A DNA stretch of 64,000 nt from Rhizophagus irregularis (Eukaryota; Glomeromycota; Glomeromycetes; Glomerales; Glomeraceae), in contig NC_089460.1 of assembly GCF_026210795.1 (NCBI RefSeq), positions 2,566,501-2,630,500 on the forward strand, written 5' to 3'. Positions 1-64,000 of this stretch are shown piece after piece (within the stretch, counting starts at the first letter, position 1; the number at the start of each line of letters is the position of its first letter). The position numbers and the translations under genes are program-made. The notes below the pieces were generated by a model that saw nothing but the letters and a program-made list of their open reading frames with translations, was not told where the DNA came from and did no database searches.

Positions 1-572
1 AACCAAAATGTTTCACTTTGAAAAACTATTATATTATCGGGTGTAAATTGTATTGCATTATTAAAATAGATTTAAAAAATTTGTAAAAAAATTGGGTGGG
101 AACACCCTAAGAGTAAGCCCCGTTGTGTTATAACCTTTTTCTTTTTTACGGAAAGAAGTTACAATCGCATAACTGTGCTATGACCAACAAAACCAAATTC
201 GCGACCTCCCAATCTCGAGTAAGAACTCTTCTTCGATCATAAAGAAGGCCATGAAGTGCGAATTGGTTATACCTCATTATAGGCGACACTTTCTGTCATG
301 TGTCCGAGGACTTTCCCCAAAGTAATAATAAAAGAGCTAGTAATCCGAGGATTAATGCTCCGTTTGTGTTACTTTGATAGCGATTCTTTAAGGTGCTCCC
401 AGTACCAAAAAAAAAGAGAAAAAGAGGAATTTAAAATTTAATTGTTTACCTAAATGAAATTAATTTGGAGTTGTGAAAAGTACAGTACTTAATCATACAT
501 CATACCACCAGCAGAATATAATCAATTATGAATAATTATTATTCACCAATACGATATATCAACTTGCCTTTG
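1..572. other. Left-edge intergenic DNA
   Basis: No supportable gene. Positions about 105-400 are clearly less AT-rich than their surroundings and could be an old repeat or transcribed spacer. No open frame or RNA gene can be defended there. Confidence 0.4.
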
Positions 573-1796
573 TTATTTTAATAATTCATCAAATCCATCA
601 GCAATATTTCTCTTTGCCTATAAATAAATTTACTTTTTAATATATGATTATAATCTGACTTCCATTTCCCAAACTCACCTTTTCAGAAATAGGATTTTTT
701 GCTGCCAAATAGCTCATAAATATATTCTTTGTTAACCAAATATTATTCACTATTCCCATGTTTTTTCCCTGAATAATAATTGAATTTAATAGAACTTACG
801 ATTGAAATAAGCTTTTTACGGGTAATTCACATAAATTATATACCTCATATTCAATAATTAAGGTTCCATTTTTTTCCTTTTTCAAAATTAAAGCCGTACC
901 GGCTTTTACTACTGACTTGGGGAATTTTGCTTTAAGTTCTTTTATGGCCTTTAAAACGTTCTCTGCATCTTCCTCACTCATGTATCCATCTTGCATCCTG
1001 TGCGTAATCGCGCGCGTAAAACCATCACGCAAATGATGTCCATTTGTATTTCGTACAGGTTCAATACGAATTGCCATAACTATGGGTAGATCCAATATTG
1101 ATAAGGTCATCGATTCATCATTCTCTGACATAAACTTTTCCTTATCATATCCCTTAATAAAGATTAACTTTAGAAAATTTTCCTTATAAGATTCTCGCAA
1201 ACATTCATTATTTACCTTCCAATTTTTCAATACATCAATATCATCTTCACTAATATACATTCCAATAACATAAACCTTAATTTTTAAGAATGAAACAGTT
1301 CTAATACCTAACCCTATAAGCCTTGCTTTTGTTCCGTCATGTAATGTAATATACGTTGGAATATGTACTCCACTCTCGGGTTCCTCTTAATAACGAATAA
1401 ATTTAATCATATTATTTATTACAAATAAAACTCGAAAATGACGTAAATTCGTTTTCTGAATACCGGTTGTTACAGACTCTACACTTTTTGGCAAAGCGTC
1501 AGCAAACGCAATGTTTTTATCGTACACATACCAATAAGATACGCCAGCTAAACCAATAGCCGTAGCAATAGTACTAGAAGTAGAAAATTTAACCTATAAA
1601 CATAGTAAAAAAGATTGTGAATTCTTGTTTTTTTTAAAAAAAAAAAAAATTGCAATACTATAAAAAGATGGAAAACCTTTCCAGAACTGAACCCGAAACG
1701 AAAATTTGAAGGCTTCAAGTTATGTTTTGCATATGTAGAAAAAGAAGTCTGCCTAATAAAATTTCGAGATCTTAGTACTGTTCGTAATAAAAACAT
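573..1796 (-). CDS. AIM18/AIM46-like mitochondrial chalcone-isomerase-fold protein
   Basis: Five exons are inferred on the minus strand: 1796-1677, one starting at 1593, one from about 1388 to 800, then 768-679 and 617-573. Exon 1 encodes a basic, Arg/Ser-rich start (MFLLRTVLRSRNFIRQ) typical of a mitochondrial presequence. Exon 2 has a short hydrophobic stretch (TIATAIGLAGVSYWY) that could be a membrane anchor. The core has the family signatures GLGIRTVSFLKIKVYVIGMY and PVRNTNGHHLRDGF. The end, IWLTKNIFMSYLAAKNP, is reached only by splicing at the GTAAGT just before the apparent stop at 796. The fold is that of chalcone isomerase. Fungal members are mitochondrial, and a catalytic role is not established. 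It is divergent from the adenosylhomocysteinase gene. The boundary between exons 2 and 3 is the least certain. Confidence 0.85.
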
Positions 1797-2051
1797 TTTT
1801 CTATGGAAAATTTTTTTTTTCTTTTAACCAATAAAAATAACAAATCTTTGATTCTGTGATTGGATAATCATTTCGTTTTTTGGTTTTATACGAAACGTGT
1901 TATATTATTATTACTAGCATATTGGTGAGCCATATTATTATTATTAATCCAACATTTTTCTGCGGAGAAAAAAAAATTAGATGAACCAATATATAAATAT
2001 AGATTTTGTGATCTATTAGCTTAAACCGATTTTTTTTTTCCAGTAAAAAAA
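1797..2051. promoter_or_regulatory. Shared promoter of AIM18-like and SAHH genes
   Basis: About 255 bp separate two start codons that point away from each other. A TATA-like ATATATAAATAT lies at 1989-2000, about 50 bp before the SAHH start. CCAAT-type boxes occur near 1825, 1985 and, inverted, near 1858. A T-tract precedes the SAHH ATG. Box assignments rest only on motif resemblance. Confidence 0.35.
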
Positions 2052-3705
<1,654 letters not shown>

Positions 3706-4319
3706 AATAGACATATGAATATAATTCTAAATATTATTTAAAAGAGAGTTATATTAAAGAGCTATATTAATAATAGTTTACTTGGTTAGAAATAATAAAA
3801 TTTAGAGGTTTTATCAGTAAATTGTAACATTTCATAAATATATTTATTTATAAATACTAATAAAAACCTTACCAAAAAAGTTTCTAAAATACTGAAATTG
3901 TGTTTCTGCTAAAAGTTTTAAGACTCGTAAATTTATTCTTTCCAGTTTCTTTGGAGATATCTCTATCGAAAAATTACAATCAACCGTATTAATGTATCAC
4001 TTATTCACAATAGATAAAGCTTGAAAGTCACCAATATAAAAATTTTTAATTATGTAAAGAAACTAAAAATAAATGAAATGTTCAATGTTCAATGTTCATA
4101 ATAAATAGGTGATACATTTATCTAATAAAATAAAATAAAAAAAAAGACTAACGTATCAAACATCAGCACTTTTATAAATTACAAAATAAAGAAAAAAAAA
4201 ATTATTTAGAAAATATGCGTTGTTTAAATCCAAATGCTCCGACAAAATTGACCGATTCTATTTTAACTCTTTGCTGTTGATATAAATCCTAATTTTAAAT
4301 GTCTTTAAATGATATTTAT
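3706..4319. other. Intergenic DNA between convergent SAHH and SEC17
   Basis: AT-rich 3' flanks of two convergent genes. The only local structure is three tandem copies of about 7 bp (aatgttc) near 4080. AATAAA-like signals are abundant but cannot be ranked. Confidence 0.4.
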
Positions 4320-5549
4320 TCAAGTCAAAATTGGTTGTTCTCGAATTCCTTTTTTAATCTGTAACAGAATACTAGTTTTCCAATTATCCAATTTAGACAA
4401 TTGATCAAAATCAACTACTCTATTAGTAAAGGTTTCAACATCACCATTCTCGACTGCGGAAAGTATGTCTTGAAGAAATTGATATTCTCGAGTACCGGCG
4501 AAAGACACATCCATATCTTTGTATTTTTCAATTGCATTAGCGGCCCCTATATAATCCTTTTTAGAAAAAAATTGGAAATCGAAGTTATAAAAAATATAAA
4601 GAATATTCGGAACAGATTCTTCTTTTACATAGAAAAGAAAGTTACCCCATTAACGATATGACATAATCCAGCTTTTAAAAAATATTCTTTAAGTGACCAT
4701 TTGGTAAGTTGATTATCAAGACTAGCATATGCAACTTGTTCAAATTTTTCAATGGCCTTATCGTATTGACCCAATGAAGCAGCAAAAGTTGCTACTTTAA
4801 GAAGACAATTATTCGCGAGACTAAATATTGGAATTAAATTAGTCCAAATATTTGATTATATATAAATACGTTAATTAAATATTAAAAATACATACGCATT
4901 TGCCTCTTCTCCAGCATACCATTCTGCTGCAATTTCATAAGCTTGCATTGCTTTCTCTATATCAACTAGATCAGATTCATAAATTTGAGCAATTTCTTTT
5001 TGATGTCCAGCTGCTGCTTGAAATCTACCTCTATCAGTAAGAATTTCAATTGCACGCTTTAAAGATGTGATAGCATCTATAACATAAATAACATAATTAG
5101 ATCAACCAGCTATATACAATGAGTATAAGAATAAAATGAAACATACCTTCGAAATTACATTTCTTATAACATTTAGAAGCACTAATGAAAGTTGAAGCTG
5201 CTTCATCGCGTTCATTAAGTTGTATTTGCATATTCGCAGCTTTTGAAAACGCATCACCGGCTTCTTTCCCTATAAATATAATAAATTTAATAAATTTATA
5301 CAATCAAGTTTAAAAAAAACTAACTTTTATAAAGTATTTTATTACTTCACAGTTAATATATAATAGTAAATAGAGATAACATGCAATATAAATAAAGTAA
5401 TACTCACATCGTTTTGCTAATTTAAAAGAATTTGCTGCTTTAGTATACAATTCAGCAGCATCTTCAAATTTATTACTCCCAAACCACCCAAAAGTTGTCG
5501 CCTTTTTATCTGCTTTTGCAAGTAAAGCTAAAGCTTCTCGTTCTGACAT
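4320..5549 (-). CDS. SEC17: Alpha-SNAP / Sec17, SNARE disassembly adaptor
   Basis: Adaptor that recruits the AAA ATPase NSF/Sec18 to cis-SNARE complexes after membrane fusion. The minus-strand exons encode [16 protein letters not shown], the typical N-terminal membrane-contact loop region ([20 protein letters not shown]), then TPR-like helical hairpins ([50 protein letters not shown]). The C terminus, [11 protein letters not shown], is the stretch that contacts NSF in the family. Small introns interrupt at about 5409, 5278, 5143, 5080, 4895 and 4640. Several splices restore family-conserved codons, for example KLAKRWKEAGDAF across the first intron. The start at 5549 is the only upstream in-frame ATG that gives the conserved N terminus. 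It is divergent from the PDK/BCKDK-family gene. Confidence 0.93.
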
Positions 5550-5852
5550 TGCTAAATATTATGATAAATGAGTAATTTTTTTTGAAGCGAGAAATCAAAA
5601 ATTACGCTTGTCTAATATATTTGGTTACGCATTTCTTATGAAAATCACGAAAATCATGTGCTTTTTGTGCTTTTTGTGATAGACTATGTAATTCATTTAT
5701 TCCCGATAAAGATTTAATCAGATTTTCAAAATTGAATATATACTTCGTTCATTTGTAAATTTAAGTACAGTAACTGTAAAATTCAATCTTCCAATCAAAT
5801 TCATGTGCAGAAAGTTAATTTTGAAAGTGTCGATCAACTGAATATTTGGAAC
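5550..5852. promoter_or_regulatory. Shared promoter of SEC17 and PDK/BCKDK-family gene
   Basis: About 300 bp lie between divergent start codons. A CCAAT-like box (ttccaatcaaat) occurs near 5790. A short direct repeat (tgtgctttttgtgctttttgtg) lies at about 5659-5682. No clear TATA box is visible. Confidence 0.3.
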
Positions 5853-7157
5853 ATGACATTATTAAGAACATTTGGTATTAACAATATTAACAAACTTGGT
5901 AAATTTTGTTATAACAATCTTCCCACTTTTCGTACACAACTTCGTCTATATAATACACAACAAGAAGTAGTAGTGTCATTTTATGATGATAAAGCAACAA
6001 AATATGCAGAAAAATCTATCAGACCTGTTACATTAAAAGAATTAATGAGATTTGTACAACCATCTTTAAATAATACCTCAACATTACTTGAATCAGCAAA
6101 GTATACACGTTCAGAATTACCAGTTCGATTAGCAAGAAGAGTAAAAGCATTACAAAATTTACCTTTCATAGTAGGAACAAATCCATATATAAAAAGTATT
6201 TATAAATTATATTATAATTCATTTGAATTAATTAGATCATTTCCTGAAAATATTTGTGATAAAGGAATTGATGAAAAATTTGCTGAAATGTTAAAAGAAA
6301 TGGTTACTTCTCATTCCGAAAATATCCCTACTTTAGCCAAAGGTATGACGTTTCTTTTGGATTATTTTTTCATAAACTTTTTTAAATTTTCACTTTCTCT
6401 TTTTTTTTTTAAAGGTTTTCAAGAATGCAAAAAATATATGTCACCGGAAGATATAAAAAATTTTCTTGATGATATGATAAGTGCACGTATAGGTATAAGA
6501 TTAATCGCAGAACAACATATAGCATTACATAATAATTTAAATGATACATCTTATACAGGTATAATAGATACAAAATTACAACCACAAAAATCAATTCAAT
6601 CATGTTCAAATTTTGTTAAGGAGTTATGTGAAGTACATTATGGTTCAGCACCAAACATATTAATTGATGGACAAATTGACACAATATTTACTTATGTACC
6701 GGTACATTTGGAATATATTATAACCGAATTGTTAAAAAATTCTTGTAGAGCTACTGTAGAATATTCTCAAAAAGTTAATAGAACTAAACATCCTCCTGTT
6801 ATTGTTACTATATCAAAAGGTAAAAACTTTATCGGAATTAGAGTAAGAGATCAAGGTGGTGGTGTACCTACTAAAGATTTAACTTCTATATTTGATTATT
6901 CTTATACTACTGTTCCTCAAGATGACATTATAGGAGGGTTAGAGGGTCAGAATATTTTAGCGAATGTAAGTAAAATGGCTATGCAATCTGGCTTAGGTGG
7001 ACCTATTGCTGGACTCGGTTATGGACTACCATTAGCTCGTATTTACGCTAACTATTTTGGTGGTTCAATTGATTTAGTGTCTTTACATGATTATGGTTGT
7101 GATGTATTTCTAAGGTTAAAACAAATTGATAAATCTTTAGAAGACTTAGAAATCTAA
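5853..7157 (+). CDS. Mitochondrial protein kinase, PDK/BCKDK family
   Basis: Matrix kinase of the GHKL type that phosphorylates the E1 subunit of pyruvate or branched-chain 2-oxoacid dehydrogenase. The N-terminal four-helix region includes ARRVKALQNLPFIVGTNPYI and the ATPase part has an N box (ELLKNSCRATVE), G1 (RDQGGG) and G2 (GLGYGLP). The tail KSLEDLEI and the FIVGTNPYI element look more like branched-chain 2-oxoacid dehydrogenase kinase than pyruvate dehydrogenase kinase, but substrate cannot be read from sequence. A 72-nt intron at 6343-6414 is in frame and stop-free, so an unspliced reading appears continuous. Removing it gives 410 residues. The open frame extends upstream to 5805, but the first ATG is at 5853 and is followed by a plausible mitochondrial presequence (MTLLRTFGINNINKLGKFC). 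Confidence 0.9.
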   Translation: MTLLRTFGINNINKLGKFCYNNLPTFRTQLRLYNTQQEVVVSFYDDKATKYAEKSIRPVTLKELMRFVQPSLNNTSTLLESAKYTRSELPVRLARRVKALQNLPFIVGTNPYIKSIYKLYYNSFELIRSFPENICDKGIDEKFAEMLKEMVTSHSENIPTLAKGMTFLLDYFFINFFKFSLSLFFFKGFQECKKYMSPEDIKNFLDDMISARIGIRLIAEQHIALHNNLNDTSYTGIIDTKLQPQKSIQSCSNFVKELCEVHYGSAPNILIDGQIDTIFTYVPVHLEYIITELLKNSCRATVEYSQKVNRTKHPPVIVTISKGKNFIGIRVRDQGGGVPTKDLTSIFDYSYTTVPQDDIIGGLEGQNILANVSKMAMQSGLGGPIAGLGYGLPLARIYANYFGGSIDLVSLHDYGCDVFLRLKQIDKSLEDLEI

Positions 7158-7491
7158 TTATTTAATATGAACTTTTGAATAATCAAAATATTAATAATCT
7201 AAAATAATAAATAAAAAATATTATTTATTATTTAATGTATTTATTAACAAATAATTAATTATTTCTCTTTAAAAAAGTTCTTAAATAAAACGTCCAGCGT
7301 AAAATATAATAAAGTCAACGAAAAGCCCCTTAAACTACATCCAAATAAAAGTAAAAAAAAATTTCTATATAAGAGCCTAAAATTATTACTTCCTTAAAAG
7401 CAAAATAACTAAATTGTTTTGTAAAAAAATAACCTTTTGAGTTTTGTCTATTACATGTACATAAAAACAATTATAAGAATATTAAGAGTAG
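7158..7491. other. Intergenic DNA between convergent kinase genes
   Basis: AT-rich 3' flanks of two convergent genes. No further feature is recognised. Confidence 0.4.
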
Positions 7492-10216
7492 CTATGTCTC
7501 GACAATATCATCGTCTCCGTCATGATGTAATGTTACTACAAAAAAAAGAATATATTTTTTTTATTTACTTCCTCATTCCCTTTTCTTTAAAAAAAAAAGA
7601 AGAGAAACCAGAAAAGTGCTTACCGCTATTAAATTCTTCAAAGGGATTTTCACCTTCAACTTCAACAACAATCTTTTCACCCTCCATATCTAAACTAACA
7701 CTTTCTTGTATATTACGAAAATTTATAGCATCAGTACCAAAACTTTGTTGGGGTATAATTGGAGGAGTAGCATGTCTCAGTAAAGCCCATTGTGTGTTCT
7801 TAAAAAATGCATGTGCTTTAACATCTGATGCACCTGCTTTTGATCCTAATCTTCTATTTTCATCTTTACAAAGTAATTTTTTAATTAATGATCTACATAA
7901 ACTGTTTAATGTTTTCAGCAAGAGAAGAAAAAGTTAATATTGCATAAAAAAAAGAGGAAATGTAATTTGTTTAAGATACATACTTTGATACTTGCAATGC
8001 ATTGGCTGTTTCCGGAAAGTAGACCTCATTTCTTAATATGTTAGAAAATGTAGCATTCCGATTTTGACCTTTAAAAGGTGTAAATCCATACTATCATAAT
8101 AAATTTTTTTTTTTGAAAAAAATGTCAAATAATTTAAAATATATCAAAAAACTGCCACATATATTATTAATTTAATTACCAGCATCTCATATATTAATAT
8201 CCCAAGCGTCCACCAATCGACAGCGCTTGTGTGTCCACATCCCTTAATAACTACAAAAAAAGCAAATAATTAAATATTTAATGTTACATAAAAATGATAT
8301 ATAAGATTAATTAATTTACCTTCAGGGGCAATATATTCTAAAATGAAAATGATATATAAAATGTAAGTAAATATATTAATACGAATATACGCAGATTATA
8401 TGTATAATACCTTCTGTCCCTACAAACGAATTTGTCCTTAAATTAGCAATACATGACTTAGTATCTATCGATGGAGGCTATAAGTATAAAATAATTAAAT
8501 TAATTTAATATAAAATAACAGCAATATTAATAAATTAAATATATGCTTACAGCATTGGTCCCACTATTCTTTACAATTCCGGGCATATTAGCGGGATGAG
8601 ATTGTTTTGACAAGTCAAAATCTGTTATAAGTAAAATTATTTATAATATGATATATTAATTCATTTACAGACATTTCATAACACGAAAATCATTTATAAA
8701 TATGTATCATACCTGATAACATAATATGCCCTGACTGATGCAATAATATGTCTATTTTATAGAAGAAGAATAATCAAAAAAAGTTCTCTAATTTTCTTAA
8801 TTCTTTAGTATTATTATTATTATTATTAATTACTTACTTTCAGGTTTCAAATCTCTGTAAATAAATCCCATTAAATGTAAATATTCTAAGGCTGCAATAA
8901 CTTCAGCTGCGTAGAATTTTGCATCTTCCTCTAAAAGACATTTACCAGGTCTTGTTTGCAAGGCTTAAAAAAAATACTTATTTAAATAAATTACTTTCTT
9001 TTCGTTTTTATTTTAAAATTATAAGAATTAACTTCCAAAAACTTTACCACGAAAAAATTCTCCTCCCATGCAATACTCCATACATAAATATAAATAATCT
9101 TCACTTTGAAACGAATGATATAATGTAACAATAAAAGGATGATTTGATGTCGCAAGAATTTCCTGAATTCATTAAAAGCAATTAATATAAATGAACTATA
9201 CTCTTTCTTTTTCATTTCGATTATAACAAACCTGTTCGGCAAGGGCTCGCTTAATCTTATTACGTTTAATCATCTCCTTTTTCGATAAAACTAAATAATT
9301 AAAATTCTTTTTAGATAAATTGCCAATAAGAATTTAAAAAGCTTCCCCACTTTATTTATTTACCTTTCATGGCATATAGTTTATTAGTTTTTTTCTCTTT
9401 AACCAAATAAACTTTGCCAACATCACCCTTGCCTAGTAATTTAACTTTTTGAAAACTGTTTGGACCAACTTCAACTCTTTTAATTTTAATAGAATTTGAG
9501 GAATAAGTTCTTTTAAAAGTTCCTGACCGTTTCATTTCTGATAAAGGTCTAGATGGAACAGATAAATTTTCATTATTATTATATTTTCCTAACATTTGTT
9601 GTGATGATTGTGATTGAGAAGAGTTTTTCTCATTTAATGCTTTTGTGTTAGGAGCAGAAGCTACCCTACGTAATTTTTGATTATTATTTCCGTCTTTCAA
9701 AAACCATGGTCCAATTGTTCTACTTTTTCCATTAGAAGTTTTTAATGATGACCCATTTCGTGAACAACCATTAACACTATTATTAATTTTCTCACTATTA
9801 TTTGACAAAATTGATGAAAGAGAAGTTGAGGATCCCATTTCTCCTAATCCTCCGTTTGTATTAGGTGAATTATTTCCGCTGGCGTTTAAAGAACTAATAG
9901 AGTCCTTTTTACTTGTACCATTAAGTCTAAAAAAGTTCTTTAATTTAGAGGGTAAATGAGAAATGTAAGATGGTGCTGGACTTGTGATAACTGAAGAACC
10001 ATTCCCACTACTTGTTGTACTTGAAGCATATGGCATATCTCCAAACATTGGATCAGGATCTAATGGTATCGTCGAGAAATGTAAGTGGTCCTCCAATTCG
10101 CTTGAACTATTATCAAATAAATCCGAGGCACTATGATACGGCTTCACTTTACCAAGTCCTGTATGAATATCATTTGGTGACAATTGAGTAGTTTGGGTAA
10201 GAACAGTAGTGTCCAT
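7492..10216 (-). CDS. AGC Ser/Thr kinase, Fpk1/Kin82/Nrc-2 (flippase kinase) type
   Basis: AGC kinase of the family that activates phospholipid flippases and controls polar growth in fungi. The first exon (10216-9363) encodes about 280 residues of Ser/Asn-rich, low-complexity regulatory sequence. It then enters the kinase domain with [20 protein letters not shown] and the ATP lysine in LYAMK. Downstream exons give the NRC-2-type activation-segment start [18 protein letters not shown] (DFD in place of DFG), a [13 protein letters not shown]-like helix, and the C-lobe [20 protein letters not shown]. The AGC tail includes NPFEEFNS. After a GTAAGC donor, a last exon (from about 7534) completes [14 protein letters not shown] with stop at 7492. 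The unspliced frame would end differently at 7565. The N-terminal Ser-rich region probably carries phosphorylation sites. Confidence 0.9.
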
Positions 10217-11097
10217 ACTCTCTTACGAAACAATTATGATAATTTTTTTTTAAAAACAAAAATTTAATATATATATTAATATACTTTAATTACAAACGGA
10301 GGATTTTTTTTATGAATAAAGGAAATTAAAAGAGAGTGAAAATGAACGAAATGTCTATTTATATAGTATAATAGGAGAGTCCAAAAAGAAAGTCTATGGA
10401 AGGGAAATAAAATAATTTAGACCTTGGCTACTTTTGTGTCAAAAAAGAGAAAGTTTACTATACCAAGATTAGTTTGGTGATAATGATGCGATCTAATAAT
10501 CGTGGTTCGAATTTATAAATAAACATTAACCTTTAAAAGTGTAGTATAGTTGGATTAGTCAAAATATTTTTGAGACGTTGATAGTTTATATTTGAGTTTC
10601 TTGGTTCTTTAAAACATGTTAAAAAAAAAAACTAATCGGACTGAAGTTAATCGAACTTGATTAGAAATAATTAAAAGTAGATATATATATACAAGTGCAT
10701 CAATTACAAAGAGTTCGTAATTGGCATAGCTAAAAAGTTATCCCGTTGTACAACCTGTAAAAAATAACCCTGGATTAAATTTTTGTTGAACTAAATGCTT
10801 TGGTTTTTTTTTTGTTCAAAGGTCTTTTTTTTTTGATTCGCGGTTTTATAATATTTCGGGTTTACCACATGGGGCTCTACAAATATTTTTTTTTCATAGT
10901 AAATTGTTAAGTAATAAAGAAATTTCCCTAATTTAATTTAATCATAATGCTGTGTAACAACTGATATAACTGATCATATAAATTTACTATTAACAAAATT
11001 ACGCAAATGTTAATTTAAAAGTGGATGTATATATATATTTTTTGTTTGGTAAGATTGAAATATTTCTTTATAAAAATTTTAAAATCAATTGTTTCAA
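10217..11097. other. Intergenic DNA upstream of the AGC kinase
   Basis: About 880 bp that hold the kinase 5' region and the ATP2 3' flank. TA-dinucleotide runs occur at 10680-10690 and 11030-11040. A tRNA-like GGTTCGAAT at about 10503 has no matching stems. No gene seen. Confidence 0.4.
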
Positions 11098-13169
<2,072 letters not shown>

Positions 13170-13636
13170 CTATAAGCTTCAAAGCATATACTAATTAATA
13201 AGAAAAGGGTCTTAGATGCAAAATTTTTCGAAATTTTTTTCTGTATTCATATGATCTTCGTGTAACCTAGATCTTTGATTTCAATGATAATAATTTATAA
13301 ATGATCGTCATTAGATGATGACGATATATTCGTTTTTTTTTATTAAAACAAATGTGAAACAATACGTAATTATAATATCATAATTAACCAAGTACGTTGT
13401 ATGCGAAGGAGAAATAAAAAAGATTAAAAATCCATCAAATAAAGTGAAGTATTAACATTGAAAAAAAGAAGGTCTATTAATTAGAAATCTTTAGAAAAAA
13501 TAAGAGAGAAAAAATATTTAACGATCATCAATGATTAAGTGTAAAAATTATAGAATGAAATATTAACAGTGAAATATATATATATGTATATATATATTAA
13601 GCAATCCTAAATAAATAAGTCTATTTACTAAAATTA
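13170..13636. other. Intergenic DNA between ATP2 and F-box/WD40 gene
   Basis: AT-rich promoter side of ATP2, with a TA-repeat tract at about 13576-13598. No gene recognised. Confidence 0.4.
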
Positions 13637-15295
13637 TTAAATAATATATCTTGTATCCAAATCATCAGCAAAATCCATCACCAGTATTTTTTGATCTTGG
13701 CTTGTACTATTTGTAAGAAGAATGTTAAAGTAAGTTACTTGATATTAAAGAAAATAATTATAAAATAGAGATAAATTACCTAACAATTTTCGTTAAACTG
13801 AATTGGACGTCAAATACCCAACTTGTATGACCTTCATGGAAATCAAGCAATTGTTTTCCGGTCTTCAAATCCCAAACTTTAACAGTTTGATCGTAACTTC
13901 CGCTGACAATTTTATCATTGTCAAAATGTAATGTTCTAACCAAATCAGTATGACCTTCAAGTGTACGCATACATTGAGCTGTTTCAACATCCCATATCTT
14001 AATTGTTCTATCATTTGAACCTGAAACGACGTATTTTCCATCAAATTGGACACAAGCTAACCCGCGTGTGTGGCCAACAAAATCTCTAATGCATTTTCCC
14101 TCCTCTAAATCCCAAAGTTTAATTAAGGCGTCACCAGAAGCTGAAATAATCCTATTATCTTTAAGTTGGACAGCATTAACTGGACCTCGATGACCAACTA
14201 AAGTACGAAGACATTCACCTGTTTGCACATCCCAAACTTTAATCGTACTATCTTTTGAACAAGAGACTATATGGTAATCGTCAAAACAAATGTCTAATAC
14301 ACCAGCACAATGCCCCTCCAAACGCCTTAGTTGGGGTACATTTTGGTTATAATTTGACATATCCCAAACTATAATGGTGGTATCACTTGACCCTGAAACC
14401 ATGATATAATTGTCATATTGTAGGCATAAAACTGAAAGATCATGTCCATGTAAAGTTTGAAAGCAATTTCCAGTATTAATGTCCCAAAATTTAATAGTTT
14501 TGTCACGAGATCCAGTTACAATCTTGTGTTCATCAAATTGAATACAATATACACTATCTAAATGTCCTTTAAGATATCGCTTTTCACATTCACCCTTTTT
14601 CCATCGTAATGAAAGTATAAATCGATTTTTATACATAAGTTTCCAGTCAGCTTCACCTGTAAGCGTGACTTCTCGTGGTACATTGTGTCTCCATCCCTCA
14701 TTTAACGTATACATACCACGCCATATCTCGTTATCTCGAGAGATACAATACCATGCGCGAGACACTCTCGACATTCTACATAATGTCTTAAAATCCACAA
14801 ATACAAGTATATATGCGGCTATTTCGTATGGAAGACAAATGAGAAAATCTAATAAATAAGATTAAAAGAACTTGCCATTAATTTTTTTTAAATTATTGCC
14901 GAAATTATTTAAATTTAGATCTAATATAATTTAATATAGCTGATAACAAAACAACGAAATAATTCTAATTATATATATATTCATATTCATATTTATATAT
15001 ACAATATATATAATTAATAAAAGGCCGTTTTTTATTTACCTATCCTAGAAGCCAGGTCTTCAACTGTGAAGAAGCCTTCATCTTCCACCTCTGATACATT
15101 CGGAAAATGAGGTTTTGTTGGTGATAAAGCAGATAGTTGTCTGCGACTGATTGTTCTATTTCCTGGATCTTCATTAATAACTTTAGTGAAAATCTTCAAG
15201 AATCTAGATTTACTACCTAAAATTGCAGACTTCGGGCTTTTCATTCTTTTTCCTTTTACAAAGCAAAATAGAGTTTTAAACCGAATAGAAGACAT
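13637..15295 (-). CDS. F-box / WD40-repeat protein (SCF substrate receptor)
   Basis: Probable substrate receptor of an SCF ubiquitin ligase. The first exon (15295 to about 15041) encodes a basic Ser/Lys-rich head ending EGFFTVEDLASRI. Splicing at GTAAAT joins it to DFLICLPYEIAAYILVFVDF, an F-box with the LP-E-I-x(4)-IL spacing. Seven WD40 blades follow, each with the GH-x(n)-WD pattern, for example GHLDSVYCIQFDEHKIVTGS, GHTRGLACVQFDGKYVVSGS and GHTDLVRTLHFDNDKIVSGS. The last exon, after CTTACAAATAG, gives TSQDQKILVMDFADDLDTRY and stops at 13637. The architecture matches Cdc4/FBXW7, beta-TrCP and MET30-type receptors. The substrate cannot be inferred and no close orthologue is claimed. Confidence 0.9.
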
Positions 15296-16949
15296 AAAAA
15301 TAAAAAAAAATTTCCAGGCAGGGTAAGTAAAAAAGATATATTTAAAGTAGTTTTGGTAAAATTGGAAAAAAAGATCAAATAAAAGTTCAATAAACCAAAA
15401 AAAAACAAAAAGAGAGAGAAAAAAAATTATGCTATGAATAGACTTAATAGGATTTTGAATTTTTTTTTTAAAAAAAAAGGCAGAAAAAAAGGCATCGAAC
15501 TTTCAAAGAAAAGAAAAAGAAAAAAAAATTTTATTATACATAAATAGCTAAATATGAAAAAGGAAAAATAAAGACGTACATAAAAAAAGTTAAAACAGAA
15601 ACTTAAAATTTTTAAAGACAAACCTTAAGGATATAGGAAACAGTATATTAGTAAAAAAAAAAAAGAATATTTCGAACCTTCAAAAAAAGAATTTATAGGA
15701 TGCTTTTATATAAAGTATAGTAAAAGGTTTTATTGTGAAGTTAAGTAGTTCATTTCACGGAAGCTCACGAAATCTTGTGTAACGTACGGTTATAAATAGA
15801 GTAGATACTTTTTTTAAACGCGACAATGCGGCGAATTTTTGATCGCAAGAATTTAAAGCCTTCTAATATCAGTTATTGCGTTTTTATATGATAAGCAGTA
15901 AACAAGACATAATTATTAACAAATTTTCTTATGCGAGAAGTAAATCATATAATACAATAATACTTTCCTCGGTTAAAAATTCAACCAATAATGTGCGATT
16001 GTCAGTGATACCAAATTTAGACAAAAAAGTGGCTTTGGTAGATTTTGATTGGTGAATTTATCATAAACAAATAAATTATATGAGATCAATTGAATACTCA
16101 TTGAAAAAAAGGAAAACAAAAAAAATCAAATAAAAAAAAAACTCTTTCTATAAAGATAATTAGCTAATAAGGATTGGGAAAAAGGGGATAAATAATTACA
16201 GAATTTCCCCTGTAATTTTAAGTCTTTTATGTAATTGTTACATAACATGTGATCAACGAAAGTGACATCATAATGATAATTATTAACTATTTAATCTACG
16301 TTAACTGTTAATTTCTTAGATATTAAGACTAAATTTTTGTAGATGCTACTATACAAATAATTAAAAAAGTGATTTTTTTTTTAATAACAATAAAAAATAA
16401 CCTAATGTTGTTCCAAATATCTGCATATTAATAACCAAATTGTAGGCAATTTTGGGGCGTAGTACAGTAAATGTGACCCGGGAGATCTCAACGGTCAATA
16501 TGATCTTTGATCCAATCAAAGAGCAGGAAACACGTTCAATTTTTGAGCGGACGTATCTATTCATTTCTTAGGTCCACTTGTTTGTTTATCAAAAATTAAA
16601 GGTTATTATTCAAATTAATTTCTCTTGTTACACGAGTAAATTCTGATTGATTACAATATGTATAAAAGAAACACCACAGATAATTTTTTTTAATCAATTC
16701 ACTTCCTCGTTATAAATATAAAGCACAAAAATTAAAGAAAAAACTTTTTTTTTTAATTAACACCCTCTTATTTTGAAAAAATATTAGTAACTAAAAGCCG
16801 GCCCACTTTGCCAAAAAAAAAACATTCCGGATTTTCAGTTTTCTTAAAACTTTCTTTTTTATTGATTACTGATTCTCAAATTTTAAACGATTCCTTCTTT
16901 TTTAGCAAATCTACTGTCATCTCTTGACAGCTAACAACAATCTGTACAC
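15296..16949. other. Long intergenic region upstream of F-box and coiled-coil genes
   Basis: About 1.65 kb between divergent genes. It contains poly-A/poly-T tracts, including a T10A9 run at 15460-15478. Short open frames at 15427-15621 and 16361-16564 lack any protein-like character. A stretch near 16440-16560 is less AT-rich and could be a leader or upstream element. CCAAT-like motifs occur near 16514. No gene called. Confidence 0.4.
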
Positions 16950-18054
16950 ATGAGCAACGGTAAGAAGCCTATAAAAATTTTTCGAGTTTTTTTCCTGTGA
17001 AATATTACTTTCACAAAAAAAAAAAATGGTATTTACTAACTACAAGTCTTTCTTTCTTTTTATTTTATGTTTGGGTTTAATGACCTGATTGTAAATTTGT
17101 CACCTAAACTTGTTTGAAACAAAACTTGAAACAAAAAAAGATTCGGGTGACGTTAACGCACTAAAACAAGAGCTTAATAGTCTTCGACACGTCATAGAAG
17201 AAAAAAACGCATTACTCTCAACAGTTCAAAAACAACTCAATAAGAATCAACCAAACGGCACAAACGGAATTATGACAAGCGAGTCTACTACAGGAAGAGT
17301 AATTGAACATTTGCAAGCTGAAATTGATTACTTAAAAAAAGAACTTGCAGATTCAAAAACTTTAATTCATGTATCTAAAGTTGCTCGTGAAAGAGCTGAG
17401 AGGCAAGTTTCAGAACATTTAGCTTCCCATCAAACTTTACGTCTTGAAATCGATTCTTTAAAAAGAATGCTAGAGCGTAAAGAAAGACAATCCAAAGAAT
17501 TAGACGAAAATGCAAAAGAAATTGAGAAAAAAAATTCAGATATGAAATTTGAACGTGATAATGCTTGTACAAAGCTTCGACAATCTGAATTAAAGGTGTC
17601 AGATTTGGAAAGAAAATTACAAGAAGCTTTAGCTTTAAAAGAAAAATCAGAAATTGAATATTCACTTTTATCTAAAGAGGTACAAACCTTTAAAACTAGA
17701 TATGCAAAAGATGTTGAAACTGTTAAAAAAGAATTTAAAGTCCTTCGACAAGAGATGAGTTCTACCTCAAGATCATTAGAAGATGTCGTTTTAATGGCTG
17801 GTGTTAAAGTTGAAGAATTAACTTCAGAACGTAAAGATGATTTAGGAAATTTGGAATCTATTGCTTCTAAATTAAAAGAAAATCAAGAGAAATGTGCTCA
17901 AAAATTATTGAGCGAAATCGAAATAATGAAAAAAGATATAGAAAGTTCAAGTCAAAAAACGGATGAATATCGAGAACATGTTGTAAAAATGAGAGGCGAA
18001 ATATCAGGAAAATTGAATTGGTTAAAACGCGTTGAAAGAGTACAGCAAACATAA
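16950..18054 (+). CDS. Long coiled-coil protein, possibly She3-like
   Basis: About 307 residues, nearly all heptad-rich coiled coil (for example RVIEHLQAEIDYLKKEL and LEIDSLKRMLERKERQSKEL). The large exon has no in-frame ATG: the codon at 17110 is TTG, with a stop upstream. The best model is a 10-nt first exon, ATGAGCAACG, at 16950-16959. It is followed by a strong GTAAGA donor and joins an acceptor at 17140 to read MSNDSGDVNALKQEL. The total, 924 nt, is a whole number of codons. The acceptor lacks a pyrimidine tract, so this join needs transcript support. The segment TGRVIEHLQAEIDYLKKELA resembles the start of the She3 RNA-transport adaptor domain. That similarity is weak, and the function is inferred only loosely. 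Confidence 0.7.
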
Positions 18055-18708
18055 ATTTTAATAATTTAATATTACATCACATTAATATAAATTAACTTTT
18101 TTTGGTAGTACTGGCTACGAAAAAAAAAGTTTTATTATGAATGAACTGGACATTATTCATTATTACTCAATAAATCCCTCACTTTTTAATTTCTCTCATT
18201 TCTATATTTCATACTTTTAATTGTTTTTATATGTTTGATGGGAAGTTTTTTTTTTAAAAAAAAAAATATATAATTTTCTTTTGTAGATTTTTGTAACTTT
18301 TTTTATATATATAAAGTTATTTTATATAAGTAATTTATAAAAAAAAGTCAAAAAAAGCTTTATTAAAATCTTTCATTTATACATTCATAATATAATATTA
18401 ACCAAGACATGTATTATAAAATACATAACATTATAACACTTTAATAATAAACTTATTAATTAATTACACCAAATAATAAAGTAAACAAACAAATTTTTTC
18501 AAACTTACTTTTTTTTTAATTTAACAATATTGTTAAATAAAAAAAAAATTCTTAAAATACACATTATAAAAAATAAAATCAATTATATATAATGATCTTA
18601 AAATATTCCCTTCGCATAAAATATTGTAGTCATATTATACAAAAACTACTTAATTAAATAGAGTAAAATACATGTCTATGCATTGTCTATGCATTATCTA
18701 TGCACTAT
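18055..18708. other. Intergenic DNA between convergent coiled-coil gene and ATG3
   Basis: Very AT-rich. A T10A11 run lies at 18246-18266. A short tandem repeat, about four copies of an 11-bp unit (ctatgcattgt and variants), spans 18674-18720 and runs into the ATG3 stop codon. Confidence 0.5.
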
Positions 18709-20455
18709 CTATGCACTAATTGTGTGATCATAATCAATTGTTGGGACCACTGAAGACATAAATTTCAAGAAAATAATAAGATATCTAACAATAATAAAGG
18801 AAAAAAATTAGTTAAATCATGAGAAAACTTCTAAAAAAAGTTATTGTTCAGTCGATTAGGAATGTACGGGTTTTTAACAACCCGATATTTTTATGTTGCG
18901 TATTGTTAATATTGTATATCAACATTAGTAGAGGTGATTTATTGGATGGGGATGAAGACCGATATTTTTATCCTCGTCTAATAACTATTTAATCAAATAC
19001 TTACTGATCAACCCTAACTTGTGCTTGTTCAGCTTGTGGAGCATTTGGAGAATTTCCGTATTGTTGTTTTAATAATTCAAATTTTTTAAGAGCTTCTTCA
19101 TTCATCTTTTCAATAATCTTTTTCATAACTTGAGCATGGCGACAAGGATGAATACTAGCCAATGACATATTCAAATGTGGATGCGCCTCAATAGTAACTG
19201 TTTTTTTAGCATAATCTTGAGAAATATCTTCAAATATTTGAGTTGATGTCAAAGGACTTCGGTGCTTAATTAATAAAATAAATTAGAATAAATTCGAATT
19301 TTTTTTTTTAATATTAATTAGATTAGATTTACCTCATCATAACCAAATAACCACATACGCGGAGTTTGATAATATTTATCATAGGTAATAAATACATCGT
19401 ATGTTCGTACTTGAAGAATCTTGTCACTGTAACAATAAATAATTAAATATATATTAACAATGAAGATAAAAAAAAATCAAATCATTTATACATACCTGAG
19501 ACCATCGTCGTGCGTAGCAACCACATTACTCGTTGTATTCAATGCCGCCTAAATAACGTATTGGATTTATTAACCTTACGATTAAAAAGAGTAAAGAAAA
19601 CTGATTTTTTATTATTAAAAATTTACAGGATCATCATCTTCAACAACATCTTCAATATCCGGAATATCATCATAATCAGGAATATCAACTTCCTCTTTTT
19701 CAGTTTCCGGTTCAATTAAAATGCTACTCATCCTTTTGGTGATTTCGTCATCTTCACCTTCAATTTGCTGCACAATTTCCTCAATGTTTGCAGCAACTTA
19801 TATGTAAAAACAATTATATTCATTCTAAATATAAATCAGCAAATATAAATTATTGAAATACATCTCAACATACCACGACCACTATGAGTTGCAACCCATG
19901 CTTCCTCACCATCTTCGGTCTCAACTTGAGTTTCTGAGTCCTCTTCAGTATATTCCATTTGCTTAACGCGTCTAAAACATGGTACTAAATAAAATAAATT
20001 TATTAATATATAATATAATAAAAGTTGTAAATCAAATTATTCTACTTAGATTCATACCATTTCTTGTGATAAGGAATTGCTTTTCAGCGGGTAAATAATC
20101 CCTTCTTTTACTTACTTCGCCACTTTCCCTTTATAATTAGAAGATTAACTTTCTCATATGTGATTTCTTTTTTAGAAAAAAAAACTTACCACTTCCATGT
20201 TGGACATTTATATACCAAAAAGTCACCAGCTGCTTCAAACTAAAGAAAAAACCAAAGATCGGAGAATTTTTTATGCATACTAATAACTTCCCTTAAAGTA
20301 TTTTACGATGTAATATTTTAGGCTCGCAAAAATGAATAATAGTAATATCTTACTTCTTCCGGTGTAATGCAGCCAGTTTCTTTGAACTTTGAGTTTTTGA
20401 GTACAGGACTAAGATATTCACGAATACCAAAGAAAAGACTTTGAATTGAAGCCAT
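18709..20455 (-). CDS. ATG3: Atg3, E2-like enzyme of Atg8 lipidation
   Basis: Autophagy E2 that transfers Atg8 to phosphatidylethanolamine. The start [19 protein letters not shown] leads into [20 protein letters not shown] and CPTWKW, the conserved N-terminal part. Next comes the acidic flexible region ([20 protein letters not shown]), then [14 protein letters not shown] and the catalytic motif [12 protein letters not shown] with the active Cys. The frame seems to end after RVDQ at 19001. That stop lies in a GTAAGT donor, and the final exon after TTATTGTTAG supplies [20 protein letters not shown], the conserved C terminus, with stop at 18709. The last codons (ISA then stop) fall in a short 11-bp tandem repeat that continues downstream. 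Introns are about 60-270 nt. Confidence 0.92.
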
Positions 20456-20959
20456 GTTATGTATTTTTCCCTTCACTATTGACAAAAGTGATTTACTGAA
20501 TATAAAGTGTCGTTATGATCAAAAACTGTCTTTGTACAGTACATTATATTTTGTGAGACGATCACCGATCATATACTTTAATAGTCATGTGAAACAAAAT
20601 TAAATGCAGTAATGACAATATTTTTTTCTTAAGGGAGCGGTGGACATTCAAAAATATTATGAGAAATCATTTTGTTAATATCAATTAATAAACAATATGA
20701 ATGCAAGAACACCAAAGAAAAAAGGTGGAGTGAAGAATCTTGGTTAAACAAAGATGGTTTAGTTGGTTTATTTTCACTAATTTTCAACTCACAATGAATT
20801 ATATGTTTTTGATACAAAAGATTATTTTGGAAAAGGTAGTTACATATTTAAAATTCCATCGAGAGAGAGAATATAAAGTTTATATATAATAATAGTCATG
20901 ATTAATATAATTTATTTAAATTTAAATTTTTTTTTCTTTGATAAAATATTGCCACCTAT
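20456..20959. other. Intergenic DNA upstream of ATG3
   Basis: ATG3 promoter side and the 3' flank of the next gene. An open frame on the minus strand at 20629-20817 has no family character and is treated as chance. Confidence 0.4.
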
Positions 20960-21894
20960 TTACGAATTATCGAGTTCTGAAAGAATCCTTATATTTAATA
21001 ACTACAATTAATTTATATTTCAATTATTAATATTTCATAATCAAATAAAAAAAAATTACTTACATATAAAAATTTAATGTCTTGCCAAGTACCAGAGCAT
21101 ATCTCTTTTGAATTAATCATTTCCTATAAAATCGATTACGTATTAAACAAAGTAACAGGTATACACAGCATATACAATCTTTTTTTAAAAAATTACCAAT
21201 AAGATTCTAAAATCTCTTCCAGCAGCATCCAATATAGCTCGATAATCAAATGTCTCCTTTAAGGATACGATGAAATTAATACCTATGCATCATAATTAAT
21301 ATTTTATTAATTTAAATTACTTACGAATATATACTTAATCGCTCTCAATACACTTAAACAAATTCCTTTCAGATCAAGAACTTCTAGTAAGAATTTAAGG
21401 TCTTGCCAAATATCATAACAAAGTGTTTTAATATCTAGCTCTTTCTATAATAATACACGAATGAATAAGAGTATAATTGAAAATATTCAATACACATAAA
21501 CGAGAAAACTTACAATTATAAATTTAAGTTCTTGCAAGGCCATAAAAAATAAATCTTTAGTAAGTTGCCAAAGTTTGTTATTTTCAATATAACGATCGCT
21601 ATTACTATCATTTTCAATCATACTCTCTAATATATGAATAACTTGAACAACTTTATCATCACATTTTTCATAGATAAATTTAACACTTTCATCTTTACAA
21701 GCTTCTAAAACTAGATTATCTATTCTATAAATAACTTGACAGATATCGATATTATCAAGTCCAACAAACAAATAAAGATTTTGTGCAGTCATTGATTCGT
21801 TAACTGATACTTTTGTATGTCCCCATCCTGGAACGTCAAATGTTATATTTTTTTCATTATACATTGTAATATTTTGGAATGAAGTTGATTCCAT
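20960..21894 (-). CDS. Unknown protein with exon-sized 20-residue repeats
   Basis: I do not recognise the family. Five exons fit exactly in phase 0: 21894-21514, 21444-21325 (120 nt), 21256-21197 (60 nt), 21123-21064 (60 nt) and 21001-20960. They give 220 residues. From residue about 108 the protein is built from 20-residue units, each ending in a basic-hydrophobic motif: QELKFII, WQDLKFLL, LRAIKYIF, GRDFRILL, WQDIKFLY. Two units share the 120-nt exon, and each 60-nt exon is one unit. The N-terminal 100 residues are non-repetitive, with FDVPGWGHTKVSVNESMTA and predicted helices. The pattern suggests an amphipathic-helix solenoid or a membrane or partner-binding surface. That is inference; no function is proposed. 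Confidence 0.75.
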
Positions 21895-22147
21895 TATTAA
21901 ATATCCAACAAAATGGGTTTATTTTACTTTATATATTTTTTATGATTTACAGCCACAAATATTAGTGTGAGAAATTTTTACTCGCGTGGGATGATCAAAT
22001 TACATCAATTTGCATCTAGATTATATTATTATACACATTATGTAATAAAACTTTAAATAACTTATGATTTTGTATTTATGACAGGTTTATGTATAAATTT
22101 GTAAATAAATCACGAGAAATTTATCACCATTCAGAATCTTGTTCGTC
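21895..22147. other. Intergenic DNA between the repeat protein and histidine kinase
   Basis: About 250 bp: promoter of the repeat-protein gene and 3' flank of the histidine kinase gene. No other feature seen. Confidence 0.4.
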
Positions 22148-25100
22148 TTAATCATTTTTTTCTTCTGATGATATCGCTTCTTCATCTACCTTTAATGCTT
22201 CTTTCGTCCAACTTTCCATACGTGCGTTTAAAGATTTTATCGATACTGGCCTAAATTAAATATTTTATTTTATAATTAAATACGTTTATAACTACGAAAA
22301 ATAAATAATAAATAAATAAATAGCATTTTTAAAATGGTTTTAATACTTTGTCAAAAATTCGTTACATCCAGCTGCTTCCTAAATTTCGTTATAGAGGGAA
22401 AAGATATTAAAAATTTTACTTTAATAATAAAAGAAATAAAAAATTTATCTTTATACCGCGGCTTGGCTATCCTCCTATTTATGCATCAATTAATTTTAAA
22501 GTTCATTATTAGTACACATTCATAAAGAAAAGGAGGTAAGCTTTAATTTATATACATCTGAAGCGAGTCCGGTCATTGCAACAATTATAGCCTTCTTTCT
22601 TCGTCTTCTACCAATCTTACACGTTCCTTCCGCAGAAGTATCACTCGGACTTTGAGACTTTGGACTTGAGGTATGTGATTGCAATAAATATGATTCTTCT
22701 CCACGTTCAATTTTCCGTATCTTAAATTAATTAAAATGTTTAAATAAATAATTTTATAAATAAATAAACTTGCAAAGAAATTACTTACTTCTTTCGTTGC
22801 TACAATCTATTATATGGAATAAAGAAAAAAAAAGATTACATTTTAAAAAGTTACAGATAATGTGAAATAAAAAGCGGATATAATAATAGCTTACGCCATC
22901 ACATATTGGCATCTGAAGATCCTATTAATAAATGCGTAAACAAATTTTTAGTTCGAAATTCGATAATCAAATTTGGTATCGCCGAAAAATAATCTTTTGC
23001 ATAATGTTTGACCGTCGAAATTCATTATATCACATACCATAAATATTATGTCATATGATTTCTTTGTAAAATTTTCAACAGCTATAATGAAAATTTTGCT
23101 CGCATTAAGGGTAAAAAAAAGAAAAGAAAAACAACCAAAGATTATATAATCAATCCAACCTTCAAGACCATTATTTGCAATATCGTAATTATAATATCCC
23201 GATTGTTTTAACATCGTCGTTAAAATCATCTCATTGATTTTATTATCCTATAAATAATTCAAAAAAATAATTTTGATAATAAAAAAAAGAAAAGGAATAG
23301 ATCACAAGATTGAAATTTTACCTCAACTATTAAAAATGATATATCCTTTGGACTTTTTTGTAATTTTTTCTCCGTTTCTTCTTTGTATTTATTCTTGACT
23401 CCTTTAGTTTTTAATTGCATACTCGATTCCTCCTTTAATTGTTCTTGATCAAAAAAAGTCTTTTTATCTTCTCCACTTACTTCAGATATAATTCTTTCAA
23501 TCATTGCGGGTGGCGTAAGTCTACTTGGACTTATTGTTAATTCCCCACTTGGTCCAATATCCATCGTACTGATCTTATGATTATTTGAGCTTTTAATAAA
23601 ATCAAGATATTCTTCTCTGATTGATCTGATCTTTTCTTCCTGAGTTTTCATAATGCCATCATACTTACTAAATGAAGACTCAATAGTTTTTATAATTGCT
23701 GTTAATATTTTAACAGGACCTGCAGGTTTAGTTATGATTTCAACACTTTGTGGCTTATATTTCATTAAAAGAGTTTCAGCTTGTTGATAATTTTCTATTG
23801 TACTAAAAAATAGTACATGTTGTCTTTTTTTCATAACACTGTCGATACTTTCCTCTTCTATTCCCATATTTTTTGGCTTTCGGTAATATTGTATAAACTC
23901 ATTTAAGAACAATTCTAAATCATTAATGTTATCATTCAAGATAACAACATCAGCGTGTTGTTTTGTACATTCAAATTTCAATTTATCTATACTTAATAAT
24001 CTATAACTGAACTCCCATTGATCAAAATAATGTGCTATTTTTTGTGAGAGTAAAAATTCTTCAACGTTTAAGATAACATATGATAAGGAACGAAGCCTTT
24101 TTATTAACATCTCTTGTTCTGATGGAGGAAGTTTCAGATATTTATGATCGAATGGAAGGGGTGAAGCGTTCATATCGTCAAGGCGATCTGAAATTGGTAA
24201 TTCAAGTTTAAAAGAAAATTTACTGCCCTGTCCAAGTTTTGAGTCAACTTCAAGTTGACTATGCATCATATCAAGAAGGCCTAAATTTTTTTTATTAAAT
24301 AGGATTAGAAATATAAGAAATATAATCGAAACGCATAAAATAAATATCAACTTTACCCTTGACAATACTAAGACCTAATCCAGTTCCTTCAAATTTTCTT
24401 TTTAAAGAAGAATCTTCCTATAATAAATACATGTAAAAAAGTGAGCGCTTGATTATTATTTTTTTTTTTTGAAAAAAATAAAAATAAAAAGACCTGTGAG
24501 AATGGTTGGTACATATGAGATATAAAATCAGGTGCAATACCCCGTCCTGTATCGTTTACATTAATTCTAAATTGAGCTTTAGGACTTTTTTGAATATTAT
24601 CTTTTTGATTTTCAGAAAGTTGCCCAGGAGAATTAATTTGTACAGAAGCGGATGAATTTTTTATAGTTTCAAACTCTTTCGATGTTATCACTTGTCGTTT
24701 TAATTGTTCTTGTCCGTCTTTTTTGCTTTCACCGGTTATTTCAATTGTAACTAATTCTATTCTTCCCTTATCGGTAAATTTTATCTAACAAAAATTTCGG
24801 GATAGACAAACTTTAATATAAAAAAAATAAAAATTTGATTTGTAAATATTTATATACCGCATTTCCGAGAAGCTGTAAACAAATTAAAAAATATTAGATT
24901 TAAATTCATTATGAAATTCTAAGATTCAAAAAAAAAAAAAGTTAATTATTTAAATTACATTCAAAATAATTTGACGCAAAACACCAACGTCCCCTACAAG
25001 AAACCTTTGTAAGGGATTCGCTTCCACACAAACAAAAAAGTCCAAATTTTTACTTTCTGGTATAGGCGCCAAACCTAAAAATAAAAAAAAATTATAATTA

Positions 25101-27112
25101 TTATATAATGTGAAAAAAAAACTTGACAAATATTATATTTTCATATTATTCTTACCATCTCCTATTTCTTGCATAACAGTATATATGTCAAAAACGTTAT
25201 GTTCCTAAAAGAAAAAAAACCCGTATTATATTTTCGAAACATCTTAATAATGGATGTCTTTACCCAATTAAAGCTTACCAGTTCCAATTTATTGTGTTCG
25301 ATTCTTGCATAAGTCAAAACTTGATTTACTACCTATATTAAATGTTAAATAAATGAATAATCAATATAACATCAAACACTTTTTCATAAATAATCAATTT
25401 ACCGATATTAGATTTGTTCCGCAACTTTCAATTGCGCTAAGTAGTGTACGTTGAGATTCATTTAATTGTGTTTTTGCTAAAATTTCAACTGTAGCAAGTA
25501 TTCCTACAAAAAAGGAAAATCAATTGATTATTAAAATAACTAAATTAAAATAAGGAAATCTATATCTTTTGTTCACGTACCATGTAATGGCTTCAATATG
25601 GTAAGATGATAATAAAATAAATTTAGATACTTTATAAAAACAAGAATTAGACAAAACTTTGCACATACCGTTCGTAATTCTAGTGGAATCAAAAGTGTAA
25701 AAAAAAACCAATAATTTTAATTGATATATATATATTATATATGCATCCGTGGTTAATTGTAAGTATTTTATCTTTACCATGACTAACGTTCGAAATGAAC
25801 ATCGATTTGGCCGTCGCTGCAGATCTTGCCTATTTTATAAAAGCATTTACTAATTAAATTAACAATAAAAAAATCCATTCATTTATACTTACTTCATCCA
25901 ATGACTTTTGGGTCCGTTCTTGGTTGGATTGGAATTCTTGTTCATACGCTACCTAAAAAATTCACGTTAAGTTCAGAAAACATTAATAGAAGAAAAGATT
26001 CAAATGGGAATGTGATATACTCACAAATAGAAAATATATGAAACATAATATATAAACGTCACAGACAACCCAGCCACTTGACGATAACGAAATTGGATTT
26101 ATTTGTCTTCCAAGTGACCTAAAATCCACAAGAACAAATGCCTTTTAAGATATTGACAAAATCGCATATATAAGAACATTATCATCCCACCTTTGTCGAG
26201 CGTTTCTGAATTGCTGCGCCAAAGTGGAAATTTTTTATTCTTACCGAAAAAAAGCAGCAACATGCATGATGCATACTACTATCGTGGTTTGTTTTCCAAA
26301 TTCTTTAGAAACAAAAATATAACTTTGAATAAAAGAAACGTATGAATAAGTTAATATTAGATAATATATTAAAGCATGAAAAAAAGGCAAGACTTTACCC
26401 GAAAGGTGGCACAACAAAAAAATTTGCATGACTTAGCGTTTGGATTTGAGTTCCTAGTTAAAAAAAAGTGAGTGAGTGAATGACATTTTGCGCGTAATAT
26501 ACGTAATATGAAAAAAATTAAATACATTACCAATACAAGATGTATAAGCTGATATTGACAAGAAAAAATAAATACCAACTTTTGCAGCTTGAGATATTGT
26601 AATTCTTCCCGAAGGTATAAAATATAATATCACTAAATTATAATTAAGAAACAGAATAGGAATTTATAGACACGTGACGAAGGGAATTTATTAACGCAGT
26701 AAATTAAAAATGAACCTGCACAAATCAAAGTTCCAATGAAAGAAAAGGGCCAAGCAATATGTAGTAATTTAACGTGTTTGTAGGATAAGTAAAGGTCTAC
26801 AACAAGTTGAATAATTAAAGTTAACATCGCTGAAACAATAACAGTAATTATAGCGCGCGCTTGTAATAAATTGCGTCGGGCCAAATAATCTCTTTCATAA
26901 TCTATTTAAAAAGTAAAATAAATTATTAAGTCTAAATAATTAGATGTGCTAAATATTTTGATTATAAAAAAAAATTGTTTTTAGAAAATTTAATTGCAAT
27001 TATTTCGCTAAATAATAATTTTTAGGATACCTTGACTCAATATATCTCTGGGTATTAGACTATCAAAGATTGTATGATAATTTGACAAATTCAACTTTTT
27101 AGAAGGTAACAT
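22148..27112 (-). CDS. Membrane-bound hybrid histidine kinase with receiver domain
   Basis: Sensor kinase for a multistep phosphorelay, in more than 20 exons. The start MLPSKKLNLSNYHTIFDSL (27112) leads into about five or six hydrophobic segments (for example ARAIITVIVSAMLTLIIQLV, GIYFFLSISAYTSCI, WVVCDVYILCFIYFLF). A short linker and the H box SHELRTPLHGIL follow. The H box is spread over four exons, including micro-exons of 11 nt (25669-25679) and 10 nt (25581-25590). The N box LLGNA is a 15-nt exon (24858-24872). G1 is NDTGRGIAP and G2 is GTGLGLSIV. A long insert separates these from the receiver (VEDNKINEMIL). The phosphoacceptor comes from splicing at GTATGT to DLQMPICDG; the unspliced frame shows a Val there instead. 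The receiver ends EFLTKPVSIKSLNARMESW. The ligand or stimulus is unknown. Confidence 0.88.
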
Positions 27113-27347
27113 TTTTTTTTATTATTTTAATCAAACAAAAAAAAATGATTAAAAATATATTTAAAAGAAAGGAAGAAATAATAAAAAAAAAAGACAGTGT
27201 ATATTTTTTATTATCAGAGTAAATGACATCATCGTGATTTCAATATACATTGTTTAGATTCTTTCTTAATTTGGTTTGGATTTTATTTAAAATTAAATAT
27301 TATCGTCGTAAAGTGTGGCTTTTGGCAGTTTATCTATAAAAAGATAA
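27113..27347. other. Intergenic DNA upstream of histidine kinase
   Basis: About 235 bp of AT-rich DNA between the 3' end of the methyltransferase gene and the histidine kinase start. It contains A/T runs and no recognised gene. Confidence 0.4.
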
Positions 27348-28325
27348 TTATGATCTTTTTTCAGCTAAAATCAAAACACTTTGCCAATGAATTTGCAGCA
27401 CTTCATTATCTTTCCATCCAAAAAGTTGAGTTAGATCAGCAATGTGCTTATCAATGGGATCCGGAGAATTGGGATTTGCTGTCAAATAATTTTTATAAAA
27501 ACTCCATGTCTAATCATGATTATTAGCAATAAGAAAAATGGTGAAAAATTTTAAATCTTAAATTTTTACCATTTTAACAAAAAAATTTTACCTTAAAATA
27601 TTTTACTAATCGAGGGATAGTCCATTCAGTTATAAAAAGTGGTTCGGCATCTGGAGTTTCTTCACCATCATAAATTTCCCATTTAACGGTTTGAAACATT
27701 TCTTCGGGAAATTTAAAGTCTCTGTAAAAATTTCCTATGGTATCCAGTTCTTTACTCCAATAAGTTCTAAATTCATCTTCAACGAATTTTTTCGTTAAAT
27801 GTTTAAAATCTGGATAATCCCTCAGAATATTTTGACCATAAGCCCATATTGCTAAAGTTCCCTGAGGTTTTAACACACGAAAAGATTCTTTAAAGAATTC
27901 TGTTATATTAAACCAATGAGCTGATTGAGCTGCCGTAACTAAATCAATAGAATTGGATGAAAATTGGGATAAATCTTCTGCGCTGGATATTGAATAAGTA
28001 ATATCTGGATTTTTAATCGCATTTTGAAGCATTGTGGAAGAAACATCAATTGCATAAACTTGTTTAAATGATTTAGATAATTCAATTGCAACTTGTCCAG
28101 TTCCCGTAGCAACATCAAGTGCATTATCAAATCTACCATTATGAGATCTATGAAAAGAATAAATTTTTTCATATAATTCTTTTCCATAACTACAATATAA
28201 CATAGATAAATATATAAATATAGTTAAATATAAATATCATATATAAATATAAGTAATAATATTTACGTGGGACGGTATGCACTATAAGCAGAACTATTGA
28301 AATCGGTATGAGCGAAAGTTGTCAT
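27348..28325 (-). CDS. SAM-dependent class I methyltransferase (Crg1/Tmt1-like)
   Basis: Three exons. The first encodes MTTFAHTDFNSSAYSAYRPT and splices at CCCAC/GTAAAT to TYGKELYEKIYSFH. The SAM-binding motif I is LDVATGTGQVA. It is followed by an acidic strand end (YAIDVSSTML), SAEDL and a post-motif region SFRVLKPQGTLAIWAYG. The last exon, after TCATGATTAG, gives WSFYKNYLTANPNSPDPI and ends AEKRS at 27348. The SAYRPTY start and motif spacing match the fungal group containing yeast Crg1 and trans-aconitate methyltransferase-like proteins. The substrate is not known. The gene is intact by this model. Confidence 0.87.
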
Positions 28326-29265
28326 TTTCGATTTGCATCCAAAACTTTGACCTTTTTTTAAACAGGATAGTAAATAGTTTTACATATATTAGAAATAGTG
28401 AATGATTTACGAAATTTGAACTTACCAATTGATTTAGAAAATTGGAAGAATTTGATCATGACTTGAATTAATGTTTGGAATAAACCTCCCTTTTTAAATT
28501 ATTGCATCGACAAATTTTCTTCCTTTTTTCACGTTGATTCAAATTTCTTTTTGTAAATAAAGTGTCATTTTGCATTTTCTAGTTTATATCACGAGAACAT
28601 AAAATTCGTAAGCACGTACTCGAATTGGGAATGATTCTCTGACTGATTCATATATTTCGGAAAAAAAAACTAATACGATATCACCATTTATTTATCATAT
28701 TAGGTAAAAAGAATTACAAAATTTGTCATCCTGTGACGCACTCTCATTATATCTTTCCCAGTACAGCAGTATCACTTTGAAAAAATATTGGAAAATGTGA
28801 CCGAAATCAACATTGATCAATTAATCAACAGGTGACTAAACAGGTGACCCGACGGGTAATCTGATTTACCGTAGTCCGTAGTAACAATTTTATAATTAAA
28901 ATTTCACCTCATTTTAAGGGGATGTAAAAAAAGTAATTTTGGGAGGCAAAAAAAAAACTAAATCCTTCAGATAAATATAAACAGTGAAAACGCGGTGAGG
29001 TGTGATGCTAGTGATGAATATTATTAGGTCACGTGGGGTGAAAATTTTGGTGGTGTTACTAGGAAGATGGTAAACTGCTCCACCCGGGTGGAAATTATTA
29101 CCCAACCTGGGTCCAATCCCTAGACATGGCGCAGCAGTTTTTTACAAATATCGGAAATTAAATTTAATCATTTAAAAGTTCCCATTTAGTATTAATTAAT
29201 CAAATTACTTTCCACACAGTCACTCTTCATTTGCAAAAATTTTTTTAAAATTTAATACAGTAAAT
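28326..29265. other. Intergenic DNA, methyltransferase promoter side
   Basis: About 940 bp. Positions 29030-29125 are less AT-rich and contain cacccgggtgg and gggtccaatcccta, which look like part of an old repeat. A tRNA-type T-loop resemblance was considered, but no cloverleaf can be drawn. No gene is called. Confidence 0.4.
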
Positions 29266-29418
29266 ATGAATAATAAAAATGATGAATATGTTGTTTATGA
29301 TGATGATACAGATGAAGAAAGCAACGAACTCTCTGATACTTCAACTAGAAGAAAAGAGTTTGAAGAAATAAAAGGAGTGCAAAATAGATCTGAAACTAAA
29401 AAAACAAGTTTTGTTTAG
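29266..29418 (+). CDS. Small acidic ORF, possible repeat-derived exon
   Basis: A 50-codon open frame starting MNNKNDEYVVYDDDTDEESN and ending KKTSFV. It is acidic, Ser/Glu-rich and probably disordered. No homologue is recognised. It lies at the left edge of a repeat-rich region, and an acidic head of this kind is common in transposon-borne fungal proteins, so it may be the first exon of a dead element. It may equally be chance. Confidence 0.3.
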   Translation: MNNKNDEYVVYDDDTDEESNELSDTSTRRKEFEEIKGVQNRSETKKTSFV

Positions 29419-30254
29419 GGTATTATAAATCTTATCTAAAATAATCTTAATAGTTGTTCTGGCCATATTTTATTACCAAATTAGTGATTTTACTGATTTA
29501 TATCAATTTATGCGTTTTTTAGTAAATTTAAGTGATTTATAGTAGATTGTAACAAGTAAATTATAATAAAATAATAAAATATCAGATTCATTTTATCTGA
29601 CGAAGGCACTGGTGCCTGGTGCATACATTATACAGTAAACATATTCACATGCATTAAACAATCTAAATTATTTTTAAAAATTCATATTACAATCAGGCCG
29701 TAATGTCCCCCACCCCCTCTATTTTTTAAAAAATTTGAGATCTAATAAACACATATTATTAAATACCCCCTCTATTTTGAAAAAATTTAAAAGCTAATAA
29801 ACATATAATGATAAATATCCCCTTTAAATTTTGCCTGAATTTTCAAATTTTCCTATGTTTATTTATTTAGTTTGTTTAACTTAAGCCCCCTCCCCCCTTA
29901 ATTTTTTTGGATGTTAAACAAACATACAATTAAATTGGAACAGCCTCATGAGATGATCGACCCCCTTTTTTTTGAAGCATAGCCTATTTTTTTCTGAAAT
30001 TATGCATGGCATTTTACAGATATTTATTTTCTGAGTATACCATTATACATACTAAAAACCACTAGGCCTGATATTGGTAAAACTCTAAAGTTTCACATGA
30101 ATGATTCAAATGTGACTTATTCTAAATGATTAAAAGCTATGAGTTTACTTTTTGAGTGACATTATCTAATATTAGTAATTGGCTAAGAAAATAAATTATT
30201 TTTTTTAATGCATAGTTGCATACATTCTGAATTGAATAATTGTTATCCTACTTA
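29419..30254. repeat. Repeat-rich spacer with C-tract degenerate tandem units
   Basis: About three degenerate units of about 55 bp, each beginning with a ccccctcta-type C-tract, start near 29709, 29765 and 29818. A related C-tract recurs near 29885. A perfect small palindrome (aggcactggtgcct) sits at 29604-29617. No coding potential. Confidence 0.4.
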
Positions 30255-31230
30255 ATCTAGAATTATATTAATGGTAATACGAATCATAATGATTCAGTAT
30301 ATGGTGATGATGGATATGATTTTTCTGCATTTGCTTTTATGTATACTCTAGATTTTTTCAGAATTGGTAAGCAAGAAAATAATCAATTCTAATTTTTGTC
30401 TTAGAGTTACAGCTATTTTAAATAATTATTTTTTTTGTTTTTTATGTATAACACCATATTGTCTTTCAAATCGCAGCCTAACATTTATGAAGTCATCAGC
30501 TTAAATATATGACCATTTGATAAAAGGCTTGAACCTAACCTTTATGTTCAGAATGGATGCTAAAATTTCCAGAATAGAAGAAAAATTCTCTTCTTTATCT
30601 GGAACCTCCATTGATTCACCACTTTGAACTTATATATGTAACTTTCAGATTGTCCATGAAATCATCATTCTTATAAATTAAATATATAAATACATGAAGA
30701 ATATACCAGTATGAATTATTTCAACCATTTGAATTTTCAAATACATTTCTACATCCCAATCTACTTTATCCATCAACTTTATTAACATATTTTAGGTAAT
30801 TTTAATCCTTTTTCTTTGAAAACCTTTGTTCCATTTTTATCAGTCCAATTTTTTTTGACTTTTTCAGATCCAAACTTATCTTTAATACTATTGTTAACTC
30901 TTCTAAAAATCCAGTTGTCTCTGCAGCTCATTTTTTATCATTTCTCTGATTTCTTTTCTGAATTTTTTTCATAATACCAATGCTAAGCTTGAACTTTCTT
31001 AAAAGAAATATTGTCAGATATGTTAAAGTAATTTACATTTATAAAAATTATTTGGCAACAGATATTATTTTTAAGTCTCTGAAAGCCTAATCAAAAATTG
31101 CATTTCAAACATGACAGTTGAACCAGGTTTCAAGTAAGATTTATATCTTTCAGACTTTCAGTTTGAATTTCTCTTACTCTATAAAAATAGATTCAGTTAA
31201 CTTTTAAATAAATATCCATATATTTTGCAC
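30255..31230 (+). repeat. Dispersed repeat, copy A (partner at 44793-45800)
   Basis: About 1 kb that aligns with 44793-45800 in the same orientation. Shared landmarks are in the same order: tagaattatattaatggtaa, gatgatggatatgat, cctaacatttatgaagtcat, the catcccaatttactttatcc region, and ggcaacagatatt. Both copies keep an exon-like start reading NYINGN and GDDGYD and ending at ggtaagcaag, a donor-like site. Divergence is substantial by eye. The family is unknown. Confidence 0.65.
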
Positions 31231-31537
31231 TATTTTTTATGATATTTTAATAAAAATCCTAAAAATTTTCAGATTTCAGTTTAGGTCAGGTTAAATAAAT
31301 AATCTAATATAACCTGACCTGATCTGAAAAAAAATTTCAGGTTAGATTTATCAATTAATCTTATACTGAAATAATACAATTCTTACTTTCAGGAAAAAAA
31401 TCTGTTTTTTATAACTCAATATTATATATTTCCATTTTTTTAGTATCATCAATACTAAAATAATATCAAATATTTGCTATGTCTGTTAGTTGGTATCTTC
31501 TAATAAAAGTCAAATAATATTTAATAGATTTATTTGA
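31231..31537. other. AT-rich spacer
   Basis: Contains repeated aacctgacctgatctg and ggtcaggtta motifs near 31290-31340 that can pair with each other. Nothing else is recognised. Confidence 0.3.
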
Positions 31538-31539
31538 TA

Positions 31540-32280
31540 TATATGTTACCCAAATTATTTGGGATATCATAATTATAATTTGGAATACTGTAATTCATTC
31601 AATTTATATATAATTTACTATATAAAGTGCCAAAATAATTTGGGATGCCATAATTGAATTTGGGATTTTACATATAATTATGGCAGCCCAAAATAATTTG
31701 GGTAGTATATATATTATTTGGCAAGTTAACTTTATGCTTGAAATAATACTGGACTTATTCAGAATAACAATCGACTTTTCTATTAGTCATTATGAATTTG
31801 ATTAATACATATAAACTTTTTATATGTCAAAATAACAACATAAAGCTAAACACCTCAAATCCAATATAACATCTTTCAAATTTATCTATTTTTATATAAA
31901 ATGTAAAAAAAATTGATTTATTATTAAAAAATTCACTTTTAAAAATTAATAAAATTAAATAATCTATATAATATAAAGAATTAATTTAAAATTCACCCTA
32001 TGTTATTTTTTAATTTTAATCACCTTAAGTGAAATTCATCACCTTTGATTTGTATTATATTTCACAATTTTTTTTTTATTTATTTATCATATTATAATTT
32101 ATACATGCCATCCAAATTATTTTGGGCTGCCGTAATTATAAGTAAAATCCCAAATTCAATTATGACATCCCAAATTATTTTGGCACTTTACATAGTAAAT
32201 TATATATAAATTGAATGAATTACGACATCCCAAATTATAATTATGGCATCCCAAAATAATTTGGGCAGCATGTATATTAT
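31540..32280. mobile_element. Fold-back element or paired inverted MITEs
   Basis: Two arms of about 180 bp, at 31540-31716 and 32100-32280, are inverted copies of each other with close similarity by eye. They flank about 380 bp of unique AT-rich DNA. Landmarks such as taattcattcaatttatata and gtgccaaaataatttgggat appear in the left arm and reverse-complemented in the right. Each arm is itself bounded by short inverted ends (tacccaaattatttgg and ccaaaataatttgggta). The structure is therefore either one fold-back element or two copies of a small MITE in opposite orientation. No target duplication was identified with confidence. Confidence 0.7.
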
Positions 32281-32451
32281 AATTATAAAAAAAAAATTTT
32301 TTTTTTAAAAAAAATTTTAAAAGCTTTGTTATTAACACATATTAAACACTTTGACTTAGTTTTCTTACTTATATCTTGTGAAGTTACAGGTATTTTATAC
32401 AATTCATAGTATGATATTTATTTTTAAATTTTTTTTGTATTATATTTTCTA

Positions 32452-33010
32452 ACTTTAAAGCATAATTTTGCCACTTTGGTCAAATGAAAATCAACTTCCT
32501 TTATTAAATTAAAGTTGTTTAGCAATGTCAAAACTACTTATATCTTGAATAACATAAATGTAGGTATAATATTTGTGAAAATATTCGTGTTTTTATAATA
32601 ATAATAATTTTTAAATTTTTTATTTTTCTGTTTGTTAACTTTAGAGTGTAATTTCACTACTTTAGTCAAATGAAATTGACTTCCTTTATTAAGTAAAAGT
32701 TGTTCAGCGATGTTGAAACTACTTATATATCTTAAATTTTATGAGCATAGGTATAATACTTGTGAAGATATTTGCATTTATATAATAGCAATAATTTTCA
32801 AATTTTTCATTTTTTGTTTATTAAATTCAGAGTATAATTTTACTACTTTGCTCAAATGAAATTGACTTTCTTTATTAAGTGAAAATTATTCAGCAAGGTG
32901 GAAAACACTTACATTTTAATTTTTATGAGTGTAAGCATAATACTTGTAAAGATATCTGTATTTTACATAATGATACTAATTTTCAAATTTTCTTGCTAAG
33001 AATATGATAA
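32452..33010. repeat. Tandem repeat, about 187 bp period, three and a part copies
   Basis: Units begin near 32452, 32637, 32825 and, truncated, 32992, with an earlier partial unit near 32368. Each contains ctactttggtcaaatgaaat, cttcctttattaagt and aggtataatacttgtgaa in that order. No open frame follows the units. It may be a degenerate satellite or the interior of the neighbouring element. Confidence 0.6.
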
Positions 33011-33702
33011 TTTCACTATTTTGGTCAACATTTTAGTTATCAAATTTTATAATGCTTTAATAAAGTAAAGAGGAAAATTTGCAATTTATTGGCATTTTAC
33101 TTTCATCACGAAGTTTAACCAAATGGGAGTCTTGTATTTATCAAATAGCGGTATTTGATAAGTATTAAAAATTTGCATTTATTAAGTAATAAAAAAATAA
33201 AATACTTAATTGCCGATCTGCATGTGATTGATAAAATTTACATAGTAAAATGCGGCATTATGTTAATTAATAAAAAAAATGCCATTTGAAATCTCTGTTT
33301 TCCCAAGAAACAATAATGTTAAATACATATATAACTCCCAAAAAACTTGTTGCAACTGGCGTTATTATATCAGAACTTCATTATTATGTCCATATTTATA
33401 TGACTTGTTTATTATTTTTTAAAAAAAAATTCAAGATAACTATTCCTATTTTGAGATTACACTAAAACTTAATAAAAGTCATTTTATTATTCATATATTT
33501 CATTATATTCATATTTTTTATAAACTGGACATATTTGTAAAAGAAAAAGAGATATAAAAGTGCGTAGTATTATTAAAAATGTAATAGTTGACAGAAATAA
33601 TAATCAAAAAAAGTTTTATAAGCATCAAAAAAAAGTTAAAGAGCTAGAAATCATTTATACCATAAAAGTAAAATAGTAGTAAATACTATGAAATCTCTGT
33701 TT
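33011..33702. other. AT-rich spacer
   Basis: About 700 bp with no recognised gene or repeat, apart from a T6A9 run at 33415-33429. Confidence 0.35.
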
Positions 33703-35128
33703 TAGAGGTATGCTCTGAAATCCGTCAATCTGGATATCTGGTCATCCATCCAAAAATTGACCAGATTTGGATTGATCTGATTGTGTTACTGGATTGACCA
33801 GATGAATCAATGGATATCTGTTCAATCCTTGTATCACCAGTTTGACCAGATTGATCAGATAGTTCAACGGATATCCGTTCAATCCGTTCAATCCATTCAA
33901 TTTTTTTTTCTTAAAAACATAATTCATATTTATTGTTTATGGTTTATTATATAGTAATGTAAATTTATTTATTAATTTGAACCAAATAAAATTATTACAT
34001 TGCTTAAAATAAATCAACCCCACACACTTACCCATATCATAATACAAAAGAAACGTTAGTACATTTCTTCAAAGTAAATTCCAAAAGAACGCGCTCCCAT
34101 ACACTTAAATTTACCCAATGTCCAAAAGAATTCGGGAAGCCGAAATCTACAAAAAAGAATAAAAAATGAAATGTTAGTACATTTCTTCAAAGTAAATTCG
34201 TAAATAACGCATCCTACATACTTACCCAATATCCCAAAGAACTTGAAAGCCAAAATCTACAAAAAAAGAATAAAAAAAGAAATGTTAATACATTTCTTCA
34301 AAGTAAATTCCAAGAGAACGCGTTCCCACACACTTACCCAATATCTCAAAGAACCCAGAAAGCCAAAATCTACAAAAAAGAATAAAAAAAAACGTTAATA
34401 TGTTTCTTCAAAGTAAATTCCAAGAGAATGCACTTCCACACATTTACCCAATATCCTAAAGAACCCGGGAAGCCAAAATCTACAAAAAAGAATAAAAAAA
34501 GAAATGTTAGTACATTTCTTCAAAGTAAATTCGTAAATAATACACCCCACACACTTACCCAATATTCCAAAGAACCTGGGAAGCCAAAATCTACAAAAAA
34601 GAATAAAAAAAGAAATGTTAGTACGTTTTTTCAAAGTAAATTTCAAGAAAATGCACTTACAAACACTTACCCACTATTCTAAAGAACTCGGGAAGCCAAA
34701 ATCTACAAAAAAAAATAAAGAAAAACGTTAGAAAAATAAATAAATAAAAAAAAAACAAAAAGACCTCCTCTAACTTACCTTCAAGCTGAAATCCAGTTCC
34801 AGGAAGGTGTTCCCTAGAAAAATGAAGTAAAGGAAATGTCCTAAGCCGTTTAAGCTGAATTCCAAAGGGAAGAATGACCGAAGACGCTTTCTCTATATTT
34901 ATATATATATTTTTTTTTTAAAAAAAAAAGCAAAAAAAAATACTGGATTTGACCAGATTATCTGATCAATTCGGTCAATCCAATCATCCATATAACATCC
35001 GATCAATCTGGTATTATCCAACAGATCCATCTGGATTTTTCAAAATTCGTTCATTCTTAATCCGGATTATCCGATCCAGTCAAAAAATAGATGACGGATT
35101 GAACAGATTCCACTGGAGCATACTTCTA
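33703..35128. mobile_element. Non-autonomous inverted-repeat element with hAT-like ends
   Basis: The left end reads TAGAGGTATGCTC and the right end, reverse-complemented, reads TAGAAGTATGCTC. Similarity continues into AATCxGTxCAATC. The element is flanked by 8-bp direct copies, ctctgttt (33695-33702) and ttctgttt (35129-35136), which match at 7 of 8 bases. An 8-bp target duplication with ends of the YARNG type is characteristic of hAT elements. Many short subterminal repeats (gaccagat, caatcc, ggatatctg) fill the outer 200 bp on each side, also a hAT habit. No transposase is present. The interior is the splice-unit array described separately. Confidence 0.72.
34115..34813 (-). repeat. Tandem array of intron plus 32-nt micro-exon units
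   Basis: Read on the minus strand, six copies of a micro-exon lie at 34671-34702, 34559-34590, 34448-34479, 34338-34369, 34226-34256 and 34115-34146. They are preceded by a 35-nt exon-like block at 34779-34813. Five of the six are 32 nt and one is 31 nt. Each is preceded by TTTTTTGTAG or its close variants and followed by GTAAGT or GTAAAT. The 76-81-nt introns contain TACTAAC, TATTAAC or TCTAAC, 15-30 nt before the acceptor. The repeat period is 110-112 bp. Splice signals are kept in every unit while the intron middles vary. Whether it is transcribed is unknown. The apparent open frames here on both strands are by-products of the repeat. Confidence 0.8.
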
Positions 35129-35136
35129 TTCTGTTT

Positions 35137-36488
35137 CTTACATATAAAACTTTATAAACTGCAAAGAAAAAAAACTTTTTATAAAAAAAATTTTTTTCCT
35201 AAAATCTTAAACGTATATTGCAAGAGTTAAATTATGCAATTGTATAACAATATAGTTGCATTTTATTTGATATAAAACATGATTGACATGGCTTATATAT
35301 AAATGTTGTGCCACATTTTATTGCAATATTTTATTATTTATTAATTATTTAATTTTTTAAGCATTTTTTTAATACTTTAATTTAACATTTATAGATACTT
35401 TTTCAATGTATCTTGTATCCAATAAGTGCTATTTATAAATATTTAGTAAATGATTTGATAAACATTATGATGTTACATGTATAAATTTTAAAAATCATAT
35501 GATGACCAGGTAATTTTCACCTGGAATGAGCGAGAACTCTGCTTACTTATAAGATAGGTCATCCCAGACTTAAGGTAAAAATTATATATAAAATTCTTTG
35601 CAAATCCTATTATAAAAGGAAATTTTATATTACATTGGTATGATTTTTTTTCTTTTTAGCTAATTAACCAATAAAAAGTAAGGTAAAAACTATTAGTAAA
35701 GAGCCAATTTTCTATAGTAACTTTTATTATAAGTAAGCGGGATCCTGATAAGCGTTAAAATTATCCTAATATAAAATGGATATTACTAAATTTTACTGCA
35801 GGTAATTCTCACTGTACCAGCATTAGCAATTATTAACAAGTAGAATTTCATGTTATTTTTAATTCTACCCAAAATTCTACCCTAATTCTGGTAAGATGAC
35901 AATTACCATTAGTAATATTTAGTAATGCTCATATAAAATTATAAAAATTTTACCAAAATTCATTATTTAAAAGTAGATTTTTTAACAACTACTAATCAAA
36001 TCTTTGTAATATTTTAAAGATAAGCTAATTTTAAGTTAAAGAATTGATTTTTGTCATTAATTTTACTTTAGCTATTCTGGTTAAAATGTTGAAATTTTTT
36101 TTTTTTCACTAAAATGGAATTATTAATAAAACAGCTGATTGAATTTATTTTTAGGTAATTGTATATTATATTCTATCATATATTGCTATATATTAATATA
36201 ATAACTATTTCAAAAGCATTCTAAAAAATTTTGCAAATAGAAATAATATATAAAAAATTATACATTATCTAAATGATTAATTTTGTTAAAAAATGGCATT
36301 TAAAACCCTTTTTGGTATTCCAAGTAAACTTGCTAAAAAGGCGATTTTATGAATTTTAAAACATTTATTTGAAATATCGCCAAAATTATTTAACCATTTT
36401 AGGATCGAGATCTGATCTACGGGTTTTTTTTTTTGATAAAATTTATTCTCTTTACTGTTTATCTTTGATTTTCGATTCGCTTAAAACT
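35137..36488. other. Spacer and TIM50 promoter side
   Basis: About 1.35 kb, AT-rich. A possible small inverted-repeat element lies at about 35505-35765, where gcttacttataa near 35540 recurs inverted near 35733 within weakly matching flanks. No gene seen before the TIM50 start. Confidence 0.35.
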
Positions 36489-38645
36489 ATGGCTTCTTCT
36501 TTGTTATTATTAACACGACCTCACACCAATCTTCTTTTAAGTTTAACTCAACCTAAACGATCTACAATAAACCGAAACTCTTTAATAAAAGTAATCACAC
36601 TTTTTCGTTTGCCCAGTTATCGGACACTTAGTCTGTTTCCGGCAAAAACTATCGTTCCAATGAACACGAGTTTTATTCGTAGACAAACAACTTCTGCAAC
36701 AAATCCCGTTGAAAACTTACCAAAAAAAGTTCGAAACAAGCCAAAAAAATCGAGTGTTGATAGTATGAGTCCTGAGGCCAAAAGGGCGTACGAGATAACA
36801 GGCTACATTATGTTTGCTTCGACATTAGGTCTTGTTATATATTCTGGTGAGTTATTTAATTCATTTTATTTTACGAATTTTCTCGTGTTTTTAACGCATA
36901 ATTATAAGGAATCTCACAAATCATTGTTAATAGTACGCTAAACTCAATCTATGATTTGATTCAGGGCGTCCATTCAATACTGATCGAGAAAATCAAGTAA
37001 GAAATCTCAATTTTATATAATTAAATATGTAAATAATTTTTGTTTGATTTTTATACAGTATAAAGATTTAGACACTTTCACAGCGTGGTGTAAGCGATTG
37101 GGAGCACGCACCAAGGATCTTTTTCATGTAAAAAGTTCAAATATGTTTATATCAATTTCAATGTTATTTATTTATTGGGTTTAGAACTTTATTTTTTTTA
37201 TTCTTTTTTTTAGTTTTTCACAGAACCACCATCGGATAAATTGTTACCGGATCAAGATTCCCTGCCACCACCGCCTTCTCCATATACGTTAGTAATTAAT
37301 TTGGACCAAACTCTCATTTATTCAACTTGGGACGTGAGTATGAGCAAATGTTAATATGATTTATCTAATTAATATTAATTCATAAAGTTCATTCTATTCT
37401 AGAGAGAGAATGGTTGGCGATTGGCAAAACGACCTGGAGTTGATTATTTTTTATTTTTTGTGGCAAATATTTTCGAAGTGGTTATTTTCACATCCCAGCC
37501 CTCATATGTGAGTTAGATATGCTTTTGGAGCCAAAACGGTTTTAATAGATTCACAATAAATGATTTTACATTTATAGATTGCTGAACAAATTTTAATGAA
37601 ACTTGATCCATTGGGACTTGTTCCCTATAGACTTTATAGAGAATCGACGAGATATGTTGAAGGCAAAATAGTCAAGGTTTTGTTGCGTTTATATTTATTT
37701 AAAATAATAAATAAACAATAAATATCAATTCATTTTTCGTATTTCACGTATAGGATATTTCAAAATTGAATCGGGATCTTTCAAAAGTAATTATTATGGA
37801 TTCTAATCCCGATTCTTATTCATTGCAACCTGAGAATGCAATTGCGGTACCTCCATGGAAAGAAGATCCAAATGATACTTTCTTAATAGATATTTTACCG
37901 TTCCTTGAATGTATGCATACTACATAATTTATTTTTCTATTTGACAATGTTAATGTCTTGAATCAAAAAAAAAAAGAAAATTTTTAAAAAAATTATTCAC
38001 ATTTATAGCTTTTCCACTATTTACGGTCAATGATGTTCGTCAAATATTACCACAATATAAAGAAGAAAATATTCCAAAAGCTTATGCTGCATGGGAAGAA
38101 CAATGGAATAAACAACAACAGTTGGAATGGGAAAATAAACTTAAGCAACCAAAAAAAGGATTAGCAAGCTTAGTTTCAGCTTTTAGCAGTGGTCAAATTG
38201 TATGGGAGAGCCTTAATATTTATTTTTTTTTTTGGTAGATTTTTAAATTTAATTGTTTTCCCCCTTTCTTTCTTTTAACAGCAAGAACAAATACCTCCTT
38301 ATAAACAAAAATTGATGCAACGTCAAATTATGAATGATGAGATTAACAATTCATATCGAGATTATAAACGGCGTGCACCAGAATTACAACAAATGTACAA
38401 AAGTAGTATGGAGAATTGGCAGAAACAGGTTGAGGAGAGTATGAAAGAGAAAAGGACAACACTCTGGGAACTTATGACTCAAGTAAATATTTATGTATTG
38501 AATATTTTTTATATTTACTTTCTACATTTAACTATAATTTTTTTTTTTTAAGGGAGTACCCCAAGTTCCTATGCCTGATTTACCATCAGACCAAGATAGT
38601 TCACAATTAAATCCCCTTAAACAAACTAATTCTCCATCACAGTGA
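36489..38645 (+). CDS. TIM50: TIM50, receptor subunit of the mitochondrial TIM23 translocase
   Basis: Inner-membrane receptor that hands presequence proteins to TIM23. The start [19 protein letters not shown] gives a basic, Ser-rich presequence. It is followed by a single membrane span ([15 protein letters not shown]) and the intermembrane-space FCP1/NIF-like domain. The domain includes [75 protein letters not shown] and [12 protein letters not shown]. The catalytic-site segment reads NLDQT, so the first Asp of the phosphatase DxDx motif is replaced and the domain should be inactive, as is usual for Tim50. A charged C-terminal tail ([20 protein letters not shown]) follows. At least eight introns; stop at 38643. 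Confidence 0.92.
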
Positions 38646-39295
38646 ATTATATTACAATTAATTATTTAATTATTAGGCAAAAGTTAAAGGGAAAAAAAAT
38701 TTTTTTCTTGATGATGTGCATTATTTACCGCAGATTAATATCACGTGAACATTGTAAAATTGACGATCAATTTCCTTTTGCGATAACAATAGTATTCCGG
38801 AGTTAGCAATCCGTAAAATTGTTCTTACAAATGTTTAATTAAAAGATTAATTAAAAAAAATATTAAACTTACTTTTATTATTATTAATTATTATTATTAA
38901 ATATAAAAATTCTTAAAATCATGAATTAATTATAAACCAACTAACTTATTTTGAATATGCGTTATTAAAAAAAAAATTATACCAAACAACTATTTATACT
39001 ATTAACTCGTCAAATTATATAAAATTTAACAAGACTCTTATATAAAATAAATAAATGAATAAAAAGAGTATTAACATAAAATATGTTGTTTATGGGAAAT
39101 TTTTTAAACAATAATAACTACTTACTTATATTGTTTTTTTTTAAAGGAATTAGTATTTTTTTTTTTAAAAAAAAAAGTTCCCTCCGTTAACTGAGGAAGG
39201 CTAGAACTAAAAAGTAATATAAGATTATTTATTCATATTATTGAAGGAGGGGGAAAAGTGTGAAAGGTACAGTTTCTTAAAAATCTACCTGTCAG
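38646..39295. other. Intergenic DNA between convergent TIM50 and small basic gene
   Basis: AT-rich, with a T11A10 run at 39156-39176. No gene recognised. Confidence 0.4.
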
Positions 39296-39664
39296 TCATT
39301 TTCGACTGCCACGATAGATGCCATAATTTTTGAGAATCTCTCTCCTGGTATAGGAAAGGATCCTATCTTGGCGAGATCGTATGAAACCTTGTCGGATTTC
39401 TTTATCTTTCTCGAGCTTAATATTGCCAAGAGGAATGAATGTACATTTTTCGAACAATCTTTTGCGGAGTTTTTCCGCTTTCCTTCTTATCGCTTTATTC
39501 GTTTTATTTGTTTTATTTTCTTTTATGCTTACTGCAAATAAACGACTACGGTGGTATTTACGAGGGCAACCATCATTCTCTTTATCATCAAATTTAAATG
39601 CTGCGGCTCGAATTCTTTCTTGTTCCTGTCTTCCACGAGCAACACTTGTCATGAAGAAGCTCAT
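39296..39664 (-). CDS. Small basic protein of unknown function
   Basis: Intronless frame of 122 residues, very rich in Lys and Arg (for example IRRKAEKLRKRLFEKC and RQGFIRSRQDRILSYTRREI). It starts MSFFMTSVARGRQEQERIRA. No transmembrane segment or known motif is seen. The composition suggests a nucleic-acid-binding, ribosomal or nucleolar protein, but I do not recognise a family. Codon use is less AT-biased than intergenic DNA and the frame is longer than chance would favour here. A T8A11 run abuts the start codon. Confidence 0.5.
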   Translation of the reverse strand: MSFFMTSVARGRQEQERIRAAAFKFDDKENDGCPRKYHRSRLFAVSIKENKTNKTNKAIRRKAEKLRKRLFEKCTFIPLGNIKLEKDKEIRQGFIRSRQDRILSYTRREILKNYGIYRGSRK

Positions 39665-40604
39665 TTTTTTTAAAAAAAAAAAGTTGAAAAAAAAAGTTTG
39701 GTTTTATAACTTAGAATGAATCTTAAGAATTAATAGGTGGTGGATATAAATAAACTTAATGCTGAAATTTTTTAAAATGTTCCTTTTCGTGTGAATCGTA
39801 TCTCTTTATAAATTTTGTTAATACAAAGTGATTCTTCAAACAATTTTTTTTTTGAAAAAAAAAATAAAGACAAGTTATCTCGGAATTTTTTACTTTTTTT
39901 TTTTATCAATAAAAATTTTCTTAACGAATTTAGTAATATTATAAGCGTTATTTGTACAACTACCATTTTTAGCTTATAATTAAAAAATTTTTTTGAATGA
40001 TACGATACATGAATATAAAAAAAAAAATGAAAGGGAAAATCAAATAATAATGCATTTGTACGCTTGTATTAAAAAGGATTATTATGAAAGGGATGTTTAT
40101 TTTTAATAGTACGGAGAGTTTCGGAGTACCGGATTATAAAGTACGGATTATGAAGTACGAATTTATGATATAATGAATTGTCAAAATTGATAAGTTTTAG
40201 TCAAGATTATTACCTAAATTTACATATCATAATTATCATATGATCAATTTTTAATATATATAAAGAAACAAAGACTCGTTTATATCATTATATTATTTCC
40301 ATTTTTTCTCTTTACAAACGTTTTTTGGGGACCTTCGTGCAAAAAGCTGATCAAAAATTGCCAACCCAAATGACCCTACCGCAGATTAGATCAACACAAT
40401 GACACATCAGGTTTCTTTTACTCAAGTTGACAAAAAAACTTTTGTTTTTAATAAACCTAAATATAGAATAAATCGAAAAATCGAAAAATCTAATAGAAAA
40501 TCTTGTACTTTATTGGTTGAAAACGAATAAAATTGTAAAATTTAAAATATTATTTATTTATTTCTAGAAAAAATTAATTTCATTGTTTCTTTTTTTTTTC
40601 AAAA
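39665..40604. other. Intergenic DNA upstream of the hydrolase-phosphatase gene
   Basis: About 940 bp, including a T10-G-A10 run at 39844-39864 and a direct repeat of gtacgga-type units at 40110-40150. A slightly less AT-rich block at 40320-40420 may be core promoter. No gene seen. Confidence 0.4.
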
Positions 40605-42948
40605 ATGACAACTCAAATAAATATTAAAAATGATTCAGGACAGAATATAGTAGGAATTCTAGAAAAAAAATCTTCAAATGGTACTTTAGGAGAAAAACTT
40701 GTGATTATTTGTCACGGGTCAGCTGGTAAAAAACAAATAATAAATATAATTTTTTTTTTATGTATACGAATAAATATTTGTATATTTTTAGGACATAAAA
40801 ATTATTTATTTCAAGAAAAATTAGCTAAAGAATTATCTTTTGATAATTTTCGATTCGATTTTAGAGGAAATGGAGAAAGTGATGGTATACTAAAATTTTC
40901 TAATTTTCAGGTATGTACGGTAAAAAAAAATTTATTTTTCTTAATTTTCTTTAATTAAAAAAAATATTTATTAGGAGGACGTTGAAGATATCGATACTGT
41001 AGTAAAATACCTTGAAAAAGAATTTGGTTACAAATTATATGCAGCAATTGGTCATTCTAAGGGTAATTGTTAAATTGTTAAAAAACTTTTTTCTTCTTTT
41101 TCTAAGTTAATTTTTTTATTATTTATTGAAAATATAGGATCTGTCGCAATTTTAAAATATGCATGTTATGTTAACCGTAATATTTCGCATGTAATTAATA
41201 TATCGGCTCGTTATAATATGGCAGCAGGTTTATCATTAGTTGAAAATTCCGCTTTCGATTCATTAAAAGAACAAGGATATTTTTATCAGAATAATAAAAT
41301 TAGAGGCGAAATTATTAGGATGAAGGTTACTAAAGAAGATTTACATGATTTTATTAATTATGATATGTCTTTTGGTAAGCATATAATTAAATACATCTAT
41401 TATGTGCATATATCGTTAATACCTTTTTTTCATAGTTCACAAAATGCCAGATACTACTTCAGTTTTAACATGTCATGGAATTATGGATGAGGTACAACAA
41501 ATCTTTCTTTTACCTTCTCTCATTATTTATTTATAACTCTTCATCTTTAACGTTAAAATTTTAAATAGATTGTTTCAGTTAAAGATGCAACAATTTTTGC
41601 AAATTTAATTCCAAATCATACATTAAAACTTTTACCAGGGGTGAATCATAATTATAGTAATAAACATAATGAATTAATTAAAATTATTATTAATTATTTT
41701 TCAAATAAATCACAATCTAAGAGATTTAATGAAAAATATTTATACGTTAATAGTATATCAAGATATATTTTTATCGATGGCGTAAAAAATTTTAGAGATT
41801 TAGGTGGATATCAGTGTGACTTAGGAAGTCGAGAAGAAAATGGAATTCAAAATTTTATCCGTGAAAGATTTATTTTTCGTAGTGGAAAGTAAGTTAAGGA
41901 TAATAATAACAATAAAATTATGTCAATAAAAAATTAAAAGATTTTTTTTTAGTTTATTATCGATTACAGATGATGGTATTACAACACTCCGAAAATTAAA
42001 TGTTCAAAAGATTTTTGATTTAAGATCAAATCCTGAAGTTAATAAATTAGGAATAAAGTAAGTAATTAAAATTATTTTTTTTAAAAATAAAGATTTAATT
42101 TAATTTTATTTTTCCCTAGAAATATTGAAGGAATGACGCGTGTACATGCTCCTGTATTTAATGAAGATGATTATCGCCCTGAAGCATTATTTGAAAGATG
42201 GAAATTATATACAAGAGGCACAGAAGGGTATTCACAAGGTAGTATTTAACCTAACTTTATCTGATATAATTTCTATTTTAAAAGCATAAACTTACTTTTC
42301 TTTCTTTTTTTTTTTAATAGCTTATATGGTGATTCTAGAAGAAGGAAAAAGAGCATATTACAAAATATTTAAACATATATTAGAATATCCAACACAACCA
42401 TTCGTAGTACATTGTACTGCGGGTAAAGATCGTACCGGAATATTTGCCATGTTATTATTAAAGCTTTTAGGTGTGAACGATGATATTATTTCGAGAGAAT
42501 ATGAATTAACTCATGTCAATTCAAGAGGTAAATTTATTGAATTTTAATAATAAAACGAGAAAGATATCTTTTTGAAATTTCTTTTTTTAGTAACGGATCC
42601 AAAAGAAATTAAATTATATATTAAATTGACAAATAATTATTTTGATGAAGAAGAAATCAAAGAAACGTTAAGTGCAAGGTAAGTACTTTTAAATATACAC
42701 ATACATATTATATACATTTACATAATTTAAAAATTATAAAAAATTATTAATTTTTTTTTAGGTACGAATTTATGACGACATCTTTACAAAAATTTCAAAA
42801 TCATTATAAATCAGTAGATAATTATTTATTTCAATGTGGATTTACTAAAAAAGAAATTGAAGCTATAAAATATAATTTAGTGATGAGTAATAATATAAAA
42901 AATTCAAAACTGAACCAAAATGATAATGTAATAAGATCATTATTATAA
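40605..42948 (+). CDS. Fusion of alpha/beta hydrolase and IphP-like tyrosine phosphatase
   Basis: One multi-exon frame encodes two enzymes in tandem. The N-terminal half is an alpha/beta hydrolase: the oxyanion region IICHGSAG, FDFRGNGESDG, the nucleophile elbow AIGHSKG with its Ser, a late Asp candidate in VLTCHGIMDE, and the His in LPGVNHNYS. The same frame passes without a stop (41641-41889) into IDGVKNFRDLGGYQCDLGSR, the entry motif of the IphP/SIW14-like phosphatase family. It then reads KIFDLRSNPE, a P loop HCTAGKDRTGIFAMLLLKLL (C-x5-R) and a helical tail. Introns are about 60-110 nt. The hydrolase substrate and phosphatase target are unknown; lipid or phosphoinositide substrates would fit both families but are not shown. 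Start ATG at 40605, stop at 42946. Confidence 0.85.
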
Positions 42949-43253
42949 TAATTAGCTCTTATGTACTTTTAGTGTAATTATTTATGGCTGAAATCTATTT
43001 ATTAATTATAGATGTGTTAAAATCGAATATATTTGCGTAATCTAACACCAGAAAGAATGGCAGATATATATAAAAGATATCTTGATTCATCAGTAAGAGT
43101 AGTAAGAAACCACATTGAATTCAATGCAAATAAAATAAAACATAATAAATCAATATTATAATAGGCAAACGTAATGATTCCACGCTATTTTTTAATAATA
43201 AATAAATACACAATTAGTTATTATTATTTTATTATTAAAAAGATATTAATTAA
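42949..43253. other. Intergenic DNA with a short exon-like frame
   Basis: On the plus strand, about 43037-43161 reads openly as NLTPERMADIYKRYLDSS and continues to VVRNHIEFNANKIK. It looks protein-like but has no start or recognised family. The opposite strand is also open over the same stretch and could extend the neighbouring minus-strand gene after splicing. Left undecided. Confidence 0.35.
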
Positions 43254-43604
43254 TTAATTAATTACCTTCTTATCGGCTAAAAAGTAAACTTCTTCAATTT
43301 CATTTCCTTTATCGGTTTTAATCAAGTCTTTTAATGAAGCTCCAATACTTTTATCAGATTCATAGGAACGTATCAAATGACAAGTTTCTTCCTCATTCTT
43401 TTCATAATAAAACATTTCATAAGGATAATTAAATGAATTTATATAACGTAATGTATCTTCAACAAATTTTGTTATTTTTTCTTCGTTGTCTGATAATAAC
43501 TGCGATTTTGTTACTGGGTATGTATGCTTTTGCGAAAATATTAAGTCAATTTTCTCCGTTGATGAAATTTCGGAGTCTGGTTTTGATTGTTTTCTTCTCG
43601 ACAT
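43254..43604 (-). CDS. Small hypothetical protein
   Basis: 116 residues starting MSRRKQSKPDSEISSTEKID, with IFSQKHTYPVTKSQLLSDNE and a Glu/Asp-rich end. No family recognised. The apparent end, DKKVIN, overlaps a GTAATT donor-like site. An acceptor near 43190 would continue an open frame into a hydrophobic stretch, so the true C terminus may be longer. Confidence 0.4.
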   Translation of the reverse strand: MSRRKQSKPDSEISSTEKIDLIFSQKHTYPVTKSQLLSDNEEKITKFVEDTLRYINSFNYPYEMFYYEKNEEETCHLIRSYESDKSIGASLKDLIKTDKGNEIEEVYFLADKKVIN

Positions 43605-44792
43605 TATTTATTAAAAATTAAGAAAAAGAATGGAAAATTTTCTATTTTTATTTTTATTTATAACCAAGCGACGATCCTGCCCCAGCCTTGCTCAGCCCGA
43701 AATACACGAATTTTTAATACCTTTGGAAAAAGGAATTAGTTTGTTTATTTTTAGGATGATTTTGGCTGATCATAAATCCGAACCTGATATAAATGAATTT
43801 GGTAGAATTTCAGATCCCATTATGTAATGGAATCTAATAAATTAGTTAGTAAAATTAATATATAATGATAAAGTATGTGAGGTATATAATAGTTAAAAAA
43901 AATAATTTCTTGATCGATTTTAATCAGTTGAAAGGACAAAATTATGGTAAAACAAATGTGAGTCACTTAGCTTCCTCCGGAAGTTCTTTTGATAAGGAAA
44001 AAAGTCAGAGTTTATTGATATCTCAATGCTTTTTATTAATATCTAACTTATATACTTATCCATTAACTCTAGAAATATAAAATTACCACCATTTGATGCG
44101 TCTTAATGAGAAGAATCTGATAGAAATAAAATTGTCTTTCTACAAATATTATGTGACAAGATAATTTATAAAATCTAAAAATTTGTAAATTAATATAACT
44201 TTTATTTATCAATTTTAGAGTTATGATTTTATTACCATTAAATGCGCCTTAATAAGAAATATAATTTTATCCTTCTATGATCACTAGATCTTAAGATATC
44301 TTAAAAATTCAAAAATTTTTAAAATTTTTAAAATTAATTTTAGTCCCTAGGATAAATTTTAGGCCATTCCCTTGGGAACGATCAGTCATGTGATTTTTTC
44401 GTGGCATTTTTTATTTTTCTGAACTGTAAAGTATTACACAGACAAACAAATAACAGATACTACAGATACTTTATTGATATGTATAAACGAATTTTTTGAT
44501 GCACATTACATGAAAACTTATAAACTATTGCGTATAACAGTAATAAAAACAAGATTTCACTGGAAAATAAATTGAAAAAAGAAAAAATTATGGGAAATGA
44601 TTGGAATAACAGAAGAAATTGAAGAAAGAATAGAAGATATTGTGGTAGATATAGTAAAAGAAAAAAGAGAAAATGAAATTAAAGAAATCAAGAAAAATAC
44701 TGGGAAATGGGAATATAAAAGAAAAAATTAAAATTATAGAAAAATTGTTGGAACCTGGAAAACGATCAGAAAAAGTTACCTAAGAAGCCATC
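43605..44792. other. Accessory spacer with a two-copy tandem segment
   Basis: A segment beginning attaccaccatttgatgcg (44084) is repeated about 147 bp later as attaccattaaatgcgcc (44231), with similar following sequence. A Lys/Glu-rich open frame (EEIEERIEDIVVDIVKEKRE) near 44605-44725 resembles charged leader exons of repeat-borne proteins. No complete gene is present. Confidence 0.35.
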
Positions 44793-45800
44793 CTAGAATT
44801 ATATTAATGGTAATGCAGATTGTAATAGTTCAGAAAGACATGGCGATGATGGATATGATTCCTTTGCATTTGCTTTTACGCATACTTTAGCTTTTTTTGG
44901 AGTTGGTAAGCAAGAAAATAGTCGATTCTGATTTTCCTCTCTAGGTCATTTTCAAAATCCAGTTGTCTTAAATGATTGTTTTTTTTGTTTTTTTCCATAT
45001 ATCACCTTCATTGTCTCTTGAATTGCAGCCTAACATTTATGAAGTCATCAACTTAAATATATAACTATTTGATAGAAAGTTCGAAGCTAACTTTTATGTT
45101 CAGAATAGATACTAGAATTTCCAGAATAGAAGAAAAATTCTTTTCTTCACCATGAACCTCCATTGGTTTACTGCTTTGAACTCTACATATATAGCCCTTC
45201 AGATTGTTCATGTAAATCGTCATAATCATCATTCCTATAAATTAAAGATACTATTAGATGAACTGATTTATTTTTGCAGACACAGAAAGAACATACTAGT
45301 GTGAATCATTCCAACTGTTTGAATTTTTGAACACATCTTTACATCCCAATTTACTTTATCCATCAACTTTATAAACATGTCTTTTAACATTTTAGGTAAT
45401 TTTAATCCTTACTCTTTGAGAACTTTCATTCCATTTTTATCAGTCCAACTTTTTCCTATCTTTAACACTGTTACTGACTCTTTTAAGAATCCAGTCATCC
45501 CTACGACCCATTTTTCATTGTTTTTCTGATTTCCTCTTCAAATTTTTTTGTGATGCTGACGCTAAGCTTGAACTTTTCCCTTTGGATTGTTAAAAGAAAT
45601 ATTGTTAAACATATCAAAGCAATTCACATTTATAGAAATTACCTGGCAACAGATATTGTTTTTAGATTTCCAAAAGCCTGGTCAAAATTGCATTTCAAAT
45701 GTGACAGTTGATCCAAATTTCAAAATTTATATCTTTCAAGCTTTCGGTTTGAATTTTTCTTACTTTATAAAAGTAGATTCAGTCAACTTACTATTAATAC
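44793..45800 (+). repeat. Dispersed repeat, copy B (partner at 30255-31230)
   Basis: Homologous to copy A in the same orientation and with the same landmark order. Relative to copy A it carries short insertions, for example around 45255-45290. The exon-like start reads NYINGN and GDDGYD and again ends at ggtaagcaag. Confidence 0.65.
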
Positions 45801-46132
45801 ATCTATAATATGCATATACAAAATAGTCACATACAACGAATATATAGCATATATAATTATATCTGCCGATCTATACCCTAACCCTAATTTTTTGAGATAA
45901 CTCCAAATTTGTAGACCAATCATAGTATAGGTCAATCAATTTGATATGACTGGCTAATAATCATAATATATATAATTGGCAATAAAAAACTATCATATTT
46001 AATTAATAATTAATATGTAACAAAATGTACATTTATAGATGATCTGATAATTCATGGCAAAATGCATGGCTATAATTTTTTTTTAAAAAAAATAAAGTAA
46101 ACCTTTATTTTTACAAATGGTAACAGTTGAGG

Positions 46133-49100
46133 AGGACCCCAGAAAATCCTTATATAGGTAAGGTCCCAAAAATATTTTTTACTAATAGCTCTAAGCAAAG
46201 GTTTTTACTATGATTGCTAAGCATTGTTGATATTTAATCTCAAAAATCATACAAAAATAAGCAATTTAATATTCTAACCTAATAAAATTTTCCATTTTTT
46301 TATTTTTGAATTTTTATAATTAATTAGCTTTATCTTTAAGAATCAATAAATTTTATTAATCAAATTTAAAACAAAAATAAAACATATTACATTAATAATT
46401 TTATAAGATTTTCTTGATAATATCTTTTCTTCCGAAATATTCAAAATAATATTTTTTTTCATTACCCAATAATTTTAAGATATTCCCTTCAATTAAAATG
46501 CCAGACGGTAAAATATGATAAAAAATATTAGATGCTAAATGATGCGTTAAAATATAACAACCCTCTTGAACTATATCACTAAAAAGATTAAGATGAATAG
46601 GGATGTAAACATGCAATGAAATATATGAAATATCATCTAACATTGTTATTGGTTCATTGGCAAAACAATGATTTGAATAAGCTTCATAATAAATAGCCAT
46701 AATCCGACTAATACACATTTGATTTTCATATTTAACAAATACATAGTTTCCTTTAATTAATAGTACATCTCTTGAAACATTAGCATTCTCTATATCTGGA
46801 ACTATAGAATTATTAATATTAAATCCTTTTGAAATTAATAACAAATCCGCAATATAACTTAATAGCTTACTTTCGATTAAAGATTGCTGGAACCTTTTTT
46901 TATTTGACTTCTATTTGTTTCTTAACTTTTCTAATTCCTCAATATGCAATTGAGCAAGAGTTAATGAAATACTATTTCTATTTTCCTTCCATCGTTTTTC
47001 TCTTTGAGTTACAAAACGTTGATTAGGATCTTCATTTTTTGAAAAGAAAGAGACCAAATTACTGGCTTTATTTGGCATAATAGAATTTGATGAATTTAAA
47101 CCTGAGGATATTGATTTTTTTATTTTTTGTTCTAAAGGTTTTGAATAATAAGCTTTATGATGAGACCTTTGAAGAATTAAATTTTCAAAGTTCAGATTAT
47201 CATCCAAAAGAAATTGGTATTCATTATCAACTACAAAAAATTATAATTAATAATTATATATAATATAATATGAATAAGTAAATAAAATAAAACTTACCAC
47301 TATCTCCACCATTGATAATTGACAAGTTATTTGGTTTTTCATTAATTCTTTTAAGTTGGAACTGTCCTTCATTAAACATTAGATCAGAATAATCACTATC
47401 AAGTATTTCTGCAGAACCATGTTTCATAATTACAGATGCTTCGTTTAACGCAGCTGGAATATCTGATTCGTCACCTTCAGATGTTTCACTTTCTATTTCA
47501 CGTTCATATCTACGATTAATGCTTAGTGATTCTTCATTATGATATCTATCATTAAAAATAATTACTACTTTTGGCTCATTAATTACAATAGGCAATTCTA
47601 CTGGTTGAAGCATTTGAAGAAATTCTGCTAATTCACGAGCAAGTTGATAAGAATTATTTAAGGTTTGTAGAATTTGATTATCATCAGGCCATAGGCGAAG
47701 CATTTCTAAAGAATTATCATCAATAGAATCAGAGTTACATTCGAATTGATAACCTATAAACAAAATAAATAATAATGTAAATAAATCAAATAAATAATAA
47801 TGTAAATAAACAAAATAATATAAAATTGTAAATTATTTAAAAAAACTGAAATGACCTTCTCTTACAGATTTTTCTTTATTAAAATTCAACTTTTCATTTC
47901 TTAAAGCCTTAGTGTGTTGTGAGATTTTTGGAACCATTTGAATTAATTCTACAAAGTCAAAATCTGAATTAATTTGACGTGCAATACCAAAAAAATGTTC
48001 TACTGGCTCAGAATCATGAAGCCAAGGTAATAGTGGAATTAAAGGATAAAAGTCTTGATGTGCTTTAACTAAAAGAACTATTGATTCACATAAAGAATTA
48101 AGAATTGCGAAAGTCTGGTCGGCTAAAAAGTTATTGCGAATAGAAATAAAATCTGAATATTTTTTTGCTAAATGTTTAACGTAAAACCGCCAAAGTCTTA
48201 AAAAGAAAAATCCAGTCATTGACATACGAATTCGTTCTAAAGGTGCCAAATTTCTATTGAGATAACTATCAACAATTTCACCTTATTTGAATAAAAGAAT
48301 AACGTATTAATATAATTTTCTAAGTTATTATATATATTATATTATTTGAATACATACCCATAATAAATAAATAAACAAAAAAACCTTTATCTTCAGGTTT
48401 TAACTGATAATTATGTGATACTAATTGTTTTAAATTAGCAGAACAAAATGTCCGGTAAGCTGCACCATCGTCTTGCCGATCCAATTTTATTACATCATTT
48501 TTGTAAATCACAGAATCATGGCGATTAACTTGTTCAAGAAGCTGATCGTAACGAACTGATGAATTTCCAAAGGTCAAAAGTCTTGCACCTGACATTATTG
48601 CATTTCTTGCAGTTTTTTTTGCATGCTTTGGATCTTGAACTGGGATTATAGGACCAATTGATTCAAAAATAGGGCAACTGAAATTTATATGCAATGTAGA
48701 ATTATAAATAGAAAGTCTTTCAGTGTTTGAAGAATTTAATATATTTTGCTGAGCTCGAAATTCTACTATTGCGCCATCTGAACCTAATGAAAGAATATGG
48801 AGTCCTAATTGAGGAGCAATTTCTTGAAGTAATTTTTTATATAGCTGTGTAATATCATTTGCACTATCAGATCCTTTATTTGGAATTAACGCTACAATTA
48901 CTGGAGGAAATTTCGGTAATGGAATCTAAAATAATTAAAAAAAATTCTTTAAATTTTATGATAATATTTTATATAAAAAATAAAAAATTTCTAATCTATT
49001 ACCTGTAATATGTATGCACGAACATCTTTAGCAATAGCATTTTCTTCCTTAATTTTATTAATAGTACTTGGAATATCACTATATACATTTATAATAGTTT

Positions 49101-51042
49101 CTTCTTTTGACAAAGTTGAACCAATAATGCAACCAAGTATAGGTGAATATCGTAGCCTTTCTTTCAATTTTGTATTGTCAGTCATTGCTGCTATAGGACC
49201 ATCATAACCAATAGTATCAATTAGCCGCTTAAATTGTGCTACATTTTCAAAGCACAATTCAGGATTAGTTAAGTGATCTTCATTATTATTACGTAAATAT
49301 CTAATATAATAAATAAAAAGTAAATAATAATATTAGTTCGATAATATTAATGTATTTGTATTAATTATACTTTTCGTCAAAATTACAAAATACTAATTAA
49401 ATTTATTTTGACAGACGTAATGTATTTTGACAGATGTAATTAATTCATAGTAATTTTATAATAAATAGTGAATTGGTCTATTCGCCGAAATACAACGTAA
49501 TTAATTAGCGGAGAAGTATAGTATTAATAGACATTTAATTACCGAATTGATTAGATACTTCTTTCTTCTAAATTAACCTTTTAATGATTTAAAACGCATC
49601 ATTAGGTTTTGTCTAAATAAATCCAATGCTCTAGAACTAATTTCTCCTAAAATAACTAGAAAACTAGTAAATTCTTCTGAATATTTAATATTTTACTTGC
49701 CCATATGTTTTGATTTTCTTTCTGCAGCATCACATATTACTTCGCATAATCCCATAAATACTGGTTGTTCTTTAAACACCCCTTTTAACGCCAAATCAGC
49801 TATAGTTATCCAAGAGTTTGCCGTATTATTCTCCCTATCATTATTGAGTAAATTCCAAACAGTACGAAGGTCTACATTTTGCAAATATTTTTTTAATGCA
49901 TTATCTTCCTAGTAGTGTTTTGGTGTGAATTTAATATTACTTGGTAAAGGAATTTTTTTCCTAATTTTATTAGAAAGGTTTTTATTGAGATGAAGTGAGT
50001 TACAATCATTACAAATATTACTTCTTTCTGCAAATCCTGTACAGGTTTTAGCATGTACACAATTTTCTAATACAAAATAATGTAAGTTCATTATTTATTT
50101 TTAAACCATTAAAAATTAAAATTAATAACTCACCTGATCGATCAATTTGCCAAACACTTTCTGCAAATAAAGCACGATTTAATTTTCTTTTCTGAGAGTA
50201 GTTAAGTCTTTTCTAACTAAATTTACTAAAAATTAAATTTGGAAATAGATCTCGTGCTATTGTTTCAATACGACGTGTTTCTCCAAATTGAACTGGAGTA
50301 CGTTGAATATACATTGATATTTGTTCAGATTGAAGTCCATGACAAATTAACCGTTTATTAGATTTTGTTATATTTGATATATCTTCATTAATATTAATTA
50401 ATGAAGGAACATTATCATTTTCTTCATCTTCTATTTCATCTATTTGTAACAAATCATCTTCATCCATATTATCATAAATATCAGAATCCCAGTTTTCATC
50501 ATCTTCTCTACTATCTTCATTTGTTTTTTCAATTGGTTTAAAATAATTATAAATACTACGTTGACCTTCTTTTGATTTGCATCCAGAATTAGCAACATGT
50601 CGATTAAGATAATCTTCAGTATATCGTCAGTTTAGCTTAATTATTTTACCACATATGCAAATTACCTTTTTTGCATTTATTATATAGGCACAATACTCAT
50701 GTTTTGATAATCTTTCTTTACTATATTTATGAAAAGTCATTTTTATCGATTGTAAATCAAATTCTTTGTAGATGAAAGAGATTATCTTATATAAAAATTT
50801 TACGTATCATAAAATAATATAAGATCACGTGATTATATAATTAGTAATTAAAATCGTGATAAAATTAAGCAACTGAAACCCCTTAGTATTCCAAAAAAAT
50901 ACTAAAAATATGCAGATCAATTATCTTACATTGGGTAAAATTTTGCCGAAATTAAGCATTGATAAATTCTTACATTATATAATTCTTCTATGTTGGCTAA
51001 GCACCTTAGTACCTTACATATATAAGAATTTTCTGGGGTCCT
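46133..51042 (-). mobile_element. 4.9-kb DNA transposon with 32-bp TIRs and 8-bp target duplication
   Basis: The left end begins AGGACCCCAGAAAATCC. The right end, reverse-complemented, begins AGGACCCCAGAAAATTC. The match continues through about 32 bp with two mismatches, to GTAAGGT. Directly outside both ends is the perfect 8-bp copy agttgagg (46125-46132 and 51043-51050). The interior holds one large minus-strand multi-exon transposase gene. The 8-bp duplication fits P or hAT superfamilies. The ends are not of the hAT YARNG type, and the transposase looks P/THAP9-like, so P-like is the better guess. The clean duplication and well-matched ends suggest a fairly recent insertion, although the gene is decayed. 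Confidence 0.88.
46401..50740 (-). pseudogene. Transposase gene of the 4.9-kb transposon (P/THAP9-like)
   Basis: The minus-strand exons start MTFHKYSKERLSKHEYCAYI, with a Cys/His cluster (CICGK, then H and C about 25 residues on) that could be a zinc-binding DNA-binding head. An acidic region (NMDEDDLLQIDEIEDEENDN) and a Cys-rich segment (CVHAKTCTGFAERSNICNDC) follow. The RNase H-like core shows GPIAAMTDN, SLGSDGAIVEF, QDPKHAKKTARNAIMSGARL and, much later, SEPVEHFFGIARQINSDFDF. That order resembles the D, D-x-H-x-x-K-x-x-RN and E-x-FFG elements of P-type transposases. The C-terminal exons (46401-47763) are Ser/Asn-rich, then globular. The frame is interrupted by at least three stops: TGA at 50627-50629, TAG at 49909-49911 and TAA at 49693-49695. 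It is a pseudogene in this copy. Confidence 0.75.
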
Positions 51043-52199
51043 AGTTGAGGAAATTGGAGATTATTCAGAAGATAAAATTATTATTTATAAACAGAAGAAT
51101 GAAAAGAGAATAGTTAGTCAGAGTTTTACCTATAAAATAATTATGGTAAAAAAATATCTGGATAAAATGATTCTTCAAGTTACTCATGCATCAAACCGTT
51201 ATTCTATTTCTGATAGTTACAAAATACAAATAAGGTAAGGACGTGTAGAAGAAAATAAAGTAATCCAATATATAATTACATATTAAGACAATAGGCCTTT
51301 ACATTGTATACAATATGGTGAAAACTTTAATGAACAAGTTTTTTTTAAGTTGTTAGCTACCAATGCTGCTGATTTGTTATATAAGGTAAAGTAGTTATAA
51401 TTAAATAAATATGTTCAAATATACCATTAATTTATAATTTTTCTGTAGAAATTTACAGAAAATAAAGCAAAAATATCAGGAATTTTACTTTTTGGATTAC
51501 AACTGAATAAATTAAAAGAATATCAAGAAATGAAATCAGTCAAACTACATGCAAAGATTTTGAAGCTTGTTAGTAAGTTGACAACTTCTGGATTAACAAA
51601 ATGAGCAATAAAGATAGTATTTAAAATGTCAGAACAATTTTCAGAAATTGCCAATGACTATTATCTTTCAGAAGATGTTCCATTATTGGAATCAATAGAA
51701 TTTAGTATTAAAGGTAAAGGATATGATATCGATTATGGAAAAGAAAATCAAGATTTAAAATATAAAAAAGAAGTTGCAATTGTAAAAGCAATAGATAAAA
51801 GCAGAATTTCACGTGATGGCTATAGATATTTTATGGCAATTGAATCAAATTTACCAAAAGAATGTGCAAGAATATTGCTAATTTGCACTCAGGGTAAAAT
51901 CATCTAAAAGTGATTTCACCCAGGTCATGATTAATTTATTAAAAATTTATTAAATTTGATTAGTGTAAATTTAATATTTCTCACTTCATAATTTGGCATA
52001 TAAATCCCCTGTAAATTTTTTAAAATTTTTTGATTGGCTAAATTTGTTTAAATATACTGTATAATAAATGTGCTTAAAATACTTTTGCACTAAAAGTTTA
52101 TAACAATTTATTAATTTTTAATAGATTACATGATTTATTGATTGAAAAAAACAAACTCATACTATCCAAAATTCTAAATTTTTTGATAGGAATGATAAA

Positions 52200-53000
52200 A
52201 AGAATGAGTCACAATGATAAAGAAAAGAGAATATATGAATGAAAAAGGGAAAAGAGAATGAAAGTAAATGAAAAAAATAGGGAGTGAAAGGGAATGAAAG
52301 AAACAAAGAGGGAGTAAAGGAGGAATGAAATGGAGCAAAGGGAGAGCGAAAGAACGAAGGGAATGAAAAAGATAAAGTGGGAATAAAAAAAAAATGAAAA
52401 GAATGAAGGGGGACAAAATGGAGCAAAGGGGGAATAAAAAAATGAAAGGAACAAAGGGTAGTGTAAAGAAATGAAAGGATGAAATGGGAATGAAAAAAAA
52501 TTAAAATAATAAAGGATAGTGTAAATGAACGAAAAAGATGAAGTGGGAATGGAAAAAAATGAAAGTAATGAAGGGTAGTGTAAAGAAACGAAAAAGATGA
52601 AGTGGGAATGAAATAAAAACAAATGAGAGGTAGTATAAATGAATGAAAAAGAATAAATGGAAATGAAAAAAAAAAGGAATGAAAAAAATAAAGTGGAAAT
52701 GAAAAAAAAGTGGAAACAAAAAAAAAGTGTAAACAAAAAAAAAAGTGTAAACAAAAAAAAAGTGTAAACAAAAAAAAAAGTGGAAATAAAAAAAAAGTGG
52801 AAACAAAAAAAAAAGTGGAAACAAAAAAAAAGTGGAAACAAAAAAAAAGTAGGAACAAAAAAAAATGAAAGGATCGAAAAGGAAATAAAAATAACGGAAA
52901 AAATGAAGGAAGGGAAGAAAAGACAAAAAGAGAGCAAAAAATGGAGAAGGGACGAAAATGAGATAAACAGGAGACCAAGTAACAACCAAACCCATAAAAT
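52200..53000. repeat. Polypurine (GA-rich) satellite inside the nested element
   Basis: The plus strand is almost entirely A and G for about 800 bp. The left part is made of degenerate units such as gaatgaaaaagatgaagtgg. At 52690-52860 there are about ten units of a 14-17-bp repeat, gtggaaacaaaaaaaa or gtgtaaacaaaaaaaa. The long Phe/Ser/Leu-rich frames on the minus strand are artefacts of this composition. Such tracts can form triplexes or stall polymerases. On the minus strand the region is one very long pyrimidine tract. Confidence 0.85.
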
Positions 53001-53040
53001 AAAAAAAGAAATAAAGTTAGTAGGGAACAGAGATTATATG

Positions 53041-53310
53041 TAATAAATAAATGAAAACAAAAAAATAAAAACATACCTTAGTAGTTGCAGAAAAGAACTG
53101 AAATGCAAAATGTAAGAAACAAAATTCAAAAACAAAATAAAAAATAAGAAGAACGGTCATGTAGTGCTGGACATACTTAATTGCAAAACTGAAAGAGCCA
53201 AAGGACCTAAAAAAATGAAATAAAGTTAGTAGGAAACAAAATGCAAGAAGCAAAAATGAAAAAAAAGAAAACGTACCTGGATGCCGTGTAAAGAAGTGAA
53301 AGGACCTAAA
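53041..53310 (-). repeat. Micro-exon/intron string in the nested element
   Basis: On the minus strand, exon-like blocks of 29 nt (53305-53277), 30 nt (53206-53177) and 21 nt (53097-53077) are bounded by TTTAG or TTTCAG acceptors and GTACGT or GTATGT donors. The first two begin with the same GTCCTTT. The intron at 53207-53276 carries TACTAAC followed by a T-rich tract. A further TACTAAC lies near 53020 in the following intron-like stretch, which has no obvious acceptor. The arrangement parallels the array at 34115-34813, although the exon sequences differ. Confidence 0.65.
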
Positions 53311-54960
53311 GAAAAAAAGATTATCCAACTATCCAAGTACGTTTAAAAAAAAATAAACAAACATAAACCAGAAATGATCAGCACATTAATTAGCCAATAA
53401 AATTTAATAAGGTGCACGTGTACAAATTTAATAATGAGGTGATATCACCGGGTAAATTATCTGTTATATAAAATTATCAGGTTAAATCACCCTAGGTGAA
53501 AATAATTAAAATCACTCTGGGTGTAAATTAGTTATATTCGATGTGCAATATCCGAACAAAAAATCTTTATTAACAATTTAATGAAACAAAATGTTAAAAT
53601 TAAAGTTATTAATATTAAAGCAATAGCAGCAGTAGATCCTGATGAAGTAGCACATATTACAGATGAAAATATTGTAGAAACAGTTATTAATTCAGTAGGT
53701 AAAGCGGAAATTCAAAGTATTAAAGAAATTTTAATATTTCTTATACCAAGTTTAGTTAAAAAAAATATTTTAAATTCATCACAACCTATTATTTTGATTA
53801 GAATTTCAGAAGATGGAAGGAATGTTGGCTGAAAAGTTAAGCATGTTATGATTACATTTGCAATTCTTAACGATAAGAAAGCTCTTTTTTCCTCTAAATA
53901 TTATTACACTATTATTTTTTATCCCAGGTCTGAAAAATATAATATTTTGGATATAACTACAAGGTTACTAAGAGAAGAATTATGGCAGCTTAAAAATCAA
54001 GGACTTATTATTGGTAATGTACATTGGAAATTTGAATTTTATTTTTCTTCCAATTGGAAGTTCTTAATTATCTGTTTAGGATTTAATTCTCCAACAAGTA
54101 ATTATTCTTGCTTTTGGTGTTTAATTAAAAAAAATCAACATAGCGATTTAAATGCTAATTGGACAATTTCAAAAAATATGAATATTTTGAGAAATAATTG
54201 TACCCTTTATCCAGGTCATCATAAAAAACCGTTGTTTGATATGATTGAAATAGAAAATTATTTAGTTGATGAATTGCATGTTATGTTAAGAATTACTGAT
54301 AGGCTTTGAAGTTTAGTAATATATGAAGTAATTGAATCTGGATATTTTGATATAGCACGTGAAGTTATTATTAAAGAAATGCAGCGAATTGGTGTTTGCT
54401 TTCAATTTTGGCAAGAAAGAGATTTCAATAAATGGTCATATACTTCACTTATGGGTCAAGAAAAACTTAAAGTGCTACATAATTTTAACTTAGAAACAAT
54501 TCTAGAGCCTGTTCAAGCAAAGATGATACAAAAATTATGGGATGATTCATGATTTTAATGATCTTTATAGTGCTTTAAAAATGAAAATACTGATTCTATT
54601 GAATTTCAATTAGCTGCTAAAGCATGGCTTAATTATTTTCTTATTTCTTCAATCGGAAATCCTGAAGATTCTGATTTTATTAAAGGCCTTTATTAACCTG
54701 TTGATGTCACTTCATACATGCATGTATTAGTATGGCATATATGGGAATTTATGGAAAAACATAATAAATGGAGTATTAAATCTTTTTCCTGTTTTCCAGT
54801 TAAAAAGAAGAACCATATATATGTATCATTTTTTTTTCGCAAAACTATGAAAGATGGAGGTAAACTTATTAATTCTAAGGCTGCAATAGTAAAAATTCTT
54901 GAAAAAACTTTATGAATTATCTGATAATATTTTTTTTATTTGTGATAGACCTCAAAAAAT

Positions 54961-55427
54961 TCGGATCATTAATAAAAAAAATTAAACCTAATGGTAAACT
55001 TAATAAGATTTCACATTTTATATATTTTATTATTCTATATAAATTTCTATTTTTCAATTTAGACTTCTAATTTGAGATATATAAAAATTCATAGTAATAT
55101 GTCCAGCATAATAAAAATTATTGTTAATTTCATGCTCCTTTTTTTTCTTCCATTCAATAACAACTTATCCCTTTTGTAACGAGATTTTTTTTTATATTTG
55201 CCTTGCAGGCTATTCTTTAATTAACAAGTACAGCCAAAGGATTGGTCTCACGTATTTTTATTCTATTGTGTTCAGAAAAATTACGATTCATTTGGTTGAT
55301 CTAATAAAATTATATACATTTTTTGATCTTAGGCATAATGTTTTATTGACCAATGCTCATCATTAAAAATATAATTTAGTTGTTTTTTCCCCAACTCCCT
55401 TTAAAAAAACATTTGTAAATCCCTCTC
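54961..55427. other. AT-rich spacer
   Basis: About 470 bp. The frame at 55121-55366 is hydrophobic and has no recognised family. Nothing supportable. Confidence 0.35.
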
Positions 55428-55763
55428 TTAGCTTGAGAAGTATGAATAAATCCACGAAAAATAGAGAAAAAATTGACTTTTTGTACAGGGAAAAGAAACC
55501 GTCTGACATCCAGCCTTGATGTGATTTTTGCTTAATTTCTTATGAATATAATATACAAAAATTTCTTGAAATTCTTTAATTGTTTGTGATGGTAATATGT
55601 CTATATGTTCTGTAAGTCTATTGTATTTACTGATAGTTTTGCGATGTAGTAACAAGCTACGTTTTGAATGAAATGAACAAAGGTATACTTTACAAAGAAA
55701 ATTTGTCGAAATAGGTATTTGAGAAGAAGAGGAAAGATTACTAGAACTTGAATTTGACTCCAT
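55428..55763 (-). pseudogene. Truncated relative of the C2H2 gene at 60840-61593
   Basis: A 111-codon frame starts with a Ser-rich leader (MESNSSSSNLSSSSQIPIST). It then resembles the gene at 60840-61593: a damaged Cys/His finger (FLCKVYLCSF with a later H), KYNRLTEHIDILPSQTIKEF and a FVYYIHKKLSKN stretch. It ends soon after, without the C-terminal half seen in the relative. Its finger has lost the regular C-x2-C spacing. Probably a dead partial copy. Confidence 0.5.
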
Positions 55764-56135
55764 TACGTTAACTATAAAGTTATAAATATGAATTTATTAA
55801 TAATAGCGTTAAAGACATTTTACAGAACAAATAAAGATAAAATAATGTTTTATAAAAGCTTTGTATTTATGAGTTTTGATTAAGAAAATTATGAAAAAAA
55901 TATTAATACGTGTAAAATGAACAACAGGCTTTAAAAGTAAAATAAAGCGATATTGAACCAAGTATAATTAAATACCTTAATGGACATTGCCTTGTTAAAA
56001 AGTTTGGATGGGTTTTGAAAAGCTACTATGTATTTTTTTTTTTAGTACACAAACATTATTTTTGATGGGCCTTATCTGTTATTAAATTTAGTTTATCAGT
56101 CACCTGTTATTTGTTACACCAAAAATCATATATTT
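55764..56135. other. AT-rich spacer
   Basis: No gene or clear repeat seen. Confidence 0.35.
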
Positions 56136-57755
56136 TTAAGGACAAATTCTAAGGATCGGTGGATATGTATAATCTTTATCGTTATCATTATCTTTTTCAT
56201 AATTGTAATTGCCATCAAACATCGTTTCCCTTATTATATCTCTAATGTCACCCAACTTCGTCTATAACAGAAAAAGAGATTAATAATTTGTTGCATATCT
56301 TTATCAATAACACGTAAATAAGTATTACCTTGTAGTCAAATTTGCTTAAAAATTCAACAATTTCGTCTAAAAGCTCAGGTATTTGTGAGCTATGTGCATC
56401 ATCAATTTCATCTAATTCTGTCTTGCTGAAATGCTGTTTAATTATCACGTCATCAACATCCACAATGAAAGAATGAACAGCGCTAAGAAATAAAAACTAT
56501 GATTTGGCACAATGTTTTTTTCTATAACGCAATTACTACTGAAAAGCCATTTATATAAATACTGACTGCTCAAATTCTAACTTCTTCCCCAATTCAAATA
56601 ATTTCTTCTTAACATATTTTTCCGTTAAAAGTCTCCACATTCTCTCCTTTTTCATGCCATTAAATACCCGCTTAACAATCTGTTGGTGTTCCTCGCTCAG
56701 CCTGAATGGTCTATTCTAAACAGAAATTCTCATTATTGTCTAAAAAACAAAAAGTCAAAAAATTCTAATGAAATATTTACCTTATTTTCTTTCACCTTTT
56801 TATTGTCGGTCGTCTCCACCACCTCTTCTTCTTCATCAGCCGTCTCCTTTACAAGATAGATAGTAGTGAGAATAATAAATATTTACGGCTAATAATATCG
56901 TAATTACCTCATGATCTGATGTATCCAAATCATCATGTAATTCATGAACAGTCTAAAAAAAGATTTTCACAATTAGCAATAATTTGGTTTCAATTTGAAT
57001 AGTAACAATTGAGTATAATGTGAATATTACCTCGTTCTCCTCAATATCCGTTTCATTACATTTATCTGATTTCTGCCATTTCTCAAACAGATTGGTTGAA
57101 TTTCTTTCAGATGAACCTTTAAAGAAATTATCCATTTCGTCATTTTCTTCATGGTCATCTAAAGATGTTAGCCGTAATTCAAAAAAGTGTCGTAATACAA
57201 AATTTTTATATGCCGTAATTAATTAAGGCTATAAAAATCTTATAGCCGTAATTCAAAATTTTTTAAAAAATAATTAAGGCTAACATCTTTATGTTCATCC
57301 TAAAACATTAAAATATAAATTATTGTCTAAAAAAATCCAAAAGTCAAAAATCTAATGAATATTTACTTTATTTTCTTTTGCCTCTTTATTGTTGGTCATC
57401 TCCACCTCTTCATCATCTGTCTCCTTCACAAGACAGATAGTAGTGAGAATAATAAACATTTACGGCTAATAATACCCGCCAAATATTGTTACCTCGTGAT
57501 CTGGTGTACTTATTTCCAAATTTTCTTTGTTCTCAGAAACATCAGTTTCTGGCTGTGCATAAGTCCAGAAAGTATAAGGAAACAACTTTTTTTATGCTAA
57601 ACACAAATACAATTTACCTCAATTTCAGGAGACTTGGAAGCATTTGAAGGAAAGATATCAGAATAATCTGCAGAGGATAGTATTTTACTGTTACGTTCTG
57701 CAACTTTGCTATACATTCTCATACTACCCATTATATGTGCTCGCTGTGCTTCCAT
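56136..57755 (-). CDS. Hypothetical multi-exon gene with duplicated acidic exon block
   Basis: Minus-strand exons bounded by good GT-AG sites read MEAQRAHIMGSMRMYSKVAE, then acidic exons, NRPFRLSEEHQQIVKRVFNG, KKKLFELGKKLEFEQSV, SSQIPELLDEIVEFLSKFDY and GDIRDIIRETMFDGNYNYEK. The stop is at 56136. Two acidic exons are paralogous: ETDDEEVEMTNNKEAKENK (about 57360-57420) and ETADEEEEVVETTDNKKVKE (about 56785-56850). Each is preceded by a short exon ending DHE, which indicates an internal block duplication. A palindromic insert lies in the intron between the copies. The family is unknown to me. Start 57755 is chosen because a stop lies just upstream; an ATG at 57833 would need a very short intron. 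Confidence 0.55.
57162..57304. mobile_element. Small palindromic insert (MITE-like) within an intron
   Basis: About 140 bp whose ends mirror each other: taaagatgttagccgtaatt on the left and aattaaggctaacatctttat on the right. Internal inverted motifs (gccgtaattaattaaggc; ggctataaaaatcttatagcc) allow a long hairpin. On the minus strand the end supplies GGCTAAC followed by ATCTTTAG, a branch-site and acceptor pair directly in front of an exon (57161 downward). No clear target duplication. Confidence 0.55.
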
Positions 57756-57833
57756 CTATTTTTTAAAAGCATATGAGCTGATCGTACTCGTTTCACTAAG
57801 TAAAATTTTGTGATGTTCATGAGTGTAACCCAT

Positions 57834-58069
57834 ATTGTACTACCAAAACGCGTAATAAATTAAATCTATAACTAATAATCGCTTTGAATAACAAACGTTC
57901 ACTATTGAAATCGTGAACTTCAGATCAGTTGTAGATCAGTTTGGCAAGACTCATTGCGAAAGTAACTTTAAAGGACTTTACTCATGGTGAGAATTTTTCG
58001 TCTGAAAAATACTATTATTTAAACATTAAATGACTTACACTACAATTATAAACAGGATAACAGAATTTT
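57834..58069. other. Spacer between hypothetical gene and element copy 2
   Basis: Contains a short repeated cagttgtagatcagttt segment near 57924. No gene. Confidence 0.35.
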
Positions 58070-60836
58070 TTATCATAATTATCCTAATAATCCTTATATA
58101 GACGTCCAATACACTGCTGGAAATAAGGTTTTTCGTTCAAGATATAAGATAATAGAACTTGGATTTTATCTGCAAAATGTTAAATATACACAAAAGAGAA
58201 ATAATATTCAATATCAAATTCCAGATGAATATATTGTAAAAACAGAAGTTGCAAACCAAGTTTTGCGTTATGAAACAAAATACACTATTGCCAACAAGGT
58301 TTTGTATACTATTACTTGGAAGGAAGGTCGTGCTAAGTGGGTAGTATCTAGTGAATGATCAGCAAGTAGAGCTGTAGATGCATTTTAAAGGTAATTTTAA
58401 CTATTGAATTCACATTTATTAAAATAACATAATCTAATAAATTAACACCTACATTATACAGAAAATTAATAGGGAAAAATCTCGACTCTCTAGAACACAT
58501 GTCTTTGGCTTTGACATTGAAATATTACATCAAATACAAGTTGGACAATCCAAAGAATCCTCCAAAGCAAGGACTATTAGTAAAATTATTGATAAAAGGA
58601 AAAGACCACTCAATGAAATACAATTATTATTACAGCAAAACAAACGATATGCATTATTTGAAAGAGAAGCTTGCAAAAAAGTTAACCATATTATCTTACA
58701 ATATCGAATGGTTTCAAAATCTAGGGAGCCAATTTGTTTACGTAGTATGGAACTAGAAAATGGAACCAATATTATTAATATAAAATATAATTCAACATTG
58801 GATCCAATAAGATTAGATGCTTATATACGTGCCTGTGATGAGGCTTTATTAGGTCGTGATGGATATCGGAGACTTGCTGCTGTAGAAGTATGATTGATAT
58901 GTGAATATCAAGTTGCACAAAAACGGGTTGAAATCACTAAATTAATAAATCGCCAAGTACATATTGGAACATTTAATCTTAATAAAGAACTTGATCAGCA
59001 ACCTATACTTGATGATGATGAATATCAAGAAAATTCGGATGGAATTGTAGTTAATGAACAAGAAATTGGAAATGGTGTTTATCAATCAATTCGAACTCTT
59101 CTTCAAACACTTATTCCTATTTGGAATAAATCAGTTTCACCAATCCTTCAACCAGGAGATACAATTAATTTAAAGCTTAGTGGAGATGGTAGAAATGTAG
59201 ACCATAAACAAAATCATGTAATGCTAACTTTTTGTTTATTAAACAAAAAAGATGAAGTGTTAAAACCAGATCATCAACATTGGTAATTAAAATTCATAGC
59301 ATATTTTTTCACAACACTTACTGAATAATAAAAAATAGTATTTGTCTTTATGTAGGCAAAGAAAAATATGAAACATTAGCCAAAGTTGGTCATCTATTTA
59401 AATTCCAGCTTTCAGACCTTCAGGAAAATGGAATTTTTGTTGATGGTGTACATTGGTCAATTGAGCTCTTTTTTTCTGGTGATTGGAAATTTATGTATAA
59501 CATAATGGGGTTAAATGCACCAAACTCTAAATACTTTTGTTTATATTGTGATTGTGATTCTAGTGCCCGTTGGGACATAAATTTAAAATGGAAAATCAAT
59601 AAAAATACGCAATGTAAGTTTATCTATTAAATTTTGTTAAATAACTAAAACATTTATACTTACTGTTAACTTAAAAATTTAATTTATAGCTAAGAAAAAA
59701 CCTGAACTTTTTCCTGCTATTAGACAAGAAAATTACATCCCTGACGAACTACATTTATTATTACGCATTTCAGATGTGTTAATGGAATGTTTGTTTAATG
59801 ATTTATTCAAAAAAAAAGATTTTGAACGATTAATTAAAAGTCAAATTGAGCAAGCTATGAAATCCATTAATGTACACTTTGAATTTTTTAAATCAAAATT
59901 CCACAGCGGAAAATGGGATTGGACTTCGTTAATGGGGCCTGATAAAAAGAAAGTTCTACAACATTTTCCAGTTACTAATTTTATCTCAGGAAAACGTGGT
60001 GAAGATATTCAAGAGCTTTGGCGTAATTTTTATGATTTATATATGATTATAAGACGACCGTCTCTTACAGATTCTGAAATTGATGATCTTGAAGTTAAGG
60101 TGAAAGAATGGATTTATTTGTTTTGAAAAAGTAAAAATGAAGATGAGGATTGGAGAGATAAACCGATTGTAAGACTTCTCAACGAAAAGAATTCTTTGAC
60201 AGAGGAGGACGTGGTTGACTATATTAATGAATATAGAGCTACAGTTTTTAAAAACTGAGAGTTTACGGATTCAGATGATCGCTGATTTTGAAGTAGATAG
60301 AATTCAAAGTTGATAGGTCATCATTACCGTAAAAATGATTCCAAGTGATACTTTTGTTTTTACTGTGGAAAGCTTGATATTGTTCTAAAATGTGCTCTTT
60401 CGACCCATCGGCCAAATCAAGGGCAGATAAATTCATCATCACAAACACCTGGTCTATACAGGAAGGAAGATGTTACCCCGTACATGCATGTCTTTTCACA
60501 ACATATTCCTGAATTCTTACGAAATCTAAAAAGAAAAAATTTATCATTACAGATTTTTTCCACTTCAAGTATTGAAAAAAAAAATCATAACCAGGTGAAA
60601 TAAATAAATAAATTATTAAACAAACTTTCTTCTGTACTTACTTTACTTTAATTTAGGTCCGACTATTTTTTGGTGGAACTACCATGGGCGGTGGGATTAG
60701 AGGAAAATCTGTAGTACAAGATATAATGGAATTTGAAAACCGTCAACTTTATTATTTGCTTAATAATACTCCTCAAGAAATCCAGATACGAAACATTAAT
60801 GCAGAAGATAAAGAAATTAAAGATTAAGAAGGTAAA
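58070..60836 (+). mobile_element. Decayed element of the unclassified family, copy 2
   Basis: Plus-strand coding remnants share block order with copy 1: GRDGYRRLAAVE, KLSGDGRNVDHKQNHVMLTF, DWKFMYNIMGLNAPNSKYFC with C-x2-C-x-C, PDELHLLLRISD, WTSLMGPDKKKVLQHF, and MHVFSQHIPEF with SIEKKNHNQ. The C terminus VRLFFGGTTMGGGIRG follows a normal intron (about 60597-60657). Copy 2 lacks the two insertions seen in copy 1. It carries several breaks and is not functional as it stands. The ends of the element were not located. Confidence 0.62.
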
Positions 60837-60839
60837 AAA

Positions 60840-61593
60840 TTACTTGCTATGTTGATTTATAATGTTAAGTGGTGGTCTTGGCAAAATATAATGAAACTTC
60901 CCTTCAACAGGTTTCTCGGGTATTTTTTGTTTGTTGTTCGATGTTAATATTTGTTCCTCATTGCTATATTAAAAAAAAAAAATAATATTCAATTGTAAAA
61001 TGGATTTGTACAAGATTAGATTCAATTACATACTTCTCTTGAAATTCTCCAGAATCTGTAATAAAATTACAGGTCATTCTTCCCAACATGAACTCTCTGT
61101 TATTTTCTAATAATGTCATTTGGCTCCATGAAAATTTAACCTGATATGTATTCTCATAATTTTCAAGTAAAACATAACCCTTAGTATTAGTAAAAGGGTC
61201 TTGTCGAAAGCTCCAGTGGTCATAATGAAATATTTCTTTAAGTCTAGCTGCCCCCACAGATCCTTCAAAACTACACTGGTATTTGTGTCTAGCAGGACTG
61301 TATTTAAACTTTTCTTCATTTTTAAATAGATATACAAACACATTTTCTGGAAAAGTATCGATAGAAAAACGTTTTTTTCCAACAGCATGTCTGGAAAAAC
61401 CAAGTTTTTTTTTAATTAGAACAATAAAAGAGTTAATGTAGTAAAACATTTGTTCCGAAGAGGGCTGAGGAAGTGAGTAAAAATGGGGTATTGTTTTATT
61501 ATATAAATGTCTATTTCTTTCATGAATAAGTAATTTTTGATAAGTTGTAAAAGTTTTAAAACAAAGCTTGCAACAAATAGACTGGCTCGACAT
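60840..61593 (-). CDS. C2H2 zinc-finger protein of unknown role
   Basis: Two exons, 61593-61034 and 60963-60840, total 684 nt, or 227 residues. The start MSSQSICCKLCFKTFTTYQK leads directly into a standard finger: C-x2-C-x12-H-x4-H, ending HERNRH. The rest is a globular region with LPQPSSEQMFYYINSFIVLI, KKKLGFSRHAVGKKRFSIDT, FPENVFVYLF and GSVGAARLKEIFHYDHWSFR. The GTATGT donor and AATATAG acceptor keep the frame open to the stop at 60840, although the unspliced frame would end sooner. A truncated relative lies at 55428-55763. The finger suggests DNA or RNA binding. The gene could be host or element-borne; it abuts the 3' end of element copy 2. Confidence 0.6.
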
Positions 61594-62465
61594 CGTTACA
61601 AGAACGCGAAAAAAATTGATGTACAGTACAACGCTATTATGTAAATCAGCAGAATATTTATATATCATCTCGGAATCATCACATTGCTGATCTAGGTGAC
61701 GAGATCGAAGATGAGCGAAATTAGCCCATATGGTTAAATCGTCATCTCATACGATAATACAAAAAATTTTAACACATAAAGGTATGATGCCGAAACCTTT
61801 TCCCGCCCATAGATTATTGTTTCCCAGCAGATCTTCAAACCCTGGTTTGCACATTGTTTTTTTACCTACAGGAATATGAAGCTGGAAATGAGTATATAAC
61901 TTCCATATAATAAGTAAAACCTTCATCTCAAGAAGAAAGGTAAATCGCAATAGTAGGGCCGGAATAAAAGCCGATACCTCCTAACCTAGACGAAAATAGG
62001 TGGAGTTGCCACTATCATTACTCGGGCTGGGACAAAAACCAATACTTCTAATCTAGACAAAAATAGACAGAAGCTCCCTATTATTGAGAAATATACGAAT
62101 ACATCACCTTCTTTTCTATAGTTGCATAGTCATATTCTTTTACTTCTTTTACTTGCTTCAAGAATCTACGAGTCCAAGTGAGGTCAAGAACATTCCATTT
62201 TTTTGAAAAAGGTTGTGAGGAAAGAATGACATTACGGTTAAGATTTAGAAATTCAGTGTAGGAACACTGCGTGTTATCTTTTATGTAGGAGACAAGAGCT
62301 TGAATATTGATAAATATCAGGTTAGAATTTAGAAAAGGAAAAAGGGCTATTTTTCTTTTAAATAAACATCATAACACTTGCCGTGATAGCCAGAGTACGG
62401 TTCTTTGTCGTTGTTCATGTTGTTCGTGTCGTTCAACTTTGGGAATTTTGAAGAAAATCGAAGTG
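61594..62465. repeat. Repeat fragments, including a two-copy segment of about 67 bp
   Basis: A segment starting agggccggaataaaagccga (about 61954) recurs, diverged, as cgggctgggacaaaaaccaa (about 62023), with cctagacgaaaatagg matching tctagacaaaaatag. A minus-strand frame at 61747-61950 contains PGFEDLLGNNNLWAGKGFGI, which looks like a fragment of an element-borne protein. The family is not named. The region is less AT-rich than the host genes. Confidence 0.4.
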
Positions 62466-62600
62466 AGAAAATGAGGAGAAGTTAACAAAGCACTAAAAAA
62501 TCTAAAAAAAGAAGTTTATGAAAAAAAAAGGTTAGAGGATGAATTAGCCCGGGTTCGAGGAGAAGTTAACAAAGCACTAAAAAATCAAAATTATTACGTA
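62466..62600 (+). repeat. Direct repeat of about 30 bp encoding coiled-coil residues
   Basis: The segment gaggagaagttaacaaagca continues to actaaaaaatc and occurs at about 62472 and again at about 62556, 84 bp apart. The frame across it reads GEVNKALKNLKKEVYEKKRL, then EDELARVRGEVNKALKN, a heptad-like coil. There is no start codon, and a stop lies just upstream. Likely a fragment of a longer coiled-coil gene or element. Confidence 0.4.
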
Positions 62601-62980
62601 TATTATTGTAAAAGGACCCCTTGATGATCTTTACATATGGATAGCGTTAAATTCTTTTATTGTTAAATTAAGGAGAGTCCGTTGATCAGATTTTCGTAAT
62701 GCGATCATATTAACGTAATTTCCCCCAAAAGCGTATAACAAAATCGATTCTGCGAATTATATAAAAAGGTGATGACCTGGTTAGAATCCCTTTATCTGCC
62801 TTGTGCAAGTAAAACGAAAAAATCAAAACCAATCTAACCTACCATTATTTGCATCATCGATATTTACAATCAAACGAAACCGTATATTCCGCAAAGTAAT
62901 AATAAAGTAAGTTGATTTATTGTTCGGCTAGCTTCTTGAAACATGTCGTCACGATGCTAATCGATTTCCGCTTCTATTAG

Positions 62981-63187
62981 ATGTTCCAAAATAAAACGGA
63001 CATATTACTCTTCTTGTTATATATCGGCATTTTGATCTTCGCCGAGAAAATCACTGACCATCATCACGCGCCGAATTCTTGAAACTTTGCGCAGTATCGT
63101 ACCGGCGATAACGAGAAAAAATTAAGCGTCAAATTTCTTGAAAACAAGGCGGATTGGAATATTCTGAAAGTGAGATGTAACGGTAAG
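62981..63187 (+). pseudogene. Possible fragment of a secreted-protein gene
   Basis: An ATG at 62981 opens MFQNKTDILLFLLYIGILIF, a good signal-peptide-like start. It continues AEKITDHHHAPNS to a TGA, then the same frame stays open through QYRTGDNEKKLSVKFLENKA to a GTAAGT donor (gtaagtatg) at about 63181. The upstream 120 bp are promoter-like. It may be a broken gene or one with an unrecognised short intron. Family unknown. Confidence 0.35.
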
Positions 63188-63680
63188 TATGAATTGGAAA
63201 TATTGCATTGATTATTTTTTTTTACCTCAGTTGCTAATCTCCCGAATTTATTCTGTAGGTTCGAAATTTCTTAATCTTGAGGTAGTTCTCTTATGGGAAT
63301 TATTTTATATAATATGTGCGGTTGGGGGTGATATAGAATATAGATAGGCGAAAATTTGTGTGGGATAATTTATTTCAGAAATTTATTTCGGAAATCTAGT
63401 GTAGAAATCTCGTAGTTAGCAATAGTGACAGGAAAAAAACAATTAGTATAGAAATTTACAATAGAGTAAAGAAATAACTTGATGCTGGAACTCGCATTAA
63501 ATGGCCTAGGATCCGCGTACTCCCTCCCTCTTTGAAGCATCATATATTTCATTCGCTACTTTCGCCCAGTTTTTTTAACTGTATATTTTGACAATAAAAT
63601 CTCTGTTATGCTACAGATAAATAGATAGGAGGCTAGTAACTACCAAGAAATAACTTGGATATTCACTGATTCATAACTTC
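63188..63680. other. Spacer before the higher-order repeat
   Basis: About 490 bp. A minus-strand frame at 63370-63552 (QRGREYADPRPFNASSSI) is of unknown meaning. No gene is called. Confidence 0.35.
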
Positions 63681-63930
63681 ACCGCCAATGCCTGGACAGA
63701 CATGAATCAGTTATGACTTCTCTCAAGTATCAAAAGACACAAGGGAAGTTCTTACCGCCAATGCCTGGACAGTCATAAGAAACTTCAGCAAAATCAATGG
63801 ATCAACTGCTACCGCCAATGCCTGGACAGACATAAAGCTATGGCGTCTCTTATGTATCAAAGATACAAATGAAGTTCTCACCGCCAATGCCTGGACAGTC
63901 GTGATGAACTTCAGCATAGTTGCATTCCTC
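63681..63930. repeat. Higher-order repeat around a conserved 19-bp motif
   Basis: The 19-bp motif ACCGCCAATGCCTGGACAG occurs unchanged at 63681, 63754, 63811 and 63880. The spacers alternate: copies 1 and 3 are followed by acat and a spacer ending gaagttct; copies 2 and 4 are followed by a spacer containing gaaacttcagca or gaacttcagcat. The unit is therefore a dimer of about 126-130 bp, present twice. The motif is GC-richer and much better conserved than the spacers. The array may continue past the window edge. Confidence 0.8.
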
Positions 63931-64000
63931 CAGTACATTTTTTGTGTAAATGTGTAATGGTGAGAAACGCGTAAATAACATAACAGTAATAACTGAAGTA

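What the first reader, a model, noticed from the sequence alone, without database searches (positions are those of the whole stretch)
33703..35128. Inverted-repeat element whose interior is a tandem array of complete introns and 32-nt micro-exons
Sequence shows: hAT-like ends and a near-perfect 8-bp flanking duplication. Inside, on the minus strand, six consecutive units of 110-112 bp each contain a TTTTTTGTAG acceptor, a micro-exon (five of 32 nt, one of 31 nt), a GTAAGT/GTAAAT donor and a TACTAAC/TATTAAC branch site. A 35-nt exon-like block and its own intron precede them. All splice signals are kept in all units. Known: introner elements generate introns from mobile DNA, and hAT MITEs can carry internal repeats. 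Inference: this could be a mobile cassette that is spliced out of, or into, host transcripts, or a non-coding RNA gene amplified by exon-unit duplication. Because 32 is not a multiple of 3, including one or two exons shifts a reading frame and including three restores it, so such an array could act as a splice-dependent frame switch.
Basis: partly seen in the sequence, partly recalled or inferred. Interest (0 to 1): 0.9.

Follow-up and report, generated by a model that had tools for sequence, protein, structure and literature searches.

The report
Transposon-like element carrying repeated introns
A small jumping-gene-like element in what looks like a fungal genome carries a stretch in which an intron plus a 32-letter exon has been copied about six times; the copies look spliceable but show no clear sign of coding for a protein or of being kept for a purpose, so it is an unusual curiosity that needs RNA data.

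Summary
Window 33703-35128 is bounded by 13-bp inverted repeats (12/13) and an 8-bp flanking duplication (7/8). Its minus strand carries six blocks (five of 32 nt, one of 31), each between a TTTTTTGTAG acceptor and a GTAAGT/GTAAAT donor, with TACTAAC/TATTAAC in the introns. One correction: the last donor has no matching acceptor; a broken seventh unit lies there. The strict intron triple occurs five times in the 64-kb window, all in this array. A further intron joins the array to a 5' exon through a donor half unrelated to the unit, which argues for real exon-intron architecture rather than a copied chance motif. Function is not supported: 'exons' vary as much as intron interiors, no frame shows coding constraint, the predicted spliced RNA has no ATG, and the splice signals' lower variability (p = 0.045) is not significant without CpG columns (p = 0.21). 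No ORF of 60 codons lies close by for a frame switch. Best reading: a non-autonomous hAT-like element carrying an intron-containing, non-coding or decayed gene fragment whose intron+micro-exon was amplified in tandem, now mostly drifting. No second copy was found, but the host genome is not held.

The parts
33695..33702 (.). left copy of the flanking duplication, CTCTGTTT
   Evidence: 7/8 match to right flank
33703..33715 (+). left terminal inverted repeat TAGAGGTATGCTC
33716..33900 (.). left subterminal region rich in GGAT/ATCC/CCAGAT motifs (GACCAGAT: 4 in the two arms, 0 in the rest of the window)
33929..33973 (-). four AATAAA hexamers downstream of the array on the minus strand (candidate poly(A) signals; the window has 3.3 per kb of strand, so weak)
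34019..34114 (-). donor (34114) and branch site (from 34061) of the last intron and remains of a broken seventh unit; no matching acceptor
34115..34146 (-). micro-exon 6, 32 nt
34147..34225 (-). intron 5, 79 nt, GTAAGT..TACTAAC..TTTTTTGTAG
34226..34256 (-). micro-exon 5, 31 nt
34257..34337 (-). intron 4, 81 nt, GTAAGT..TATTAAC
34338..34369 (-). micro-exon 4, 32 nt
34370..34447 (-). intron 3, 78 nt, GTAAAT..TATTAAC
34448..34479 (-). micro-exon 3, 32 nt
34480..34558 (-). intron 2, 79 nt, GTAAGT..TACTAAC
34559..34590 (-). micro-exon 2, 32 nt
34591..34670 (-). intron 1, 80 nt, GTAAGT..TACTAAC
34671..34702 (-). micro-exon 1, 32 nt
34703..34778 (-). intron 0, 76 nt: donor half unrelated to the unit, branch-acceptor half homologous to it
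34898..34905 (-). TATATAAA, TATA-box-like, in an AT-rich stretch
   Evidence: weak
34940..35115 (.). right subterminal region with the same motif set
35116..35128 (-). right terminal inverted repeat TAGAAGTATGCTC
35129..35136 (.). right copy of the flanking duplication, TTCTGTTT

Best explanation
A non-autonomous, cut-and-paste (hAT-like) element that carries, on its minus strand, the remains of an intron-containing gene or transcription unit (TATA-like stretch, 5' exon, intron 0). The last intron's 3' part, 32 nt of exon and the start of the following intron became the unit of a tandem amplification (slippage or unequal exchange), giving six complete exons and a broken seventh unit. If transcribed, the RNA should splice into a short, exon-repeat, non-coding RNA, because the units keep strong signals. 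The element would depend on a transposase from elsewhere. The array now evolves mostly neutrally, with an excess of change at CpG. Shown: ends, flank duplication, units, splice-like signals, unrelated donor half of intron 0, lack of coding constraint. Inferred: hAT mobilisation, capture of a gene fragment, transcription, splicing, methylation as the cause of the CpG changes.
For: Terminal repeats and flank duplication beyond chance; subterminal motif clusters in the arms. Strict intron triple 5 times in 64 kb, 5 of 5 in the array. Of five tandem arrays that I chose from the 30 TRF rows and scanned for a relaxed intron pattern, this one has 7 matches on one strand, the others 1, 0, 0 and 0 on both strands together. 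Intron 0: donor-to-branch part no more like the unit than shuffles (479 of 1000 at least as good), branch-to-acceptor part clearly homologous (0 of 1000), so an upstream exon with its own GTAAGT is joined to the array's acceptor (compared with one unit intron, 34257-34337). No ATG in the predicted spliced RNA; synonymous changes at null level in all six frames; exon columns as variable as intron interior, 12/32 against 17/41, p = 0.81; transitions 42, transversions 11; columns with a CpG in some unit vary in 11 of 14, others in 22 of 98. Tandem repeats born inside MITEs are described (PMC9659126, passages seen); gene-fragment capture by Pack-TYPE elements including Pack-hAT is described in plants (PMC8903248, passages and abstract start seen).
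Against: No RNA evidence. No second genomic copy, so mobility and capture are inferred from one insertion. No parent gene identified. The last donor has no matching acceptor. A chance splice-like unit amplified in tandem would look much the same apart from intron 0. Two thirds of the variable columns (22 of 33) are not CpG, so CpG decay is only part of the change. The right tip TAGAA does not fit the recalled hAT tip rule fully.
Confidence: 0.5

Rival explanations
1. Splice-like signals are a coincidence in one AT-rich 111-bp unit; the array is an ordinary minisatellite inside a MITE, never spliced.
For: Units are copies, so only one chance triple is needed; the Markov rate of the looser strict form is 0.4 per 64 kb, so over many windows of a large AT-rich genome some such arrays are expected. 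Exons are not conserved. Signals versus the rest is p = 0.045 overall but p = 0.21 without CpG columns.
Against: Intron 0 adds an unrelated upstream GTAAGT at the right distance, by my rough estimate from base composition a 1-4% coincidence (not run as a call); six of six exons keep acceptor and GTAA[AG]T donor, and five of five complete unit introns keep the branch site.
Confidence: 0.28
2. A functional, mobile, spliced non-coding RNA gene (or splice decoy) maintained by selection on its splice signals.
For: Strong signals in every complete unit; signal columns 2/17 variable against 29/73 (p = 0.045); two of six introns fold with z about -2.5, with donor and branch in stems; one stem pair has a two-sided change that keeps pairing.
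Against: Effect not significant without CpG columns (p = 0.21); the other four introns have z between -0.3 and -1.8, and the branch stem has broken pairs in three of five units; exons drift; last acceptor lost; one copy known.
Confidence: 0.1
3. The array is a plus-strand protein-coding tandem repeat (37-codon unit, lysine-rich), and the minus-strand signals are its reverse complement.
For: 84-codon ATG ORF at 34428-34682 with two repeats; only 8 of 1000 Markov and 36 of 1000 tandem-null arrays reach that length.
Against: Unit lengths 112, 111, 110, 113, 110 break frame; each plus frame has stops in at least two of the five units examined; no significant excess of synonymous change (frame 2: 169 of 1000 null at least as high); no Pfam match above cut-off (best E 0.21) and no PDB match.
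Confidence: 0.04
4. An introner: a transposon that is itself spliced out of host genes as an intron.
For: Has TIRs and a target duplication, as many introner families do (PMC9860276 passages).
Against: Splice signals lie inside and are repeated, not at the element's ends; no ORF of 60 codons or more starts between 31.0 kb and the element, and the nearest on the right starts 1.4 kb away; no second copy.
Confidence: 0.02
5. A micro-exon array that acts as a frame switch in a host protein.
For: 32 is not a multiple of 3; the frame entered from the 5' exon has one stop only (exon 1) across all six exons, and skipping exon 1 leaves 91 codons open.
Against: No ATG in the spliced RNA, no ORF of 60 codons close by to switch, exon 5 is 31 nt and breaks the period, no coding constraint.
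Confidence: 0.02

Closest known systems
hAT-superfamily MITEs / non-autonomous hAT elements
   Same: short TIRs, left tip fitting the recalled YARNG rule, 8-bp target duplication, clustered subterminal motifs, no transposase ORF seen
   Different: 1.4 kb long, interior is an intron + micro-exon array; no copy or transposase seen to confirm the superfamily
Pack-TYPE elements (Pack-hAT; PMC8903248, described in plants)
   Same: non-autonomous DNA element that seems to carry exon-intron sequence
   Different: no parent gene identified; cargo amplified in tandem; described set is from plants
MITEs that carry tandem repeats and seed satellite DNA (PMC9659126)
   Same: tandem array inside a MITE-like element
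   Different: unit contains a full set of splice signals
Introner elements (PMC9860276)
   Same: link between DNA transposons and introns
   Different: introners form an intron in a gene, with splice sites at or near their ends; here whole introns and exons are internal

Membership tests
hAT superfamily (non-autonomous) | terminal inverted repeats | tested here: met
   12/13 bp
hAT superfamily (non-autonomous) | 8-bp target-site duplication | tested here: met
   7/8; one insertion only, no empty site
hAT superfamily (non-autonomous) | YARNG-type tips (rule recalled) | tested here: inconclusive
   left tip TAGAG fits; right tip TAGAA lacks the final G
hAT superfamily (non-autonomous) | ends shared with an autonomous hAT transposase gene | not testable with these tools
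   host genome not held
Pack-TYPE element | carries a fragment of an identifiable host gene | tested here: inconclusive
   no Pfam match in the predicted minus-strand products; parent gene could not be sought in the host genome
Introner | element is excised as an intron, with splice sites at or near its ends | tested here: not met
   signals are internal and repeated
Introner | multiple copies in genes | not testable with these tools
   no host genome; within the window only short AT-rich matches besides itself
Protein-coding micro-exon gene | start codon and open frame through the exons | tested here: not met
   no ATG in the predicted spliced RNA; one stop in exon 1 in the best frame
Protein-coding micro-exon gene | purifying selection on exons | tested here: not met
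   12/32 exon columns against 17/41 intron-interior columns variable; no synonymous excess

The most novel reading that the evidence does not exclude
A transposon that carries a genuinely transcribed, multiply spliced non-coding RNA gene whose exon number grows by tandem duplication of intron+exon units, so that each genomic copy is a natural experiment on how many serial micro-exons a spliceosome will join.
Probability: 0.13. Interest if true: 0.7.

Novelty: new variant of a known kind. Interest (0 to 1): 0.42.

Why it matters
If spliced, it would be a mobile element that multiplies whole introns and micro-exons, a route to intron and exon gain different from introners, and a natural test of serial micro-exon splicing. 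If not spliced, it is a caution: tandem duplication can multiply a chance or captured splice set into what looks like a designed array.

Tried and rejected
Copies elsewhere: a 20-nt acceptor+exon pattern in viral contigs (2 hits) and genome contigs (10 hits), a 17-nt intron pattern in viral contigs (19 hits) and a TIR pattern in viral contigs (3 hits) gave loci L001-L034. With low-complexity filtering and E 1e-6 the element matched none of the loci held then; without the filter the first 12 match mainly around the searched word. Of the three TIR hits, those in L033 and L034 lie inside long ORFs and L032 has the same sequence as L034 around the hit; no partner TIR was found in any of the three. 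Plasmid collection: no match. These collections are prokaryotic or viral, so absence says little. Rfam at 33000-36000: none up to E 1. A short match of the units to 37185-37218 proved to be A-rich sequence only. The bacterial promoter/terminator scan was uninformative (3 promoter-like against 6.2 expected).

RNA structure in the introns: a donor stem and a branch stem are predicted by alignment of five introns, with one pair changed on both sides and kept, but z-scores are -0.3, -2.65, -0.7, -2.5, -1.2 for the five unit introns and -1.8 for intron 0, and the branch stem has broken pairs in three of five; not claimed.

Three-unit higher-order repeat: suggested by TRF period 333 and by units 2 and 5 (91.8% alike), but units 1/4 and 3/6 (83.9%, 83.7%) are no closer than others; not claimed.

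SP7-like repeat effectors of arbuscular mycorrhizal fungi were considered as a source of repeat exons (PMC11333574, passages seen); I made no comparison with SP7 sequences. Prior reports: 'Rhizophagus' with 'microexon' gave one unrelated paper and one search gave none; some searches returned 56, 5, 1088, 85 and 21 papers, of which I saw listings of 15, 5, 12, 12 and 8 and passages of two. None that I saw reports an intron + micro-exon tandem array inside a transposon.

Alignment caveat: in the alignment used, unit 6's donor GTAAAT is split by a 6-column insertion, which makes its donor look like the majority; the column +5 counts as variable either way because of unit 3. Unit 6 lacks the last 27 columns.

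Full report
Setting. The window is 27.7% G+C and holds eukaryotic genes; four of ten ORFs scanned match Pfam: ATP synthase alpha/beta, WD40, a BCDHK/PDK-type kinase and a methyltransferase. Reading the frames by eye shows introns in the ATP synthase and WD40 genes. An RNase MRP RNA lies at 101-398. It looks to me like an arbuscular mycorrhizal fungus (Rhizophagus-like); that is recall, not tested. The host genome is not held.

Observation. The element 33703-35128 has 13-bp terminal inverted repeats (12/13) and an 8-bp flanking duplication (7/8). In the window 3 such combinations occur, this one and two nested ones at 31641-32253; 40 Markov resamples average 0.1. The arms are dense in GGAT/ATCC/CCAGAT motifs; GACCAGAT occurs 4 times in the arms and 0 times elsewhere in the window. 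On the minus strand the interior has six exons of 32, 32, 32, 32, 31 and 32 nt, with acceptor TTTTTTGTAG before each and GTAAGT (4) or GTAAAT (2) after each. TRF gives 6.0 copies of 111 bp, 83% matches. Five introns of 78-81 nt are complete with TACTAAC/TATTAAC; intron 0 (76 nt) has TTCTAAC. The intron after exon 6 has donor and branch but no matching acceptor: a seventh unit is broken there.

Is it more than chance? The strict triple occurs 5 times in both strands of 64 kb, always in the array; resamples give 0.4 (any YAG) or 0.017 (TTT[TG]TAG) per 64 kb (60 resamples). The pattern was chosen after seeing the array, and because the units are copies this is one event. Independent support comes from intron 0: between donor and branch it is no more similar to a unit intron than shuffles are (479 of 1000 at least as good), while from branch to acceptor it is plainly homologous (0 of 1000). 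So an upstream exon with a separate GTAAGT is set correctly against the array's acceptor, as in a real gene. By eye, four host introns in the ATP synthase and WD40 genes have donors GTATAT, GTAAAA, GTATAA and GTAATT; a fifth region (kinase) was looked at and no intron could be assigned. The array's donors are thus closer to the general consensus (recalled) than these few.

Coding? The predicted spliced RNA (5' exon, taken as 115 nt, plus six exons) has no ATG. One frame is open except for a TAG in exon 1; omitting exon 1 leaves 91 open codons. No frame of either strand shows a significant excess of synonymous change among 31 distinct changes in units 1-5. On the plus strand an 84-codon ORF (34428-34682) spans two units; 8 of 1000 Markov and 36 of 1000 tandem-null arrays reach that length, so it is longer than expected, but each plus frame has stops in at least two of the five units examined, unit lengths break the frame, and it has no Pfam match above cut-off and no PDB match.

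Constraint? Over six units, 12 of 32 exon columns and 17 of 41 intron-interior columns vary (p = 0.81). Donor, branch and acceptor columns vary less, 2 of 17 against 29 of 73 (p = 0.045), but without CpG columns 2 of 16 against 19 of 61 (p = 0.21). Columns with a CpG in some unit vary in 11 of 14 cases, the others in 22 of 98; transitions exceed transversions 42 to 11. CpG change is thus strongly enriched but accounts for a third of the variable columns. It would fit a methylated transposon; R. irregularis TEs carry CG methylation (PMC8647823, passages seen), if the host is that lineage. The poly-pyrimidine tract (1 of 21 non-CpG columns varies) was left out of the comparison; counting it with the background would weaken the signal contrast.

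Mechanism. Most likely a hAT-like non-autonomous element picked up or evolved an intron-containing transcription unit; a segment running from within one intron to the next was tandemly duplicated, copying acceptor, 32 nt of exon, donor and branch together. Each new unit is born splice-competent, so the array needs no selection to look designed. A TATATAAA at 34905-34898 and AATAAA hexamers at 33973-33929 could start and end a transcript, but such hexamers are common here (3.3 per kb of strand for AATAAA).

Surroundings. Among ATG ORFs of at least 60 codons starting in 31.0-38.5 kb the only ones outside the element are at 36489-36941 and 38315-38551 (plus strand). No long coding frame is close by to be switched; short exons would be missed.

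Comparison. Tandem repeats within MITEs (PMC9659126), gene capture by Pack-TYPE elements (PMC8903248) and transposon-derived introns (PMC9860276) are each known; of these papers I saw passages. The combination, a transposon interior made of repeated intron + micro-exon units, I did not find in the listings seen, which cover open-licence PMC papers only and in several cases only the top of a long list. Filed as a new variant of a known kind.

Noticed in passing
window 31641-32253: Second MITE-like element: TGGGATGCCATAA inverted ends, perfect 8-bp flank AAATAATT, with an inner inverted repeat GGCAGCCCAAAAT at 31682/32131.
   Followed up: partly
window 32420-32991: 186-bp tandem array, 3.1 copies, between the two elements; one relaxed intron-like match on the minus strand.
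   Followed up: partly
window 101-398 (-): RNase MRP RNA, 133.7 bits.
   Followed up: no
window 34428-34682 (+): 84-codon lysine-rich ORF with two 37-aa repeats on the strand opposite the introns, longer than most null arrays give.
   Followed up: yes
window 34257-34337 and 34480-34558 (-): In introns 2 and 4 the donor and the branch site are predicted to lie in two hairpins (z about -2.5); weak or absent in the other introns.
   Followed up: partly
window 52157-53074: Short tandem repeats with long overlapping F/L/S-rich minus-strand ORFs, probably low-complexity artefacts.
   Followed up: no
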